DNA of 64,000 nt from positions 62,001 to 126,000 of the forward strand of contig NZ_CAJATU010000192.1 in the NCBI RefSeq assembly GCF_903944925.1, written 5' to 3'. The stretch is from an uncultured Rhodopila sp. GTDB taxonomy: Bacteria > Pseudomonadota > Alphaproteobacteria > Acetobacterales > Acetobacteraceae. Shown in pieces: positions 1 through 64,000 of the stretch. The translations under genes were made by a program, and so were the position numbers. Position 1 is the stretch's first letter, and each line of letters opens with the position of its first letter. A model generated the notes under the pieces. That model was given only the letters and a program-made list of their open reading frames with translations. It had not been told where the DNA came from and did not search any database.

Positions 1-522
1 CTGCGTGATCCAGCCGGTGAAGCCGTGGCTTACGTTATCCAACACGGGCGTGTACCGGGCATCTGCGCCCAGGCTGACCTCCCATTGCTCGGTCGTGGCG
101 CCGGTGAAGCCGTATTGCTGCGCCCCGGCCCATTCGAATGTCAGGGCATAGGTCTCGCCGACGGTCAGGCCGGAGATGGATTGCGATATCGGCGCCTGGC
201 CGAAGGCGCCGTCGGCGCCGATAAAGTTGCCGCCGGCCGGACTCGCGGCGGGCATGCCGTTGGCGGAGCCGCTTTGCGGTCCCCAGAGTATGAGTGAGCC
301 ATACTGCCCGGGCGAACCGGCCGCATCCGCGGTGCCCGACGCAAACAGGAAGTTGTAGCCGTTGGTCGCCCAGTCGGTGACGGTGGTGTTGTAGCCGGCT
401 TGCCCGGGACCGTGCGTGCTCAGTTCGAAGTTGCCGTTGGTGACGAGTTCGGTCTGCGCCCTGGCGCCACCGGCGATAACGAACACGGCCGCAGCCGCAA
501 GAGCCGCCCGCCCCCAGAGCAT
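1..522 (-). CDS. secreted protein, probable PEP-CTERM family, C-terminus cut by window edge
   Basis: Reading the minus strand from an ATG at 522 gives 174 codons with no stop, so the 3' end lies outside the window. The product starts with a typical Sec signal peptide (MLWGRAALAAAAVFVI...ARAQ, cleavage near residue 23). It then carries LVTNGNFEL, the N-terminal signature common in PEP-CTERM/DUF642-like exported proteins, and a Gly/Ala/Asn-rich beta-type sequence with a SGLTVGETYALTF segment typical of carbohydrate-binding-like sandwich domains. A Shine-Dalgarno-like AAGGACG lies about 7 bases before the ATG. The sorting signal itself would be past the edge, so family membership is inferred. 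A complete PEP-CTERM protein occurs at 55823-56575. Confidence 0.6.
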   Translation of the reverse strand, partial: MLWGRAALAAAAVFVIAGGARAQTELVTNGNFELSTHGPGQAGYNTTVTDWATNGYNFLFASGTADAAGSPGQYGSLILWGPQSGSANGMPAASPAGGNFIGADGAFGQAPISQSISGLTVGETYALTFEWAGAQQYGFTGATTEQWEVSLGADARYTPVLDNVSHGFTGWITQ

Positions 523-691
523 CGATATCGTCCTTTGTCCGCGAGTCATCACGGAGGCCGATTAAAAGGATGATAGCCGGTTCTGCAACATTTATTTTTT
601 GTCTAATTAAGTCAGAAATGGTACGTTGACCCGCCACCCGGAACGCCGCCAGCTTGACCGGGGCGCGCAGACCCAACAAGCTGCCGCTCGC

Positions 692-1165
692 ATGAGCAGA
701 CCGGTCACCGAAATGGCAGCCATCGTCCGGCCGGAGTGGATCGACTCCAACGGACATCTCAACCTGGCCTATTACGTAGTGGTTTTCGACCTAGCCACCG
801 ACGCGTTCTATGCCGCGCTCGGCATCGGCGACGCCTACCGCGACGCCACCGGGTTTTCCTGTTTCACCGCCGAGACGCACACGCTGTATGAACGCGAGGT
901 GCACCTCGGCGACAAGCTGCTGGTGCGCGCCTGGCTGTTGGGAACAGATGCCAAGCGGGTACATTATTTTCACGAAATGTTTCACGCCGATAGTGGAGAA
1001 CGCTCCGCGGCGCAGGAATTGCTGGCGCTGCACATCGACATGAGCATTCGCCGGGTGGCGCCGTTTCCGGCCGAGCGATACGCCGCGCTGCGCCAGGCGG
1101 TCGCGGACTATGCCCCGGCGACGCCGCCGAAAGGTGCAGGGCGGAAGATTGCGCTGCCCGGGTAA
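692..1165 (+). CDS. hotdog-fold acyl-CoA thioesterase-like protein
   Basis: The product of about 157 residues carries the hotdog motif WIDSNGHLNLAYY near its N-terminus, where the Asp/Asn-Gly-His segment forms the active-site region of 4HBT-type thioesterases. It continues with FDLATDAFY, a Thr-rich ETHTLYEREVHLGD strand, and FHEMFH followed by LLALHIDM. This order matches the thioesterase domain also fused to carnitine dehydrogenases, so a short or branched acyl-CoA is a plausible substrate, but none can be named. I chose the ATG at 692 because homologues begin about 10 residues before the V-P-E-W-I-D block. A TTG at 626 would add 22 poorly conserved residues and an ATG at 713 is also possible. 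The next gene starts 12 bases downstream on the same strand. Confidence 0.7.
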   Translation: MSRPVTEMAAIVRPEWIDSNGHLNLAYYVVVFDLATDAFYAALGIGDAYRDATGFSCFTAETHTLYEREVHLGDKLLVRAWLLGTDAKRVHYFHEMFHADSGERSAAQELLALHIDMSIRRVAPFPAERYAALRQAVADYAPATPPKGAGRKIALPG

Positions 1166-1177
1166 TCGCGCATCGCC

Positions 1178-1837
1178 ATGGACGGGCTGTCCGTCGTCAT
1201 CCCCGCGCTGAATGCCGAGGCCCTGCTGGCCGGGACGCTGGCTGCCCTCGGCCCGGACCTGGAGGTCATCGTGGTGGACGGTGGCAGCGCCGACCGCACC
1301 GCCGAGCTTGCCGCCGGGGCGGGCGCCCGCGTGCTGGGCGCGCCGCGCGGACGAGGCGGCCAGATCGCCGCCGGCATCGCCGCCGCGAGCCATCCGTGGT
1401 TGCTGATCCTGCACGCCGACACGCAGCTTGGTGACGGCTGGCGCCAGGCCGTCGCGGCGCACCTGGCGACCCCGGACCGCGCCGGATATTTCCGCTTCGT
1501 CCTCGATAGCCCCGCGAAACGCGCGCGCCGGCTGGAGCGGTTCGTCGCCTGGCGCTGCCGGGTTCTCGGCCTGCCCTATGGCGACCAGGGTTTGCTGATC
1601 CATCGCGACCTGCTGCGCGCCGTTGGCGGGATCAAGCCGCTGCCGCTGATGGAGGATGTCGATCTGGTCCGCCGCCTCGGTCGCGAACGAATGCGCTTGC
1701 TGGCTGCTGACGCGGCCACCTCCGCCGAGCGGTGGGAACGGGAGGGTTATCTGCGCCGCTCCGCCCGCAACCTGTGCTGCCTGTCGTTGTGGTTCGCCGG
1801 GGTGCCGCCGCGGGTTATCCAGCGACTGTACGGATGA
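1178..1837 (+). CDS. family 2 glycosyltransferase, TIGR04283 type
   Basis: This is a GT-A fold transferase of 219 residues. It has the nucleotide-binding start SVVIPALNAEALL, the VVDGGSADRT loop, an RGRGGQIAAG motif and the metal-binding region LHADTQL. The short length and the C-terminal LWFAGVPPRVIQRLYG are characteristic of the small TIGR04283 subfamily. Those proteins are often encoded beside a TIGR04282 partner and radical-SAM/arsenosugar or selenodomain genes. The stop codon overlaps the start of the next gene in an ATGA arrangement, so the two are translationally coupled. No radical-SAM or arsM gene is visible nearby, so the acceptor sugar or lipid is unknown. Confidence 0.85.
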   Translation: MDGLSVVIPALNAEALLAGTLAALGPDLEVIVVDGGSADRTAELAAGAGARVLGAPRGRGGQIAAGIAAASHPWLLILHADTQLGDGWRQAVAAHLATPDRAGYFRFVLDSPAKRARRLERFVAWRCRVLGLPYGDQGLLIHRDLLRAVGGIKPLPLMEDVDLVRRLGRERMRLLAADAATSAERWEREGYLRRSARNLCCLSLWFAGVPPRVIQRLYG

Positions 1838-2439
1838 CGGACACTGTCATCGTTTTCGCCCGGGTGCCGCGCCTGGGCACGGTGAAGCGCCGCCTCGCGC
1901 GGGATATCGGCGACCGGGCGGCGTTGCGGTTTCACGTTGCGACCTTGACGGCTTTGCTGCGCGGCCTGCTGGCGGCCCGGCGCTTCAACGTCGTGCTGGC
2001 CATGACCCCGGACGGCGCGCGCTTTCGCCTGCCGCCGGGCGTGCGGCGCATCTCGCAGGGGCGCGGCGATCTCGGCGCCCGCATGGCGCGGGCGCTGCGG
2101 CGCTATCGGCGTGCCGTGCTCATCGGCTGCGACATCCCGGAGGCCGGCGCCGCCGATATCCGCGCCGCGTTCCAGGCCCTCGGTGCGGCCGATGCGGTGT
2201 TCGGTCCGGCGGAAGACGGTGGATACTGGCTTATCGGCCTGGGACCCCGGCGGCCGGGCGACCTGTTCGGCGCGTCCCGCTGGTCGACGGAGCACGCGCT
2301 GGCCGATACGCTGCGCCAGTTCGCGCACCACCGGGTGGCGTTCATCCGGCGCCTGGCGGATGTCGATACGGCGGCCGCCTACGCACGGTTCAGTCGATCT
2401 CGCACATCCCGCGCAGCCGATCGGGGTGGCGCAAGGTAA
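1834..2439 (+). CDS. TIGR04282 (DUF2064) glycosyltransferase-like protein
   Basis: The 201-residue protein starts MTDTVIVFARVPRLGTVKRRLA, the signature P-x-x-G-x-x-K-x-R-L of the CobU/GT-A-like TIGR04282 family. It contains VLIGCDIPEA and the diagnostic GPAEDGGYWLIGL, where the Asp residues are expected to bind metal and nucleotide. It is normally the partner of the TIGR04283 protein and here follows it with an ATGA overlap. Its 3' end overlaps the convergent Crp/Fnr gene by 50 bases, so the last residues, Arg-rich and low in complexity, may be a run-on tail. The reaction is unproven; related pairs are linked to arsenosugar or selenium-associated glycosylation. Confidence 0.85.
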   Translation: MTDTVIVFARVPRLGTVKRRLARDIGDRAALRFHVATLTALLRGLLAARRFNVVLAMTPDGARFRLPPGVRRISQGRGDLGARMARALRRYRRAVLIGCDIPEAGAADIRAAFQALGAADAVFGPAEDGGYWLIGLGPRRPGDLFGASRWSTEHALADTLRQFAHHRVAFIRRLADVDTAAAYARFSRSRTSRAADRGGAR

Positions 2440-3088
2440 TGTAGCCGCGGTCGAGTGACAGCCAGCCGGCGTCGCGCCAGACCTGCAATTGCTTGTTGAC
2501 GCTTTCGCGCGTCGAGGCGACGCGGGTGCCGATATCGCGCTGGGACAGTTTGAACTCGATGCGGATGCCCGCCGGGGTGGCGCTGCCATGGTCATCCGCC
2601 AGGCGCAGCAGCAAGCGGGCGAGGCGGCCGGGCAGATCCAGCATGACGATGTCGCCCAGCGCGTCGCTGGTCTGGCGCAGGCGCTGGCACAGCACCGCCA
2701 CCATGCGCACCATCAGATCCTGGTTGGCCAGCAGGTACGGCATGAAATGCCGCCGCTCGATCACCAGCAGGTCGCTGTCTTCCGACGCGGTGGCATCGGC
2801 GCTGCGCGGGCGGCCGTCGAGCAGCCCGATCTCGCCGAACACCTCGCCGGTTCGTATCGTATTGAGCGTGACTTCCTTGCCGTCGGGCGAGCCGGTACTG
2901 ATTCGAACAGAGCCTTTCAGCACCGCCATCATTGACGAGGCGGTGTCGCCCTTCTGAAAAATCATCTGGCCGCGGCGGTAGGACCGTTCGGATCCCATAG
3001 TCAGGATTCGGTCGAGCTCCTCCGGCCGCACTGCCGAGAACAGCGTGCAGTTCAGCAGCGCATCGCGTTTTGTCGCGCGACCAGGCAT
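2390..3088 (-). CDS. Crp/Fnr family transcriptional regulator
   Basis: The 232-residue protein has an N-terminal cyclic-nucleotide-binding-like beta roll (GQMIFQKGDTASSMMAVLKGSVRI, GEVFGEIGLLDGRPRSADATA), a long dimerisation helix and a C-terminal winged helix with LSQRDIGTRVASTRESVNKQLQVW. The GE-(x)n-R-(S/T)A phosphate-binding cassette seen in Crp is largely present (GEIGLLDGRPRSADA), so a cyclic nucleotide or related ligand is plausible. It lacks the N-terminal cysteine cluster of oxygen-sensing Fnr, having a single Cys near residue 14. The recognition helix reads R-E-S-V-N-K, not the E-x-x-S-R of Fnr, so it is unlikely to be the protein that reads the TTGAT-N4-ATCAA sites elsewhere in the window. 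Confidence 0.85.
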   Translation of the reverse strand: MPGRATKRDALLNCTLFSAVRPEELDRILTMGSERSYRRGQMIFQKGDTASSMMAVLKGSVRISTGSPDGKEVTLNTIRTGEVFGEIGLLDGRPRSADATASEDSDLLVIERRHFMPYLLANQDLMVRMVAVLCQRLRQTSDALGDIVMLDLPGRLARLLLRLADDHGSATPAGIRIEFKLSQRDIGTRVASTRESVNKQLQVWRDAGWLSLDRGYITLRHPDRLRGMCEID

Positions 3089-3178
3089 TTTACCACGACT
3101 CCAACTCGGATTTTCGCGCCACTATGCACGCCCGGTAGCGGGAGCCATAGTGTCCATCCGGGAAGGAAGGTCTTGCGG

Positions 3179-4285
3179 ATGGATCTGCCGTCTATCGTGC
3201 CGCCGCCGCATGGGCCGGCGTGGCCGGAGGCCATGGCCGACGCGGCGGGCCTGAACTGGATGTGGCTGGAGCAGGCGGCGCGGTTCGCCGCCGAGAACGA
3301 AACCGCCTGGCCGTATGATTTGCGGCTGCATCTCGAAAGCGGATTCTTCGAGCCGCCGCCGTTGAACGCTTTGCTGGGGCCGATGCGGCCGCGCGGTCCG
3401 GCGAATGGGCTGGTGCTGCGGCGCGGGTACAAGGTCGCGAGCTGGGGCGAGACGGACCAGGTTGATTTCACCTTCTCCGCCGCCAAGAGCTACCTCAGCC
3501 TGCTGTTCGGCATTGCCGTCATGGACGGGCTGGTGGCCGATATGGACGAGCCGGTTGGCCGGACGGTCGATGACGGGGGTTTCGACAGCGCGCAGAACCG
3601 CGGCGTGACGTGGCGGCATCTGTTGCAGAACACCTCGGAATGGGAGGGCGAGCTGTTCGGCAAGTCCGAGGTGATCGACCGCAATCGCAGCCTCGGGCTG
3701 GAAGGGAAGGGGCGGAAGGGCGATTTGCGGCCGTTGGGCGCGCCCGGGACGCATTGGGAATACAACGATGTCCGCGTGAACCGGTTGAGCCTGGCGCTGT
3801 TGCGGCGCTTTGGCCGCCCGCTGCCGGAGGTGTTCGCGGAACGCATCATGCAGCCGATTGGTGCCTCGGGCGATTGGTCCTGGCATGGCTACAGCACGTC
3901 GTCGGTCGATGTGGGCGGGCGGATGATCGAAAGCGTGTCCGGCGGCTCGCATTGGGGCGGCGGGATGCTGATCCATGCCGAAGACCAGGCGCGCATCGGC
4001 TTGCTGATGCAGCGCGGCGGCGAGTGGGGCGGGAGGCGGCTACTGCCGGCGGAATGGATCGCCGAATCGTTGCGGCCGTGCGGGTTGAATCCGTCGTATG
4101 GACTGCTGTGGTGGCTGGCCTCGCGATATGAGCACGCGCCGGAGGGCAGCTTCTTTGCATCCGGCGCAGGCGGCAACTTGACCTGGGTGGCGCCGCGGCA
4201 GGAGATCGTTGCCGTGCTGCGCTGGACGGACCCGGGCGCGATGGACACGTTTATCCGGTTGATCATGCAAGCGGTGGAACAATGA
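3179..4285 (+). CDS. beta-lactamase-family serine hydrolase (class C fold)
   Basis: The 368-residue protein has the SxxK catalytic motif S-A-A-K (about residues 100-103, in DFTFSAAKSY) and the second motif Tyr in WEYNDVRVNRL (about residue 195). A Gly-rich C-terminal segment, GSFFASGAGGNLTWVAPRQEIVAVL, stands in for the KTG strand. There is no clear signal peptide, so it is probably cytoplasmic, as in esterase or amidase members and unlike antibiotic-resistance enzymes. I chose the ATG at 3179 because a strong GGAAGGAAGG lies about 9 bases upstream. It is the first of five coupled genes, since its TGA overlaps the ATG of the crotonase gene. The substrate is unknown; the context suggests an ester or amide that feeds CoA-linked catabolism. 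Confidence 0.8.
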   Translation: MDLPSIVPPPHGPAWPEAMADAAGLNWMWLEQAARFAAENETAWPYDLRLHLESGFFEPPPLNALLGPMRPRGPANGLVLRRGYKVASWGETDQVDFTFSAAKSYLSLLFGIAVMDGLVADMDEPVGRTVDDGGFDSAQNRGVTWRHLLQNTSEWEGELFGKSEVIDRNRSLGLEGKGRKGDLRPLGAPGTHWEYNDVRVNRLSLALLRRFGRPLPEVFAERIMQPIGASGDWSWHGYSTSSVDVGGRMIESVSGGSHWGGGMLIHAEDQARIGLLMQRGGEWGGRRLLPAEWIAESLRPCGLNPSYGLLWWLASRYEHAPEGSFFASGAGGNLTWVAPRQEIVAVLRWTDPGAMDTFIRLIMQAVEQ

Positions 4286-5064
4286 AGACTGTTTCGGTTG
4301 AAACACCCCGGGAGCACGTCGTTGTGGTGACCTTGAACCGGCCGGAGGTCGCCAATGCGATGAACACGCAGATGGGGCTGGATCTGCTGGCGGTGTTCGA
4401 CGGTTTCTGTGCGGCACCGAACCGGCAGCGCTGCATCGTCGTGACGGGTGCGGGTGCCAAAGCGTTCTGTGCCGGCGGCGACCTGAAGCAGCGCAACGGC
4501 ATGACGGACGAGGAATGGCAGGACCAGCACTTGATTTTCGAGCGGATGATCCGTGCGATGATTGGCTGCCCGGTGCCGGTGATTGCGGCGGTGAACGGCG
4601 CCGCTTACGCGGGCGGACTGGAAATCGCCTTATGCGCGGACTTCATCTACGCGGCGGAGCATGCGCGGTTTGCCCTGACCGAGGTGACGCTGGGGATAAT
4701 GCCGGGCGCGGGCGGGACGCAGAACCTGCCGCGGGCGGTGGGCGCGCGGCGGGCGAAGGAAATCCTGCTGACCGGCCGGCCGTTTTCGGTGCAGCAGGCG
4801 TATGAATGGGGCATGATCAACCGGATCTGCAAGCCGGAAACAGTAATGGCCGACGCGTTGGAGACGGCGGCGGCGATTGCCGCAAATGCGCCGATTTCGA
4901 CCCGGCAGATCAAGCAGTCGGTGAACATGGGTTTGAACACGGACCTGCAGACCGGGCTGATGTTCGAGATCGAGGCCTATAACCGGATGGTTCCGACCGA
5001 GGATCGTCGCGAGGGCATTGCTGCATTCAACGAAAAACGCAAGCCGATTTTCAGGGGGAGATAG
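4282..5064 (+). CDS. enoyl-CoA hydratase/isomerase (crotonase family)
   Basis: The 260-residue crotonase-fold protein has the CoA-binding and oxyanion-hole elements AFCAGGDLKQR and PVIAAVNGAAYAGGLEIALCADF. These are followed by LTEVTLGIMPGAGGTQNLPRAVG, which carries the catalytic-loop Glu (EVTLG). Such enzymes add water to, or isomerise, 2-enoyl-CoA thioesters. The start overlaps the stop of the serine hydrolase (ATGA) and the stop is two bases before the next ATG, which indicates one transcript and coupled translation. It is paired here with MmgE/PrpD and SDR genes and not with full beta-oxidation genes, so it probably serves one particular catabolic route. That route cannot be named from the sequence. 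Confidence 0.88.
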   Translation: MKTVSVETPREHVVVVTLNRPEVANAMNTQMGLDLLAVFDGFCAAPNRQRCIVVTGAGAKAFCAGGDLKQRNGMTDEEWQDQHLIFERMIRAMIGCPVPVIAAVNGAAYAGGLEIALCADFIYAAEHARFALTEVTLGIMPGAGGTQNLPRAVGARRAKEILLTGRPFSVQQAYEWGMINRICKPETVMADALETAAAIAANAPISTRQIKQSVNMGLNTDLQTGLMFEIEAYNRMVPTEDRREGIAAFNEKRKPIFRGR

Positions 5065-5066
5065 GA

Positions 5067-6428
5067 ATGAATGCGATTTCGAGGATGGGACTGACGCGGG
5101 CTTTGGCGTCAAAGGCGGCGGCGTTGCGGTTCGAGGACATTCCGGACGCAGTCCGGTCTTGGGCGCGGCAATGCGTGCTGGATTACACGGGTTGTGCTGT
5201 CGCCGGGGCGTCGGACGATCTCGTCGCGATGCTGCTGGCGGAGATGCAGGAGCAGGGCGGGGCGCCGATCGCCACGGTATTGGGGCGGCCAGAACGGTTG
5301 CCGGTGCTGTCTGCGGCTTTGGTCAATGGTGCAGCGTCGCATGCGCTGGATTTCGACGATGTGAACCTGGCGATGCCGGGGCATCCGTCCGTGGCGATCC
5401 TGCCGGCTCTACTGGCCCTGGCGGAGGAACGCGGGTCATCAGGCGCGGACGTGCTGACGGCGTTCGTTGCGGGGTATGAATTGCAGTGCCGGGTTGGGCG
5501 GGTGATCGCACCGGGGCATTACGACGGGCTGGGCTACCATGCCACCGCGACCATGGGCAGTTTCGGCGCCGCTGCGGCGTGCGCCCATCTGCTCGGGCTG
5601 GATGCGGAACGGACCGCCGTGGCGCTGGGGATCGCCGGCACGCAGGCGGCCGGGTTGAAGTCGATGTTCGGCACGATGTGCAAGCCGCTGCACGCCGGCA
5701 AGGCGGCGTATCACGGGCTGCTGGCGGCGCGGCTGGCGGCGCGCGGGTTCACCAGCCGAACGGACGTGCTGGAATGCGCGCAAGGCTTCTGTGCGACGCA
5801 CAGCACGGATTTCCGGCCGGAGCGGGCGGCCGATGCGCCGGCCGGCGGCTGGTGGATACTGTCGAATTTGTTCAAGTATCATGCCTCCTGCTACATGACA
5901 CATTCTGCAATCGAAGCGGCCAGGACATTGCGCCAGACGCACGGGATCGTGCCGGAGCAGGTCGAGCGGATCGAACTGGTGGTCGAGGAGGCCTGCGACC
6001 GCATCTGCAACATTGCCGCGCCGCGGACGGGGTTGGAGGCGAAGTTCTCCTTGCGCCTGACCACGGCGATGGGCCTGGCCGGGATCGATACAAGCCGTTT
6101 GTCGTCCTATTCGGAAGCCGTCGCGGCGGACCCGGTGCTGATTGGCTTGCGCGACAAGGTGGCGTTCGACTTCCGCTCCGGGATCCGCAGCACATTTACC
6201 GAAGCGGCGGTTTCGTTGCGCGATGGCTCGCGGTTCGCTGCGCAGCACGATTCCGGGATTCCGGCAACCGATGCGGCGGAACAGGGGCGGCGGCTGGAAG
6301 CGAAGTTCGCGGCACTCGTGGACGCGGTGATCGGGCCGGACCGCGCGGCGCGGCTGAGCGTAGAAATCGGCCGGTTCGATACACTGCCGGATCTGCGCGG
6401 GTTGCTGGCGCTCGGGGCGGCGGCATGA
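5067..6428 (+). CDS. MmgE/PrpD family protein
   Basis: The 453-residue protein aligns along its length with the MmgE/PrpD family (2-methylcitrate dehydratase, cis-aconitate decarboxylase and iminodisuccinate epimerase relatives). Recognisable segments are VRSWARQCVLDYTGCAVAGA, GAASHALDFDDVN, GYELQCRVGRVIAPGHYDGLGYHATATMG, the helical MFGTMCKPLHAGKAAYHG and FKYHASCYMTHSAIEA. The His-Ala-Gly-Lys-Ala segment is the conserved active-site region. No genuine propionate genes (prpB or prpC) are near, so prpD would be an over-call. Position in the operon between crotonase and SDR suggests a dehydration or isomerisation step on a dicarboxylic-type intermediate (inference). Confidence 0.85.
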   Translation: MNAISRMGLTRALASKAAALRFEDIPDAVRSWARQCVLDYTGCAVAGASDDLVAMLLAEMQEQGGAPIATVLGRPERLPVLSAALVNGAASHALDFDDVNLAMPGHPSVAILPALLALAEERGSSGADVLTAFVAGYELQCRVGRVIAPGHYDGLGYHATATMGSFGAAAACAHLLGLDAERTAVALGIAGTQAAGLKSMFGTMCKPLHAGKAAYHGLLAARLAARGFTSRTDVLECAQGFCATHSTDFRPERAADAPAGGWWILSNLFKYHASCYMTHSAIEAARTLRQTHGIVPEQVERIELVVEEACDRICNIAAPRTGLEAKFSLRLTTAMGLAGIDTSRLSSYSEAVAADPVLIGLRDKVAFDFRSGIRSTFTEAAVSLRDGSRFAAQHDSGIPATDAAEQGRRLEAKFAALVDAVIGPDRAARLSVEIGRFDTLPDLRGLLALGAAA

Positions 6429-7168
6429 GACTGAAGGACAAAGTCGCCATCGTCACCGGCGGCGCGCATGGCATGGGCGAGGCGGAGGCTCGGCTTTTCG
6501 CGCGCGAAGGTGCCGCGGTCGTGGTGGCCGATACGCTGGTCGCCGAGGGCGAAGCTGTCGTTGCGGACATCAACGCCATCCAGGGTCGGGCGCGGTTCAT
6601 CCGCACCGACGTGACCTCCGAATCCGATTGGGAGAGTTTGCTCGCCGAAACGATCGCGGCGTGCGGCCGGCTCGACATCCTGGTCAACAACGCCGGCATC
6701 TCCGGCAGCGCCGTCGGCGATCCGGACGGGCTGGAGGGGTGGCACAAACTGCTGTCGGTAAATGCCTCCAGCGTCTTCCTTGGCACCAAGCTGGCGGCGG
6801 CGGCGATGATCCCGAACGGGCGCGGATCGATCGTCAATATCTCTTCCATCATGGGGTTCGTCGGCAGTGCCGAGAGCCACCCGGGCTACGCCGCGTCGAA
6901 AGGTGCCGTGCGGCTGTATACCAAGGCGGCAGCGGCGAAATACGGGCCTTCAGGGGTGCGGGTGAACAGCGTGCATCCCGGATATATGCCTCCAATGCTG
7001 AACGCAACGAACGCGGCGGGGCGGGTGTCGAAAATCCAGGCCACGCCGCTGCGCAGGCTGGGCGAGCCGATCGAGGTGGCGTACGGGGTGTTGTTTCTGG
7101 CGTCGGACGAGGCGTCGTTCGTTACTGGCACGGAGCTGGTGATCGACGGCGGATATATCGCGCAATGA
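6425..7168 (+). CDS. short-chain dehydrogenase/reductase
   Basis: This is a classical SDR of 247 residues. It has the cofactor-binding TGGAHGMGEA (TGxxxGxG), an acidic residue after beta-2 (VVVADT) that favours NAD over NADP, the NNAG motif in LVNNAGISG, a catalytic Ser in VNISSIMG and YAASK for the Tyr-x-x-x-Lys pair. The C-terminal GTELVIDGGYIAQ is typical of the family. The ATG at 6425 overlaps the stop of the MmgE/PrpD gene and the TGA overlaps the ATG of the LysE gene, so it sits inside the coupled operon. It probably oxidises a hydroxyl produced by the upstream hydratase (inference). Confidence 0.88.
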   Translation: MRLKDKVAIVTGGAHGMGEAEARLFAREGAAVVVADTLVAEGEAVVADINAIQGRARFIRTDVTSESDWESLLAETIAACGRLDILVNNAGISGSAVGDPDGLEGWHKLLSVNASSVFLGTKLAAAAMIPNGRGSIVNISSIMGFVGSAESHPGYAASKGAVRLYTKAAAAKYGPSGVRVNSVHPGYMPPMLNATNAAGRVSKIQATPLRRLGEPIEVAYGVLFLASDEASFVTGTELVIDGGYIAQ

Positions 7169-7824
7169 CGTTCGGGCTGCTGCTGGCCTCGGCTTTGGCA
7201 GGCGCCGCGTATACCTTGGCTCCCGGCCCGGCGTTTTTGGCGCTGCTGGGCATCGGTGCCAGCCGCGGCCGGCGGGCGGGTGCGCTATTCCTGTGCGGTC
7301 ATTTCTGTGGCGATGTCCTTTGGGCCTCCCTCTCGCTGACCGCGGTGATCGGCGTGCGCGAAATCGGCTCGCTGGTGTTCGATGTTCTTGGCCTGGTCTG
7401 CGGCGTTTATTTGTGCTGGCTGGGGGTGCGTTCGGCGACGGCGACGCGAGAAGCCGACGGGACAGTAACGACCGAGCCGCGCCGACCGCTGCTGCGCGGG
7501 CTGGCGTTCGGGCTGTCGAACCCGAAAGCGTATCCGGTGGCGGTGGCGATGTTCACCGCGCTGCTTGCCCGTTACGCCAGCGCTTTGGACTGGGGCGCGT
7601 TCGCCCCGCTGCTGGCGGCGGCGTGCGTCGGGTTCGTGGCGGCGGATGTGGTGCTGGTCTCGGTGATCGGGGCAGGGGTGGTGCGGCGGTTCTACCGGCG
7701 GCATGCGCTGTGGGTGACGCGCGTGTCGGGGGTGCTGTTCGTGGGCTTCGGTGTGCACGCCATCGCCACGGCGGGGCCGGGGGTGTGGCGCCAGGCGCTT
7801 TCGGCGAGCCAGGTCGTCCGGTAG
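7165..7824 (+). CDS. LysE/RhtB-family exporter
   Basis: The 219-residue membrane protein has about six hydrophobic segments and starts MTFGLLLASALAGAAYTLAPGPAFLALLGIGASRGRRAG, the N-terminal P-G-P and G-x-x-x-G-x-x-G pattern of LysE/RhtB amino-acid and small-molecule efflux proteins. A central FGLSNPKAYPVAVAMFTALL carries the conserved NPK motif. It is the last gene of the five-gene operon and its start overlaps the SDR stop (ATGA). Because the genes ahead are catabolic, it may remove a toxic intermediate or an amino-acid by-product, but the substrate is not indicated by the sequence. Confidence 0.8.
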   Translation: MTFGLLLASALAGAAYTLAPGPAFLALLGIGASRGRRAGALFLCGHFCGDVLWASLSLTAVIGVREIGSLVFDVLGLVCGVYLCWLGVRSATATREADGTVTTEPRRPLLRGLAFGLSNPKAYPVAVAMFTALLARYASALDWGAFAPLLAAACVGFVAADVVLVSVIGAGVVRRFYRRHALWVTRVSGVLFVGFGVHAIATAGPGVWRQALSASQVVR

Positions 7825-7913
7825 AAGACCGATGCTTGTCAGTGTCGGTTCGCCTTTCTTTTCACTACGACGGCATCGTGGACTTCATGCTCACCGCCGC
7901 ATGAACCGCCCGC

Positions 7914-8039
7914 CTACCGCGTCGGGTAACTCTTCGGATAGATGATCCTCTCCTGCGGCCCCGGCGGGTCGGGCGGACCCTTCTTGCCGCACGCCGCCAG
8001 CAGCAGCGCCGCCGCCAGCAGGACCAGGACCGCCCTCAC
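7914..8039 (-). CDS. lptM: small LptM-type lipoprotein
   Basis: The 41-residue product starts at a GTG whose bases overlap the argH stop (GTGA). It has a short signal peptide ending in a lipobox (LLLAAC), then [11 protein letters not shown] and a basic C-terminal YPKSYPTR. The C-G-x-K-G-P-x-x-P-P pattern directly after the lipidated Cys is the signature of LptM (YifL), a lipoprotein that helps the LptD outer-membrane LPS transporter fold. Its place directly downstream of argH is also common in proteobacteria. It should be lipidated on Cys and lie in the outer membrane facing the periplasm. Confidence 0.78.
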
Positions 8040-9445
8040 GCCAGCACCGCCAGCCAGCGCGCCGCCTGTTCCGACACGTTCGCCGGCGCCGTCCCGCCGT
8101 AACTCACCCGAGACGCCACCGAAGCCTCCACCGTCAGCACCGAAAACACGTCCGCCGTGATGCCCGGCTCGACCGACTGCATCTCCGCCAGCGACAAATC
8201 CGCCAGGTCCACGCCGCGCGCCTCCGCCAGCGCCACCAGCCGCCCGGTGACATGATGCGCGCTGCGGAACGGCAGCCGCAGCACCCGCACCAGCCAGTCC
8301 GCCAGATCCGTCGCCGTGGCGAAGCCGGAGCCGGCAAACGACCGCATCCGCTCCGTGTCCGGCACCATGTCCCGCACCATCCCCGCCGTCGCCGCCAGCG
8401 ACAGCGCCCAGGCCTCGGCGGCGTCGAACACCGGTTCCTTGTCCTCCTGCATGTCCTTGGCGTAGGCCAGCGGCAGGCCCTTCATCACCGTCAGCAGCGC
8501 GACCAGGGCGCCGGTCACCCGCCCGGTCTTCGCCCGCACCAGCTCCGCTGCATCCGGATTGCGCTTCTGCGGCATGATCGACGAGCCGGTGGTGAACGCG
8601 TCCGAGAGCCGGATGAAGCGATACGGCGCGCTGCACCAGATGACGATCTCCTCCGCCAGCCGCGACAGGTGCACCGCGCTGATCGCCGCCGCCGATAGGA
8701 ATTCCAGTGCGAAGTCCCGGTCGGACACCGCGTCCAGCGAGTTCGCCGTCGGCCGGTCGAAGCCAAGCGCGGCGGCGGTCATCTCCCGGTCGACCGGGAA
8801 CGACGTGCCGGCCAGCGCGGCGGACCCGAGCGGGCAGGCGTTCAACCGCCGCCGACAATCCGCCAGCCGCCCGCGGTCGCGGTCCAGCATTTCCACGTAT
8901 GCCAGCAGATGGTGCCCGAACGTCACCGGCTGTGCTGTCTGTAAGTGAGTAAACCCCGGCATCGGGTCGCCGGCATGCTCCGCCGCCCGCCGCGCCAGCG
9001 CCAGCATCACGTCCGACACCTGGTCCGACAGCCCGTCGATCGCGTCGCGCACCCACAGCCGAAAATCCGTCGCCACCTGGTCGTTGCGGCTGCGTGCGGT
9101 GTGCAGCCGCTTGCCGGCCTCGCCGATACGCTCGGTCAGCCGCGCCTCGATGTTCATGTGGATGTCTTCCAGCGCGACATCGAAGGCGAACCGGCCGGCT
9201 TCGATTTCGGCGGCGATCGCCTCTAGACCGCCGCGCACCGCGGCCTCATCTTCGGTGCTCAGCAAGCCGATGCGCGCCAGCATGGCGGCATGCGCGAGCG
9301 AGCCGCGAATGTCCTGCCGCCACAGCTTGCGGTCGAACCCGATGGAGGCGTTGATGTCCTGCATGATCACCGAGGGGCCGCCGGCGAAGCGGCCGCCCCA
9401 CTGCATGTTGGCGGGCTTGTCGGGTGGGGCAGGCGTGTCGGTCAC
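8036..9445 (-). CDS. argH: argininosuccinate lyase
   Basis: The 469-residue enzyme of the fumarase/aspartase superfamily catalyses the last step of arginine biosynthesis, splitting argininosuccinate into arginine and fumarate. Visible signatures are [11 protein letters not shown] at the start, [30 protein letters not shown] and the family fingerprint [12 protein letters not shown], with the catalytic serine in the GSS loop. The length is normal. It is cytosolic and coupled to lptM by a GTGA overlap. The divergent TlpA gene starts 18 bases beyond its ATG, so the two promoters must overlap or lie inside the neighbouring coding region. Confidence 0.97.
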
Positions 9446-9463
9446 GGGGAAGGTTCCAGCTCG

Positions 9464-10012
9464 ATGATTCGCCGCAGGATGGTCCTTGGCGCGGCGGCGG
9501 CCACCCTAGTCGCGGGGGCGGTGCCGCGCAAACCGTTCGCCGCCGAATTGCCGCCGCTGACGCAGAACCTGACCCCGGTTTCGCCGCCCGCCGAACCGCC
9601 GGACGGCGTGTTCGCCACGGCGGACGGGTCGAGCCACCATCTGTCGGAGTTCAAGGGCCGCGGCATGGTGGTGAATCTGTGGGCGACCTGGTGCGCCCCC
9701 TGCGTGGCGGAGATGCCGTCGCTGGAGGCTCTGTCCAAGGCGCTGGCACCGCAGGACATCGCCGTGTTGCCGCTGTCGTCGGATCGCGGCGGCGCCGATG
9801 CGGTGCGGGCGTGGTATGACCAGCACGATATCACCGCATTGCCGGTGCTGCTCGACCCGAAGGGTGCGCTGGCCCGGGCGTTCAACGCGCGCGGCATCCC
9901 GACGACGGTGGTGATCAATAGCTCAGGCCTCGTCGTCGCCCGCCTCGAAGGCGCAGCCGACTGGTCGGATGCCGCGGCGCAGCGTCTGGTGCGAACCCTG
10001 GCGGCCGGGTAG
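9464..10012 (+). CDS. TlpA-like periplasmic thioredoxin
   Basis: The 182-residue protein starts [18 protein letters not shown], a signal peptide with an Arg-rich n-region that is Tat-like though not a full twin-arginine box. A thioredoxin fold follows, with [22 protein letters not shown], where WCAPC is the redox pair, a cis-Pro segment GIPTTVVIN and [10 protein letters not shown]. TlpA/ResA-type proteins reduce disulfides in the periplasm, for example in apocytochrome c or copper-centre assembly. The window carries several c-type cytochromes that would need this, though it is not next to them. GGGGAAGG lies upstream of the ATG. It ends one base before the convergent histidine kinase stop. 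Confidence 0.85.
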
Positions 10013-10013
10013 G

Positions 10014-11708
10014 TCAGACGGCCGCCGCCGCGATCAGTGACTCGATCCGGGCGACCAGGTGCACCGCGCTCACCGGCTTTCGCAGCAGGGAAAACGCGCC
10101 GCTGAAGGCGCCTTTCATGGCCAGCCCCGCATCCATCTCCGGGCAGGCTGTCAACAGGATCGCCGGCAGGCCCGGACGGCATCGATGCGCCTCATCGATC
10201 AAGGCCAGGCCGCCCAGCTCGCGTATCGACAGATCGGTTAGCAGTGCATCCACCCGTGCCGGAGTCCGCAGCACCGCCAGTGCCTCCGCGCCGGTCCGGG
10301 CGGTCACCACGGTATAGCCTGCGTCGTCGAGCACCGCGGCCAGCGTCTCGCTGACCATCGGATCGTCCTCCGCCAGCAGAACCCGTTTCGGCATTTCGGC
10401 CGCGAACCCGGCTGCCGGTTCCGCCGTACCGGCGACCGGCAGCCACAGGCTGACGATGGTTCCGCGCCCGGGACTGCTGTCGATCGCCAGGCCGCCGCCG
10501 CTTTGTTCGGCGAACGCCCTGGCCATCGGCAGGCCGAGGCCGGTGCCCTGCCCGGGCGGCTTGGTCGTGAAGAACGGTTCCAGCACCCGTTCAAGCACCG
10601 GCGCGTCGATGCCGGCGCCGGTATCGACGACGGAGATCCGAATATAGGGCCCGCAGTCACGCACGGCGGGATGCATCGCGCCCTCTGCCACCACTTCCAG
10701 CGCGGCGGCAAAGGTCAGCGTGCCGCCGTCCGGCATGGCGTCGCGGGCATTCACGGCGAGGTTCACCAGAACGGTTTCCAACTGCCGCCGATCGGCTATC
10801 AGGCGCGGCAGGGGGCATGTGGCTTCGACCCGGACCGCGATCCGGGGCCCCAGGGTATGGCTGGCGATCTGATGCAGTGCGTGCAGCACGGATGCAGGAT
10901 CAAGAGGTTCCGTTTGGACCTCCTCTTGCCTGGCGAAACCGAGCAGACGGCGTGTGATCGATTGGCCGCGCGCGGTGGAATCCAGGATCATGCCGGCAAA
11001 CCGGCGGTTGGCAGCAGGGTCGTCCGCGTGCTGCCCTATCAGGCTGGCGGTTCCCTGCACCGCGGTCAGGACATTGTTGAAGTCGTGCGCGATGCCGGCC
11101 GCCAACTGCCCGAGCGCCTGCATCCGCTCGGCATGCATGGCGGGTATCAGGGATGGAGAGGCTGCGGCTTCGTCCTCGATACGGTACGCCAGTTCGTCTG
11201 CGGCCGCCGGTCTTCCATGCATGGCCGAGGCATGGCTGGCACCGTCGGCGAGGCAGTCGGGGGGCGCCCGCAGGTCGCAGCCAGGGTCTCGGGCCGACCG
11301 GGTGGGGAGCGTGTCGCTGTGGCTGCCGGGCGGCGTGTCCGGCAACGCCGTGCTGCCCTGCCGGGCGGCCAGCAGCGAACGCTTTTGCAAAACCATTAGT
11401 AAGGCGGACAGCAGGCTCGCGGATGTCAGCGCAAAGCCGGCAACACTATGGATCCAGGCAGAGTTGCTCCCGGCATCGGCGGCAGCCGGTGTTCCGGTCA
11501 GAAGCGCAGGCCACGGAACGGCGATATTGAACACCACGCCGATAACCAGGACTGCGACCAGCCGGTCCGATTGCAGCGCCTCGATGCAGATGGTCCGGAC
11601 GTTGCGGAACCAAGGCTTGGTATCACCCGCCGGCTTCGACCCGGCCAGCCCGGCCGTGACGCCATGTGAACCGATGGGAAGTGACTCGGTGATTGCCGAT
11701 AAGCCCAT
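10014..11708 (-). CDS. membrane-anchored hybrid sensor histidine kinase with receiver
   Basis: The protein of about 564 residues has two N-terminal hydrophobic segments (LVAVLVIGVVFNIAVPW and FALTSASLLSALLMVLQ). A HisKA helix follows with the phospho-acceptor His in LAAGIAHDFNNVLTAVQG. A HATPase domain shows NLAVNARDAMPDGG, DTGAGI and GQGTGLGLPMA. A C-terminal receiver has acidic DD in LLAEDDPM, the phospho-Asp in ALLTDLSI and Lys in LLRKP. The order is that of a hybrid kinase that passes phosphate to a separate Hpt or acts through its receiver. No partner regulator is adjacent. I chose the ATG at 11708, which has GGAG 8 bases upstream, because frames extending further upstream are low-complexity. 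Confidence 0.85.
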   Translation of the reverse strand: MGLSAITESLPIGSHGVTAGLAGSKPAGDTKPWFRNVRTICIEALQSDRLVAVLVIGVVFNIAVPWPALLTGTPAAADAGSNSAWIHSVAGFALTSASLLSALLMVLQKRSLLAARQGSTALPDTPPGSHSDTLPTRSARDPGCDLRAPPDCLADGASHASAMHGRPAAADELAYRIEDEAAASPSLIPAMHAERMQALGQLAAGIAHDFNNVLTAVQGTASLIGQHADDPAANRRFAGMILDSTARGQSITRRLLGFARQEEVQTEPLDPASVLHALHQIASHTLGPRIAVRVEATCPLPRLIADRRQLETVLVNLAVNARDAMPDGGTLTFAAALEVVAEGAMHPAVRDCGPYIRISVVDTGAGIDAPVLERVLEPFFTTKPPGQGTGLGLPMARAFAEQSGGGLAIDSSPGRGTIVSLWLPVAGTAEPAAGFAAEMPKRVLLAEDDPMVSETLAAVLDDAGYTVVTARTGAEALAVLRTPARVDALLTDLSIRELGGLALIDEAHRCRPGLPAILLTACPEMDAGLAMKGAFSGAFSLLRKPVSAVHLVARIESLIAAAAV

Positions 11709-11768
11709 AGTTGACTCCGCTGGACGCCTGCTCCGGTTCTGTCGCCGTTCTGGGCGAGCACATGTGAC

Positions 11769-11796
11769 ATAATACCACAACAAATTGCGTTGACAA
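11769..11796 (-). promoter_or_regulatory. sigma70-like promoter for the hybrid histidine kinase
   Basis: On the minus strand TTGTCA (11796-11791) and TATTAT (11774-11769) are separated by 16 bases. Each has one mismatch to the -35 and -10 consensus. The predicted start of transcription is near 11762, about 55 bases before the kinase ATG. The block is much more AT-rich than the surrounding DNA. Confidence 0.5.
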
Positions 11797-12231
11797 CCCT
11801 TAGTTGCAAATTTTGGCGGTGGATCACAGTCTTGCCGCATCCCGGTGCCCCCAGGTGTGCCGGGCCTGGCGACACAACCGTTTCCGGCAAAACCGCCGGT
11901 TATCGCGGACTCGCCGATACGCGGAGTGTCGCGCCCATGCGCCGCCAGGCTCCGGACGGCATCATTTTGGGGACTCGTTCCGTTCCGAGCGGAGATCCCA
12001 AAAATGATATGAAACGATAACACACGCGAAGATTGCGGTTATCATCGACGAAATTTTTGATATAATATAAAACTGAGAACGAGATCATCGCGGTTGCGCG
12101 ATAAGGTTGGGCCGCCCGCCTGACACCGCCCCCCCCCGCAGTCCAAACGGTTGCGTCCACGCTGCGCGCAGCGCGCGTCCCGTCGCAATCGCAGCGCTTA
12201 CGCCCGGACACCTGCCCGGCGTAGAATCGAC
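11797..12231. other. intergenic stretch, no convincing gene
   Basis: This is the gap between the kinase promoter and the stop of ygfZ. It includes an AT-rich patch near 12010-12075 with a GATAAC (12016-12021) / GTTATC (12038-12043) inverted repeat and TATAAT at 12061. This could be an operator and promoter, but no gene follows on the + strand within reach. Open frames here lack a ribosome-binding site and recognisable content. Confidence 0.4.
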
Positions 12232-13056
12232 TCAGGCGGTTTCCCCCACGGCCGCCGGCAGATGCATCCAGTCCGGGACCCGTGGCGTCAGGGCGGAGTC
12301 GCCGCAGCGCAGGCTGCCCGTGAGCCCGTCCAGGCGCAACGAGGCCAAGCCAGCGTGGTCGCGGCCCGACCGCATCGAGCCAACCTCCTGCCCATCCCGC
12401 AGAATCGGGCTGCCCGGCGGCGGCAGCGGCCCGTCGACCTGAACCGGGACCAGGCGCCGCTTGACCAGGCCGCGATAGCGCGTCCGCGCGGTCAGTTCCT
12501 GCCCCATATAGCAACCCTTCGACCAGGAGACGCCCGCCAGTTCATCGAAACCCGCTTCCAGCAGCACGCTGCGATCCGCCTCCAGGTCCCTGGAACCGTC
12601 CGGCAGCCCGGCGGCCAGCCGATGCCGATCCCAATCCTCCGGTGTGGCGGTGGGCGGGGGCGCTTCGGTGGTGAGGATTCGCCAGGCGAACCCGGGCAGC
12701 CGAGGGTCCGCCGCGATGACGCCCGGCACATCCGGCCGATTCGGCCACGCGACACAAACCAGCCATTCGGGTTCCTGCCGCAGCGTAACCTTCATGCGCA
12801 ATCGGTAGCGGCCAAGGCGCTGGATCAGCCCCGGGATCTGATCAAGTTCGCAATCCAGCAGCAGCCTGTCCGAGTCGGCGAAAATGAAGAAATCCGCCAG
12901 CCATTTGCCCTGCGGCGTAAGCAAGGCGGCCCAGACCGCCCGGCCGGGTGCGGCGGCCTCAACGTCGTTCGATACCAGGCCCTGCAGGAAAGCGACGCGG
13001 TCGGCGCCCTCGATCGCCAGGACGCCGCGGTCGGGCAATGATGTGATTGCGTTCAT
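12232..13056 (-). CDS. ygfZ: YgfZ/CAF17-like folate-binding Fe-S assembly protein
   Basis: The 274-residue protein of the GcvT-like fold carries the hallmark K-G-C-Y-M-G-Q-E (about residues 180-187), whose Cys is the conserved functional residue of YgfZ/Iba57/CAF17. Other segments are VAFLQGLVSNDV, LLTPQGKWLADFFIF and RHRLAAGLPDG. Family members bind tetrahydrofolate and help repair or insert 4Fe-4S clusters in a subset of enzymes. Fe-S clients in the window include the formate dehydrogenase subunits, and an Nfu carrier lies at 39906-40466. The length is normal and the start is the first Met of the conserved region. Confidence 0.9.
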   Translation of the reverse strand: MNAITSLPDRGVLAIEGADRVAFLQGLVSNDVEAAAPGRAVWAALLTPQGKWLADFFIFADSDRLLLDCELDQIPGLIQRLGRYRLRMKVTLRQEPEWLVCVAWPNRPDVPGVIAADPRLPGFAWRILTTEAPPPTATPEDWDRHRLAAGLPDGSRDLEADRSVLLEAGFDELAGVSWSKGCYMGQELTARTRYRGLVKRRLVPVQVDGPLPPPGSPILRDGQEVGSMRSGRDHAGLASLRLDGLTGSLRCGDSALTPRVPDWMHLPAAVGETA

Positions 13057-13091
13057 GACTCATAGTTGGCGCGCGGGCGCGATCCGGCAAG

Positions 13092-16000
13092 TCATTCCGC
13101 GGCTTCGGCCCGCCGTTTGTGCCGCAGCCGGGTCCAGGCCGCGCGCCGCGTGTCCGCCTGCACCGCGAGGCTGGAGGTGGCCAGGAACGCCGCCCGGGCC
13201 CCGCCCGCGACCGAAACCCGCAACGCCCGGTTCCGGATCAGCCAGGCCAGCGCGGCGTACCAGGCGCGCGGGTCGTTCGCCACCAGTTGTCCTGCCGGAC
13301 CGTCGGCGACGCAACCGCGATACACCTCGACGTCGGACGCCACGACGGCGAGGCCAAGCGCCGCGTAATCCATCGCCTTGATCGCCGACTTGCACCGGTT
13401 GAACGGCGTATCGAGCAGCGGCGACAAGCCGATATGCCAGCCGTTCCGCATCGTTGACAGGCAGGTGACGAACCCCGGGTAGGACTGCGTGGCGTGGCGT
13501 GGCAGGCAGACGCGATTGATGCCGGGCGGCAGGTCGGCAGCGCCGGTCATGCCGATGATTTCGATCTCGACGTCGGCACCGAACTCCTCCTTCAGGCGGG
13601 CCAGCGCGGGAAGGATCATCGCAAGGTCGTGCTCATGCGTCGTGGTGCCCATGCAGAGCAGCCGGACCGGGCCGGCCGCGTGCGGCTGAACCGGCTGAAC
13701 CGCCGCCCAGATGCGCTCATCCAGCCCGTTCGGCACGACGGTGATCGCGCGCGCCGCGCGCCGGAGGCTGTCCGCCAGCGGTGCGGTGGAAACCCACACC
13801 TCATCGGCCAGCCCGAGCAAGCGCCGCACCGTCGGCGCTTTCGGCCGCAACTCCTCGGCGTCGGGATGGGTGCGGGCGATGTTCAGCAGGTCGTCGTCAA
13901 GATCGTACAGCAGGACGGCGCCCGTCTTCCTGGCGTGTGCGGCGAGCGCATCCACCGCCTTGATATCCGGCAGCGCGTACCGCTGCGTCACGATAATGTC
14001 GGCCTCGATATCCAGGACCGATTTGGCATCCGCCAGGCGCAGCTCGAAATCGCCGCCGATGGCCGGGTGATCGAGCGGCTGCAGCAGGCGGATGAAGGCA
14101 CACGGCGTCGGCTGGCCGGTGTCGTAGCGTTCCGGCACGATCGCGATAACCGGTCGCCTGCTGGCCGGCCGGGCGCGCCGTTTCGGCCGCAGGTACTCCG
14201 TCGCGTAGAAGTCCTTGACCGCCTCGCGCTGGACGGTCGCCAGGGTGACCGGCGCGGCTGGCAGCGCGGCCCGGATCGCATCGAAACGGGCGATCCAGCC
14301 GGCGGGTGAGGTCCGGTGATCGTCCAGCCAGGTGAACGGGCGGCCGCGCAGCCGCTCCGGAAAGGACCCGATACCGGTGGCGGCGATCGGGCGGCCGGAT
14401 TCGATCGCGGCGGTCAAAGTATAGCTGAAAGTCTCAGGCCAGGCCGCGGGGAACCAGATCACATGCGGCGCGACCGATTCGATCAGTCCCGGCAGGTCCG
14501 CATCGTCGTAACGGCCGCTGACCTTTATCCGCTTCAGCGCCGGCTTGGGGAAATTGTCTTCCACATGGCCGATGAGGTGGAATTCGGTGGTCGCCGGGTT
14601 GCACGCCTCGGCGACGGCCGCGACCATGCGGGCGCCCTTGTGGTCCGCCAGCACGCCGAGGACAGCGATGCGCAGCTTGCCCTTCCGCGGCGCTGCGGCA
14701 TTCACCGGCCAGGCGGCGCGGCGGACCGGCTGATGCGGGACGAGCACGCCGCGGGCCGCCAGACCGTATCGCTTCAGCCGTGACAGCACATCCTGGCTCG
14801 GACAGAGCACGCGCTCGGCTTCGTGGAACTGCCAGGCCTGCTCGGCCCGCCAGGACAGGATGTCGCGCGCGGCGTGCGACGGGCGCGCCGCGATGCAGGC
14901 ATTGCAGTCCGCCTCCGCCGGCTCCTCACAGTAGAGTTGGGCCGGTGACGGCAGGAGATTCACCTGCGGGCAGATTGCATAGTAGTCGTGCACGGTCACG
15001 TCGAACGGCACATTCAGCCGTTTGATCATCGCCCGAACATCGGCATCCATGCCCAGCAGGTGATGCACATGCGCCCGCCCGACGCCGCAATGGCGCAAGA
15101 CCTTGAGGATGTCCTCCAGCCGTTCGGACGGCAGCGCCAGCGCGGGATGCCCCGGAAGTGCCGGGATGCTCAGCGTGGCGCCCCGGTCGCTGGATTCCAG
15201 AACCAGGACATGCGCCTTGCCCTGCAGGCTGTCGACAATGGCCTCGATATGACGGCGCACGCCGCCGCCGAGGCCGTGCGATATCATCAGCACAACCGGC
15301 AACCCGGAGCTTTTCAGCACCGCGCCGGTCAGCGCGAAGCGAAACGGTCCGATGGCATCCGCCTTGACGTGCCAGGCGATCTCGTGGCTGTAGCCGGGGT
15401 AGCTTTCCAGCAGCAATTGGGTGGCCCGCTTCGACATGGCCTGCGCCCTGGCACCGAAGCTGACCGATCCCTTGTGGTAGACGAACGTGTCGCAAGCAAT
15501 CCGATGCTGCCATCCGAGCGCGCTGGCGCGCATGCAGAAATCGTTTTCCTCGCCATAGCCGAGGCCGAATCGTTTAGCATCGAAATAGCCGGCCTCGGTC
15601 AGCGCCTCGCGCCGGATATACATGCAAAAGCCGACCGTTGTCGGGGTTGGAACGGAGCGGGCGGCGTTGGTGGTCTGGCAGAGTTCGTCGAGCCGAAGTG
15701 CGCTGGCGCCGAGCGCGAGCGGGCCGCCCCGGTCGTTCGGCCAGCCGCAGATGGTTGCGTTGTTCGACAGCGGCGACACCGAGGCGATGCGCGGCGCGGC
15801 ATAGGCCTGCGCCGCCAGCCGCGACAGCCATCCCGGCGGAACTTCGGTGTCGCTGTTGAGCAGCACCACGTCGCGGTTGCCGGCAGCTGCCATGCCGGTA
15901 TTGACGGATTGCACGAAACCGAGGTTGCGGCGGTTGCGCACCAGCCTGATGCGGCCGGAGGCGGCCAGCGTGTCGAGCCACGCGCTGAGTTTTGGTTCCG

Positions 16001-16571
16001 GCGAACGGTCGTCGACGACGATGATATCGCCGCGCACCGTATCGTTGCTTACAAGTACGGACTGCAGGCAGCGGCGGGTTTCGGCGAGGCCGCTATAGAC
16101 CGGAATAACGATGTCGGCGACCACATCCTCCGGCACCGCCAACCCATTCTTCTCCGAAGGCAAATACTCCCCAATAACAATCGGCTTCTCCGTCAGATAG
16201 CCCAGCATGATTCCCTTGCGAATATGGAATGTCAGCGGGTTGGTGGCGGCTTCCGGATGCTGGTCCGTATAGTAGACCGCATCGAACCTGGGATGCGGAT
16301 TGCGCAGTTCGGCGGCGCCGGCGCTGAGGTAGTGCAGCAGCGGGTGAAGTCCGCTCGCCTGCACGTCGGGATAATGCTCCAGGTACCAGGCGCAGTCGAA
16401 GAAACGATTGGGATCGCGCATTTCGCCGACGCCGAAGCGGATGAAATGCGCCAGCGGATCCATCGGCGAGCTCGATACGTCCGCGTAGCGCGTGGCATAC
16501 CAGGCGGCGTCGAAAAAACCCGACAGGATGACGGCGAGGTTCGCCTCCTCCTGATCCTTCCATGTGGTCAT
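13092..16571 (-). CDS. large multidomain glycosyltransferase (GT2 plus two GT4-like domains)
   Basis: The 1159-residue protein starts with about 125 residues of F-D-x-x-W-Y...Y-P-D-V and G-x-x-E-x-R-x-P repeats, a module often seen at the front of large surface-polysaccharide transferases. Residues about 150-390 form a GT2 domain (DIVIPVYSGLAETRRCL, IVVDDRSPEP, LLNSDTEVPPGWL, FGLGYGEENDFC). About 425-800 is a GT4-like domain (MISHGLGGGVRRHIEAIV, VLGVLADHKGARMVA, FPAAWPETFSYTLTAAIESGRP). About 815-1150 is a second GT4-like domain with LLYDLDDDLLNIA, VVPNGLDERIW and MDYAALGLAVVAS. No signal peptide or transmembrane segment is visible, so it should act at the cytoplasmic side on an envelope or O-antigen-type glycan. 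It is monocistronic here, with no polymerase or flippase nearby. Confidence 0.85.
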   Translation of the reverse strand: MTTWKDQEEANLAVILSGFFDAAWYATRYADVSSSPMDPLAHFIRFGVGEMRDPNRFFDCAWYLEHYPDVQASGLHPLLHYLSAGAAELRNPHPRFDAVYYTDQHPEAATNPLTFHIRKGIMLGYLTEKPIVIGEYLPSEKNGLAVPEDVVADIVIPVYSGLAETRRCLQSVLVSNDTVRGDIIVVDDRSPEPKLSAWLDTLAASGRIRLVRNRRNLGFVQSVNTGMAAAGNRDVVLLNSDTEVPPGWLSRLAAQAYAAPRIASVSPLSNNATICGWPNDRGGPLALGASALRLDELCQTTNAARSVPTPTTVGFCMYIRREALTEAGYFDAKRFGLGYGEENDFCMRASALGWQHRIACDTFVYHKGSVSFGARAQAMSKRATQLLLESYPGYSHEIAWHVKADAIGPFRFALTGAVLKSSGLPVVLMISHGLGGGVRRHIEAIVDSLQGKAHVLVLESSDRGATLSIPALPGHPALALPSERLEDILKVLRHCGVGRAHVHHLLGMDADVRAMIKRLNVPFDVTVHDYYAICPQVNLLPSPAQLYCEEPAEADCNACIAARPSHAARDILSWRAEQAWQFHEAERVLCPSQDVLSRLKRYGLAARGVLVPHQPVRRAAWPVNAAAPRKGKLRIAVLGVLADHKGARMVAAVAEACNPATTEFHLIGHVEDNFPKPALKRIKVSGRYDDADLPGLIESVAPHVIWFPAAWPETFSYTLTAAIESGRPIAATGIGSFPERLRGRPFTWLDDHRTSPAGWIARFDAIRAALPAAPVTLATVQREAVKDFYATEYLRPKRRARPASRRPVIAIVPERYDTGQPTPCAFIRLLQPLDHPAIGGDFELRLADAKSVLDIEADIIVTQRYALPDIKAVDALAAHARKTGAVLLYDLDDDLLNIARTHPDAEELRPKAPTVRRLLGLADEVWVSTAPLADSLRRAARAITVVPNGLDERIWAAVQPVQPHAAGPVRLLCMGTTTHEHDLAMILPALARLKEEFGADVEIEIIGMTGAADLPPGINRVCLPRHATQSYPGFVTCLSTMRNGWHIGLSPLLDTPFNRCKSAIKAMDYAALGLAVVASDVEVYRGCVADGPAGQLVANDPRAWYAALAWLIRNRALRVSVAGGARAAFLATSSLAVQADTRRAAWTRLRHKRRAEAAE

Positions 16572-16972
16572 CAGTGCGGTCTATCCAAGCAATGTGCCGG
16601 CACGCCGCGGTTCGGCGGTTCGGCGGCAATCGGTTTGGCGTATCGTGCGAAGCTGCTTTCGGCTGCCGGCCGGAACGGCGGCGACGGGCGCTGATCCCGC
16701 CATGGCACCGACCGGTCATCGGCGACGACGGACGCCGCGGTCCGCGTGCGCCTCCGCCCGGTCGTACCCCGGACCTTGTTCCTTCGGCTAAAAGCGGCGA
16801 TCCCGACACCCGACATGTTTTCTTCCGGCAACCCACGGCTGACCTATACGGTTTCGAGTCATTGACCCACAAGCAACAAAGCGTCCGACGGCGGTGCGGA
16901 TGGCCGGGTTGACGCTGGCGCCGCCGGGGACAAGCTGGGACATGGCTTGGCTGGAACCGAAGGAGGCGACGG
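16572..16972. other. intergenic region between divergent genes
   Basis: The 400 bases separate the divergent glycosyltransferase and aldo/keto reductase genes and must contain both promoters. I see no credible small gene. A short direct repeat of CGGTTCGG units lies near 16608-16625, and no good sigma70 pair stands out. Confidence 0.4.
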
Positions 16973-17986
16973 ATGGAGTATCGCGGATTGGGCCGGAGCG
17001 GGCTGAAGGTATCGCCGCTATGCCTCGGCACGATGATGTTCGGCGGCCCGACGGATGCCGCGACGGCACAACGGATCGTCGATCGCGCGCGCGGGCAGGG
17101 GGTGAATTTCATCGACACCGCAGACGTTTACGCAGGCGGGCGCTCGGAGGAGGTGGTCGGGCAGGCGATAAGGGCGCACCGGTCGTGGTGGGTGCTGGCA
17201 ACGAAATGCGCCAACCCGACGGGCGATGGTCCGAATGCGCGGGGCCTGTCCCGCCAGCATGTGCAGCATGCGGTGGAGGCGAGCCTGCGCCGGCTGGATG
17301 TCAGCGAGATCGACGTGCTGTACCTGCACAAGGAAGACCACGCGACTCCCCCGGGCGAAACGGTGCACGCGCTGGCGGATCTGATCCGCGCCGGGAAGCT
17401 GCGCTATTTCGGCGTGTCCAACTACCGGGCCTGGCGCGTCGCCGAGATCTGCCGCCTGTGCGACGAGGCCGGGATCGACCGTCCGGTGGCCAGCCAGCCC
17501 CTGTACAACGCGCTGAACCGCGAGGTTGAGACCGAGCATCTGCCGGCTTGCGGGTATTTCGGGCTGGGCGTCGTGCCGTACAGCCCGCTGGCGCGCGGCG
17601 TGCTGACCGGAAAATACGCGCCCGATGTCGCGCCTGAAGCCGAGACCCGGGCCGGGCGGCAGGACCGCCGGATGCTGGAATCGGAGTGGCGGCCGGAAAG
17701 CCTGCGTATCGCGCGGCGGATCGCCGAACACGCGCAAGGGAAGGGGGTCTCGCCCGGGCAGTTCGCGATGGCCTGGGTGCTGAACAACCGGTTCGTCACC
17801 TCGGCGATTGCGGGGCCGCGGACGGAGGAGCAGTGGGAGGATTATGTGGGCGCGCTGTCCTGCCGGCTGGATGCGGCGGACGAGGCGTTCGTGGACGGGC
17901 TGGTGTCGCCGGGCCATCCCTCGACGCCGGGGCACACTGACCCGGCCTATCCGATCGAGGGGCGGGTGATTTCGGGGGTTTTGTGA
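16973..17986 (+). CDS. aldo/keto reductase
   Basis: The 337-residue TIM-barrel oxidoreductase has the AKR tetrad: Asp and Tyr in FIDTADVYAGGRSEE, Lys in LATKCAN and His in LYLHKED. A C-terminal NADPH-binding block (TSAIAGPRTEEQWEDYV) and GVSNYRAWR are also present. The overall order matches the AKR11/12-like or general-stress group, which reduces aldehydes and ketones with NADPH in the cytosol. GGAGG lies 8-12 bases before the ATG. It is followed 30 bases downstream by tRNA-Arg on the same strand, and the physiological substrate is not evident. Confidence 0.9.
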   Translation: MEYRGLGRSGLKVSPLCLGTMMFGGPTDAATAQRIVDRARGQGVNFIDTADVYAGGRSEEVVGQAIRAHRSWWVLATKCANPTGDGPNARGLSRQHVQHAVEASLRRLDVSEIDVLYLHKEDHATPPGETVHALADLIRAGKLRYFGVSNYRAWRVAEICRLCDEAGIDRPVASQPLYNALNREVETEHLPACGYFGLGVVPYSPLARGVLTGKYAPDVAPEAETRAGRQDRRMLESEWRPESLRIARRIAEHAQGKGVSPGQFAMAWVLNNRFVTSAIAGPRTEEQWEDYVGALSCRLDAADEAFVDGLVSPGHPSTPGHTDPAYPIEGRVISGVL

Positions 17987-18016
17987 GTGGCGGGGACTCT
18001 GGTATACGGACGGAGT

Positions 18017-18093
18017 GTCTCCGTAGCTCAGCAGGATAGAGCACCAGATTCCTAATCTGGGGGCCGTGGGTTCGAATCCCGCCGGGGACACCA
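18017..18093 (+). tRNA. tRNA-Arg (anticodon CCT)
   Basis: A full cloverleaf can be drawn. The acceptor GTCTCCG pairs with CGGGGAC and a D-stem GCTC pairs with GAGC. The anticodon stem CCAGA/TCTGG encloses the loop TTCCTAA, giving anticodon CCT. There is a five-base variable loop and a T-stem GTGGG/CCCGC with loop TTCGAAT. Discriminator A is followed by an encoded CCA at 18091-18093. It reads AGG codons, which are rare in such GC-rich genomes. Genes for this tRNA are frequent integration sites, and the next 3.5 kb hold small orphan genes. I could not see a second copy of its 3' end in the window. Confidence 0.96.
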
Positions 18094-18273
18094 TGCGCCA
18101 GCGGGCTGCTTGGCGTCTCTAACCGCACCGACGCGCACCTCGGCCTTTTTGGGCAACGGCCGGAACTTGTCGCTCCAAACGGCGACGGGCAGGGGTGCCC
18201 GTTTTGTGGGAGAGAGAACAGACTCGATCTGTTATAATTGTCTGATCCGCTCGTTCTGCTACGGAGCATACTC

Positions 18274-19047
18274 ATGCAGTACACCATCTCCGGAACCGTC
18301 ATGCAGACCGTCTCTGTCGACCTCGCGCCGAATGAGACCGTCTACAGCCAGACCAACTGCATGTGCTGGATGAACGATGCCGTCGAGATGACCACCCACA
18401 CCGGCGGCGGCTTCTTCGCCGGCCTCGCCCGCAGCCTCGGCGGCGGCAGCTTCTTCATCACCGACTTCACCGCCAGGGGGTATGGCCACGTCGCTTTCGC
18501 CCCGCGCTTCCCCGGCACCATCATGCCGGTGCCGCTTGCCGCAGGCCAATCGCTGGTCTGCCGGAAGGAGACGTTCCTGTTCGCGGAAAAATCAGTGACG
18601 CTGGAGATCGCCTGGCAGAAACGCCTCGGTGCCGGTTTCTTCGGCGGAGAAGGCTTCATCCTGCAGAAAGTCTCCGGTCCCGGCACCGTCTTTCTCGACC
18701 TGTCGGGAGAGGTGGTGGAGCGCGACCTTGCCCCCGGCGAACGGCTGCTGGTTCACGCCGGCCATGTCGGGGTGATGGACCCGACGATCGGGTTCGACAT
18801 CCAGATGGTGCGCGGGTTCAGGAACATCCTGTTCGGCGGTGAGGGTCTGTTCCTCGCCACGCTCACCGGCCCCGGCCATGTCGCGCTTCAGAGCATGCCG
18901 ATCATCAACCTCGCCGAGGAGATCGGCAGGTATCTGCCGGGCCGGACGGAGGCCGCGGCACCCGGCAATCTCGGCGAAGCGGCGGCCGCTGCTGTCGGCG
19001 GGGTTTTGGGCGGCCTGTTCGGCGGCTCGGACAACAACAACACCTGA
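18274..19047 (+). CDS. AIM24/TIGR00266-family protein
   Basis: The 257-residue protein resembles the AIM24 (TIGR00266) family, a trimeric beta-roll of unknown biochemical role with mitochondrial and bacterial members. Typical segments are VDLAPNETVYSQTNCMCWM, THTGGGFFAGLARSLGGGSFFITDFTA, GTIMPVPLAAGQSLVCRKETFLF and GTVFLDLSGEVVERDLAPGERLLVHAGHV. The C-terminus is a Gly/Ala-rich helix and loop (AAAAVGGVLGGLFGGSDNNNT) that may contact membrane. I chose the ATG at 18274, which has GGAG 9 bases upstream. No signal peptide is seen. It stands alone downstream of the tRNA. Confidence 0.8.
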   Translation: MQYTISGTVMQTVSVDLAPNETVYSQTNCMCWMNDAVEMTTHTGGGFFAGLARSLGGGSFFITDFTARGYGHVAFAPRFPGTIMPVPLAAGQSLVCRKETFLFAEKSVTLEIAWQKRLGAGFFGGEGFILQKVSGPGTVFLDLSGEVVERDLAPGERLLVHAGHVGVMDPTIGFDIQMVRGFRNILFGGEGLFLATLTGPGHVALQSMPIINLAEEIGRYLPGRTEAAAPGNLGEAAAAAVGGVLGGLFGGSDNNNT

Positions 19048-19053
19048 CTGCGG

Positions 19054-19257
19054 TCAGAAGCCGCGCCACCGCCGTCCCGCCGGGGTTCCGAACGGATCCG
19101 CCGCAACCCGCAGACGCTGGTCCTGGGCTATCCAGCCCTTGGCGTCGTCTTCGGTGGCAAATCCGGCGGCGGTCTGCGGCAGGGCGCCGGACCGGAAGAT
19201 CTCGACGGCGAAGCTATCGTCTTCGCGATGGACAATCCGATAGTCTGTGTCTGCCAT
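19054..19257 (-). CDS. small protein of unknown function
   Basis: The 67-residue product has a regular composition: DYRIVHREDDSFAVEIF, GFATEDDAKGWIAQDQRL and a basic tail. The pattern suggests a small alpha/beta fold in which the A-K-x-W-I helix follows two strands, as in short DUF-type proteins that score aligned residues in secretion or regulatory operons. A GTG just upstream could start it three bases earlier. It converges on the AIM24 gene with a 6-base gap. I do not recognise the family. Confidence 0.45.
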   Translation of the reverse strand: MADTDYRIVHREDDSFAVEIFRSGALPQTAAGFATEDDAKGWIAQDQRLRVAADPFGTPAGRRWRGF

Positions 19258-19322
19258 CACTCAGTATGGCACAGCGGCATTGGACATGAGAGATGTCTTT
19301 CCGTTACACTTTGACACTGCGA

Positions 19323-19529
19323 TCAGCGATCGGGATCGGCGTGACTCGCTTCCTCCGCCGCAGTGACGATCGCGGCGGCGCGTTGGACGGTGATGTCCTT
19401 CAGGATATGCTCGCCGCCCGAGGCGGTCGCCAGCTTGACCGCACCCTGCTCGTCGTAGATCGCCACGATGTGGCGGAGTTGCACCACCACCAGGCCGCCG
19501 GTCGCTGCTTCGAAGGTGACCCAGGTCAC
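19323..19529 (-). CDS. small protein, second gene of a coupled pair
   Basis: The 68-residue product (TWVTFEAATGGLVVVQLRHIVAIYDEQGAVKL...) looks like a compact beta-strand protein ending in a helix. It begins at a GTG that overlaps the stop of the upstream gene in a GTGA arrangement, so it is probably translated by coupling. The V-V-Q-L-R-H-I-V-A-I-Y pattern resembles small LSm-like or flagellar-regulator-like sheets, but no family can be named. The coupled start argues that it is a real gene. Confidence 0.5.
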   Translation of the reverse strand: MTWVTFEAATGGLVVVQLRHIVAIYDEQGAVKLATASGGEHILKDITVQRAAAIVTAAEEASHADPDR

Positions 19530-19840
19530 CGGGCGCCACGCGAGATCATGTAGTTGATATAGTCGGCGTTGGTGGAGCCGTCATAGGACATGCCGAACGG
19601 CTTTTTCTTGGCGGTTTCCGGCTCGGACGCTGCGGCGGCCGGCTTGGCGCGCCTTGTGCGCGGCGCCGGGGCGGGTTTGGCGACGGCCACGCTGAGTTCA
19701 GTCGCCTTCTGCGGCGAACCGTCGGCCCGGCCTACCCGCCATGAAGCGACATCCTTGCGCAACTGGTCCTTCATGGCATCGGATTGCACTTCAGCCTCGG
19801 TCTCAAGGACCGTGCTCGGGTCGAGGGTCTCTAAACTCAT
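19526..19840 (-). CDS. small Ala/Lys/Pro-rich protein, first gene of a coupled pair
   Basis: The 104-residue protein starts at the ATG at 19840 with an excellent AAGGAGA 7 bases upstream. An acidic N-terminal part (MSLETLDPSTVLETEAEVQ) leads to a central Pro/Ala/Lys linker and a C-terminal KKKPFGMSYDGSTNADYINYMISRGAR. The highly charged linker suggests disorder, while the aromatic C-terminus may be a short conserved binding segment. Its stop overlaps the GTG of the next gene. The function is unknown. Confidence 0.55.
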   Translation of the reverse strand: MSLETLDPSTVLETEAEVQSDAMKDQLRKDVASWRVGRADGSPQKATELSVAVAKPAPAPRTRRAKPAAAASEPETAKKKPFGMSYDGSTNADYINYMISRGAR

Positions 19841-20353
19841 GCGTGTTCTCCTTTCGGCCAAGGGCGAATGCCGCCCGGGCTTATCCTGTGCAGCCGAACT
19901 CCGGTGCAGAAGGCGGTGCGCTCCGTAATCCCCGGCGCGGAAAAAGGCGCCGGCAGCAACAGGCTATCCTGACCGGTGCGCCAAATGATTTATCAATTTG
20001 CGCTCAAATCGACCGAAATACAAGACTAAGCGTTGGAAATGTTGCCGCGCGTGGTTTCACGGACAGATCGCGCTGCGGCGTCCTGATAAATACCGACACG
20101 CCGATTAAACGCCTTGCCCGGGGGTGCATTGCGGTCGTCAAACTGCCATATGAGACTGATGACACAATCCAACCCAAGGTCTTGGCGCGATCCCGTCCCC
20201 GGCGGCCGTTTTCGCGGCACTGGCCGATGATCCCCGATGCCGCGTTCTGGCTGGCGATCATCCCGATAATCATCCTGAGCCTGGCTGTTTGGCACCAGAA
20301 ACCATAGCATAATGCCGCCGGCCTCTTCTGTTTCGCAACATTATGGCGCCGTA
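19841..20353. other. intergenic stretch without a supported gene
   Basis: About 510 bases. The first bases hold the ribosome-binding site and presumably the promoter of the minus-strand pair at 19323-19840. A possible 26-residue hydrophobic peptide (MIPDAAFWLAIIPIIILSLAVWHQKP) begins at an ATG at 20227 on the + strand but has no ribosome-binding site, so I do not call it. I see nothing else. Confidence 0.35.
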
Positions 20354-20602
20354 TCAGGCTTCTTCGAACGCAGCGGGCAAACGTCCTGTTTTAAAAATAA
20401 TCGTCGGTTCGTCATCGTATTCGCCCAGCTCGGCGTCTCCCGAGGTCGAAAACGCGACCACTCCGGCTTTGGTGGCGGCAAGCAGCTCGGCACGCTTGAG
20501 CGCACCGGCGGAGGATTTGCACTGGATCGCCGGTTCGGCCGTCAACCCCCGGCCTTTGCCGGCCTTGAATGCCTGCACCAAAAACAGCGTTTCACGCGCC
20601 AT
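20354..20602 (-). CDS. conserved small protein of unknown function
   Basis: The 82-residue product starts MARETLFLVQAFKAGKGRGLTAEPAIQCKSSAGALKRAELLAATKAGVVAFSTS and ends with a short acidic and hydrophobic tail. The pattern of strand, basic loop, helix and strand fits the small proteins that occur singly in alphaproteobacterial genomes. I chose the Met at 20602 with GGAG about 10 bases upstream. It is divergent from the transglutaminase gene, with 78 bases between starts. No motif allows a role to be proposed. Confidence 0.5.
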   Translation of the reverse strand: MARETLFLVQAFKAGKGRGLTAEPAIQCKSSAGALKRAELLAATKAGVVAFSTSGDAELGEYDDEPTIIFKTGRLPAAFEEA

Positions 20603-20680
20603 GCGGCTTTGCTCCTGCCTGCGACTCGGCCCCTCGGGGCCAACATTGCCTACTGATCCCATTATACAACGGAGAACACC

Positions 20681-21508
20681 ATGCAGATCCGCGTCGGCTA
20701 TGAGATCGTCTATGACTGCGTGCAGCCGACGCCGATGGTGCTAATGCTGCACGTGCATCACTCGCGCGCCCCCGACCTCGTGGTGCCCGACCACCTGGTA
20801 ACCGATCCGTTCGTGCCCGTGCGGGCCTATCGCGACACCTTCGGCAACTGGTGTAGCCGGATCGTCGCGCCGGCGGGCCGGTTGCGGATCAGCAGCACCG
20901 CGGTGGTGAACGATGCCGGGCTGCCCGATCCGGTGGTCGCCTCGGCGCAGGAGCATCTGGTGCAGGATCTGCCGGACGAGACCCTGACTTACCTGCTCGG
21001 CAGCCGCTATTGCGAAACCGATCGCCTGTCGGAGGCCGCCTGGCACTTGTTTCACAAGGTTCAACCCGGCTGGTCACGGGTGCAGGCGATCTGTGATTTC
21101 GTTCATAACCATATCACGTTCGACTACATGTCGGCCCGCTCGACCAAGACGGCGTGGGAGGTGTTCAACGAGAAACGCGGCGTATGCCGCGACTTCGCCC
21201 ACCTGGGCGTGGCGCTGTGCCGCGCGATGAACATCCCGGCGCGCTACTGCACGGGCTATCTCAGCGACATCAACGTGCCGCCGCCGCACGGGCCGATGGA
21301 TTTCGCCGGCTGGTTCGAGGCCTACCTCGGCGGCGCCTGGCACACATTCGATGCTCGAAACAACAAGCCGCTGTGGGGACGCGTCCTGATTGGCCGCGGA
21401 CGCGACGCGGTGGATGTGCCGATAAGCAATACGTTCGGCCCGAATACGCTGGTCAGCTTCAAAGTTTGGACGGATGAGGTGCAGGGGATCGAGGCAATAA
21501 GGGCTTAG
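20681..21508 (+). CDS. transglutaminase-like cysteine protease family protein
   Basis: The 275-residue protein has a beta-rich N-terminal domain (about residues 1-120) and a transglutaminase-like core with the triad Cys in KRGVCRDFAHLGVALCRA, His in GAWHTFDARNN and the following Asp. YCTGYLSDINVPPPHGPMDFAGWFEAY is typical of the PF01841 group that bacteria often encode beside alpha-E and circularly permuted ATP-grasp genes, which are not seen here. Members are peptidases or amide-bond enzymes. No signal peptide is visible. GGAG precedes the ATG. Its end overlaps the convergent small gene by 50 bases. Confidence 0.85.
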   Translation: MQIRVGYEIVYDCVQPTPMVLMLHVHHSRAPDLVVPDHLVTDPFVPVRAYRDTFGNWCSRIVAPAGRLRISSTAVVNDAGLPDPVVASAQEHLVQDLPDETLTYLLGSRYCETDRLSEAAWHLFHKVQPGWSRVQAICDFVHNHITFDYMSARSTKTAWEVFNEKRGVCRDFAHLGVALCRAMNIPARYCTGYLSDINVPPPHGPMDFAGWFEAYLGGAWHTFDARNNKPLWGRVLIGRGRDAVDVPISNTFGPNTLVSFKVWTDEVQGIEAIRA

Positions 21509-21698
21509 CTCTCGCCGCGGCGGCAAGGCGTTCGGCGGCTTCCTCCGTCACCTCGGCGGAGATGTTCGCCAGCGCGTTCTCCAGCGCCGGCGGCGAGGTG
21601 CTGTTCAAATCGGCCGCCGCACGGCGGAGCTGCTCGCGCTTGATCAGGCGGTTGGTCATCGCATTGAATTCGCGGTCGGCATCGTCCTGGTCGGACAT
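21459..21698 (-). CDS. small charged protein of unknown function
   Basis: The 79-residue protein begins MSDQDDADREFNAMTNRLIKREQLRRAAADLN, with AGGAG about 7 bases upstream of the ATG. It is strongly charged and predicted all-helical, with a Pro-rich C-terminus. The last 50 bases overlap the 3' end of the convergent transglutaminase gene. No family is recognised; a small regulatory or antitoxin-like helical protein is possible but not supported. Confidence 0.45.
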   Translation of the reverse strand: MSDQDDADREFNAMTNRLIKREQLRRAAADLNSTSPPALENALANISAEVTEEAAERLAAAARAKPLLPRSPAPHPSKL

Positions 21699-21763
21699 CG
21701 CTGGCTCCTGTTGACGGGTGCGGCGCACACGGGCGGGGCTGCGCCCGGCGCCCGGCGCGTCTC

Positions 21764-21796
21764 GTGTCATGGCCGGATTTAGTCCGGCCATGACAC
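21764..21796. repeat. perfect 14-bp palindrome, dispersed ATGGCCGG/CCGGCCAT repeat family
   Basis: The arms GTGTCATGGCCGGA and TCCGGCCATGACAC are perfect reverse complements around the five-base loop TTTAG. It lies between groEL and the small minus-strand gene, so it could end groEL transcription, although no T-tract follows. A shorter copy with the same core is at 23756-23778. Confidence 0.75.
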
Positions 21797-21934
21797 AGGC
21801 GCGAACGCCGGTGCCACGCCTGGCAAGTCAGCGCCCATAGGGAAACGCCCTACCATCCCTGAAGCATGGGTCCCGTCGGACGCGAACCCTGGCCACGGCA
21901 CGGCGCCATGGCCAGGGTAGTCGGGCCTCAGTCC

Positions 21935-23599
<1,665 letters not shown>

Positions 23600-23687
23600 T
23601 TACTGTTCTGGTGCCAAATGACATGGCCGATCGGCGAGGCGGCCGGGTTACGGCAGACGAGGCTATCGTGCGCCAATGGGCAGGGGC

Positions 23688-23714
23688 TTAGCACTCTTCC
23701 CCTGAGAGTGCCAG
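23688..23714. promoter_or_regulatory. CIRCE operator (HrcA binding site) upstream of groEL
   Basis: TTAGCACTC (23688-23696), a nine-base spacer and GAGTGCCAG (23706-23714) match the CIRCE consensus TTAGCACTC-N9-GAGTGCTAA. Deviation is limited to the outer bases of the second arm. It lies upstream of the minus-strand groEL and indicates HrcA control. Confidence 0.88.
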
Positions 23715-23755
23715 CGGTAAAATCGGGCGGGCCCCGCGGCGTCGTTCTCTCACCC

Positions 23756-23778
23756 ATGGCCGGGCGTGTCCCGGCCAT
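23756..23778. repeat. short palindrome of the ATGGCCGG/CCGGCCAT repeat family
   Basis: ATGGCCGGG and CCCGGCCAT surround the loop CGTGT. The core and the following GAC match the palindrome at 21764-21796, so the two copies bracket the groEL gene and its operator. Confidence 0.6.
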
Positions 23779-23852
23779 GACGGCGAGGCGCCCTTGCTTC
23801 GCCGACTCCTTGATCCTCCTCGGGACCATCGCTGGTTACGCGATGACACGGT

Positions 23853-23866
23853 TTGAGCGAGATCAA
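23853..23866. promoter_or_regulatory. FNR/FixK-like half-conserved box
   Basis: TTGAG-CGAG-ATCAA has one mismatch to TTGAT-N4-ATCAA. It lies 225 bases before the first gene of the cytochrome cluster, so if used, transcription would begin well upstream of 24092. A perfect site occurs before the porin-cytochrome gene. Confidence 0.35.
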
Positions 23867-24091
23867 TGATCCGCACCGCGCCGGAGGCCGATGTGCGCAC
23901 GGCCGCGCCAGAAACTGCGCGGCGCGTTACTGGCATCTGAGTACAACCGTATGACAATTGCCTGAACGAACACACAACTACTCGCAATGCCGGCGAGATA
24001 AGCGCATTCCTGTTGTTGCTTCGCGTCCGGTCTGATACCCGATTTACAGACCGCAACATCGCGGCACCGTTTCCGCCTGGAGGACAAAGAT

Positions 24092-24646
24092 ATGCATCCA
24101 AGATCGCCAACCGTTGTCGGGATCGTGGCGCTCGCCGCAGTTTCCTGGTTGATGCCTGCCGGTGCCGCGTTCGCGCAGGCCGCACCCGCAGCGACCCATC
24201 CCATCCCCCAGGCGATGCGGATCGAGCAGAAGGAAACCATCGAGCAACTGACCATCCTCGCCGCCAAGCCGGCACCGGTCGGACCCGCGGCGAAGGACGC
24301 CCTGGCTCTGATACAAAAGCACTACGCGCGGGAGCGGGAGTTCATCCTGCCGCCGCTGACGTTGTTGCCGCTGATCGCCGACGGGAAGGTGACTCCCGAC
24401 ATGGCCTGGGCGCTGCCCATGACCGATCGGGTCAGGGCTGAGCGCGAGCAAATCTTCGACGAGCATGCGGAGACCACCGAAGCATTGAATGTCCTGCTCG
24501 TCGCGGCCGTCGAAGCCAATGACAATGACGCCAAGGAGTTCGCCGAATCGGCCGCCGGCGATTCGCTGACCGACCTGGAGATCCTGGAACCGGCCATCCT
24601 GATGATTGGCGACACGCTGCGCGCCAAGCTGCCGGCTGCTCATTAA
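24092..24646 (+). CDS. exported helical protein, paralogue A (degenerate HHE-like)
   Basis: The 184-residue protein has a signal peptide (to about residue 29, ...GAAFAQ) and an all-helical mature part. It is paralogous to the product of 28557-29093. Both carry EFILPPLTLLP, then GKVTPDM-x-W-A and a final P-x-x-L-x-I-G-(D/E)-x-L-R-x-K-L-P. Aligned positions suggest a four-helix bundle like hemerythrin: H77-x3-E81 in the helix before ILPPL and H125 in the next. The first-helix His of the paralogue (H42) is Gln46 here, and its fourth His is absent, so metal binding may be lost or changed. It is followed 25 bases later by a cytochrome c gene. The family is not one I recognise; the HHE reading is inference. 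Confidence 0.7.
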   Translation: MHPRSPTVVGIVALAAVSWLMPAGAAFAQAAPAATHPIPQAMRIEQKETIEQLTILAAKPAPVGPAAKDALALIQKHYAREREFILPPLTLLPLIADGKVTPDMAWALPMTDRVRAEREQIFDEHAETTEALNVLLVAAVEANDNDAKEFAESAAGDSLTDLEILEPAILMIGDTLRAKLPAAH

Positions 24647-24671
24647 TCGCGTGCTGAGAGGGAGATCGACC

Positions 24672-25070
24672 ATGACTGTGCGTCAAGCGCGCGTCGCATT
24701 CACCAGCCTGACCGCCGCTGCTTTCGGCAGCCTGTTGTTCCTCGCACCCGGCTCGGCGCTGGCGGGCGACCCCGTCGCGGGAAAAGCGGTGTTCCAATCC
24801 GCCTGTGTCGTCTGCCATGCGAACCGCGCGGGCGACAACAAGGTCGGCCCGACCCTGTTCGGCGTCGTCGGCCGCAAGACCGGCTCGGTGCCCGAGTACA
24901 CCTATTCGCCCGCCAACCTGGCCGCCAACATCACCTGGACCGACGCGGAACTGGAGGCATACCTGGCAGCGCCGCGCGCCGTCATCCCCGGCACGAAGAT
25001 GGCCTATGCCGGCGTGAAGGACGCCACCAAACGGGCGGACCTGATTGCCTATCTCGATACGCTGAAATAA
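24672..25070 (+). CDS. class I monohaem cytochrome c
   Basis: The 132-residue protein has a signal peptide (to about residue 31, ...SALA), the haem motif C45-V-V-C-H49 and a distal Met110 in GTKMAYAG. The mitochondrial-type GPTLFGVVGR and TWTDAELEAYLAAP segments are also present. It should be a soluble periplasmic electron carrier matured by the Ccm system. GGGAG precedes the ATG. It is the second gene of a pair with the HHE-like protein A, and the same pair order recurs at 28557-29515. Two further class I cytochromes lie within 5 kb, so it probably shuttles electrons within this cluster. Confidence 0.92.
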   Translation: MTVRQARVAFTSLTAAAFGSLLFLAPGSALAGDPVAGKAVFQSACVVCHANRAGDNKVGPTLFGVVGRKTGSVPEYTYSPANLAANITWTDAELEAYLAAPRAVIPGTKMAYAGVKDATKRADLIAYLDTLK

Positions 25071-25080
25071 GTCCGCGCCG

Positions 25081-25647
25081 ATGGAGATCTCCTACCGCGA
25101 CCTGATCACGGTGCTGCATGGCATGGGCTTCGGCACCCTGTTCATGCTGGCGTTCTCCGGCGCCATCGGGGTGATCTATGCCACCTCGATGGGCGGCGGC
25201 GAGGCGACCCCGTCGCGGTGGAATACCCTGATGTTCCGCTTCTACCTGATCAGCATGGCGGTGCTGGCGTGGCTGACCGTGCTGTCCGGGGCCTACATCA
25301 TTTACCCCTGGTATCGCGCCGCTCCGCCCGCCGGGACAACCGATCTGTCCGGCTATCCCCGCAGCCTGCTGCTGTCGAACCCGATGACCGCGGGATGGCA
25401 TGACCTCGGGATGGAGTGGAAGGAGCACATCGCCTGGTTCACGCCGATCGCGATGACCATGGTGGCCTATGTCTTTATTAAGTATGGCCCGCAGCTCGCG
25501 CTGCATCGCCATCTGCGCGCCGCGGTGCTGGTGTTCACCGCGGTGGCGTTTTTCGCCACTGCCGTCGCCGGCGGCTTCGGGGCGTTCCTGAACAAGAACG
25601 CCCCGGTCCGCGGCGGCGCGCAAATAATCCTGTTCGAGAGCCGGTAG
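25081..25647 (+). CDS. polytopic membrane protein with conserved histidines
   Basis: The 188-residue protein has about four transmembrane segments: LITVLHGMGFGTLFMLAFSG, ISMAVLAWLTVLSGAYIIYP, IAWFTPIAMTMVAYVFIKYG and LVFTAVAFFATAVAGGFGAFL. His13 lies in the first segment and WHDLGMEWKEHIAW precedes the third, so histidine pairs could bind haem b as in small cytochrome b-type subunits (inference). It begins 10 bases after the cytochrome c gene and ends one base before the next gene, which suggests an operon. I do not recognise the family; a quinone-interacting or cytochrome b-like subunit is one possibility. Confidence 0.7.
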   Translation: MEISYRDLITVLHGMGFGTLFMLAFSGAIGVIYATSMGGGEATPSRWNTLMFRFYLISMAVLAWLTVLSGAYIIYPWYRAAPPAGTTDLSGYPRSLLLSNPMTAGWHDLGMEWKEHIAWFTPIAMTMVAYVFIKYGPQLALHRHLRAAVLVFTAVAFFATAVAGGFGAFLNKNAPVRGGAQIILFESR

Positions 25648-25648
25648 C

Positions 25649-25993
25649 ATGCACGAGTTCCAGCCACCGCCGCTGTTGCTGCGCAACGGACCCGGCGCCG
25701 CGGCGATTCTGTCGGCGGGGATCGGTTCGGGCGCTTTGGGAGTCTTCGCATTCGCCGCGGACGCGGTTCCGGCGATCAATCACCTGTTTGCGTTCTGGAA
25801 ACCGTCCGGCGCCTTGTCGGGCGTCACCACGTCAGCCATCGTCGTCTGGCTGGCCGCGTGGTTCGTGCTGTCTCGCCGCTGGGCGTCACGCGACGTCAGC
25901 CTGCTTTGGGTGAACCTGGCCTCGGGGCTGATGCTGCTCGTCGGGCTGCTGTTGACCTTCCCGCCGTTCATGGATTGGCTCCAGGCCCTGTAG
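25649..25993 (+). CDS. small membrane protein with three transmembrane segments
   Basis: The 114-residue protein (MHEFQPPPLLLRNGPGAAAILSAGIGSGALGVFAFAAD...) has hydrophobic segments around residues 17-37, 60-75 and 86-105. It starts one base after the previous stop, so the two membrane proteins are co-translated and probably form a complex. No cofactor motif is visible. The downstream multicopper oxidase remnant begins 12 bases later. The family is unknown to me. Confidence 0.65.
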   Translation: MHEFQPPPLLLRNGPGAAAILSAGIGSGALGVFAFAADAVPAINHLFAFWKPSGALSGVTTSAIVVWLAAWFVLSRRWASRDVSLLWVNLASGLMLLVGLLLTFPPFMDWLQAL

Positions 25994-26005
25994 CTCCGCG
26001 GCAGG

Positions 26006-26653
26006 ATGTCAGGCACCGCCGATGGCTGCCGAAGCGGGCCGGGGCCGTGGCGCCGGCGGGCGGGGTGCCGGCGACGGCCCGCGCACAGGATGCCGACGCT
26101 GATCACACGCTGCGGATCGCCACCGGACTGGTCGAGCTGGCGCCTGATCATATTGTTTCAACAACGCTGTATAACGGCCAGTTCCCGGGCCCGCTGCTGC
26201 GCATGCGGCAGGGGCGGCGGGTCGTGGTGGACATTCACAACGACACCGACACGCCGGAACTGGTGCACTGGCACGGGCAGACGATCCCGGCGGATGTCGA
26301 TGGCGCGGCGGAGGAGGGATCTCCCTTCGTCCCGCCGCACGGCATGCGGCGGGTGGCCTTCGAGCCGAAGCCGGCCGGGTTCCGCTTCGACCATACGCAT
26401 GTCCCGGCACCTGCACCGGCACAGCTTCGAACTGACGCATATCGGCGGCAAGGCGACGTCCGGCGTGGTGAGGGACGTGGCGATGCTGGGCGGGTTCCAC
26501 AAGGTGGCGTTCGATTGCGTGGCCGCCAATCCGGGGCTTTCGCTGTTTCACTGCCATCAGCAGTTACATATGGACTTCGGGTTTATGGCGCTGTTCGACT
26601 ACGGGCAATCGTTTCAGCGTGCGGTCTGGTATCTGCTGCAACCATTGCTCTAA
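26006..26653 (+). pseudogene. decayed multicopper oxidase, frameshifted and internally deleted
   Basis: The 5' part encodes a recognisable first cupredoxin domain (FPGPLLRMRQGRRVVVDIHNDT, LVHWHGQTIPADVDG, GFRFDHTHV), with the type-3 HWHG and HTH copper ligands. The 3' part, in another frame, encodes the last-domain ligands HLHRHSFELTHIGG and LFHCHQQLHMDFGFM. The roughly 300 residues usually between them are missing, and the frame changes at the junction near 26400. Near the 5' end ATG-TC-AGG also lacks one base relative to a Tat-like start M-S-R-H-R-R-W-L. The copper oxidase therefore cannot be made. Intact relatives oxidise Cu(I), Fe(II) or phenols in the periplasm, which suits the surrounding redox cluster. 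Confidence 0.8.
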
Positions 26654-26952
26654 TCACCGGCTCGGGCGGTTAAGCGGCGCTTACATACCGGGGTACCGTT
26701 TTCCGGCAATGGTTGGTTGAAGCAACGACAGCGTTTGCACCTCGCTCGCGCTTAGAACCTTCACTTGGCAACCATCGGGACGATTGCACCGCTCAGCGCT
26801 CGCGGGTTGACGCCGATCGTGATTTTGGCGGATTAGTGTCGCCAAAACAACGCGGTAGAAAAATCTTGCCCGCAGCCGGCAAATTGATCTAGATCAATGA
26901 ACGACTCGCATTGGTGTGGGGTTATCTGCGAGCGTAAAATTGGGGAACGTCA
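26654..26952. other. regulatory intergenic region upstream of the porin-cytochrome gene
   Basis: The 299 bases hold the FNR-type palindrome at 26884-26897 and an AT-richer block next to the ATG. No open frame with a ribosome-binding site is seen. Confidence 0.5.
26884..26897. promoter_or_regulatory. perfect FNR/FixK/ANR-type binding site
   Basis: TTGATCTAGATCAA is a fully symmetric match to TTGAT-N4-ATCAA. Its centre is 62 bases before the ATG at 26953. If it acts as a class II site at -41.5, transcription starts near 26932. It implies control of the porin-cytochrome gene by oxygen, nitric oxide or redox state through an Fnr/FixK protein not encoded in the window. Confidence 0.75.
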
Positions 26953-28377
26953 ATGATTGCTAGAACCCGAACTCCATTCGGAGTCGGCCCGATCTGGTTC
27001 GGGGTCTGTGTGCTCGCGCTCGCGGCACTTCTATCGGGATCCAAGCCGGCTCAGGCGATTCCGGCTTTCGCCGCGCAAACCGGCTACCCTTGCATCCAGT
27101 GCCATATCGGCGCTTACGGTCCGCAGCTCACCCCGTTCGGACGGGAATTCAAAATGAGCGGCTATACCATTACCGGCGGTGAGGGCTGGGTATCGCATGT
27201 GCCGGTCGCGATCATGGTCCAGCCGACCTTCACCAACGTCAACAAGTCGTTGCCGAGCGGCACCAGCCCCGGCGCGCCATATGGCTACAATAATACCGCC
27301 GCGTTCGATCAGGTCAGCCTGTTCATCGGCGGCAACCTCGGCGAGCACAGCGGTGCCTTGATCCAGGCGGTGACCTATTCGCAGGACGGCAACGAGTTCA
27401 ACATGGATAATATGGACATCGTGCCGTACACCACGACGTTCGATATCGGCGACAAGCAGCTGCGGGTCGGCACCACGATCAACAACAACCCGTTTGTGCA
27501 GGATCCGTTCAACACCACCTATGCCTGGAGCTTCCCGTATATCAGTTCCAAGCTTGCTCCGACGCCGTCGGCCGACGTGATGCTGTCCACCGGATTCAAC
27601 CAGAACGCCCTCGGCTACACGGCCTATGCCTGGTACGACAGTTCGCTGTATCTCGAAGGCGGTTTCTACAGCAGCCTGAGTTCCTGGGCGCTCGGTCGCA
27701 TCGGCAACGGCTTCGGCATCGGCAACACCGTCAGCCCCGCACCGTATCTGCGCGCGGCTTACCAATGGCAGTGGAACGATCAGCAGGCCCATATCGGCGG
27801 AACGTTCATGTATGCGGACGTCAATCCGACGATCGATACATACGCTACCAGCAACGCTTTCGGCCAGGACCGCTACACCGACTACTCTGTCGACGCCGGT
27901 TACCAGTTCCTGGGTGACGGCACCCATATCGCCACGGCGCAGGCCATCTACACACATGAGAACCAGAACCTGAACGCATCGTCCGGTGCCTACAACAATG
28001 CTAACGGAACGGCAGTTGGCTCGAGCTACAACCTCAACTCGTTCCAGGCCAACGTCTCCTACTGGTATAAGAACACCTACGGCCTGACGCTTGGCTGGCA
28101 GAAGACCTGGGGTGCCGCGAACCAGGTATTTTACCAGCCGGCTCCGCTCGTCGGTAGCGCCAACGGCAAGCCAAACAGCAACGACTTCATTATCGAGGCG
28201 GACTGGGTTCCCTTCGGCAAGGAGGACTCGTTCTGGCGTCCGCTGGTGAACCTCAAGCTCGGCGTCCAATACATCGTCTATACCCAGTTCAACGGCGGCA
28301 CCAAAAACTACGACGGGTTCGGCCGCAACGCCGGCGACAACAACGCGCTTATGCTGTTCGCCTGGATGATTTTCTGA
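26953..28377 (+). CDS. outer-membrane porin-cytochrome c fusion, Cyc2-like
   Basis: The 474-residue protein has a signal peptide (to about residue 35, ...PAQA). The mature N-terminus is IPAFAAQTGYPCIQCHIGAYGPQLTPFGREFKMSGY, with one haem c motif C47-I-Q-C-H51 and a candidate axial Met68. The remaining 400 residues are Asn/Tyr/Gly-rich with alternating amphipathic strands and end in a terminal Phe (LMLFAWMIF), the outer-membrane beta-barrel signal. A single haem followed by F-G-x-x-F-K-x-x-G-Y and a barrel is the architecture of Cyc2, the outer-membrane Fe(II) oxidase, and of related uncharacterised porin-cytochromes. It lies downstream of an FNR box and before a strong hairpin. The electron donor, Fe(II) or another, cannot be read from sequence. 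Confidence 0.75.
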   Translation: MIARTRTPFGVGPIWFGVCVLALAALLSGSKPAQAIPAFAAQTGYPCIQCHIGAYGPQLTPFGREFKMSGYTITGGEGWVSHVPVAIMVQPTFTNVNKSLPSGTSPGAPYGYNNTAAFDQVSLFIGGNLGEHSGALIQAVTYSQDGNEFNMDNMDIVPYTTTFDIGDKQLRVGTTINNNPFVQDPFNTTYAWSFPYISSKLAPTPSADVMLSTGFNQNALGYTAYAWYDSSLYLEGGFYSSLSSWALGRIGNGFGIGNTVSPAPYLRAAYQWQWNDQQAHIGGTFMYADVNPTIDTYATSNAFGQDRYTDYSVDAGYQFLGDGTHIATAQAIYTHENQNLNASSGAYNNANGTAVGSSYNLNSFQANVSYWYKNTYGLTLGWQKTWGAANQVFYQPAPLVGSANGKPNSNDFIIEADWVPFGKEDSFWRPLVNLKLGVQYIVYTQFNGGTKNYDGFGRNAGDNNALMLFAWMIF

Positions 28378-28383
28378 TCCCAC

Positions 28384-28415
28384 CTCCGCCCCGGTAGCGC
28401 GCTATCGGGGCGGAG
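28384..28415 (+). terminator. strong hairpin after the porin-cytochrome gene
   Basis: CTCCGCCCCGGTAGCG (28384-28399) and CGCTATCGGGGCGGAG (28400-28415) pair along 16 positions with a single G-T wobble. It starts six bases after the stop codon. No T-run follows, so it may act as an attenuator or mRNA 3' stabiliser and not as a classical terminator. Confidence 0.6.
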
Positions 28416-28556
28416 CCGTGCAAACAATCCTTTTACGTACATGTTTCACGGCGGTTGCCGGTTTGCCCAAATAACACTTTACCGCTAATCCGGACCGGCG
28501 TTGAGAGAGAGCGCGCTCTAGCCGTGTCTGCCACTGAGCCAAGAAAAGGAAGTGCC

Positions 28557-29093
28557 ATGAATCTGAAAGCAATCCCCATTGCCGCGATGCTGCTGGGCTG
28601 CACGCTCGTCGTGCCCGGCCTGCTCGGCTCCGCCAGCGCCCAGCCGGGCAAGGACATCCCGCCGTCCGAGGAGATGGAGCACGAGGGCGACATCGCCTAT
28701 CTGACCAAGCTCGCGGAGCGGCCCGGGCCGGTCGGCGTCGCGGCGAAAAACCTGCTCGACGCATTCAAAGGGCACATGGAGGCGGAAGATGAATTCATCC
28801 TGCCGCCGCTGACCCTGCTGCCCGCACTCGCCGCCGGCAAGGTTACGCCCGACATGAAATGGGCGATTGTGGACGCCGATCGGCTGAAGGCGGAGCAGGA
28901 AACCGTCCGGGCGACGCACCAGCGCCTGACCGAGGCGTTCATCGCCCTGAAGGACGCCGGCCAGCAGGAACATGACGCCAGCGTCGAGGGCTTCGCCTCC
29001 GACCTCGCGGCCGACGACCTCGCCGACGTCGATATCACCGAGCCGACCGTGCTGTTGATTGGTGAGTTCCTGCGCGAAAAGCTGCCGCAATAA
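28557..29093 (+). CDS. exported helical protein, paralogue B (HHE/hemerythrin-like candidate)
   Basis: The 178-residue protein has a signal peptide (to about residue 29, ...SASAQ) and a helical mature domain. It is paralogous to 24092-24646, sharing EFILPPLTLLP, GKVTPDM and a C-terminal LLIGEFLREKLP. Candidate metal ligands are spaced as in hemerythrin-type four-helix bundles: His42 in helix 1, His73-x3-Glu77 before ILPPL in helix 2, His121 in helix 3, and His139 with Glu144 in helix 4. Paralogue A keeps only the middle set. AAGGA lies 8 bases before the ATG. A periplasmic diiron or haem-handling protein that works with the cytochrome c gene 41 bases downstream is my best inference. Confidence 0.7.
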   Translation: MNLKAIPIAAMLLGCTLVVPGLLGSASAQPGKDIPPSEEMEHEGDIAYLTKLAERPGPVGVAAKNLLDAFKGHMEAEDEFILPPLTLLPALAAGKVTPDMKWAIVDADRLKAEQETVRATHQRLTEAFIALKDAGQQEHDASVEGFASDLAADDLADVDITEPTVLLIGEFLREKLPQ

Positions 29094-29134
29094 GCCACCC
29101 TTTTTGATTCAATAATAAACGAGGAATCCGCCCG

Positions 29135-29515
29135 ATGAAACGTGTCTCTCTCGCCGCATTGATCCTTGCCTCCGCCGCCGTTTTCAGCGGGCCCGCCCGC
29201 GCCGGCGGCGATCCGGAAGCCGGCAAGGCGCTGTTCAATTCGATCTGCACCTTGTGCCACACAAACATCGAGCACAAAGCCAAGGTCGGCCCGTCGCTGT
29301 TCGGCGTCGTCGGCCGCCACAGCGGCATGGAGCCCGGATACGCCTATAGCCAGGCCAACATCAACTCCGGGATCACCTGGACGCCCGACGTTCTGGAGGT
29401 CTATCTGAGGAAGCCGCAGGCGCTCGTTCCGGGAACGAAGATGGGCTATCCCGGACAGCCGGATCTACAGAAGCGCCTCGACATTATCGCGTATCTCTCG
29501 ACGCTGCACCACTGA
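29135..29515 (+). CDS. class I monohaem cytochrome c
   Basis: The 126-residue exported cytochrome has a signal peptide ending ...GPARA, the haem motif C38-T-L-C-H42, GPSLFGVVGRHSG and an axial Met103 in GTKMGYPG. It closely resembles the product of 24672-25070 in the region of the haem site and after it (TWTPDVLEVYLRKP), so the HHE-like plus cytochrome pair appears to have been duplicated as a unit. It is a predicted soluble periplasmic carrier. Its ATG follows a GAGGA about 9 bases upstream. An imperfect hairpin follows the stop. Confidence 0.92.
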   Translation: MKRVSLAALILASAAVFSGPARAGGDPEAGKALFNSICTLCHTNIEHKAKVGPSLFGVVGRHSGMEPGYAYSQANINSGITWTPDVLEVYLRKPQALVPGTKMGYPGQPDLQKRLDIIAYLSTLHH

Positions 29516-29528
29516 CCGCGGCCCCGTC

Positions 29529-29564
29529 ATGGTCCTCTCCCGGGTACGAATCCGGGGAGGGCCA
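29529..29564 (+). terminator. imperfect hairpin after cytochrome c gene
   Basis: ATGGTCCTCTCCCGG and CCGGGGAGGGCCAT can pair with a one-base bulge around the loop GTACGAAT. It begins 13 bases after the stop. There is no T-tract, so termination is only suggested. Confidence 0.45.
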
Positions 29565-29737
29565 TCACGATGATAGAACAACCTTGTCGTTGGACGACGC
29601 GCCCGCGGCCGCAACGGCCGATGCGGATCGGACAGCGCTGCAAACTCGTTACCTGGATTGATCATCCGTCCCGCCTGCTCTAGGTTCCGGCAGAGCCATC
29701 GGAATGGCACGATGGCGGTATGGAGTCTGTAGACAAA

Positions 29738-30112
29738 ATGAAGCATCTATTGCTGGCGGCTATCGTTTCGACCGGGGCTTGGGCCTGGGCTGGTTCCGCC
29801 AGCGCACAGGATGCCGCGGCCGGGGCGATCGTATTCAAAACGCAATGCGCCGGTTGCCACTCGCCGCTCGAAGGCAAGAATGTCGTCGGGCCGAGCCTGT
29901 TCGGCATCGTCGGCCGCCAGGCCGGACAGGTCCCGGGATTCAAATACTCCGCCGCAAACAAGGAATCCGGCAAGACCTGGGATGAGGCGACGCTGAACGC
30001 CTACATCACCAACCCGCAGGCGGTCGTGCCGAAAACCATCATGCCGTATGCGGGCCTGAAGAACGACACCCAGCGCGCGGACCTGATCGCCTACCTCGCG
30101 ACCATTAAATAG
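29738..30112 (+). CDS. class I monohaem cytochrome c
   Basis: This is the third small cytochrome of the cluster, about 124 residues. It has a signal peptide (...GSASAQ, near residue 24), haem motif C37-A-G-C-H41, GPSLFGIVGRQAG, and Met102 in KTIMPYAGLKND, where the usual G-T-K-M is K-T-I-M. A start 18 bases upstream (ATG at 29720) is also possible; I prefer 29738 because it gives a cleaner signal peptide. It sits after a hairpin and 220 bases from the previous gene, so it probably has its own promoter. It is a predicted periplasmic electron carrier. Confidence 0.9.
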   Translation: MKHLLLAAIVSTGAWAWAGSASAQDAAAGAIVFKTQCAGCHSPLEGKNVVGPSLFGIVGRQAGQVPGFKYSAANKESGKTWDEATLNAYITNPQAVVPKTIMPYAGLKNDTQRADLIAYLATIK

Positions 30113-30279
30113 GCCAAGCCCTTACGCCACGTCTCGGCCCGCACAATCCGGGCCCTGGCGCGGCGCCGGATCGCCGATCGGCTGACAAGCAGGTGCGCGC
30201 GCACCTGCCGGGCGAAACCAAGGATGTAACCCGCGCGTAAAGTCCCATATAAGGGTCTCTTGAGAGCGAGGTAAGTCAG

Positions 30280-30912
30280 TTGGCGGTAGCAGAAATCACG
30301 ACGGCCATGGTGCATGCCGCGTTCGGCAAGACGGCATCCCGGGTTCGCGCGCAGGACGACGATCCGTTCAGCGCGGGGGAGTTCGTCGTCTATCCGACCC
30401 ATGGTGTCGGCAAGGTCGATCGCATCGGCTCCGAGGAAATCGGCGGCCACAAGCTCGATCTGATCTACATCTCGTTCGATGAGAACAAGATGACCCTGCG
30501 CGTTCCCGTAGCCCAGGCGCGCGTCACCGGCCTGCGCAAATTGTCCTCGAAGCAGGCCATGGATCAGGCGCTGGCAATCCTGGCGGGACGGCCGCGCACC
30601 AGCCGCCTGATGTGGGCCAAGCGCGCGCAGGAGTTCCAGGCCAAGATCAATTCAGGCGACCTGAAAAGCGTGGCCGAGGTCGTGCGCGACCTGCAATCCG
30701 CGGCAAATGGCTCCGCACCCAGCTACAGCCAGCGCAACCTGTTCGAACTGGCGATCGATCGCCTCGCCGGAGAGTTCGCCGGGGTTACCGGCACCGACAA
30801 GGCCGACGCCATCGTCCGGCTCACCCGCGCCCTGACCGAAGGCCGATCGGCTGATGCCGCGAAGGCGGTGCCGGCGACGGCGGAAGCGCCGGAAGCCTCG
30901 GCCGCCGATTGA
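30280..30912 (+). CDS. CarD-family transcriptional regulator
   Basis: The protein of about 210 residues has an N-terminal CarD/CdnL RNA-polymerase-interacting domain (DPFSAGEFVVYPTHGVGKVDRIGSEEIGGHKLDLIYISF, LRVPVAQARVTGLRKL). A helical DNA-binding part follows (QALAILAGRPRTSRLMWAKRAQEFQAKINSGD, LQSAANGSAPSYSQRNLFELAIDRLAGEFA) with an Ala-rich tail. CarD proteins bind the RNA polymerase beta subunit and stabilise promoter open complexes, notably at rRNA promoters. I place the start at the TTG at 30280, which has GAGG 8 bases upstream; an ATG at 30307 would shorten it by nine residues. Confidence 0.92.
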   Translation: MAVAEITTAMVHAAFGKTASRVRAQDDDPFSAGEFVVYPTHGVGKVDRIGSEEIGGHKLDLIYISFDENKMTLRVPVAQARVTGLRKLSSKQAMDQALAILAGRPRTSRLMWAKRAQEFQAKINSGDLKSVAEVVRDLQSAANGSAPSYSQRNLFELAIDRLAGEFAGVTGTDKADAIVRLTRALTEGRSADAAKAVPATAEAPEASAAD

Positions 30913-31006
30913 TCTGTGTCGTATCCCGGAGGCCTGACCTTGTGTAGAAGGGCAGCCGGTGAAGCGCTTCATCCAGAAGCACGCTTTCGAAGTGCTCGAG
31001 GTCATT

Positions 31007-31174
31007 ATGGTATTCAAGCCGAACTACAATCAGCAGCGCGCCGAGCGTGATCGCAACAAGCAGGCCAAGAAAGAGGCCAAGCTGCGCGAACGCGAGGAAG
31101 CCAGCCGCCGAAAAACCGAAACCGACGCGCAGCCGCCAAGCCCCGCGGACAACGCCGAGCCCAGCGCGGCCTGA
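31007..31174 (+). CDS. small highly charged protein
   Basis: The 55-residue product starts MVFKPNYNQQRAERDRNKQAKKEAKLREREEASRRK and ends in an acidic Pro/Ala tail. The Arg/Lys/Glu-rich helix would be a single long helix or coiled coil, like small nucleic-acid or ribosome-associated proteins. An in-frame upstream start at 30959 would add 16 residues that look like an unrelated tail. Another short gene follows 16 bases later, so they may be co-transcribed. The function is unknown. Confidence 0.5.
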   Translation: MVFKPNYNQQRAERDRNKQAKKEAKLREREEASRRKTETDAQPPSPADNAEPSAA

Positions 31175-31190
31175 TCGGGGAGACCCGGCC

Positions 31191-31412
31191 ATGGCGATGA
31201 AGCGGCGCAATCTCAGCACCTTCGTGCTGTTCGATGTCACCTATACCGACGGCACGAGAACCTCCAACCGGAAGGTTCTCGAGTCGCTGCTGAACGGCCC
31301 GGACGGAGACGACGTCGCGCGCGACGTGCTCGAGGCGCAGGACCGGGAGATTGCGGCCTCTTCCGGCTGCCCCGGCCGCGTCATCAAGTCGGTGACCCGC
31401 GTCCGGGTGTGA
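31191..31412 (+). CDS. small conserved protein of unknown function
   Basis: The 73-residue protein is MAMKRRNLSTFVLFDVTYTDGTRTSNRKVLESLLNGPDGDDVARDVLEAQDREIAAS followed by a basic strand (RVIKSVTRVRV). The ATG has GGGGAG about 9 bases upstream. The beta-alpha-beta pattern with D-V-T-Y-x-D-G-x-x-x-S-N-R-K-V is regular and gene-like. Its last bases overlap a GTG that could begin the next gene, so coupling is possible. No known family is recognised. Confidence 0.6.
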   Translation: MAMKRRNLSTFVLFDVTYTDGTRTSNRKVLESLLNGPDGDDVARDVLEAQDREIAASSGCPGRVIKSVTRVRV

Positions 31413-31450
31413 TCATCCCGTTTGGCCGGCGCAGCACGGGGAGTGGGAAG

Positions 31451-31876
31451 ATGGGGCGGACAACGCCGCGGGTCAGCCAAATCCTCGAATCATCCCTGTA
31501 TGTCGATGATCCGTCCCGTTCGCGCGAATTCTATGCGCGGCTGTTCGGCTTCACCGCGTTCTTCGAGGATGAGCGCATGTGCGCCATGGAAGTGCCGGGC
31601 GAGCAGGTGCTGCTGCTGTTCCGCCATGGCATGACGGACAGGCCCGCGCCGGGTCCCGGCGGAACAATTCCGCCGCATCACGGGCAGGGCGCGCTGCACC
31701 TGGCGTTTGCCATACCGTTTGCCGAACTCGCTGCGTGGGAGACGCATCTCGCCGCGCATGGGGTTGCGGTCGAAAGCAAACTGCGCTGGCCGCACGGCGG
31801 CACAAGCCTGTATTTCCGCGACCCGGACGGACACTCGCTGGAGGTCGCCACTCCCGGGCTTTGGCCGAACCGTTAG
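31451..31876 (+). CDS. VOC-family (glyoxalase/bleomycin-resistance-like) protein
   Basis: The protein of about 141 residues has the vicinal-oxygen-chelate pattern: ILESSLYVDDPSRSREFYARLFGFTAFFEDERMCAMEVPGEQVLLLF, then GALHLAFAIP and LYFRDPDGHSLEVATPG, whose His and Glu are the usual metal ligands. Such proteins include glyoxalase I, dioxygenases and resistance proteins; the reaction here is unknown. A GTG at 31409 overlapping the preceding stop could extend it by 14 residues. I chose the ATG at 31451 because homologues begin close to the first strand. Its 3' end overlaps the convergent sensor kinase by four bases. Confidence 0.8.
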   Translation: MGRTTPRVSQILESSLYVDDPSRSREFYARLFGFTAFFEDERMCAMEVPGEQVLLLFRHGMTDRPAPGPGGTIPPHHGQGALHLAFAIPFAELAAWETHLAAHGVAVESKLRWPHGGTSLYFRDPDGHSLEVATPGLWPNR

Positions 31877-34017
31877 TGCCGCGCGCCGGAGTGGCTGGCA
31901 TCCAGCGTCCGCCGCACCGCCTCCAGCAGGTCGTCGGGCGCGTAGGGCTTGGTCAATATCCGGTCTTTCGGATCGATCCCTTCGGATTCCAGCGGTTCGG
32001 CGTGACCGGTCAGATAGACCACCGGCAAATCCGGCCGGTGCTGCCGCGCCTGGCGCACGAACTCGATGCCCGACATGCCCGCCATTCCGTGATCCACCAA
32101 AGCGATGGAAACCGGCCCGCTGGCCAGCGCCGCCAAACCCTCCGCACCGCTGGCGACGTTCCGCACCGCGTAGCCGGCGTCCTCCAGGAACGCCACCGCG
32201 ACATCGCGGACATCGTCCTGATCGTCTATGACCAGGACCGTGATTCCTCCCGGCGGCGGCGCACTGCGCGGCCGGGCCGTCGCATCCGCATCCCCTGGCG
32301 CCGCGCCATGCGCCCGCGGCAGGTAGACCTCCACCACGGTTCCGACGCCGACCGTGCTGCGAAGCCGCGCGGTCCCGCCGAACTGCTGCACCACGCCGTG
32401 CACCTGCGCCAGGCCGAGGCCGCTGCCCTTGCCGATTTCCTTGGTGGTGAAAAACGGTTCGAATGCCTTGGCGAGGACCTCGGGCGGCATGCCGCTGCCT
32501 TCGTCCTCCACGGTGATCAACACATAGTCCCGGCGTTCCAGTTCGGCCGGCAGCATCGCCTCGCCGCGATGGACGTTTCGGGTGGCGATGCGGACACCGC
32601 CGCCTTCAGGCATCGCATCCCGGGCGTTGATTGCCAGGTTGAGCACGATCGATTCCAACTGCACCGGATCGGTTATCGCGGCCCAGAGATCGGGCGCCAG
32701 GTTGGTTTCGATCGATACCAGTCCGCCGAGGCTGCGGCCGAGCAGGTCCCGCATGCGCATGACCACCGCATTCGCGTCGACCGCGCGCGGCTCGACATGC
32801 TGCTTTCGGGCGTAGGCCAGAAGCTGCCGCGTCAGTTCACCGCCGCGCCGCGCCGCCTGCAGCGCGGACTCCGCCTGCCGGATCGCGCGCGCATCTCCCA
32901 GCACCGGCCGCAACAGCTCCAGGTTGCCGATGACGGCGGTCAGCAGGTTGTTGAAGTCGTGAGCGATCCCCCCGGTGAGCTGGCCGATGGCCTCGAGCCG
33001 CTGCGCCTGCATCAGTGCCGCCTCGGCTTTCCGGCGTTCGGCGATCTCTTCGGTCAGCCGCGCGTTCGTCTCGGCCAGTTCCCGGGTCCGCTCGCGCACG
33101 CGGACTTCCAGCGTTTCGGTGAAACGTTTCAACGCATCCTCGCTCTGTTTGCGGCGCGTGATGTCGCGCAGGTAGACCGACAGGCCGCCACCTCCGGGAA
33201 AAATCGTGACATCGACCCAGCGGTTGAGCACCGGCGACATCGCTTCGACCGTAATGACCTGCTGCTCCCGCGCGGCGCGCAGATGCGCTTCGTGGATCGC
33301 GCCGCAGGCGGCCTGCGGGAACTCCTCCCAGTAGACCTTGCCGAGCAGGTCGCTACGGGTCCGGCCCCAGAGATCCTCCGCCTTGCGGTTGAAATAGGTC
33401 AGCTTCCAGTCGTGATCGACGGCGTAGAACGCGTCGCTGATGCTTTCCAGGATATCGCTGGTCTGGGTATGGGACGCCGCCAGCGCCGTTTCGGTCCGCC
33501 CGCGATCGAGCGCCAGGCCGAGCAAATTGGCGGCTGCCTGCATGAAAGCGAGATCCTGCGGTTCGAAATCGCCCTGGTGCCGGCTGTCCGCTTCAAGCAC
33601 GCCGAAATGTGCGTCGTTGCACCGGATGATCACATTGATGGCGCGCAGGATGCCGTGCTCGATCAGCAGCGCGGGGGTTTGAAAGCGCGCCTCGGCGCTC
33701 AGTGAATTGGAAATCACCGGCTTCCCGGTCCGCAACGCGTATCCCGCCGGCGACGCCAGATCGGCGCCGATGCGGGCATGGCCAACCACGCCGTCGCGCC
33801 AGCCGACTCCGGCTATCACCAGCAGTTGATCCTCGTCGGACCGGTATTCCAGCACCTTGCAAAACATGGTTTCCAGGCCAAGTGCGACGAGACGGGTTGC
33901 TTCCTGGAACAGGCTTTCGGGTTGGCCGCCGCGCAAAGCGAGTGTGCCCAGTTCGGCGAGGATTTCCTGCTGGCGCAGACGCAGGCGGAGCTGGTCATCG
34001 ACGTTGGTCGCGGTCAT
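31873..34017 (-). CDS. soluble GAF-PAS hybrid histidine kinase with receiver
   Basis: The 714-residue protein has no transmembrane segment. Domains in order are GAF (about 15-170, ESLFQEATRLVALGLE...GDFEPQDLAFMQAAANLLGLAL), PAS (about 185-295, ILESISDAFYAVDHDW...VYLRDITRRKQSEDAL), a coiled-coil linker, HisKA with His in LTGGIAHDFNNLLTAVIGN, HATPase (LNLAINARDAMPEGG, DEGSGMP, GKGSGLGLAQVHGVV) and a C-terminal receiver with Asp in IALVDHGMAG and Lys in ILTKPYAPD. It is a cytosolic sensor whose GAF or PAS domain may bind a small ligand. No output regulator is adjacent. It converges on the VOC gene. Confidence 0.88.
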   Translation of the reverse strand: MTATNVDDQLRLRLRQQEILAELGTLALRGGQPESLFQEATRLVALGLETMFCKVLEYRSDEDQLLVIAGVGWRDGVVGHARIGADLASPAGYALRTGKPVISNSLSAEARFQTPALLIEHGILRAINVIIRCNDAHFGVLEADSRHQGDFEPQDLAFMQAAANLLGLALDRGRTETALAASHTQTSDILESISDAFYAVDHDWKLTYFNRKAEDLWGRTRSDLLGKVYWEEFPQAACGAIHEAHLRAAREQQVITVEAMSPVLNRWVDVTIFPGGGGLSVYLRDITRRKQSEDALKRFTETLEVRVRERTRELAETNARLTEEIAERRKAEAALMQAQRLEAIGQLTGGIAHDFNNLLTAVIGNLELLRPVLGDARAIRQAESALQAARRGGELTRQLLAYARKQHVEPRAVDANAVVMRMRDLLGRSLGGLVSIETNLAPDLWAAITDPVQLESIVLNLAINARDAMPEGGGVRIATRNVHRGEAMLPAELERRDYVLITVEDEGSGMPPEVLAKAFEPFFTTKEIGKGSGLGLAQVHGVVQQFGGTARLRSTVGVGTVVEVYLPRAHGAAPGDADATARPRSAPPPGGITVLVIDDQDDVRDVAVAFLEDAGYAVRNVASGAEGLAALASGPVSIALVDHGMAGMSGIEFVRQARQHRPDLPVVYLTGHAEPLESEGIDPKDRILTKPYAPDDLLEAVRRTLDASHSGARH

Positions 34018-34610
34018 CGGTCGATCGAACGATGGGAGGCGGTCCGCCGCGGGCGCAACCGCTCCGGATTAGCTTCGGATGCGTGTGGCCAGCGCGTGGC
34101 GTCTTCGATTGCTGTTTGGTATAACACGGCTTTCCCTCTGACGCTTAAGGATGAACGGCGCCTGTGGCGTCGGGTTTGCCTGCTGCTCGAAAGCATTTTC
34201 AGGCCCCGCCGCCGTCGTGGCGGGCGGAGGCCCGCCATCCACGCCTTTCCTTGTGCGGGCAAAACGGCGAGGATGCCGACCTTCGCCGGCATGACGAGGC
34301 GGCGTTGCTTGCCATCTGCCTTTCACTACGCGAGCAAATCTTCGACAATGGAGAAACCTGGCGGCGTTGCCGACGTAGCAGTCGGGACTGTATTACCCCC
34401 TGCTAGCGATTGACTTGCCCGCGTCCGGCATTTGAAAGTAAAAAACGTGATGACCAAATTTTACCCGGCCGCGCGATGGGCGGATGGGACGCATTTCCGG
34501 CCGCTCGCCGCGAGGGCCGGGAGGCAAGCTTGCGCCCGTCGCGGGCTGTCACCGCCGAACATTCACCGGGCCGCCGCCATCGGCGGGTCTGCCCCGCAGG
34601 AGGCTTCGCC
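34018..34610. other. intergenic region with palindromic repeats
   Basis: The 590 bases upstream of the carrier-thioesterase gene hold the repeat at 34218-34237 and a second imperfect palindrome (GATGCCGACC...GGCATGACG) near 34270-34296. The ribosome-binding AGGAGG is at 34598-34603. No gene is supported. Confidence 0.5.
34218..34237. repeat. GGCGGGC-palindrome, copy 1 of a dispersed repeat
   Basis: TGGCGGGC and GCCCGCCA surround GGAG. The palindrome continues into CATCCACGCCTTT. The same roughly 30-base string, in the same order, begins at 37606 between cobT and cobS. Confidence 0.75.
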
Positions 34611-35687
34611 GTGAACGATCCCGTCATTGCTGCTGAAGCCAGCCGAACCGGTGCTGCCGTCGCCAAGGCCTGGGAGACCGCTTTGCAGGTTCCGGCCACT
34701 GCCGGTTGCGGCCTGGTCGAAGCGTTTGCCGCGCATCCGGAGCGTGATAGCCGCGTGCAGCTTGGGCTTCTGCTGCTGGAAATCGGCGCTTCGACCGGTG
34801 TCAACCTGCCATTGACCGTGGTCTTCCAGTCGCCGACGGCAGCCGATCTCGCTGAGATGGCCGGGAGCGGGGATAGCCCGCGGTATGAGCGGCCGATAAG
34901 GATGCGATCCGGTGCCGGCCAGCCGCTGTTGGTCTTTCCCGGTATCGGCGGCATTGGCCTGGAGGTGCTCAGTCTGGTGCGGCATCTTCGCTTCGCCGGT
35001 CCGTTGTATTTCAATCCGCCGCAGGGCGTTGATGGCGCGGAACCGCATCATACGCTGGACGACGTTGTGGCGGATCACCTGGACCGAATCCGCTCGGTGC
35101 AGCCGCACGGACCGTATTGGCTGCTCGGCTATTCCTGGGGCGGCCTGGTTGCGCTGGAAATCGCGCGCAGCCTTCGCGCATCAGGTGAAACTATTGCCTT
35201 CGTGGGGTTGATCGATCCGGTGCTCAGCCAGGTCGACTGGACTTTCGGCGCATGGCTGCAATATATCGGCGCCCGGTTCGGGCTGCACTGGCGGGGATTA
35301 CGGCAATCCGGCTCGCCGCTGGCGGCGGTGCGTTATGCCGGGAAGCGCGTGGTGCCGCTGGTGGACAAGGTTGCGCGCCTGTTCGGAGTGACGCGCCTGT
35401 GGCCTCTGGCGGAAGCCGGCGACGCGCTTCCGGGTCCGCTGACCGCGATCTGGAGCGCCGAGAGCGCCATCATCAAGCAGTACCGCCTGCGCAAATACGA
35501 CGGGCCGGTGACGGTTTTTGCCACGCGCCGCGGCCACGCGGGCGAGGTTGACCCGAGGAAGGTCTGGCCCTCGAAGGTCGCGCGGCTGGATCTGCACTGG
35601 GTGCCGGGGGACCACGATCTGAAGGAGCCGGGCGTTGCGGAAACAGCGGCGGCGATCTCGGATGTGCTTGCCCGAGTCAACGCCTGA
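34611..35687 (+). CDS. acyl/peptidyl-carrier plus thioesterase didomain protein
   Basis: The 358-residue protein begins at a GTG with a near-perfect AGGAGG 8 bases upstream. Residues about 10-85 look like a degenerate carrier domain: VAKAWETALQVP, then D-S-R-V-Q-L-G-L-L-L-L-E-I in the place of the phosphopantetheine motif G-G-D-S-x, and FQSPTAADLAEM. Residues about 105-355 are a thioesterase of the NRPS/PKS type, with LLVFPGIGGIGLEVLSLVRHL, the nucleophile in GYSWGG and a C-terminal His in VPGDHDL. A free-standing carrier-TE pair normally releases or proofreads products of an assembly line, but no synthetase lies in the window. The Ser needed for pantetheinylation is present although the surrounding glycines are lost. 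Confidence 0.78.
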   Translation: MNDPVIAAEASRTGAAVAKAWETALQVPATAGCGLVEAFAAHPERDSRVQLGLLLLEIGASTGVNLPLTVVFQSPTAADLAEMAGSGDSPRYERPIRMRSGAGQPLLVFPGIGGIGLEVLSLVRHLRFAGPLYFNPPQGVDGAEPHHTLDDVVADHLDRIRSVQPHGPYWLLGYSWGGLVALEIARSLRASGETIAFVGLIDPVLSQVDWTFGAWLQYIGARFGLHWRGLRQSGSPLAAVRYAGKRVVPLVDKVARLFGVTRLWPLAEAGDALPGPLTAIWSAESAIIKQYRLRKYDGPVTVFATRRGHAGEVDPRKVWPSKVARLDLHWVPGDHDLKEPGVAETAAAISDVLARVNA

Positions 35688-35707
35688 CGGCGCGGCTCGG
35701 ACCCCGA

Positions 35708-37588
35708 TCAGATCACCAGCGCCGCCCGCTCCCCGGCCGCGCGCACCCAGGCGGCTTCCATGTCCTCGTCGAACAGTTCCGTCAGCTTCTTCATCATCGT
35801 GCCGCCGAGTTCCTCGGCATCGACGATGGTCACGGCGCGGCGGTAGTACCGCGTCACGTCGTGGCCGATACCGATGGCGATGAGCTCGACATGGTCGCGG
35901 TTTTCGATGTCGCGGATGACCTCCCGCAGGTGCTTTTCCAGGTAGTTCCCGGGGTTCACCGAGAGCGTCGAATCGTCCACCGGCGCGCCGTCGGAGATCA
36001 CCATCAGGATCCGCCGGTGTTCCGGCCGCACCAGCAGGCGGCGATACGCCCAGAGCAGCGCCTCGCCGTCGATATTCTCCTTCAGCAGCCCCTCGCGCAG
36101 CATCAGCCCGAGATTCTTGCGCGCCCGCCGCCAGGGCGAATCGGCCGCCTTGTAGACGATATGCCTCAGGTCGTTCAGCCGACCGGGGTTGCGCGGCTTG
36201 CCGTCCTGCACCCAGCGCTCCCGGCTTTGGCCGCCTTTCCAGGCGCGGGTGGTGAAGCCCAGCACCTCGACCTTCACAGCGCAGCGCTCCAAGGTCCGCG
36301 CCAGGATGTCGCCGCACATCGCCGCCACGGTAATCGGGCGCCCGCGCATTGAGCCGGAATTGTCGATCAGCAGGCTGACCACGGTATCGCGGAACTCCAT
36401 GTCGAGTTCGCGTTTGTACGACAGCGCCTGCATCGGGTTGATGACCACGCGCGCGAGGCGCCCGGCATCGAGCATGCCCTCGTCCAGGTCGAACTCCCAC
36501 GACCGGGTCTGCTGCGCCAGCAGGCGGCGCTGCAGCCGGTTCGCCAGCTTCGAGATTACCCCCTGCAGATGCTGCAACTGCTGATCGAGCTGTTGCCGCA
36601 GGCGGCTGAGCTCATCCGCATCGCACAGGTCCTCGGCGTCGATCTCCTCGTCGAAGGAGCGCGTATAGGCGCGGTAGATCGCGTCATTGTCCGGGTTGGG
36701 ACGCTCGCGCCGCGGCTGCGGACCGCCGGGACGGTCGTCGCCTTCCGCGACGGCGGCTTCCTCATCGGAGTCCGTCCCGTCGTCGTCGGCGGCTTCGCCT
36801 TCCATCTCCTCCGGCTGGGCGCCGAGCATGGTGTCCTGGTCGGAATCGGACTGGCTTTCGCCGTCCTGGGAATTGTCCTGCGGGCCCGACTGGTCGCTGC
36901 CGTCGTCCTCACCGTCTTCCGACGTGTCGTCCGGTTCGGCGTCGACCTCGGCCTCCGCCAGATCCAATGCGGCGAGCAGTTTGCGGGAGGCGCGGGCGAA
37001 CGCGTTCTGGTCGTCCTGAGCGCCAATCATCTCGGTCAACGCGGAGTCGGCGGTCTGGCCGAGCGTGTCGCGCCACAGGTTCAACACCCGCTTCGCCGCA
37101 TCCGGCACGGCCTGACCGGAGAGCTTTTCCCGCGCCAGCAGGGCGAGCGCCTTGTCGATGGGCAACTGGTCCTTGCGCGTCATGCGGTCGTAGCCGTCGG
37201 CCTCGCATTCCTCCGAGAGCTTGGCGCGCAGGTTGGCGGTGACGCCGTTCATGTGGCGGGAGCCGACGATTTCCACCCGCACCTGTTCCAGCGCGTCGAA
37301 GGCGTCCTTGGCTTCCTTGCGGCTGGGCATGCGCTGGGCGTGCACCGCGTCGTCGTGATGGCGCAGGCGCAGCGCGATGGCGTCCGACTGGCCGCGCAGC
37401 TTGGCCATCTCGGCGGGCGGCAGGGCACGCGTCGGCAGCGACAGGCGGGCGCGCTTGCCGGTGACGCCGGAGGGGCCGGGCTGGAACGCGACCTGGACGT
37501 CGGGTTGCTCGGCGATCGCCCGCAGCACGCCGGCGGTGGCACGCTTGAAGTCCTCAGCGCGGGCGTTGTCTTTGGTGTTGGCGGTCAT
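35708..37588 (-). CDS. cobT: cobaltochelatase, CobT subunit
   Basis: The 626-residue subunit belongs to the aerobic ATP-dependent cobaltochelatase (CobNST), which inserts Co2+ into hydrogenobyrinate a,c-diamide during cobalamin synthesis. It has the CobT N-terminal region ([27 protein letters not shown]), a long Asp/Glu-rich linker around residues 205-300 and a C-terminal von Willebrand A domain with the MIDAS motif [13 protein letters not shown]. The length matches the family. cobS lies 150 bases upstream in the same direction, separated by a large hairpin repeat. The CobN subunit is not in this window. Confidence 0.95.
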
Positions 37589-37618
37589 GAGCGCCCCGTT
37601 TCTTCATGGCGGGCGGAG

Positions 37619-37672
37619 GCCCGCCATCCACGCCTTTGTCCCATCCATCGGCGCAAGGCGTGGATGGCGGGC
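37619..37672. repeat. 18-bp inverted repeat between cobS and cobT, copy 2 of the GGCGGGC repeat
   Basis: GCCCGCCATCCACGCCTT (37619-37636) and AAGGCGTGGATGGCGGGC (37655-37672) are perfect reverse complements around an 18-base loop. The left part, with the preceding TGGCGGGCGGAG, matches 34218-34250. It could reduce readthrough from cobS into cobT, or be an extragenic repeat (REP-like) element. Confidence 0.8.
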
Positions 37673-37737
37673 CTACGCGCGCCATGACGTTGAGAGGCCT
37701 TGCGTAACGCGAACCGCTGACACATCGCGAGACCCAC

Positions 37738-38751
37738 TCAGAACTTCCGCGTCGTGAACCCACCGGTGGGAATGTCCTCGTTGAAGCACCGCTGGTAGTA
37801 CTCCGCCACCGTGGACCGCTCCGCCTCGTCGCATTTATTCATGAACGTCACCCGGAAGGCGAATCCCACGTCGCCGAAGATGCGGGCGTTTTCCGCCCAG
37901 GTGATCACCGTGCGCGGCGACATCACCGTGGAGATGTCGCCGTTGATGAACCCCGCCCGGGTCAAATCGGCCAGCGCCACCATGCTCTCGACGCGCTTCT
38001 TCGTCGCAGGGTCCTTCGTTCCGTCCAATCCCATCTTGGCCAGCACGATCCCCGTCTCGGTCGCATGCGGCAGGTAGTTCAAGGTCGCGACGATGTTCCA
38101 GCGATCCATCTGTCCCTGATTGATTTGCTGGGTGCCGTGATACAGCCCGGTGGTGTCGCCCAGTCCCACCGTATTGGCGGTGGCGAACAGCCGGAACGAC
38201 GGATGCGGCCGAATCACCCGGTTCTGGTCGAGCAGGGTCAGCTTGCCCTCGACCTCCAGCACCCGCTGGATCACGAACATCACGTCGGGGCGGCCGGCAT
38301 CATACTCATCGAACACCAGCGCGCAGGCGTGCTGCAACGCCCAGGGCAGGATGCCTTCGCGAAATTCGGTGACCTGCTTGCCGTCCTTCAGGACGATCGC
38401 ATCCTTGCCGATAAGGTCGATGCGGCTGATATGGCTGTCGAGGTTGACGCGGATGCAGGGCCAATTGAGGCGTGCGGCCACCTGCTCGATATGGGTGGAT
38501 TTGCCGGTGCCGTGATAGCCCTGGATCATCACCCGTCGGTTGTAGGTAAATCCCGCCAGGATGGCCAGCGTGGTTTCCCGGTCGAATTTGTAGGACGTAT
38601 CGATGTCGGGGACATGCTCGGTGCGCAGTGCGAACGCCGGCACCTCCATATCGATATCCAGGCCGAACGCCGCGCCTGCCGCCACCTTGGTGTCGGGCTG
38701 ATTGATCTCGGAAGTCGGGCGGGGCAGGGGGAAATCGACAGCCGTGTTCAT
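37738..38751 (-). CDS. cobS: cobaltochelatase, CobS AAA+ subunit
   Basis: The 337-residue MoxR-like AAA+ ATPase partners CobT as the motor of the aerobic cobaltochelatase. Visible are the N-terminal [24 protein letters not shown], Walker A in [16 protein letters not shown], Walker B in [15 protein letters not shown], sensor 1 in [20 protein letters not shown] and the C-terminal [17 protein letters not shown]. The start at 38751 gives the standard family length. A J-domain gene lies 76 bases upstream in the same orientation, an arrangement frequent in alphaproteobacteria. Confidence 0.97.
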
Positions 38752-38827
38752 AGTCCAGAGCTTCCTGATGCAATTCCGATAAAGTCTAGCCGTGGCGGCG
38801 GGCGGCGCAAGGGCAACGGAGAGCGTG

Positions 38828-39418
38828 CTAGCCGGTTGCGCCGGCACGGGCCTCATGGCCCAGCCGCGATCGCACGGCTGCATAAGCGAGGTTGATAGTT
38901 TTCAGCCGCTCTTCAGCGTCGCGGCTGCCGCCGTTGGCGTCGGGATGATGCCGCTTGGCAAGTTCCTTGTAACGGCTTTTCACCACGTCGAGGGTCACCG
39001 GCCAGGCCAGGCCCAGGGTCGCGAGCGGTTCGCGCAATTCCGTCGGCGGAAGCTGCGGATCAGGCCGCCGGTTGCCGTTCGCCCGGCCCGCATTGAGGAT
39101 ATGCAGCGGATCGTGCAGCACATCATCGTCCCAGGCGGTGTAGCCGCCGCGGCCGATGGGCCATGTCGGGCGTTGCCAGGAAGTGTCGGCGCGCAGTTGC
39201 GCCTCGACCTCGGCCGGCGACATGCCTTTGTAGAAATCCCAGCCGGCGTTGTAGGCGCGGACATGCTCCAGGCAGAACCAATGGTAGTCGTTCAGGTTGG
39301 TGCGGGACTTTGGCGCGCGGTATTCGCCGGCCTCCGGACAACCGGGCATGTCGCAACACCGGCCCGGAGCGTTCGGGTCGGGTGCGTAGGCCCGGGGTCG
39401 CGTGGGGCGTCGCATCAT
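38828..39418 (-). CDS. J-domain co-chaperone-like protein
   Basis: The 196-residue protein has a C-terminal J domain: [50 protein letters not shown], with the essential H-P-D. The N-terminal part carries [19 protein letters not shown] and [21 protein letters not shown], a zinc-ribbon-like Cys pattern typical of the short DnaJ-like proteins encoded just before cobS in alphaproteobacteria. It would stimulate a DnaK ATPase. Two adjacent Met codons start the frame; I took the first. It probably shares a transcript with cobS and cobT. Confidence 0.85.
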
Positions 39419-39564
39419 GGCTGTCTTTATGTGCGGTGCGGCAGGGTATTGGCAATGGCGCGGCAGGCCAATTGGCAGGGTTCGGCCCGCAAATCGTCCG
39501 GACACGGCGCGCGGCGAAAATCCTGCCCCGACTGATCGGCCGTCATGTCATTTGGGTTGTGAGC

Positions 39565-39892
39565 ATGCTTTACCCGCGGCGCGGCCGTGCTCGACAAGCG
39601 CATCGGCGGTGTCACTCTGACTTCATCGGTGGGCGAGGGGAATGCCAGCGATTCCGCTGGAGAAGATCACGGTGCCCGTGCTGGTCGTCCATAACCGCGA
39701 TGACGGCTGCCCGGGGAGTCCGTTCGCCGGCGCGGAACCAAGCCGCTGACCGGTGCTCCGGCCAGCCAGCTTGTCGCGGTCTCGGGAGGGCTATCCCGCG
39801 GCGACGCCTGCCAGGCTATGTCGCCGCACGGTTTTCTCGGTATCGAGAAACCGGTCGTAGACGCGATGATCCTTTGGATTCGAAGCCACTAG
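39565..39892 (+). pseudogene. 3' remnant of an alpha/beta hydrolase
   Basis: Three frames together encode a hydrolase C-terminal half: TRGAAVLDKRIGGVTLTSSV (from 39565), then IPLEKITVPVLVVHNRDDGC with the acid residue near 39650-39710, then SQLVAVSGGLSRGDACQAMSPHGFLGIEKPVVDAMILWIRSH ending in TAG at 39890-39892, with the catalytic His in SPHGF. The frame must shift at least twice, and the nucleophile half is absent or unrecognisable. The neighbouring convergent Nfu gene begins just past its end. Confidence 0.65.
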
Positions 39893-39905
39893 CGTTCGGC
39901 GGCCC

Positions 39906-40466
39906 TTAAAACTCCACCTGCTCCACGGCCTTCACTTCCGGCACGTAGTGCCGCAGCATGTTCTCGATGCCGTGCTTCAGGGTCGCGCTGGAGGACGGGC
40001 AGCCGGAGCAGGCGCCCTGCATGTGCAGACGCACCACGCCGTCGCGGAAGCCGCGGAACACGATGTCGCCGCCGTCGCCGGCCACCGCCGGACGCACCCG
40101 TGTGTCGATCAGCTCCTTGATCTGGGCGACGATCTCCTGGTCCGCCGGATCGACGTCCTCTTCGCCGCGTTCGTCGCCGGCGCCGTCGATCACCGGCAGG
40201 CCGGATACGAAGTGGTCCATGATGACGCCCAACACGCGCGGCTTGAGCGCCTGCCAGGACAGTTCATCCGTCTTGGTCACGGTGATGAAATCGCCGCCGA
40301 GGAATACCCGCGCGACCCCCGGCAGCGCAAACAGCGCGGTCGCCAGCGGACTGCGCGCGGCGGTATCGGCGGCAGCGAAATCTGCGGTCGAGACCCCCAT
40401 CACGTCGCGGCCCGGCAGGAACTTCAAGGTCGCGGGGTTGGGGGTGCCTTCGGTCTCGATGAACAT
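39906..40466 (-). CDS. Nfu-type NifU family Fe-S carrier
   Basis: The 186-residue protein has an Nfu N-terminal domain (MFIETEGTPNPATLKFLPGRDV, FLGGDFITVTK) and a C-terminal NifU domain with IDTRVRPAVAGDGGDIVFRGF and the cluster-binding Cys pair C-S-G-C-P-S. Such carriers accept a 4Fe-4S cluster from the assembly scaffold and deliver it to target enzymes in the cytosol. I chose the ATG at 40466 because it begins at the conserved F-I-E-T-E-x-T-P-N-P. The Fe-S enzymes of the formate dehydrogenase operon are likely clients in this genome (inference). Confidence 0.95.
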   Translation of the reverse strand: MFIETEGTPNPATLKFLPGRDVMGVSTADFAAADTAARSPLATALFALPGVARVFLGGDFITVTKTDELSWQALKPRVLGVIMDHFVSGLPVIDGAGDERGEEDVDPADQEIVAQIKELIDTRVRPAVAGDGGDIVFRGFRDGVVRLHMQGACSGCPSSSATLKHGIENMLRHYVPEVKAVEQVEF

Positions 40467-40580
40467 GACGGATGCCTGTCCTTGTCCTGATAGAGGGTAA
40501 TCCGTACCGCAGCGGTCCGGGATGGAAAAGATACATCGGACCAAATGGAACCGATAGCAAGAGGGATTGGTCCGGCTTGA

Positions 40581-41411
40581 TCAGTCCGCGGCGACGGAGA
40601 CTCCGCCGAGGCGGGCGGACTCGGCATAGGCGCGCACCGCGGCCCCGAACTGCTCGAAGATGGCGCGGGAGATGGCGTCGCTGCGCCAGTCGTATTCCGG
40701 GTGCCATTGCACGCCGACGGCAAAGCCGGGAGCGTGCCCGGCCTGGCTGGCGACGACACGGACAGCCTCGATCGTGCCGTCAGGGGCGACCGCTTCGGTG
40801 ACGAGGCCGGGGGCCAGCTTGTTGACCCCCTGGTTGTGCAGCGAGTTGACCGGGATCTCAGCGCAGCCGGCAAGCCGGTGCAGCCAGCCGCCGCGGGTGA
40901 TGCGTACTGCATGCGCCTTGCCCTGGCGCACCCGCGAAGACGGCTGCATCGGTGTGGAGTGATCCATCCGGCCGGGCAGATCCTGCAGGCGCTGGTGCAG
41001 CGAGCCGCCCAGCGCCACGTTGAGTTCCTGGAAGCCGCGGCAGATCGCCAGAATTGGCACGCCCCGGGTGACGGCGGCGCGGATCAGCGGCAGGGTGAAC
41101 TGGTCCCGCGCCGGATCCTCCGGCGTGCCCTCGGCGTGCGGCGGGCCGTCATACAAGGTTGGCTGGACGTTCGAGCGGCTGCCTGTCAGGATGATGCCGT
41201 CGAGGCGATCGAGCAGTGTTTCAATGTCGGCGGTCGGGCCGTTGGCGGGCAGCAGGACCGGGACGGCGCCGATAACCTCGTCCGTAGCGCGCACATACGT
41301 GTCGGAGGCTGCATGATTCGGCATGCCGAAAATGCCGAACTGCTTGGTGCAGCAACTGATGCCGATCAAGGGCTTGACGACGCGGGGCGATCTCATCTCG
41401 GAAGGGATCAT
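40581..41411 (-). CDS. gamma-glutamyl-gamma-aminobutyrate hydrolase-like (peptidase C26)
   Basis: The 276-residue class-I glutamine-amidotransferase-fold hydrolase has the nucleophile elbow PILAICRGFQELNVALGG with catalytic Cys, and QWHPEYDW with His. SLHNQGVNKLAPGL and DGIILTGSRSNVQPTLY are typical of PuuD-like proteins. Such enzymes cleave gamma-glutamyl-GABA in putrescine breakdown, but other puu genes are absent here, so the substrate is left open. The ATG at 41411 has GAAGG directly against it; a Met at 41396 is an alternative start. It is divergent from nothing and lies in tandem with lolA on the same strand. Confidence 0.88.
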   Translation of the reverse strand: MIPSEMRSPRVVKPLIGISCCTKQFGIFGMPNHAASDTYVRATDEVIGAVPVLLPANGPTADIETLLDRLDGIILTGSRSNVQPTLYDGPPHAEGTPEDPARDQFTLPLIRAAVTRGVPILAICRGFQELNVALGGSLHQRLQDLPGRMDHSTPMQPSSRVRQGKAHAVRITRGGWLHRLAGCAEIPVNSLHNQGVNKLAPGLVTEAVAPDGTIEAVRVVASQAGHAPGFAVGVQWHPEYDWRSDAISRAIFEQFGAAVRAYAESARLGGVSVAAD

Positions 41412-41498
41412 CCTTCAGTTTCGCGGCGAAAAGAAGACATTTCGCCGCACCCGCCACATGACCGTCATGCGAGCGCGGTTGCAAGGGCCAAAGCGGGA

Positions 41499-42116
41499 TC
41501 AGCCGGGATTTCGCGCCGATGGCGGGCTGATTTGTTCAAACAGTTGCTGATCGAAGCTGCCGCCGAGCTGGACGTTATACAGCGTGACATGGGTCTCCCG
41601 GCGCTGCGCGTCGATGACGGTCCATTGCTTCAGGGCCAGCGGATTATCGGCGAAAATCAACGTCAATGACCCGTCGCCGGGGCTTTCGGTGCGGACCAGG
41701 GAGACCTGGATCTGGCCGGGCAGGCGCTGGATGGCGGTGACGGTGACCGCTCCTGCTAATGTGACGTTTTCCGCCAGCAGAATGCCGAGCGGCGTGCGGC
41801 TGAGTGGGATGTTGCTGGTCTGTTGCAGCGCCGAGTCGTTGAACGTGAGAACGCCGTGCGCGGCGATCAGCAGGAACGGAGCCGGCGGGGTGTATTGGAA
41901 CCGCATTTTCCCCGGCCGTTGCAGCCAGGCGGTGCCTTCGGAGATCTGTCCGTCCTGGGTCGCCTGGATGAAATGGGCTTTGAGGGTTTTCAGGCCGTTC
42001 AGATAGGTCTCTATCCGCGCGATGTCGGCCTGGTCGCGGGCGGAGGGCGGCTCCGCCCGGGCGGTCAGGGGGAGAAGCGCGGCGGCGGACAGGAGCAGGA
42101 CTCGGCGAGAGATCAT
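41499..42116 (-). CDS. lolA: outer-membrane lipoprotein carrier LolA
   Basis: The 205-residue periplasmic chaperone moves lipoproteins from the inner membrane LolCDE complex to the outer membrane. It has a signal peptide MISRRVLLLSAAALLPLTARA, then the LolA-type barrel: IARIETYLNGLKTLKAHFIQ, GTAWLQRPGKMRFQY, FLLIAAHGVLTFND and a C-terminal QWTVIDAQRRETHVTLYNVQLGG. The window encodes at least two lipoproteins (lptM and the DUF4349 protein) that would be its cargo. The length is normal. Confidence 0.88.
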   Translation of the reverse strand: MISRRVLLLSAAALLPLTARAEPPSARDQADIARIETYLNGLKTLKAHFIQATQDGQISEGTAWLQRPGKMRFQYTPPAPFLLIAAHGVLTFNDSALQQTSNIPLSRTPLGILLAENVTLAGAVTVTAIQRLPGQIQVSLVRTESPGDGSLTLIFADNPLALKQWTVIDAQRRETHVTLYNVQLGGSFDQQLFEQISPPSARNPG

Positions 42117-42546
42117 GCCAGGGATTTGGCGTTTCCGGCGGGGGTTTGCAAATGGTTATCGAGGCTGCGCCGGAGCGAGCTGCATGCGGCGGTCAACCCC
42201 GGCGACCGTCGTTTGACCTTATGACAAGAGTTTGTTCATCGGTCGCGAACCTGCCGCCCCGCCGACATGCAAATCGCCGATCGGCCGCATCCCTGCCGAT
42301 GCCGTACGGAAACCATATTGTGGCACAATGTAATTCAAAGCTTTGGCTGGCATGCCGTAAGCTACTGACCATTATGTGTAAAATAGCTAATCTCGCGCAT
42401 CCTGATTTAACCGTTGCGGAGAACAAAAATTACGGTAAGCTTGCTAAAATCCGGGCAGGTTGATCATTACGGTCGGCTTGACGTCGTTTCGGGACGGCAC
42501 GTGTGTCTCCGCGGCTGGTCCGGCGAATGTGCGCGGGGAGGTTTGT
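42117..42546. other. AT-richer intergenic region upstream of the WRG-repeat gene
   Basis: The 430 bases are notably AT-rich between 42340 and 42460 compared with the flanks, as expected of a promoter region. The ribosome-binding GGGGAGG lies at 42536-42542. No gene is supported. Confidence 0.4.
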
Positions 42547-43671
42547 GTGGTCCGACGTATCGTAAAACGCGTCCTGGCAGCCTGTGCCTTGCTGGCTCCG
42601 GCGGCCAGTCCGCCGGCATCAGCCAGCAGCCTCTATCTTGCATGGCGCGGTCCCGATTCCGATCAGGGAATCTACGCGATGCGGACCAGCACTTTGGACT
42701 TCGAGCAGCACGGCTACGACCATTGGTGTCAGATTCCACGGGTCGGCACGGCAACGGGGGTGTCGATGACGACCCTCAACAATAAAGTCTACATGGTCTG
42801 GCGTGGCACCGGCTCCGATGAGACCCTGTATTGGTCGCGGCTGAATTCAACGGATGTCTGCGCGGGATGGGAACCGCAGCACCACCTGCCGAACAGTGGC
42901 ACCGCATCGTCCCCCGCCATCATGGCGTATAACGGAACGATGATCATGGTCTGGCGCGGCGTTCGTGACGACAAAGGCATCTATTGGAGCCGGTACCTCG
43001 GCAACGACAACTGGTCCCCGCAGGGAAACGTGCCGGGCGTTGGCACAGATAGCGCTCCGTTTCCTCTGCTGGTGGCCCGGCCGGGCCTGGCCGTTTACAA
43101 CGGCCTGCTGTATATGGCGTGGCGTGGTGTCGGTAACGACCAGAATATTTACTGGACGACGTTCGACGGCAAGCGCTGGCAACCCAACCCCGTACAGCAC
43201 CGCCTGGGCGATCGCGGCACGTTTGCAAGCCCGGCGCTTGGCGTGTTCTGGGAAGGTGCGGTTGCAATCGGCGGCAAGTCGCTTGGCCAGCTTATCATGG
43301 TCTGGCCGGGAATTGCCGGAGCCGGCTCGGCTGATCTGTGCCTATACTGGTCGAAATTCGAGCCGGCGGCGGGGAATTTTGGGCCGCAGCAGCACATGGC
43401 TACCGATTTTCATGCGGTCAACCAGGTTGCACTTCAGAACGTCAGCATCAAGCCGAACCGCTCGGAATTGTTTATGTTCCGAGGTGGTGATGATACCTTC
43501 TGCCAGGGGCCGGCGCTGCAACATCCGCCCGATATGAGCCTGGGTGCGACGCTCGGGGCCATCGATAACTGGGGACCTCCGCTTAATCCCGGCATTAACG
43601 ATGGCTGGTCGATCAACGGTCCGTTCACCGCCCACCTCTCCGGAGGTCCCGCATTGACTGTCGGGCCGTAG
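42547..43671 (+). CDS. secreted WRG-repeat beta-propeller-like protein
   Basis: The protein of about 374 residues starts at a GTG preceded by GGGGAGG, with a signal peptide ...ACALLAPAASPPASA. The mature part is a series of repeats of about 45-60 residues: LAWRGPDSDQGIY, MVWRGTGSDETLYWS, MVWRGVRDDKGIYWS, MAWRGVGNDQNIYWT, MVWPGIAGAGSADLCLYWS and a last MFRGGDDT. The pattern W-R-G-x-x-x-D-x-x-(I/L)-Y-W-(S/T) with an aromatic ending looks like blades of a sugar-binding propeller (tectonin- or PLL-like; inference). It carries no enzymatic motif and is probably a secreted or surface lectin-like protein. Confidence 0.7.
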   Translation: MVRRIVKRVLAACALLAPAASPPASASSLYLAWRGPDSDQGIYAMRTSTLDFEQHGYDHWCQIPRVGTATGVSMTTLNNKVYMVWRGTGSDETLYWSRLNSTDVCAGWEPQHHLPNSGTASSPAIMAYNGTMIMVWRGVRDDKGIYWSRYLGNDNWSPQGNVPGVGTDSAPFPLLVARPGLAVYNGLLYMAWRGVGNDQNIYWTTFDGKRWQPNPVQHRLGDRGTFASPALGVFWEGAVAIGGKSLGQLIMVWPGIAGAGSADLCLYWSKFEPAAGNFGPQQHMATDFHAVNQVALQNVSIKPNRSELFMFRGGDDTFCQGPALQHPPDMSLGATLGAIDNWGPPLNPGINDGWSINGPFTAHLSGGPALTVGP

Positions 43672-43899
43672 CCGGACCCGCGTCACCGGGCCGTTGTGAT
43701 TGACGGGTTTCTGCGCCTCCGCTGCCGGATGTGCAGCTTGGGTGCCTCGCCGACATCGTCGGCACCGAGCCCGAAGCCGATCGGATTCGGCCGTCCGTTC
43801 CAGTTGCCTATCGTCGGCCGTTGTACGGCGGGATCGGTGTCCCTGATCTGTCGTTCCGCTGTGGCGAAGGTGGCCCGATGGTTTCTCGGTCGTCGCCGG

Positions 43900-44050
43900 C
43901 GAACCGCTCAACCAGGTCGGCTCGCCAAGGACAACGTTACCTGGATCTGGCGCTCGCCGCCGGGGCCACCGCTATCGGGTCCGGCGACGCAGATTGGCTG
44001 ACGTCGGACCCATGCGGGGTATTCGCATATTGCGCCCCGCTCAGTTCCTT
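43900..44050 (+). pseudogene. remnant of a PIN-domain (VapC/COG1569-like) toxin
   Basis: The + strand encodes YLDLALAAGATAIGSGDADWLTSDPCGVF, which matches the C-terminal half of PIN-family toxins (K-Y-L-x-L-A-L-A-A-G-A-x-x-I-x-S-G-D-x-D-L-L). It includes the late acidic SGD-x-D motif. Just before it, A-K-D-N in another frame corresponds to the expected D-D-K, implying a frameshift. No start, no upstream acidic motif and no antitoxin are visible. A second such remnant lies at 46166-46332, on the other side of the MFS/AraC pair. Confidence 0.4.
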
Positions 44051-44071
44051 GAGGAAGCCTGAACTCCCGTC

Positions 44072-45283
44072 CTACTCCGCCGGCACAACTTCCACCCATA
44101 ACGCCGGCTCCAGCTCCTCCTTCCGGTTCGGAAAGAACAGCGCACACCCCAGCGTCACGACTGAGAACGCCGCCAGCACCAGCGTCACCGCCGCGACGCT
44201 CCCGGTCCGTTCATACAGCCCGGAAACGACCGGCGCGGACGCCGCCGCCCCGAGGAAGCCCACAAAGAACCGCACCGAGTAGATCCGCGCCCGCAGCGCC
44301 GGGGAAATATACCGCGCCGCCATCGTCTCGTTCACCGTCACCTGTCCGAAGATCGAAGCCGCCACCACGCCCGCCAGCGGCAGCACCAGCCAGCCCTGCG
44401 CGAACGACAGCGCGGCCATCGCCGGAGCCAGCACGATGCTGACCGGGAGGAACACCTTCTTCAGCGTGTTGCGGTCGATCATCCGCCCCACCGTGAACTG
44501 CGTCAGCGCGCCGCACAGCGTCACCAGGAACGCCGCCGCGCCGACAAGCGGCAGCAGGGACTCGCTTCCCGCCAGCCTTTCCTGCAGCAGCTTGGGCAGC
44601 AGCAGCGTGTAGGCGTTGAACACCAGTCCCGACGACATGGCGATCAGCATCAGCACCAGCACCGCCCGCCGCACCAAATGCCGCGGTATCGGCGGAAACG
44701 GCCGCGCGGCGGCGTGCGCCTCGACATGCGCCAGCGGCGTGCGCGCCCAGAACAGTCCCGCCGCCACGCAGAGCAAACCCGGCGCCACGAACGCCGCCCG
44801 CCAGCCGATCTGATGTGCCAGGAAGGCGGTGACGACGGGAGCCAACGCCACGCCGAGGTTGCCGAACACGCCGTTCACGCCGAGCGATCGCCCGGGCTTG
44901 TCGCCGGCCGCTTCCACCAGCATCGTCGTGCCGATGGGATGGTAGATCGCTGCGAACCCTCCGGCCGCGGCCAGGGTGGCGGCGAGCATCCAGGGCGAGT
45001 TGGCAAATCCGGCGGCGATCAGGCTGGCCCCGGTGCCGAGGAAAAACGCTGTCATCAGCGCCTTGCGTCCGAAGCGCTGCGCCAGCCAGCCTTGCGGCAG
45101 CGACAGCAGCCCGTACAGCACGAACATCCCCGTCGCCAACGCCAGTATCGGCCCGTAATCCGGTCCGAACGCGCCGCCGGGAACCGCCATCGCCAGCACG
45201 GCGGTGGGCAGGATCAGCAGGCTGTAATGGGTGATCGAATGAGCGGTGTTGATGAATACGATCTGCCGGGTGGCCGGGGTCAT
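44072..45283 (-). CDS. MFS transporter
   Basis: The 403-residue protein has about 12 hydrophobic segments and an MFS motif-A-like loop (LPQGWLAQRFGRKALMTAFFLG) after the second segment, plus NGVFGNLGVALAPVVTAFLAHQIGWR. The second half repeats the pattern (VGRMIDRNTLKKVFLPVSI). It is probably a drug or metabolite efflux permease of the inner membrane. It is divergently arranged with an AraC regulator gene only 41 bases from its start, which suggests that the regulator controls it. The substrate is unknown. Confidence 0.88.
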   Translation of the reverse strand: MTPATRQIVFINTAHSITHYSLLILPTAVLAMAVPGGAFGPDYGPILALATGMFVLYGLLSLPQGWLAQRFGRKALMTAFFLGTGASLIAAGFANSPWMLAATLAAAGGFAAIYHPIGTTMLVEAAGDKPGRSLGVNGVFGNLGVALAPVVTAFLAHQIGWRAAFVAPGLLCVAAGLFWARTPLAHVEAHAAARPFPPIPRHLVRRAVLVLMLIAMSSGLVFNAYTLLLPKLLQERLAGSESLLPLVGAAAFLVTLCGALTQFTVGRMIDRNTLKKVFLPVSIVLAPAMAALSFAQGWLVLPLAGVVAASIFGQVTVNETMAARYISPALRARIYSVRFFVGFLGAAASAPVVSGLYERTGSVAAVTLVLAAFSVVTLGCALFFPNRKEELEPALWVEVVPAE

Positions 45284-45324
45284 GAACGGTTTCCTTTGCT
45301 ATGACCCGGATATAGGCTGTCGCC

Positions 45325-46125
45325 ATGGCGACATCCGGCCAAGCTCTGTCGCGCAACGGCCAAATACGGCTGCGCCCGTTCGAGCAGGCGCCGCGGCCGG
45401 TTGTCGGCTACGCCCGGGATTATCCATCGGGCCATGCAACCGAACTGCACCGGCATCCGCGGGCGCAGCTTCTGTTCGCAACCGCGGGCGTGATGCGGAT
45501 CGCCACCGAGCCTGCGGTATTCACCGTGCCGCCCGGCACCGGATTGTGGGTTCCCGCCGACACGATGCACGCCGTCCGCATGGACGGTGACGTCCGGATG
45601 CGCGCGCTGTTCCTGCGAGCGGATGCGGCGGCGGCCGGCCCGGCGGTTGCCACGGTCATTGCGGTGTCGCCGTTGCTGCGCGAGCTGATTCTGACCGTCT
45701 GCGGCGAGCCCGTGGTATGGGACGCGCGGGGGCCGGTCCGCCTGGTCGCGGCGCTGGCGCTGCACGAAATCCGCCGCGCCGGCACACGGCCGCTGTCGTT
45801 GCCGGCGTGCCGGGATCCCCGCCTGGCTCGGGTCGCCGCGGTTCTACTGGACGATCCGTCCGATCAGCGGGACCTGGCGGGTTTCGCGGCGCTGGCCGGC
45901 GCCTCGGTGCGGACCCTGGCGCGGCTGTTCCGCGCCGAGACGGGCATGAGCTTCCAGCAATGGCGGAGGCAGTTGCGGATGACGGAGGCGTTGTCCCGCA
46001 TTGCGCAAGGGGTTCCTCTGGCGCGCGTTGCCGCCTCTGTCGGCTATGCAAGCCTTCCGGCGTTCAGCGCGGCGTTCCGCGATACATTCGGGACTACACC
46101 GTCGGTGGCGGCGCCGAGGGAATGA
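45325..46125 (+). CDS. AraC-family regulator with N-terminal cupin
   Basis: The 266-residue protein has an N-terminal AraC-type cupin (HPRAQLLFATAGVMRIATEPAVFTVPPGTGLWVPADTMHAVRMDGDVRM) and a C-terminal double helix-turn-helix (DPSDQRDLAGFAALAGASVRTLARLFRAETGMSFQQWRRQLRM, then PLARVAASVGYASLPAFSAAFRDTFGTTPS). It is divergent from the MFS gene with 41 bases between starts, so the two genes share one very compact regulatory region. It is the likely regulator of that transporter, and a small ligand would bind the cupin. Confidence 0.9.
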   Translation: MATSGQALSRNGQIRLRPFEQAPRPVVGYARDYPSGHATELHRHPRAQLLFATAGVMRIATEPAVFTVPPGTGLWVPADTMHAVRMDGDVRMRALFLRADAAAAGPAVATVIAVSPLLRELILTVCGEPVVWDARGPVRLVAALALHEIRRAGTRPLSLPACRDPRLARVAAVLLDDPSDQRDLAGFAALAGASVRTLARLFRAETGMSFQQWRRQLRMTEALSRIAQGVPLARVAASVGYASLPAFSAAFRDTFGTTPSVAAPRE

Positions 46126-46165
46126 AACGGACGCGGCCCGGTCACCGCCCTGGACCGCGTTCATG

Positions 46166-46332
46166 CTGTTGCCATCCGGGTCCGCCGCCGGCGACTCGGG
46201 GTTGGCGAAGGTCGTATTCCCGGGCAGGCCGATATCATTGTCTCTGGCGATGCCGATCTGCTGGTTCTCGGGGCGTATGCGGGTATACCGGTGGTCGATC
46301 CGGCTCGGGCTGTAACGATGATCCGCGGGTAA
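46166..46332 (+). pseudogene. remnant of a second PIN-domain toxin
   Basis: From about 46222 the + strand encodes GQADIIVSGDADLLVLGAYAGIPVVDPARAV, ending in TAA at 46330-46332. This is a close match to the C-terminus of VapC/COG1569 PIN toxins (A-D-x-I-V-S-G-D-x-D-L-L...G-I-P-I-V). Upstream, S-A-A-G-D-S-G-L-A-K-V-V in another frame resembles the expected D-P-x-D-A-K-V-L, so a frameshift separates them. The rest of the toxin and any antitoxin are missing. Confidence 0.5.
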
Positions 46333-46365
46333 TCGATGACGGCGTATCGTGCCGGCGATCCGTCC

Positions 46366-46995
46366 TTACCGCGTCCCGTAGAACCTGTCCCCGGCATCCC
46401 CCAGCCCCGGCCGGATATACCCGTGGCTGTCGAGTTCCCGGTCCACCGCGCCGGTAAACACCGGCACATCCGGGTGCTCCGACGTGAACGTCGCGATCCC
46501 CTCCGGCGCCGCCAGCAGGCAGACGAATTTCATCAATGTCACTCCCGCCTGCTTCAATCGCGCCGCCGCCGCGGACGCCGAGTGCCCCGTTGCCAGCATC
46601 GGGTCCACCAGGATCACCAGGCGATCCGCGATGTCCGTCGGCAGCTTGAGGTAATACTCGACCGGCAGCAGCGTGGCGGGATCGCGGTACAGCCCGATAT
46701 GGCCGACGCGGGCGGATGGCACGAGGTCGAGCATGCCCTCAAGGATGCCGTTGCCGGCGCGCAGGATAGAAACGATGCACAACTTCTTTCCCGCCAGATG
46801 CTCCGTGTGCATCGCCTCCAGCGGCGTTTCAATCTCTATCGGCTCCAGCTTCAGGTCGCGGGTGACTTCATAGGCCATCAGCAGGCTAACCTCACGCGCA
46901 ACCTGGCGGAACTGCGCGGTGGAGGTGGTTTTGTCCCGCAGCAAGGTCAATTTGTGCCGCAGCAGCGGATGATCCAGTACCGTAATCGTCGCCAT
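46366..46995 (-). CDS. upp: uracil phosphoribosyltransferase
   Basis: The 209-residue enzyme converts uracil and PRPP into UMP in pyrimidine salvage. It has the PRPP-binding signature [21 protein letters not shown], the N-terminal [21 protein letters not shown] and the uracil-binding C-terminal [24 protein letters not shown] precedes the ATG. It is cytosolic, of the normal length and the only gene of nucleotide salvage in this stretch. Confidence 0.97.
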
Positions 46996-47131
46996 GCTCG
47001 CGTTCTCCTCCGATGCCGCACCGACGATAGCGGCGAATGGACACGGAGTCGCCAGCCGTGGCAACCGCAACCCTGGCCACGCCGGCAACCGCGTGGTCTG
47101 CTGACCCCCCACCCCACCGCCATGGACCCGC

Positions 47132-48832
47132 ATGCGGACAGCAACCGAGGCCCTCATTGTATCCGCCGGCATCGCAACTGATCGCGGATCGCGTGAGCGC
47201 AACGAGGACTTCGCCGCGTGCCTCCTCCCCATTCCGGGCCGGACGGAGTTCGCCGGCGCGATCGCCGACGGTGTCGGCGGGGCAAACGGCGGCCGGGTCG
47301 CGGCGGAGACCGCGGTGCGGCTGTTCCTCGACGCCCGGGAGGCGCTCAACCCGCTGCGCGGGATCAAGGCGAATGCCGTCACCGCGCTCGACTCGATCAA
47401 CCGCTGGCTGCACGCACAGGGCCATGCCGATGAGAAACTGTCTGGCATGGCCTGCACGTTCACCGCGCTGATCCTGCGCGGGCGGCAGATGCATGTCTTC
47501 CATATCGGCGATACGCGGCTGTACCGGCTGCGCGACGGCGGCCTGGCGCGCCTGACGGACGACCACGTTCCGCCGCGTTCGGCGATGCGGAACATCCTGA
47601 CGCGCGCACTCGGCGTGGAACCCGACATTCGTATCGACCACGTCACCGAGGCCGCCCGCATGCATGACCGGTATCTGCTCTGCTCGGACGGCGTGCATGG
47701 CGCGCTGACGGACCGCACCATCGCCGACGTCCTGAACCGCCGGGGGGCGGCGGAGGAAACCGCGCGAACGCTGGTGGACCTCGCGTTGCGGGCCCGCATC
47801 GGCGACAACGCCACCGCACTGGTCGTGGACGCCGTTGCGCTGCCGGAAGCTGACCGCTCCGATCTGGAAACGGACCTCGCGGCTTTGCCGATACTGCCGC
47901 CGCCGCGGTCGGGCGCCACGGTGGACGGGTTCCTGCTCGGCCGCATGCTCTCCGATGGCCGCTACAGCCGGGTCTTCCGCGCGACACGCACCGCCGACGG
48001 ACTGGCGGTGGTGATGAAATTCCCGAAGCCGACTGAGGGGGCGGATGCGATCCTGCGGCTGGCGTTCCTGCGCGAGTCCTGGATCGCCGCCCGTCTGCGC
48101 AGTCCGTTCATTGCTGAGGTGATCGAACTCCCGCCGCAATCCCGCTCGTCGTTGTATAGCGTGATGCCGTTTTACGAGGGCGAAACGCTGGAACAGCGCC
48201 TGCTGCGCCGCCCGCGTATCGGCCGCGCCGAGGGGCTGAGCATCGCCACGAAACTGACCAAAGCCGTCGCGGCACTGCACCGGGCGGGCGTGATCCATCG
48301 CGACATCAAGCCGGACAACGTCATTCTGCAACCCGGCGGCGGCCTCAAGCTGATCGATCTCGGCGTCGCCCGCCTTCCCGCCATTGAAGACTTCCCGTCC
48401 GCCGCCATTCCGGGCACGCCGAGCTATATGGCCCCCGAGCTGATGAGCGGCCAGCCGGGCGACGAGACATCCGACCTGTTCGCGCTGGGGGTCACGCTGT
48501 TCCGGATGTTTACCGGCAGTTACCCGTACGGTGAGGTCGAACCCTTCTCGCGTCCGCGCTTCAACCAGTCTCCGGCTTCGGTGGCGGGGCTGCGGCCGGA
48601 TCTGCCGGCCTGGCTGGACCAGGTGCTGCTGCGGCTGTTCGCTGTGCGCCCGGCTGATCGTTTCGACGACGCGCTGGAATGCCTGTTCGCGCTGGAGCAC
48701 GGGGAAGTGCATGCCTCACCGGCTCCGCCGCGCTGGCGCCCGCTGATCCAACGCGATCCGCTGCGGTTCTGGCAGACCGTTGCGGCCGTGCTGGCCGCGT
48801 TGCTGCTGCTGTCGGTGGCGCGACACGGATAA
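47132..48832 (+). CDS. PP2C phosphatase - Ser/Thr protein kinase fusion
   Basis: The 566-residue protein joins two opposing activities. Residues about 1-240 are a PP2C-type phosphatase with [40 protein letters not shown] and [10 protein letters not shown], which hold the metal-binding Asp residues. Residues about 260-535 are a Hanks-type kinase with VVMKF (Lys), the catalytic [21 protein letters not shown] in place of DFG and [12 protein letters not shown] single C-terminal transmembrane segment ([14 protein letters not shown]) anchors it with both domains in the cytoplasm. Comparable fusions occur in nitrate-assimilation loci, but none lies here. The target is unknown. Confidence 0.9.
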
Positions 48833-48925
48833 CACATGAACCAAAATTCATGTTGTCGCTGCGTGACGGAAAGCCCGGTTCGGCTATATTTGCCCGCATC
48901 CTGATCAACAGCGATGGAGACCGGA

Positions 48926-49480
48926 ATGCAATTGTCCCGAACTGTTCTTCTCGCCGGTGTTGCGGCCCTCGGGCAGGCCGGGGTCGCCAGCCTGGCCGAG
49001 GCCCAGACATCGACCACGCACGTCATGACGGTGCAGCTTCCGAACGGCGCGATCGAGCAGATCCGCTACAGCGGCGACGTGCCGCCGCAGATCGTTCTTG
49101 TCCCGGATGCCGCGTCCTTCGAATCGCCGTTCGCCGCGCTCGAGCAGATGAGCGCCCTGATGAACCGTCAGGCCGAGGCGATGCTGCGATCGGCCCGGGC
49201 CATGGCGATGCAGCCGATGAGCGTATCGGCGGGGTCGGGTGTCTGCATGCGGAGCGTTCAGGTCACCTACACCGGCAACGGCGAACAGCCGCATGTCGTG
49301 TCGCACACCGCCGGCGATTGCGGGGGGTCGCCCGGTGGTTCGGCTCTGCCGGCGGAACTGCCTGCCCCTGTTGTCCCGCCTCACCCCCGGACGATCGAGG
49401 TGAGAGCGCTAAGCCATGATCAGGGTCCGGTGCATCGGGTCGCCGAACTGCGGCCGGGGACGGCACCGGCGGTGGACTGA
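48926..49480 (+). CDS. exported protein of unknown function
   Basis: The protein of about 184 residues has a signal peptide (MQLSRTVLLAGVAALGQAGVASLAEAQ), then THVMTVQLPNGAIEQIRYSGDVPPQIVLVPD, a strand-rich start. An A/M-rich helix, SGVCMRSVQVTYTGNGEQPHVVSHTAGDCGGS (two Cys that may form a disulfide) and a Pro-rich C-terminus follow. I chose the ATG at 48926, which has GGAG about 8 bases upstream. It is periplasmic, and its place next to the phosphatase-kinase is probably incidental. Confidence 0.6.
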   Translation: MQLSRTVLLAGVAALGQAGVASLAEAQTSTTHVMTVQLPNGAIEQIRYSGDVPPQIVLVPDAASFESPFAALEQMSALMNRQAEAMLRSARAMAMQPMSVSAGSGVCMRSVQVTYTGNGEQPHVVSHTAGDCGGSPGGSALPAELPAPVVPPHPRTIEVRALSHDQGPVHRVAELRPGTAPAVD

Positions 49481-49682
49481 TCCTGTCGGCTCCCCGGGGT
49501 AACGACGCCGCAAAAAACCCGGGCAGGGCAAATGCCGTGGGCAAACCGGGCAGCGCCGGCTGACGGCGCCGCAGGTTTGCTCGCCCCGTTCGTGGGCCTC
49601 TGTGTCCAGCCGCCGAAGGTCCGGCCGGGGACGGCCCGGGGTAGCAGCCCCGCTGGCCGCCCTTTGACGCGAAATGTAACAC

Positions 49683-49696
49683 TTGATTTAGATCAA
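49683..49696. promoter_or_regulatory. perfect FNR/FixK/ANR-type site upstream of the LLM oxidoreductase
   Basis: TTGATTTAGATCAA matches TTGAT-N4-ATCAA exactly. The centre is 73 bases before the ATG at 49763, compatible with activation at -41.5 from a start near 49731. Confidence 0.7.
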
Positions 49697-49762
49697 GGCG
49701 TGCTCACGCGACAGATGGACAACTGGTAGTGGGGTGGCAACAAAAACGACCAGGAGGATGTC

Positions 49763-50842
49763 ATGAAGCTCGGCATGCTGCACTTGTTTGAAAACCCGGC
49801 CGGCAAGACCGAGCACGAGGTGATCAAGGAGCAGATGGAACTGATGTATGAAGCCGAAAGTCTTGGCTTCGACTCCGTCTGGCCGGCCGAACACCATTTC
49901 TCCGAATACGGCTATTGCGCCTCGCCCCAGCTCTCGCTCGCCGCCGTGGCGGCCAAGACCAAGCGCATCCGCCTGGGCACCGGCGTCGTCGTGCTGCCGT
50001 TCCACAATCCCATCCGGGTCGCCGAGGACTTCGCCTTCCTCGACCTGATGTCCGACGGACGAGTCGATCTCGGTGTCGGCCGCGGCTACCAGCCGGTCGA
50101 ATACAAAGGTTTCGGGTTGGCCGACAAGCAGGCGCAGTCGCGCGAGATGTTCGACGAAGCGATCAACCTGGTGCGCAAATGCTGGACCGAGGAGCGCGTC
50201 ACCTTCAAGGGCAAGCACTATCAGGTCGATGACCTGTATGTCCGCCCGAAGCCGCTGCAGCAGCCGCATCCACCGATATACATGGCGTGCCTCTCGCCGG
50301 AGACGTTCCGCCTGGCCGGGCGCTACGGCTTCAACGTCCTGATGTCCGGTGCCTTCGGCCTGTCCGCCGAGGGTGCCAAGATCGGCGTTGCCGATTACCG
50401 CGCCGGGCGGCGGGAAGCCGGCCTCGATCCAGGCGGCGGCAAGATCGCGCTGCTGCTGAAGGTCTATGCCGGCGACACGATGGATGACGCGCGCCGCGAC
50501 TATGCAGGCCCGTGCACCTGGTATTACCGCACGATCGCCAAATACGTCGCTCCGCCGCCGGGCCAGGCCGTCATCAAGAGCTACGAACTCTACAGCAAGA
50601 CCCGGAGCGCGGCGGAGACGCTGGATTTCGAGGATCTGGCGAACAGCCCGCTGATGGTCTGCGGCGACGTGGATCATTGCGTGGAGAAATTAACCCGGCT
50701 CAGGCTGGAATACGGCTTCGACGAATTGCTGTGCTGGACCCGCATCGGCGGCCTGGAAAACCGCAAGGTGCTGCATTCGATGGAGCTCATGAGCGGACTG
50801 GTCATGCCGCGCGTGCGCCAGGAGACGGCGCTGGCGGCGTAA
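49763..50842 (+). CDS. luciferase-like (LLM class) flavin-dependent oxidoreductase
   Basis: The 359-residue TIM-barrel flavoprotein of the bacterial-luciferase superfamily has MKLGMLHLFENPAGKT at the start, then ESLGFDSVWPAEHHFSEYGY, LAAVAAKTKRIRLGTGVVVLPFHNPIRVAEDFAFLDLMSDGRVDLGVGRGYQP, and the central PPIYMACLSPETFRLAGRYGFNVLMSG. Such enzymes use FMNH2 supplied by a reductase to oxygenate small substrates. AGGAGG lies 11 bases before the ATG. An FNR-type palindrome upstream suggests that expression depends on oxygen or redox state. No flavin reductase gene is adjacent; the substrate is unknown. Confidence 0.88.
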   Translation: MKLGMLHLFENPAGKTEHEVIKEQMELMYEAESLGFDSVWPAEHHFSEYGYCASPQLSLAAVAAKTKRIRLGTGVVVLPFHNPIRVAEDFAFLDLMSDGRVDLGVGRGYQPVEYKGFGLADKQAQSREMFDEAINLVRKCWTEERVTFKGKHYQVDDLYVRPKPLQQPHPPIYMACLSPETFRLAGRYGFNVLMSGAFGLSAEGAKIGVADYRAGRREAGLDPGGGKIALLLKVYAGDTMDDARRDYAGPCTWYYRTIAKYVAPPPGQAVIKSYELYSKTRSAAETLDFEDLANSPLMVCGDVDHCVEKLTRLRLEYGFDELLCWTRIGGLENRKVLHSMELMSGLVMPRVRQETALAA

Positions 50843-50856
50843 AGCGGCCAGCCTCG

Positions 50857-51086
50857 TTACTTTGGCTGAGCGGCCGGAGCCGCCGGCGTCACGACGATCG
50901 ACCCGGGTTGGAAGATGACTTGCGGCGGGGCCGGTGGTGCCGGCTCGCGGCGGCCCAGGTAGTTGCCCTCGCCGCGCCCGCCCCGACCAGAGCGGCAGCG
51001 GAGACAACGGCCTGGAGCAGGAACTTCCTCGACTCCCAAGCCATCTCCGAGCGCTTTTTCTCGATATTGATCGCCGTTTGATCCAT
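50857..51086 (-). pseudogene. small membrane protein gene with a frameshift
   Basis: From the ATG at 51086 the frame encodes MDQTAINIEKKRSEMAWESRKFLLQAVVSAAALVGAGA, a charged helix followed by a transmembrane segment, then becomes low-quality. The adjacent frame continues GNYLGRREPAPPAPPQVIFQPGSIVVTPAAPAAQPK and stops at 50857. The two parts fit as one 70-80-residue single-span protein broken by a one-base change near 50960-50975, in a run of GCG repeats. A sequencing error is possible. It is convergent with the LLM gene and precedes the DUF4349 gene on the same strand. Confidence 0.55.
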
Positions 51087-51130
51087 CCTGCGCTGATACT
51101 CTTCGCGCTGCTCTTCGTCGGTCCGTCAGC

Positions 51131-51982
51131 TCAATCTATCTTGTGAGAAGCCGCCGCGCTGTCGACAAAAGCGCGCCCCAACCGCCTGATCACCCAAAAA
51201 GCCCCCCAGCCGCCCAACGCCGCAAGCGGCAACCACGGCAGCGCGTAGGCCACCCAGCCGATGAGGTCGCCGAACGACTCGATCACCGTCTGTGCAAACC
51301 GGTCGAATGCGACCCGCATCGGCGACAGGTCCACCGGCCCGGCCTGCTGGACCAGGCCATTATACGATACATCCACCTTCACCGTGTCAGTGATGGTGCG
51401 CAGGTAGTCGCGCTGAGCGGTCTCGCTCTCGATCCCGCCCTGCACATCCGCCAGTTGCCTTTCCACGGCAACCAGGTCGCCGACGCTGGTGCCGGCCTGC
51501 TTCAGCAGCTCCGCCAGGCGATCGCGCAGCGCGATCTGGGCGCCGAGACGCTTCTCGATGTCCAGGAGCGGGATGGTCTTGTCCTCCGCCGTCTCGACGT
51601 GGCTGACCAACCGGGCAGGGGGGGCGGTGATCGCTTCGGCCAACGCCTGGTAGCGGTCCGGGGCGATCCGGACGGAAATCGACCCCTCCACCGAGCCATC
51701 CCGCAGGCGGTCCAGCCTGGTGTTCAGCACCGAACAGCCGGCGGCGAGGCAGCTTTCCAGTGTCTTCTGCTGGGTGGCTTCGACAGCGCTGCCGGGCAGT
51801 TCGACGACGAAGCTTTCGGAAAACGCGATCCGGCGGTTCGCGGCATCGGGCGCCTCGGCGAGCGCCATGCTGCGCATGGCTGCCGGAGCGACGAGCGGCA
51901 TTGGCTGCGGCTGCCGCTTGCAGGCGGTCAGCGCGACCAGGGACAATACCAGGATGGCGGAAAGGCGGGCCGGATGGCGCAT
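51131..51982 (-). CDS. DUF4349-type lipoprotein
   Basis: The protein of about 283 residues has a lipoprotein signal peptide (ILVLSLVALTAC), so the Cys becomes the lipidated N-terminus. The central region (SVRIAPDRYQALAEAI, SHVETAEDKTIPLLDIEKRLGAQIALRDRLAELLKQAG, DLVAVERQLADVQGGIESETAQRDYL) is the DUF4349 pattern of a beta-strand pair and a long coiled-coil hairpin. A C-terminal transmembrane segment follows (WVAYALPWLPLAALGGWGAFWVI). It would be anchored at both ends of the envelope. DUF4349 proteins are widespread but of unknown role, sometimes near anti-sigma factors. Confidence 0.78.
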   Translation of the reverse strand: MRHPARLSAILVLSLVALTACKRQPQPMPLVAPAAMRSMALAEAPDAANRRIAFSESFVVELPGSAVEATQQKTLESCLAAGCSVLNTRLDRLRDGSVEGSISVRIAPDRYQALAEAITAPPARLVSHVETAEDKTIPLLDIEKRLGAQIALRDRLAELLKQAGTSVGDLVAVERQLADVQGGIESETAQRDYLRTITDTVKVDVSYNGLVQQAGPVDLSPMRVAFDRFAQTVIESFGDLIGWVAYALPWLPLAALGGWGAFWVIRRLGRAFVDSAAASHKID

Positions 51983-52198
51983 GGGGCTGGGTCTCTTCCC
52001 GCCGGTTGTTGACAGGACGAATCTAGCGCCTCGGGCCGTGGATGTCATCGTCCGGCTGGCCGATCACCTCGATATTCGGCCGGTTCGCTGCAACCATTAC
52101 GATGCCCGGGCTGGATGTCGCCGCTGATCGCACCACATCAGCCGTCCAGGCGGTCCTGACCATCCGGAATTGGCGCTTTTGAGCATTGGAGTTTGCAA

Positions 52199-52468
52199 AT
52201 GAAGTCTGTCTGTTCGACAGCCGTATTTATGGCCGCGAGCCTGCTGGCGGCCGCACCGGTGCTGGCTCAGACCGATGCCGACACGCAGCGTACGCAAAGT
52301 CTCAGCCACTCGGACGCCGATAAGCAGAAGGCTCAGAGCATGGCGCACGAAGACCCGCACGCCCAGAACGCCCAAAGCCTGGCGCATCCGGATGCATCCA
52401 AGCAGGCCGCCCAAAGCTTCAGTCACTTGGACGGCGGTTTGGGCGAGGGCGTGACGAAGCAGCACTGA
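52199..52468 (+). CDS. small secreted protein with four 13-residue tandem repeats
   Basis: The 89-residue protein has a signal peptide (MKSVCSTAVFMAASLLAAAPVLAQ) and then four back-to-back 13-residue units (residues 26-77): DADTQRTQSLSHS, DADKQKAQSMAHE, DPHAQNAQSLAHP and DASKQAAQSFSHL. A short Gly-rich tail ends KQH. Each unit keeps Asp1, Gln5, Gln8-Ser9 and His12. The regular His spacing could bind metal or form a beta-helix-like turn (inference). GGAG precedes the ATG. I do not recognise the repeat from a known family. Confidence 0.65.
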   Translation: MKSVCSTAVFMAASLLAAAPVLAQTDADTQRTQSLSHSDADKQKAQSMAHEDPHAQNAQSLAHPDASKQAAQSFSHLDGGLGEGVTKQH

Positions 52469-52573
52469 TATCAATCGGTCCGGAGGTTGACGCGCCGACC
52501 GCGCTGCCCCGCCGTCATCGACGAGCCTGCCGGACCTGCACTATAGGGCGTGGATCAACGGGGTCCCCGAACG

Positions 52574-53062
52574 ATGACCATGGTCCAATCGCCCGCAATG
52601 TTTTTGCGTCCCATAGGCACCATCCATACGCCCTGGCGGACCATCGCCGAGTGCCCGAGGAACGGTCGGCAGCCCGATCCGGCGCCGCTGTGCACGGTGG
52701 AGGTGTTGCCGGAATTCGTTGACGGGCTGCAGAACCTGGAAGGGTTCTCGCACCTGATCCTGCTGTATTGGCTGGATCAGGCATCCTACGCCCAACCGCT
52801 GTTCAAGCCGCCGTTCGACCCTCAGCCGCGTGGGATATTCGCGACCCGGGCGCCCGCCCGGCCGAACCCCATCGGCCTCTCGGTCGTCCGCTTCGACGGC
52901 TTCGACGGTCCCGGTCGTCTGAACGTGCGGTATCTGGACTGTCTCGACGGCACGCCGCTGCTCGACATCAAGCCGTATCTGCGGACGACCGACAGCGAGC
53001 CGGAGGCCGCGATGGGTTGGCTGGAGCCGCACGCCACGCGCAACAGCAACACGGCGGGGTGA
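52574..53062 (+). CDS. TrmO/TsaA-family tRNA methyltransferase-like protein
   Basis: The protein of about 162 residues shows the TrmO (YaeB/TsaA) pattern: FLRPIGTIHTPW at the start, VLPEFVDGLQNLEGFSHLILLYWLDQA, and the fingerprint RGIFATRAPARPNPIGLSVVRFDGFDG, then YLDCLDGTPLLDIKPYL. TrmO uses S-adenosylmethionine to N6-methylate t6A37 in tRNA; the core is complete though the protein is short, and other reactions are possible. A decayed second copy occurs at 53506-53855. I chose the ATG at 52574; a start at 52550 adds only a few residues. Confidence 0.85.
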   Translation: MTMVQSPAMFLRPIGTIHTPWRTIAECPRNGRQPDPAPLCTVEVLPEFVDGLQNLEGFSHLILLYWLDQASYAQPLFKPPFDPQPRGIFATRAPARPNPIGLSVVRFDGFDGPGRLNVRYLDCLDGTPLLDIKPYLRTTDSEPEAAMGWLEPHATRNSNTAG

Positions 53063-53263
53063 GGCGCTAGCGGAATAGCACCGCGGCCTTCGTCAGCGTG
53101 ATCCAGACCTCCACGCAATCGGGATACCGACGGCGGCCCGGGCCAGGGCCGATGAAACGGTCAACGCCCGGACACGACGACGGGATCGCATGAGCGCCCG
53201 TGGCCGGCTGCCGATCAGCGAGCCGCCGAAGATCTCCTGCAGCATGGGCGAGGTCGTGCTGAG
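53063..53263 (-). pseudogene. remnant of a duplicated OxlT-like transporter gene
   Basis: The first part (53063-53190) matches the 3' end of the intact transporter at 53860 and beyond, including A-V-L-F-R followed by the stop on the minus strand. The second part (about 53195-53263) matches 54560-54630, the region with CAGCGAGCC and GATCTCCTGCAGCAT. About 560 bases of the intact gene between those positions are missing. It adjoins the intact trmO gene exactly as the intact transporter adjoins the decayed trmO copy. Confidence 0.8.
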
Positions 53264-53505
53264 GGGTTGCCCTGGCCGCGGGTGCCCTGCCGCTGCCGCA
53301 CCGGGATCCGTTCGATCGGCTGGGCAGGCGCTGGTAGAGGGATACGGTCTGCTGTCCGTCGATGTTGCGTTCGACGGGTTGGGCGTAACGCGCGTTTGGT
53401 AGCCTGAGCTGACGTCAGCCGGTTTTTGCTGGTCGATATGCAAGCCACTGCTCTTGCAACCTGATTGGGGACGACACCGGCCGCGCGCCGTCGTGCTCGG
53501 CGCTG
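53264..53505. other. unassigned stretch inside the duplicated region
   Basis: The stretch contains no credible gene. The last bases (about 53470-53505) correspond to the 5' part of the decayed trmO copy; the rest does not match the neighbouring genes by eye. Confidence 0.4.
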
Positions 53506-53855
53506 GTGTTCCCGAAGTTTGTTGACGGTCTGCAAGACCTGGAGGGGCTTTCCCATCTGATCCTGCTGTGTTGGCTTGATCGGGCGTCCTACGCCCAACC
53601 GTTGTTCAAGGATGCCGAACGGCGGAAACTTCGCGACCCGCGCTCCGGCGTGGCCCAACCTCATCGGTCTCTCGGTAGTCCGCGTCGACGATTTTCGACG
53701 GTCCGGGTCGTCTGAACGTGCGGTTTCCGGACTGTCTCCACGACACGCCCTTGCGCGATATCAAGCGCTATCCGCCCACGGCCGACAGCGAGCCGGACGC
53801 CGCGATGGGGTGGCTGGAGCCGCACGCCACCCGCAACAGCAACACCGCGGACTGA
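53506..53855 (+). pseudogene. decayed second copy of the TrmO-like gene
   Basis: Three consecutive frames encode FPKFVDGLQDLEGLSHLILLCWLDRASYAQPLFK, then FATRAPAWPNLIGLSVVRVDDF, then GPGRLNVRFPDCLHDTPLRDI...EPDAAMGWLEPHATRNSNTAD ending at TGA 53853-53855. These are close to the intact copy at 52574-53062, but at least two frameshifts and a lost 5' part make it non-coding. Its 3' end and the following bases match the intact trmO/transporter junction (CAACAGCAACAC... to GTCAGCGTGATCCA). Confidence 0.85.
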
Positions 53856-53859
53856 CGCG

Positions 53860-55509
53860 CTACCGGAACAGCACCGCCACCTTCGTCAGCGTGATCCAAA
53901 CCCCCCACGCGATCGGAATACCCACCGCCGCCCAGGCCAAAACCGACGAAACAGTCAGCGCCCGCGCCCGCGACGAGGGAATAACATGCGGCCCGTCATG
54001 GTGCCCCTGCGCGGCGCGGACTTCCTCCGGCGACATGAACCATTTATGCGGCACCGGCCGCACCAGCAGGTTGGCGATCAGCCCGATCACCAGCAGCCCG
54101 GCCAGCAGATACAGCGTCACGTCATACACCGACGACCGCGGCACGCCCGCCGAGATCGCCGCCTCCCGCATATAACTGACCAGCACCGGCCCGATGATCC
54201 CGGCGGTGGACCACGCCGTCAGCAGCCGCCCGTGGATCGCGCCGACGAACTGCGTGCCGAACAAATCGGCCAGATACGCAGGAACCGTCGCGAACCCGCC
54301 GCCATACATCGACAGGATCACGCAGAAGAACCCGGCGAACAGCAGCATGCTGCCGGCATGCGCCGCCCAAGGGGCCGCCGCATACATCGCGATCCCCAGC
54401 AGGAAAAAGATAAAGTACGTCATCTTGCGCCCGATATGGTCCGACACCGAGGCCCAGAAGAACCGCCCGCCGATATTGGCCAGCGACAGCAGCCCGGCAA
54501 ACCCGGCCGCGATCACCGCCACCGAGGCGCGCTGCGCATCCGTCAAGGCCGTGAACCCCGTGCCCGGCTGGCCGATCAGCGAGCCACCGAAGATCTCCTG
54601 CAGCATCGGCGACGCCATGCTCAGCACGCCGATGCCAGCGGAGACGTTCATGCACAGCACCAGCCAGACGCACCAGAACGCCGTGGTCTTGTGCGCATCG
54701 CGCAGATGCACCTGGCCATGCGTGATCATCGCCTTGACGTTCGGCTCCGGCGGCGTCCACCCGGCCGGCTGCCAGCCCGGCGGCGGCACGCGATAGCCGA
54801 AGGCGCCGCCCATCATGAAGACGAAGTAGACCGCCGCCAGCACGACGAAGGTCTGCCAGACGCCGCCCGAGCCGGGCGTCCGAAAATGCTCCATCAGTAT
54901 CTGCGCCAAAGGGGCGCCGATCATGGCCCCGCCGCCGAAGCCCATGATGGCCATGCCGGTGGCCATGCCGCGGCGGTCCGGGAACCATTTTATCAACGTC
55001 GAAACCGGCGAAATATACCCCAGCCCCAGGCCGATGCCGCCCAGCACGCCGGTGCCGAGCCACAGTATCCAAAGCTGATGCGTGACGATGCCCAAAGCGC
55101 CCAGCAGCAGGCCGCCGGACCAGCAAACCGCCGCGGCGACCCCGGCCTTGCGCGGCCCCGCGCGCTCCAGCCAGCCGCCCCACAGCGCGGCGGCAACGCC
55201 GAGGAAGAAGATGAACAGGGTGAACACCCAGCTCAAATCCGCCACCAGCCAGTCGCAGCTCGTGGTGAACAGGGCGTTGAGGATGTTGGACCCGGCCGGG
55301 CAGGCCAGCGGCTTGCTGCCGCCGATTTCGCGCGACAGCGGCAGCCAGAAGACGCTGAAGCCATAGGCCATGCCGATGCACAGATGGATCGCCAGGGCGG
55401 CCGGGGGGGCGAGCCAGCGGTTGAAATCGGCGCCGGCAATGATGCGTTTCCGGTCCAAAAGGCCGGATGCGGTGTCGACGCTGGCGAGAGGGGTGCTGTA
55501 GTGGCTCAT
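53860..55509 (-). CDS. OFA-type MFS transporter (oxalate/formate antiporter family)
   Basis: The 549-residue inner-membrane protein has 12-14 hydrophobic segments with LCIGMAYGFSVFWLPLSREIGG near the start, GGIGLGLGYISPVSTLIKWFPDRRGMATGMAIMGFGGGAMIGAPL in the first half and CMNVSAGIGVLSMASPMLQEIFGG in the second. The N-terminal P-V-S-T-L-I-K-W-F-P-D-R-R-G is typical of the oxalate:formate antiporter (OFA) family. An extended loop in the middle and a long C-terminus make it larger than OxlT itself. It is followed, within 7 kb, by the formate dehydrogenase operon, which supports formate or another monocarboxylate as substrate (inference). Confidence 0.85.
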   Translation of the reverse strand: MSHYSTPLASVDTASGLLDRKRIIAGADFNRWLAPPAALAIHLCIGMAYGFSVFWLPLSREIGGSKPLACPAGSNILNALFTTSCDWLVADLSWVFTLFIFFLGVAAALWGGWLERAGPRKAGVAAAVCWSGGLLLGALGIVTHQLWILWLGTGVLGGIGLGLGYISPVSTLIKWFPDRRGMATGMAIMGFGGGAMIGAPLAQILMEHFRTPGSGGVWQTFVVLAAVYFVFMMGGAFGYRVPPPGWQPAGWTPPEPNVKAMITHGQVHLRDAHKTTAFWCVWLVLCMNVSAGIGVLSMASPMLQEIFGGSLIGQPGTGFTALTDAQRASVAVIAAGFAGLLSLANIGGRFFWASVSDHIGRKMTYFIFFLLGIAMYAAAPWAAHAGSMLLFAGFFCVILSMYGGGFATVPAYLADLFGTQFVGAIHGRLLTAWSTAGIIGPVLVSYMREAAISAGVPRSSVYDVTLYLLAGLLVIGLIANLLVRPVPHKWFMSPEEVRAAQGHHDGPHVIPSSRARALTVSSVLAWAAVGIPIAWGVWITLTKVAVLFR

Positions 55510-55822
55510 GGCGCTTTCTCCCGGGCGACACCCTATTGGTCAGAGCGATTCCGCCTAAGTGTCTTTTTGTTAGTGTCGCAAGTCCGGCACCGGTTGGCAA
55601 GATGCGTTGCTGAGACTGCCCGGATCGGCAGCGGCCCGACCGGGACAAGTATCGCCACCCGGCCGGCCCGGCCGATGCTGCGTATGTCGAAGCAACGATT
55701 GGCACTGACAAACAACAGAATTTTACTAACGAGCAAGAATTGTCACGCACATGGCACCGAAAGATCTTCGATCGGGCTTTATGGTTTCCGAGCCGAAGAG
55801 AGGTGCCACGAAAGGGTAGAAA
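55510..55822. other. intergenic region between divergent transporter and PEP-CTERM genes
   Basis: The 313 bases become AT-rich from 55700 to 55770, as expected for a promoter of the PEP-CTERM gene. I see no gene or clear palindrome. Confidence 0.4.
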
Positions 55823-56575
55823 ATGGTTGGTTCCCTGGCTTTGATGCGTATCAGCGGACTGGCGGGCGCGCTTCTGGCAGCCGCCTGTTTGCCCGCTATG
55901 GCCGATACCATCCTGAACCTCAAAGGCAATGACAACGCCCTGGATTCTTCCGGTAACAACAATAACGGGGTCTGGAGTGGAACCCCCGCATATGCAGCGG
56001 GCGGCGGCTTCGATCTTTCGGGCAGCAACTATATCTCCGTAGCGAGCGCCGCCGGCCTGGACCTGCCTGGCAACTCCGTTATCACGGTATCGGCGACGAT
56101 CGATCCGACCACCGCCGGGTTGGCGCGCGAACGCATCGTCGACAGAATTGACGCAGGCGGCTCCAATGGCTTTCTGCTCGATATCCAGGCTGACCAACTG
56201 CGGGTGATCGCCGGCAACACCATACTCATCGGTACAAATCCCGTCGCCGCCAACGTCCTCACCGATGTGACTTTTGTCTATGATGGCACCTTGGCGACCC
56301 CGACCCTCAGCCTGTATGAAAATGGTGTGCTGGACGCCACCACGGCGGCGGGGATCTGGGACAACGACACCGGCAGCGATCTTCGTATTGGTGTCGACTC
56401 GAATGGCTTCAATGCATTCCAGGGCGTCATTGGCGACGTGGCGATCTCCGCAGTACCCGAGCCGGCTACGATTTCCGTCCTGGGTTTGTCGCTGGCCGGT
56501 CTGCTTCCGGTTGCCCGACGCCGGAAGATTTGTGCCTCATCGTCTGCAGCTACCGGGTCGCGGATGGCGGTTTGA
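55823..56575 (+). CDS. PEP-CTERM sorting-domain protein with LamG-like domain
   Basis: The 250-residue protein has a signal peptide (...AAACLPAMA), then a LamG/concanavalin-like beta sandwich: LKGNDNALDSSGNNNNGVWSGTPAY, ISVASAAGLDLPGNSVITVSATID, LRIGVDSNGFNAFQGVIGDVAI. The C-terminal AVPEPATISVLGLSLAGLLPVARRRK has the V-P-E-P motif, a hydrophobic stretch and an Arg-rich end. This is the PEP-CTERM sorting signal that exosortase (EpsH/XrtA type) recognises for export to the outer surface. No exosortase is encoded in the window. Start alternatives are the ATGs at 55823 and 55844. Confidence 0.88.
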   Translation: MVGSLALMRISGLAGALLAAACLPAMADTILNLKGNDNALDSSGNNNNGVWSGTPAYAAGGGFDLSGSNYISVASAAGLDLPGNSVITVSATIDPTTAGLARERIVDRIDAGGSNGFLLDIQADQLRVIAGNTILIGTNPVAANVLTDVTFVYDGTLATPTLSLYENGVLDATTAAGIWDNDTGSDLRIGVDSNGFNAFQGVIGDVAISAVPEPATISVLGLSLAGLLPVARRRKICASSSAATGSRMAV

Positions 56576-56657
56576 TCGGTTCGGGGCCGTAAGTCGCTTA
56601 CGGCCGGAAAAAGCGGGTCATATCGGAGGCTTGTTTCAGGAACGACTCCGGGGCAAA

Positions 56658-56879
56658 TCAGACAGGCTTTTCGTTTCTCAAGCGCTCAACAGCAGCCCTC
56701 ACCGGCGGGTCCAGTTCAATTTTACCCTCTGCGAGTTGCGCCGCGATAGTTTGCCGCATATGGGGATCCCAGTATTTGCGCAAGTGGTCCTCGATTGAAG
56801 CGATCGCCGTTCCCGCCTTTTGCGACTGGAAGAAACGGCCGATCTGGTTGGCCATATAGGCAAGCTTGTCATGCGACAT
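56658..56879 (-). CDS. fdsD: formate dehydrogenase delta subunit
   Basis: The 73-residue protein starts MSHDKLAYMANQIGRFFQSQKAGTAIASIEDHLRKYWDPHMRQTIAAQL, the FdsD pattern, with L-x-x-M-A-N-Q-I-x-x-F-F and H-x-x-x-Y-W-D-P-R/H-M. This small subunit belongs to the soluble NAD-dependent formate dehydrogenase and is needed for assembly or activity of the complex. It is the last gene of the fds operon on the minus strand. Its ATG overlaps the end of fdhD by 11 bases. Confidence 0.92.
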   Translation of the reverse strand: MSHDKLAYMANQIGRFFQSQKAGTAIASIEDHLRKYWDPHMRQTIAAQLAEGKIELDPPVRAAVERLRNEKPV

Positions 56880-57687
56880 GATAGGCCCTCGGCTGGCTGA
56901 TGCGGTCGAAACCGGTGAATACTTCGAATCCATCGGACCGCGCGATCCCGATCAGGGTAATGCCGGCGGCGGCGGCCACCTCGACGGCGAGCGATGTCGG
57001 CGCGGAGATCGCGACGATCACCGGCGCGCCCAGGGTCGCCGCCTTCTGCACCATCTCGACCGAAACCCGGCTGGACAGCAGCAGCAAGCCGTCCGCTGCG
57101 GACTCGCCCGTCCGCGCCAGCGCGCCGGACAGCTTGTCGAGGGCGTTGTGGCGGCCGACGTCTTCGCGCAAGGCGACCAGACTCCGGGCGGGGGTCCAGA
57201 ACGCGGCGGCATGCACGGCGCGGGTGGCAATGTTCAGCGTTTGCACAGCCGGCATCGACTGCATCGCGGCCTGGACCATGTCCGGGGTAAAGGTTCCTCC
57301 GGCAGGGACGGTTGGCGCCGGCCGGATCGCGGCGGCGAGGCTGTCCATGCCGCAGAGCCCGCACCCGCTCGGCCCGGTCAGCCTGCGCTGCCGCCGTGTC
57401 AGCGCGTCGAGACGATCGGGAGGGAGGTCCATGCGGCATTCGATGCCCTCGGGGACGGTGATCACCTCGAGCGAGAGGATGTCGGCGGCGTTTGTGATGA
57501 TGCCTTCGGACAGGCTGAAGCCGATGGCGAAGTCTTCCAGGTTATCAGGTGTGGCCAGCATGACGGCGTGGGTGGAGCGGTTGTAGGTGAGTGCCACGGG
57601 GGTTTCCCGCGGGATGGTGCGGTCGGACTCGGAGGCGTCATCGCCGCGGTAGACGATGCGGCGGACGGAGAGGGACGGGTCAGGCAT
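56869..57687 (-). CDS. fdhD: formate dehydrogenase accessory sulfurtransferase
   Basis: The 272-residue protein is the FdhD sulfurtransferase that passes sulfur from the cysteine desulfurase to the molybdenum bis-PGD cofactor, which formate dehydrogenase needs to be active. It has the conserved Cys loop G-C-G-L-C-G-M, PVALTYNRSTHAVMLATP, FALGFSLSEGI-type FAIGFSLSEGIITN and a C-terminal LLLLSSRVSVEMVQKAATLGAPVIVAISAPTSLAVE. I chose the ATG at 57687 because the preceding 22 codons are Arg-rich and overlap the fdsA end. The order fdsG-fdsB-fdsA-fdhD-fdsD is canonical. Confidence 0.95.
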   Translation of the reverse strand: MPDPSLSVRRIVYRGDDASESDRTIPRETPVALTYNRSTHAVMLATPDNLEDFAIGFSLSEGIITNAADILSLEVITVPEGIECRMDLPPDRLDALTRRQRRLTGPSGCGLCGMDSLAAAIRPAPTVPAGGTFTPDMVQAAMQSMPAVQTLNIATRAVHAAAFWTPARSLVALREDVGRHNALDKLSGALARTGESAADGLLLLSSRVSVEMVQKAATLGAPVIVAISAPTSLAVEVAAAAGITLIGIARSDGFEVFTGFDRISQPRAYHVA

Positions 57688-57749
57688 CGCACAGTTCCCG
57701 TGCTGCAACCCTCCGCGCCGCCTTGCCGCCCCGCGGCGGTGCAGCCGCC

Positions 57750-60590
57750 TCACTCATCCGCCGCCACCGCTTCGATCCGGCGGCTCTCTACCGCATGGGC
57801 GTGGTAGGAAAGCTGCCACTCGCTCTGCCCGTTGGACGGCGAAATCTGCACCGCCGTCACCTTGTACTCCGGACAATTCGTCGCCCAATCGGAGTAATCC
57901 GTCGTCACGACATTCGCCTGCGTCACCGCATGGTGGAACGTCGTGTACACCACGCCCGGCGCCACACGCTCCGTCAGCAGCGCGCGCAGGGTCGTTTCGC
58001 CCGCCCGGCTGCGCAGGGTCACCCAATCGCCGTCCCGTACGCCGCGCTCCGATGCATCGTGCGGATGGATCTCCAGCAGATCCTCCGGATGCCACGCCAC
58101 ATTCCCGGTGCGCCTGGTCTGGGCGCCGACGTTATACTGCGACAGGATGCGCCCGGTGGTCAGCAGCAGCGGGAAGCGCGGCCCGACCTTCTCATCCGTC
58201 GGGACGTATTCCGTAATCACGAAATTCCCCTTCCCCCGCACGAAATGATCGATGTGCATGATGGGGGTGCCGTCCGGCGCCGAGTCATTGCACGGCCACT
58301 GCATCGCGCCCTGGTCGATCTTCTCGTACGAGACGCCCGCAAACGTCGGCGTGGTCCGGGCGATCTCCGCCATGATCTCGGCCGGGCTCGCGTAGTCCAT
58401 CTTGTAGCCCATGGCGTTGGAGATCGCCTGCGTCGCCTCCCAATCCCCCAGACCCGCCCGCGGCGCCATCACTTTGCGGACGCGGTTGATCCGCCGCTCG
58501 GCGTTGATGAACGTGCCGTCTTTTTCCAGGAACGTCGCTCCCGGCAGGAAGACATGCGCGAAGTTGGCGGTCTCGTTCAGGAACAGGTCGTGCACCACGA
58601 CGCATTCCATCGCCCGCAGCCCGGCGGTGACATGCTTCGTGTCCGGATCGGAGTGGGCGATGTCTTCGCCCTGGATGTAGATCCCGAGGAACTTCCCCTG
58701 CACCGCGGCGTCCAGCATGTTGGGGATGCGCAGGCCCGGTTCGGGTTCCAGTTTCACGCCCCACTCAGCTTCGTAGACCGCGCGCGCCGCCGGGTCGCCG
58801 ACATGGCGGTAGCCCGGCAGTTCATGCGGGAAGCTGCCCATGTCGCAACTGCCCTGGACGTTGTTCTGGCCGCGCAGAGGGTTCACCCCGACGCCGCGGC
58901 GGCCGATATTCCCGGTCGCCATCGCCAGGTTGGCGATCGCCATCACGGCGGTGCTGCCCTGGCTGTGCTCGGTTACGCCGAGGCCATAGTAGATCGCACC
59001 GTTGCCGCCGGTGGCGAACAGCCGGGCCGCGCCGCGTACCAGATGCGCGGGCACATGCGTCGCGGCCTCTGTCGCCTCCGGGCTGTGCCGCCCGTCGGCT
59101 ACGAACGCCGCCCAGTCGGCGTAGGCATCGGTGTCGCAACGTTCATCGATAAAGGCCTGATCGACCAGCCCTTCGGTCACGATGACATGCGCCAGGGCGG
59201 TCAGCACGGCCACGTTGGTCCCCGGGCTCAGCGCCAGGTGATACGAGGCCTCCACATGCGGCGTGCGCACCAGGTCAATCCGCCGCGGATCGATGACGAT
59301 CAGCTTCGCGCCCTGCCGCAGCCGCTTCTTCATGCGCGAGGCAAACACCGGATGCCCGTCGGTCGGGTTGGCGCCGATGACGATCATCACGTCGGTGTCT
59401 TCGATACTGTCAAAATCCTGCGTCCCGGCCGAGGTGCCGAAGGTCTGGCCCAGCCCGTACCCTGTGGGCGAGTGGCAGACCCGGGCGCAGGTATCGGTGT
59501 TGTTGTTGCCGAACGCGGTGCGGGTCAGCTTCTGCACCAGATAGGCTTCCTCGGCCGTGCAGCGCGAGGAGGTGATGACCCCGATGGCATCCTTGCCGGC
59601 CTTGGCCTGGATGCGCTTGAATTCCGATGCGACGCGGGCGATCGCCTCGTCCCAGGACACCTTCCTCCACGGATCGGTGATCTTCTCGCGGACCATCGGC
59701 GACAGGATGCGGTCCGGATGGTTCGCATACCCCCAGGCGAAGCGGCCCTTGACGCAGGAATGCCCGTGATTGGCGCGGCCGTCCTTCCACGGCACCATGC
59801 GGATCACCTGGTCGCCGCGCATCTCCGCCTTGAAGTTGCAGCCGACGCCGCAATAGGCGCAGGTGGTCACCACGGAGTGCTCCGGCTGGCCGTATTCGAC
59901 CACTGACTTGTCCATCAGGGTGGCGGTCGGGCAGGCCTGCACGCAGGCGCCGCAGGACACGCATTCGCTGGTCAGGAACGGCTCATTCATCCCTGGCGAG
60001 ACTTTGGACTCGAAGCCGCGGCCCTGGATGGTGAGCGCGAACGTGCCCTGCACCTCCTCGCAGGCCCGCACGCAGCGCGAGCAGACGATGCATTTCGACG
60101 GATCGAAGTTGAAATACGGGTTCGATCCATCGACCGCGGCGGTGCGGTGGTTCTCGCCCTCGTAGCCGTAGCGCACGTCACGCAAGCCGACTTCGCCGGC
60201 CGCATCCTGGAGCTCGCAGTTGCCGTTGGCCGAGCAGGTCAGGCAGTCGAGCGGATGGTCGGAGATGTACAGCTCCATCACCCCGCGGCGCAGTTTTCGC
60301 AGTTTGTCGCTGACGGTGTGGACCTTCATCCCTGGCGCGACCGGCGTGGTGCAGGAGGCGGGGGTGCCGCCACGGCCTTCGATCTCCACCAGGCACAAAC
60401 GGCAACTGCCGAAGCTTTCCAGCATGTCGGTAGCGCAGAGTTTCGGGATCTTGATCCCGGCCTCCATCGAGGCGCGCATCACCGACGTGCCCTCCGGCAC
60501 GGTCACCGTGTGGCCGTCCACCATCAGCGTGACCATGGCTGCGCTGTTCACCGGAGGCGTTCCGTAGTCGATCTCCTGCAGCATCGGCAT
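57750..60590 (-). CDS. fdsA: formate dehydrogenase, molybdenum catalytic alpha subunit
   Basis: The 946-residue subunit oxidises formate to CO2 at a Mo-bis-PGD centre. In order it has an N-terminal 2Fe-2S domain (KLCATDMLESFGSCRLCLVEIEG), a His/Cys 4Fe-4S site (DHPLDCLTCSANGNC), two ferredoxin clusters (CIVCSRCVRAC, CVSCGACVQAC), the 4Fe-4S of the Mo domain (CAYCGVGC) and the catalytic Cys in ARVCHSPTGYG, so it is a cysteine and not a selenocysteine enzyme. The C-terminal region (FATNHAV-like TFHHAVTQANVVTTDYSD) is complete. AAGGAG precedes the ATG. It forms a cytosolic complex with FdsB, FdsG and FdsD. Confidence 0.97.
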   Translation of the reverse strand: MPMLQEIDYGTPPVNSAAMVTLMVDGHTVTVPEGTSVMRASMEAGIKIPKLCATDMLESFGSCRLCLVEIEGRGGTPASCTTPVAPGMKVHTVSDKLRKLRRGVMELYISDHPLDCLTCSANGNCELQDAAGEVGLRDVRYGYEGENHRTAAVDGSNPYFNFDPSKCIVCSRCVRACEEVQGTFALTIQGRGFESKVSPGMNEPFLTSECVSCGACVQACPTATLMDKSVVEYGQPEHSVVTTCAYCGVGCNFKAEMRGDQVIRMVPWKDGRANHGHSCVKGRFAWGYANHPDRILSPMVREKITDPWRKVSWDEAIARVASEFKRIQAKAGKDAIGVITSSRCTAEEAYLVQKLTRTAFGNNNTDTCARVCHSPTGYGLGQTFGTSAGTQDFDSIEDTDVMIVIGANPTDGHPVFASRMKKRLRQGAKLIVIDPRRIDLVRTPHVEASYHLALSPGTNVAVLTALAHVIVTEGLVDQAFIDERCDTDAYADWAAFVADGRHSPEATEAATHVPAHLVRGAARLFATGGNGAIYYGLGVTEHSQGSTAVMAIANLAMATGNIGRRGVGVNPLRGQNNVQGSCDMGSFPHELPGYRHVGDPAARAVYEAEWGVKLEPEPGLRIPNMLDAAVQGKFLGIYIQGEDIAHSDPDTKHVTAGLRAMECVVVHDLFLNETANFAHVFLPGATFLEKDGTFINAERRINRVRKVMAPRAGLGDWEATQAISNAMGYKMDYASPAEIMAEIARTTPTFAGVSYEKIDQGAMQWPCNDSAPDGTPIMHIDHFVRGKGNFVITEYVPTDEKVGPRFPLLLTTGRILSQYNVGAQTRRTGNVAWHPEDLLEIHPHDASERGVRDGDWVTLRSRAGETTLRALLTERVAPGVVYTTFHHAVTQANVVTTDYSDWATNCPEYKVTAVQISPSNGQSEWQLSYHAHAVESRRIEAVAADE

Positions 60591-60603
60591 CGGGAGTCTC
60601 CTT

Positions 60604-62112
60604 CTATGCGGCGGCCAGGCGCGTGGCCTGGCGGAAATCCTCAGGAAAGAAGTTCATCGCGCTCAGCACCGGGTACGGGATGAAACCGCCAAGGGCGCAC
60701 AAGGATCCAAACTTCATGGTGTGGCAAAGGTCGCGCAGCAGTTCGAGGTTGGCATCGACGTCGCGTTCGGCCAGGATCTTGTCCACCGTTTCCAGCCCGC
60801 GCACCGAGCCGATGCGGCACGGCGTGCATTTGCCGCAGGATTCCGCGGCACAAAACTCCATGGCGAAGCGGGCCTGGTGCGCCATGTCCACGGTGTCGTC
60901 GAACACCACCACGCCGCCATGGCCGATGAGTCCGTCCCTGGCGGCGAACGCCTCGTAGTCGAACGGGGTGTCGAACAAAGCGGGCGGGAAGTAGGCGCCC
61001 AGGGGACCGCCAACCTGAACGGCGCGGATGGGGCGGCCGGAGCGGGTGCCGCCGCCGATATCGTTCACCAGCTCGCCCAGCGTGACGCCGAACCCCGCCT
61101 CGAACAGCCCGGCATATTTCAGGTTCCCCGCCAACTGGATCGGCATCGTCCCCCGCGAGCGCCCCATGCCGAGCGCCTGATAGTGTTCCGCGCCATCGCG
61201 CAGAATGCAGGGCAGGGAGGTCAATGTGACCAGGTTGTTGATCACCGTCGGCTGCCCGAACAGGCCCTTGTGCGCCGGCAGCGGCGGCTTGGCGCGCACC
61301 TGGCCGCGCTTGCCCTCCAGGCTTTCCAGCAGCGAGGTTTCTTCCCCGCAGACATAGGCGCCGGCGCCGGAGCGCTGCTCGATATCGAAATCCCCGCCCA
61401 GCAGGCCGGCGCGGCGGGCGATGTCCAGCGCTTTGTCGAACGTGTCGATAGCGTGCGGATATTCCGAACGGGTGTAGACGTAGCCCTTGGTTGCTCCGAC
61501 GGCGAGGCCGGCGATGATCATGCCCTCGACCAGGCTGAACGGGTCGCCTTCCATCATCATCCTGTCGGCGTAGGTGCCGGAATCGCCCTCGTCGGCGTTG
61601 CAGACGATGTATTTGCGGTCGCCCTTGGCCTCGGCCACGGTCTTCCACTTGATGCCGGTCGGGAAGCCGGCGCCGCCGCGGCCGCGCAGGCCGGAGGCCA
61701 GCACGGTCTCGACGATCGCGGCGGGACCCATCGCCCGGGCTTTCTCCAGGCCCTCGAACCCGCCATGTGCGCGGTAATCGCCCAGCGAAAGCGGATCGAC
61801 GATGCCGCAACGGGCAAAAGTGAGACGGGTCTGGCGGGCGAGGAACGGAATCTGTTCCGGCACGCCTAGCCGGAGCCGCCGCGCCGTGCCGGTCAGAAGT
61901 CCGTCGGCAAGCAGCCCGGGTACGTCCGCCGCCTCCACCGGACCATAGGCGATGCGGCCTTCCGGGGTTTCCACCTCGATCATCGGTTCCAGCCAGAACA
62001 GCCCGCGCGAGCCGGTGCGCACCACGTCGGCATGCTCCGCCAGCGCCTTGGCGACCGCCTCCGCACCCATGGCCAGGGCGGCGGCGTCGCGCGGCACGAA
62101 GACGCGGGTCAC
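60604..62112 (-). CDS. fdsB: formate dehydrogenase, NADH-binding beta subunit
   Basis: The 502-residue protein is the NuoF-like diaphorase subunit that passes electrons to NAD+. It has the FMN/NAD-binding stretch GLRGRGGAGFPTGIKWKTVAEAKGDRKYIVCNADEGDSGTYADRMM, GAGAYVCGEETSLLESLEGKRGQVR and the 4Fe-4S ligands C-G-K-C-T-P-C with a distant Cys. An N-terminal thioredoxin-like part (MTRVFVPRDAAALAMG) precedes the diaphorase core, as in FdsB. It begins at a GTG that overlaps the fdsG stop (GTGA), so it is translated by coupling. Confidence 0.96.
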   Translation of the reverse strand: MTRVFVPRDAAALAMGAEAVAKALAEHADVVRTGSRGLFWLEPMIEVETPEGRIAYGPVEAADVPGLLADGLLTGTARRLRLGVPEQIPFLARQTRLTFARCGIVDPLSLGDYRAHGGFEGLEKARAMGPAAIVETVLASGLRGRGGAGFPTGIKWKTVAEAKGDRKYIVCNADEGDSGTYADRMMMEGDPFSLVEGMIIAGLAVGATKGYVYTRSEYPHAIDTFDKALDIARRAGLLGGDFDIEQRSGAGAYVCGEETSLLESLEGKRGQVRAKPPLPAHKGLFGQPTVINNLVTLTSLPCILRDGAEHYQALGMGRSRGTMPIQLAGNLKYAGLFEAGFGVTLGELVNDIGGGTRSGRPIRAVQVGGPLGAYFPPALFDTPFDYEAFAARDGLIGHGGVVVFDDTVDMAHQARFAMEFCAAESCGKCTPCRIGSVRGLETVDKILAERDVDANLELLRDLCHTMKFGSLCALGGFIPYPVLSAMNFFPEDFRQATRLAAA

Positions 62113-62579
62113 GTCAGGGACTCCAGCATCCGGTCCACCCGCGCCGCATCCAGCCGCCCAATGGGATCGCCGTCCAGCAGGGCGGAGGGGCCGGTAGCGC
62201 AAAGGCCCAGGCAGAACACCGGTTCCAAGGTCATCGCCCCGTCGCGCGATGTCTCGTGCCAATCGATTGCCAAAGCAGATCGCAGATGCGCCCCGACGGC
62301 ATCGGCGCCGACGGCCTGGCACGCCTCGGCGCGGCACAGCCGCAGCACATGCCGCCCCGGCGGGCTGCGGCGGAATTCGTGATAGAAGGTGACAATGCCA
62401 TGCACTTCGGCGCGGGTGATGTTCAACGCCGACGCGACCAACGGCTCGGCCTGTAGCGGAACGCAGCCGAAAACGTGTTGCAGCGCGTGCAAAATCGGCA
62501 GCGCGGCGCCTTCCTTGACGGCTACGGCGGCGATAACGCCGCGCGCTCGGTCCTCGTTCCAGGACTCGCGGTCTGCCAT
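62109..62579 (-). CDS. fdsG: formate dehydrogenase gamma subunit (NuoE-like)
   Basis: The 156-residue protein is a NuoE-type 2Fe-2S ferredoxin with the motifs LPILHALQHVFGCVP, ALNITRAEVHGIVTFYHEFRRSPPG and the cluster ligands C-R-A-E-A-C and C-L-G-L-C. It links the FdsB flavin and FdsA iron-sulfur chain. It is the first gene of the operon on the minus strand, with GGGAGG 4-8 bases before the ATG, so the operon promoter should lie in 62580-62680. A LysR-type fdsR is not seen beside it. Confidence 0.96.
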   Translation of the reverse strand: MADRESWNEDRARGVIAAVAVKEGAALPILHALQHVFGCVPLQAEPLVASALNITRAEVHGIVTFYHEFRRSPPGRHVLRLCRAEACQAVGADAVGAHLRSALAIDWHETSRDGAMTLEPVFCLGLCATGPSALLDGDPIGRLDAARVDRMLESLT

Positions 62580-62678
62580 TGTATCCTCCCGGATAGTCCG
62601 GATTTGCTTATGCTGGAATGTAAGGGGTCAAAAACGGGAAAAAGCAACAAGCCCGCGCCGTGCGGCGATAGAAAAAAT

Positions 62679-63014
62679 CTATCGTTCCGGCGTGCCGGTG
62701 CCGTCGTCATGCATCAGCAGCAGCAACGCGCGGCGCAACCGCATGATCCCGCCTCGGGTCTGGCCGTGCTCGCACATCCGCTCGCCTTCCGCCGACAGGT
62801 CGGTCACTTCGCGCGGCGGCGGGGTGGAGGCGAGATGCACCTGGCTGTCCACGCGGCTGTGCAGATACTGGCAATATTCCGGCGTGTCGGTCGTGACCTC
62901 CAACGGACCCGAATCATCCGTCTGCTGCGCGGCAACAGGCTGACCGGTGGTAACGAACCAAACGCCCGGTGCGAGCGCCAAACAGCCGATCAACAGGACG
63001 CGCACAGGGGACAT
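62679..63014 (-). CDS. exported protein of unknown function
   Basis: The 111-residue protein has a signal peptide (MSPVRVLLIGCLALAPGVWFVTTGQPVAA) and a mature part with DTPEYCQYLHSRVDSQVHLASTPPPREVTDLSAEGERMCEHGQTRGGIMRLRRALLLLMH. Two Cys (in EYCQYL and RMCEHG) may form a disulfide, giving a small helical fold. The C-Q-Y-L and C-x-x-G-x-x-R-G-G-I-x-R-L-R-R-A-L pattern occurs as a small periplasmic protein beside sensor kinases in related bacteria. It starts 42 bases after the kinase gene on the same strand. Confidence 0.65.
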   Translation of the reverse strand: MSPVRVLLIGCLALAPGVWFVTTGQPVAAQQTDDSGPLEVTTDTPEYCQYLHSRVDSQVHLASTPPPREVTDLSAEGERMCEHGQTRGGIMRLRRALLLLMHDDGTGTPER

Positions 63015-63056
63015 GCGGCACTCAATGCCACATCCGGGTTTGCCCCGCGCTGGTTT

Positions 63057-64000
63057 TCATATGAAATCGTGTTTAGACTGCAATGCTGCGGCACGCGGGG
63101 CAGGATCCTCGGGATTGGGCAGCACCAGGACCGCACGCAGGCCCGGATTGTTGTCTTCAAGCCGCAATTCGCCGCCGTGAAGATTCGCAACCGCCGCAAC
63201 CAGCGACAGGCCGAGACCCGAACCCGGCGTGTTGCGGGCGCTTTCGCCGCGATAGAAACGTTCGGTGGCGCGCGCACGGTCCGCCTCGGGAATGCCTGGC
63301 CCCTCGTCGGTGACGGTAATATCCACCTTGCCCCTGGTGGAGGCGGTCACCCGCACGGTCCCGCCGACGGGCGAAAACTTCACCGCATTGTCCACCAGAT
63401 TGGCGATCGCCTGATGGATCAGCGCCTTGTCGCCATACGCCGGCACTTCAGGCGCAGCCACCACGATCAACGCGATGCCCTGTTCCTCGGCCAGGGCGCC
63501 ATACAACTCCTCCACCTCCCCCAGCATCGGCGCAATGTCCACCCTGGCAAAAGCCGATCGGCGGGTGCCGGCTTCGATTTCGGAGATGCGCAGCAGGGCC
63601 TGGAAGACGCCGACGATGCCGTCCAGGTCCAAAGTGGCGCGCTCGATGGCCGCGCGCAGATCGTCCGGTGTCTGGGCATGGATCGCCGCGTCCTCCAGCC
63701 GTGTGCGCGCCCGGGTAATCGGCGTGCGCAGATCGTGGGCGATGGCATTGGACACCTGGCGCACCCCGTCCATCAGCCGGGTGATGCGCTCCAGCATGTC
63801 GTTGATAACTTCGGCGACCTGGTCGAACTCGTCGCCGCGGCCGGTCAGCCGGACCCGCTTGGCGAGGTCGCCGCTGGCGATGGCGGAGGTGGTGGCGGAT
63901 ATGTTCGCCAACGTGCGACGGAACAGGTTGCGCACCACAAGCGCGCCGATGGTCGCCATCAGCCCGACAACCAGGATCGCCCAGAGCAACGCGTCCGTCA
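63057..64000 (-). CDS. sensor histidine kinase, N-terminus cut by window edge
   Basis: The reading frame runs from the window edge to a stop at 63057, giving 314 codons of an inner-membrane sensor kinase. A transmembrane segment (LLWAILVVGLMATIGALVVRNLF) leads into a HAMP domain (ANISATTSAIASGDLAKRVRLTGRGDEFDQVAEVINDMLERI). HisKA follows with His in QVSNAIAHDLRTPITRARTRL, then HATPase with NLVDNAVKFSP, DEGPGIP and GSGLGLSLVAAVANLHGG. The periplasmic sensor part and first transmembrane segment lie outside the window. It is probably encoded with its response regulator just beyond the right edge. Confidence 0.9.
   Translation of the reverse strand, partial: TDALLWAILVVGLMATIGALVVRNLFRRTLANISATTSAIASGDLAKRVRLTGRGDEFDQVAEVINDMLERITRLMDGVRQVSNAIAHDLRTPITRARTRLEDAAIHAQTPDDLRAAIERATLDLDGIVGVFQALLRISEIEAGTRRSAFARVDIAPMLGEVEELYGALAEEQGIALIVVAAPEVPAYGDKALIHQAIANLVDNAVKFSPVGGTVRVTASTRGKVDITVTDEGPGIPEADRARATERFYRGESARNTPGSGLGLSLVAAVANLHGGELRLEDNNPGLRAVLVLPNPEDPAPRAAALQSKHDFI

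Follow-up and report, generated by a model that had tools for sequence, protein, structure and literature searches.

To our knowledge, the path that electrons take from a Cyc2-type protein to the inner membrane is poorly understood outside Acidithiobacillus. Fe(II) oxidation is reported for a Cyc2 from Mariprofundus (PMC8406198), and the rus operon of Acidithiobacillus is given as cyc2-cyc1-cup-coxBACD-rus (PMC10654088). Within the Acetobacteraceae, Cyc2 homologues with a neighbouring cytochrome are reported (PMC10715153).

Here, we studied a stretch of 64,000 nucleotides (the window) from a Rhodopila genome (Acetobacteraceae). Its positions 24092-30112 hold nine elements, all on the + strand: a fused cytochrome-porin (BAR, for barrel), three monohaem cytochromes c (CYT1 to CYT3), two ILPPLTLLP paralogues predicted to be exported (ILP1, ILP2), two membrane proteins (MEM1, MEM2) and a multicopper oxidase pseudogene (MCO). 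Respective coordinates are provided in Table 1. The gene cluster, which an initial annotation had described as a porin-cytochrome run, is confirmed, i.e., all elements are present where they had been placed and on that strand. The starts of CYT1 and ILP2 were refined to 24672 and 28557, each within a longer TTG-initiated frame. The interpretation given at that time is supported with three changes: the family of the ILP proteins is named, MCO becomes optional, and the barrel departs from the strict Cyc2 motif by a missing Arg.

Table 1. Elements of the cluster, with positions in the window and the evidence for each assignment.
Feature	Assignment	Position	Strand	Evidence
ILP1	predicted exported hemerythrin/YtfE-like four-helix protein, helix-1 His = Gln	24092..24646	+	44% to ILP2; alignment with 40 relatives
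CYT1	periplasmic monohaem cytochrome c, CVVCH	24672..25070	+	Pfam Cytochrom_C 5.2e-08
MEM1	188-aa membrane protein, ~four hydrophobic segments	25081..25647	+	17/22 named ILP loci
MEM2	114-aa membrane protein	25649..25993	+	next to MEM1 in 16 named loci
MCO	pseudogene, N- and C-terminal parts of a multicopper oxidase	about 25983..26642	+	profiles, L125 comparison, whole-genome search
BAR	Cyc2-like outer-membrane barrel (model) with N-terminal CXXCH	26953..28377	+	AlphaFold2 model, porin matches, 19/22 named ILP loci
ILP2	predicted exported hemerythrin/YtfE-like four-helix protein	28557..29093	+	weak Pfam Hemerythrin, model, VIA-align to YtfE, alignment
CYT2	periplasmic monohaem cytochrome c, CTLCH	29135..29515	+	Pfam Cytochrom_C 1.4e-05
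CYT3	periplasmic monohaem cytochrome c, CAGCH	29720..30112	+	Pfam Cytochrom_C 1e-09

Barrel and cytochromes

BAR comprises 474 aa with a single CIQCH at residues 47-51. Its AlphaFold2 model (mean pLDDT 84.4), a check that the initial annotation had proposed, places 16 long strands after an N-terminal haem segment and matches porins in the PDB by structure comparison. This agrees with the earlier claim of a barrel that carries its own haem motif. A search for solved relatives by sequence returned nothing significant.

We compared BAR with the features described for Cyc2 (PMC8406198, Keffer 2021). It has the single N-terminal CXXCH, a length of at least 365 aa and, in the model, a 16-strand outer-membrane barrel resembling OprO/OprP. 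The PXL motif is found as PQL five residues past the His of the haem motif, where that source gives four. In contrast, the motif AXPXFAR[Q/K][T/Y] ahead of the haem motif is imperfect: BAR reads AIPAFAAQT, i.e., Ala for Arg, and the Arg is present in 5/31 relatives (counted by eye). That is, the earlier Cyc2 likeness stands while the strict motif does not, and we assign BAR as Cyc2-like from motifs, length and barrel model. Plasmid records with a BAR match number 9, all below 60% identity and labelled cytochrome C or hypothetical protein; the ILP proteins gave no match in the plasmid record search. The three cytochromes c, as annotated before, all exceed the Pfam Cytochrom_C cut-off.

The ILP proteins and the hemerythrin fold

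ILP1 and ILP2 each have one N-terminal hydrophobic segment. They had been introduced as two unrecognised paralogues; their paralogy holds (44% identity), but they can be assigned to a family. ILP2 matches Pfam Hemerythrin (PF01814) with E 0.011 and 16.7 bits, i.e., under the gathering cut-off of 25.3 bits, and ILP1 has no Pfam match. Three ILP relatives exceed this cut-off (L073 and L147 with 25.7 bits each, L074 with 29.5 bits). Altogether, a hemerythrin match is seen in 10/15 ILP proteins, and on these matches we reject a nameless family. The ILP2 model shows a confident four-helix fold, and YtfE tops its VIA-align list. Searching for solved relatives of ILP by sequence gave nothing significant. 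Ferritin was rejected as an assignment, with weak Foldseek rows (best E 0.39) and a Pfam Ferritin value of 0.016 in one relative (L146).

Ligand positions were derived from an alignment of 41 proteins (ILP1 and 40 relatives). Candidate ligands in ILP2 are H42, H73, E77, H121, D153 and D157. In its first three helices, ILP2 follows the hemerythrin pattern (a helix-1 His, a helix-2 HxxxE and a helix-3 His), while helix 1 of ILP1 has Gln. Among 37 family members, H42 is kept in 26, H73 in 33, E77 in all 37 and H121 in 36. The HxxxE of helix 4 is replaced: the positions of D153 and D157 hold Asp in 32/37 and 33/37 members, respectively. For barrel-linked copies, the changes from His to Asp and from Glu to Asp are each observed in 27/28, whereas four relatives without barrel linkage retain His and Glu. 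Given this difference, hemerythrin-like chemistry of ILP is doubtful.

From sequence and model, ILP is probably a diverged offshoot of the hemerythrin/YtfE four-helix family. It resembles hemerythrin HHE/YtfE (RIC) proteins (PF01814) in its modelled four-helix bundle and in most ligand positions of helices 1 to 3, but differs by its predicted export and by Asp/Asp in helix 4. The ScdA_N domain described for YtfE is absent, as judged by length. The replacement of His and Glu by Asp at ligand positions of a hemerythrin fold would be a natural experiment in di-metal site chemistry.

Membrane proteins, multicopper oxidase and linkage across genomes

MEM1 and MEM2 remain unrecognised as before, with no match over curated cut-offs in Pfam or NCBIfam. 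DUF3392 was rejected for MEM1 (Pfam 0.049, under cut-off), and a profile search of MEM1 against the PDB gave no matches. When relatives are compared, H13, H107 and H116 of MEM1 are invariant.

The reported decay of MCO was borne out. Relative to the copy in a related Rhodopila contig (L125), the remnant shows an internal deletion of ~0.83 kb and a 1-nt indel, and the DNA flanking the deletion is 86% identical to L125 on both sides. A whole-genome search found only the two fragments and no further MCO in the window's genome. R. globiformis (G627) has a full-length MCO on a separate contig, and genome G401 has no MCO relative. The best NCBIfam matches are TIGR01480 and CueO, both under curated cut-offs. 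MCO relatives share with the CueO/CopA type an N-terminal double Arg (by eye) and the HWHG and HCH copper motifs. They differ at the putative T1 axial position (by CueO numbering): here, the full-length module copies have Phe (6/9) or Leu (3/9).

The initial annotation had suggested a search for conserved neighbourhoods, and the gene set indeed recurs across genera. For 22 named alphaproteobacterial ILP loci, some on short contigs, we identified the partners located on the same stretch: a cytochrome for 21/22, the barrel for 19/22, MEM1 for 17/22, MEM2 for 16/22 and MCO for 9/22. Order and strand of the linked genes vary among these loci. Since further genomes also have these genes side by side, their grouping goes beyond chance. 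In 33 genomes of the genus, ILP is present in 12/20 with the barrel vs. 0/13 without it, and the barrel tree needs 5 linkage changes, at least 4 of which are forced by supported branches. Linked partners are also found in Rhodopila globiformis DSM 161 and Limobrevibacterium gyesilva RN2-1, both of them named strains. The initial annotation had pointed to a copper oxidase as an acting partner in known iron oxidisers; for MCO, given its 9/22 loci, the mere fragments in the window's genome and its absence from G401, we reject it as an essential part. MCO is an optional component that is broken in the window.

Within the same genus set, ILP occurs in 6/8 genomes with reaction-centre genes and in 6/25 without (p 0.015, kinship ignored), which is only a hint of a link to phototrophy.

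Proposed function and relation to known systems

The conserved gene set probably lets the cell draw electrons at its surface from a metal in solution. More specifically, the cluster may be an extracellular electron-uptake module, i.e., a Cyc2-like conduit served by a di-metal protein in the periplasm along with a pair of proteins in the inner membrane, to which we assign a probability of about 0.5. From the parts, their modelled folds, the linkage and the changed ligand positions we infer the following path. BAR would oxidise a donor dissolved outside the cell, with Fe(II) as the likeliest candidate, and hand the electrons to the small periplasmic cytochromes c, which would feed an inner-membrane chain with a haem-copper oxidase or a photosynthetic reaction centre. 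Candidate sinks in the window's genome are three COX1 matches (contigs C163, C35 and C101) and reaction-centre genes; a strong RuBisCO-large match is also present. ILP might offer a di-metal site with more carboxylates to iron arriving in the periplasm, and then oxidise this iron, retain it or pass it on. MEM1 and MEM2 could pair in the inner membrane, where a site for haem b or a metal, to which the invariant His residues point, would exchange electrons with the cytochromes. MCO would have been an optional O2-linked sink or ferroxidase.

Alternatively, the genes could serve metal homeostasis instead of energy gain, such that BAR, ILP and MCO oxidise and hold periplasmic Fe(II) or Cu(I) against its toxicity with the cytochromes as mere sinks. 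This is unlikely: while MCO is of CueO/CopA kind by NCBIfam (under cut-offs) and the modelled ILP fold is of an iron-binding type, three cytochromes and a haem-bearing barrel exceed the needs of detoxification, and MCO is both broken in the window and missing from 13/22 named loci (some contigs being short). Less probable still, electrons could exit via the Cyc2-like barrel at low oxygen and reduce Fe(III) outside the cell. For acidithiobacilli, a role of Cyc2 isoforms in reducing ferric iron is reported, and so is ferric iron reduction by Acidiphilium (PMC10715153). Against this reading, the O2-consuming MCO accompanies 9/22 named loci; sequence does not fix the direction. We give the least credence to ILP handling a small molecule beside the chain. 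It would then act either as O2 carrier or sensor like hemerythrins, of which the iron oxidiser Sideroxydans ES-1 has an abundance and for which binding or storage of oxygen is discussed there (PMC3770913), or as nitrite reducer like YtfE, a reported nitrite reductase of apparently similar fold (PMC9052748). Both the helix-4 Asp/Asp of barrel-linked copies and the lacking ScdA_N domain argue against this reading.

We tentatively propose that a Cyc2-like conduit gained a dedicated periplasmic di-metal partner, i.e., a hemerythrin fold with helix-4 Asp/Asp acting as iron oxidase, iron chaperone or electron relay, along with MEM1/MEM2 as a new haem or metal protein pair of the inner membrane. If true, electrons of extracellular Fe(II) would enter the respiratory or photosynthetic chain of acid-tolerant purple bacteria and their relatives by a distinct route. 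The module supplies concrete, repeatedly linked candidate partners for Cyc2-type proteins, some of them in named strains.

Among titles and abstract beginnings, literature on Cyc2 with a hemerythrin or with a multicopper oxidase gene cluster held no description of this module. Like the rus operon (PMC10654088), the cluster combines an outer-membrane Cyc2-type protein with subsequent periplasmic carriers. It differs in that neither rusticyanin nor coxBACD is found among its nine elements (Pfam/NCBIfam profiles), with the COX1 matches on other contigs. For the Cyc2 homologues of the same bacterial family, the barrel likewise adjoins a monohaem cytochrome (PMC10715153). The main text of that source contains neither 'hemerythrin' nor 'multicopper', and compared to the arrangement it describes, ILP, MEM1, MEM2 and MCO are additional.

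Cluster layout and conserved linkage

The cluster is real: reading frames as well as Pfam/NCBIfam profile searches confirmed every element listed in the initial annotation, and its interpretation as a porin-cytochrome electron-transfer cluster holds in outline. The host of the contig is a Rhodopila (Acetobacteraceae) with a genome of 7.0 Mb. The cluster comprises nine elements. Intergenic gaps measure 1 to 25 bp along the run from the first ILPPLTLLP paralogue (ILP1) via cytochrome CYT1 and the membrane proteins MEM1 and MEM2 to the multicopper oxidase (MCO), whereas ILP2 and CYT2 are 41 bp apart and the remaining three junctions span 179 to 299 bp.

Coordinates of the cluster, its barrel and related genes elsewhere
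Feature	Sequence	Coordinates	Strand
Nine-element cluster	window	24092-30112	+
Cyc2-like barrel	window	26953-28377	+
Second Cyc2-like barrel	host contig C192 (L050)	28870-30210	
Third ILP paralogue	host contig C183 (L004)	8531-9061	
Exported hemerythrin-like relative	L147 (Nitrospira MAG)	8798-9442	
Exported hemerythrin-like relative	L148 (Fimbriiglobus MAG)	9776-10369	

Scanning named loci for ILP gave 25 loci, of which 22 were left after setting aside three distant ones (Anaerolineae, Nitrospira and Fimbriiglobus MAGs), where the barrel was not found. On the same stretch as ILP, we find the barrel in 19/22 loci, a cytochrome in 21, MEM1 in 17, MEM2 in 16 and an MCO in 9, i.e., the neighbourhood whose conservation the initial annotation proposed to check does recur; the counts are minima since several contigs (L133, L140, L141) are short. 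Gene order and strand differ among loci (L124, L129, L134, L139, L142). When all frames from the 25 loci were crudely clustered, no additional family came out in more than 7 loci, frames overlapping the module genes aside; the MCO was not recovered as its own cluster.

Within the genus Rhodopila, ILP is present in 12/20 genomes with a barrel vs. 0/13 without (p=5e-4), and MEM1 in 11/12 ILP genomes vs. 0/21 others (p=6e-8), both tests ignoring kinship. ILP and barrel lie on separate contigs in two of the 12 (G601, G682). In R. globiformis DSM 161, an ILP comes after a barrel on two different contigs; MEM1 and MEM2 accompany one pair, two cytochromes the other.

A tree of 49 barrels requires 5 changes of ILP linkage, at least 4 of them forced by well supported branches, vs. 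about 16 with shuffled labels; the share of linked barrels therein carries no meaning, because linked loci were chosen on purpose. One linked group is formed by barrels from four MAGs titled Caulobacteraceae, Proteobacteria or Alphaproteobacteria (L134, L135, L137, L139), which are 36-40% identical to the window's barrel and in 3/4 cases accompanied by MEM1.

Membrane pair and multicopper oxidase

Neither MEM1 nor MEM2 has a family match in Pfam or NCBIfam. Across the 17 named loci with MEM1, its identity to the window copy is 63-89%, and MEM2 adjoins it in 16 (in L138 the contig ends there). At least 11/395 genomes of the order have a MEM1 match (at most 8 candidates scored per genome), those of G289 and G579 being partial. 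H13, W106, H107, M111, E112, W113, K114, E115 and H116 are invariant in a 19-row alignment; as a guess from sequence, the histidines might bind haem b or a metal.

The MCO named initially as a partner is present and, as described, decayed in the window (about 0.83 kb deleted plus a 1-nt indel), but it is an optional part of the module. At the equivalent place, the related Rhodopila contigs L124 and L125 each hold a full-length copy, while a whole-genome search of the host found no copy beyond the two window fragments. All nine full-length module copies carry a double Arg near the start. At the position that we take from CueO numbering to be the T1 axial one, six of them have Phe and three have Leu. 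Their potential is plausibly high by analogy, since Leu to Met at this position is reported to lower that of a laccase by 140 mV (excerpt of PMC4220974).

ILP relatives and proposed working

The third ILP paralogue has no other module genes within 19 kb, Tyr at the H73 position and Ala at the D153 position; its kin occur in L112 and L113. Both hemerythrin-like relatives in the table keep the helix-4 His/Glu, with a distant MCO at most about 7 kb away.

Going by Cyc2 biology, electrons would pass from a donor via barrel and cytochrome c to the inner membrane. The most likely role of ILP is to handle iron in the periplasm, at a putative di-metal site. Electron sinks and uses exist in the host, as its genome has three COX1 matches, two reaction-centre matches (PF00124) and a strong RuBisCO-large match. 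Reaction-centre genes occur in only 8/33 Rhodopila genomes, host included, 6 of them with ILP. For springs with R. globiformis, an excerpt of PMC12542754 gives ferrous iron of 50-57 uM in three of four water-table columns and 0.36 in the fourth.

The barrel compared with Cyc2

The barrel protein has 474 aa and a single CIQCH near its N-terminus. Its AlphaFold2 model (alignment of 31 relatives; mean pLDDT 84.4, pTM 0.83) places short helices around the haem site, followed by 16 long strands, and Foldseek retrieves porins with it (OprP at rank 4, OprO at 8 and 11), which bears out the haem-carrying outer-membrane barrel proposed initially. A barrel relative is found in 61/200 sampled Acetobacteraceae genomes. 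The second barrel, which precedes the window by about 32 kb and is about 40% identical, adjoins a monohaem cytochrome, with no ILP or membrane pair nearby.

Cyc2 is a monohaem cytochrome fused to an OprO-like 16-strand barrel with the motif AXPXFAR[Q/K][T/Y], as excerpted from Keffer and co-workers (PMC8406198). In contrast, the window's barrel reads AIPAFAAQT; as it lacks the motif's Arg, found in only 5/31 aligned rows (counted by eye), we call it Cyc2-like. The barrel-cytochrome pair is already known, since Cyc2 homologues frequently adjoining a cytochrome gene are reported from Acetobacteraceae (Degli Esposti and co-workers, PMC10715153, in excerpt). To this, our analysis adds the family identity of ILP, the ligand-position change in barrel-linked ILP copies, a gene module common to several genera and the optional status of its MCO.
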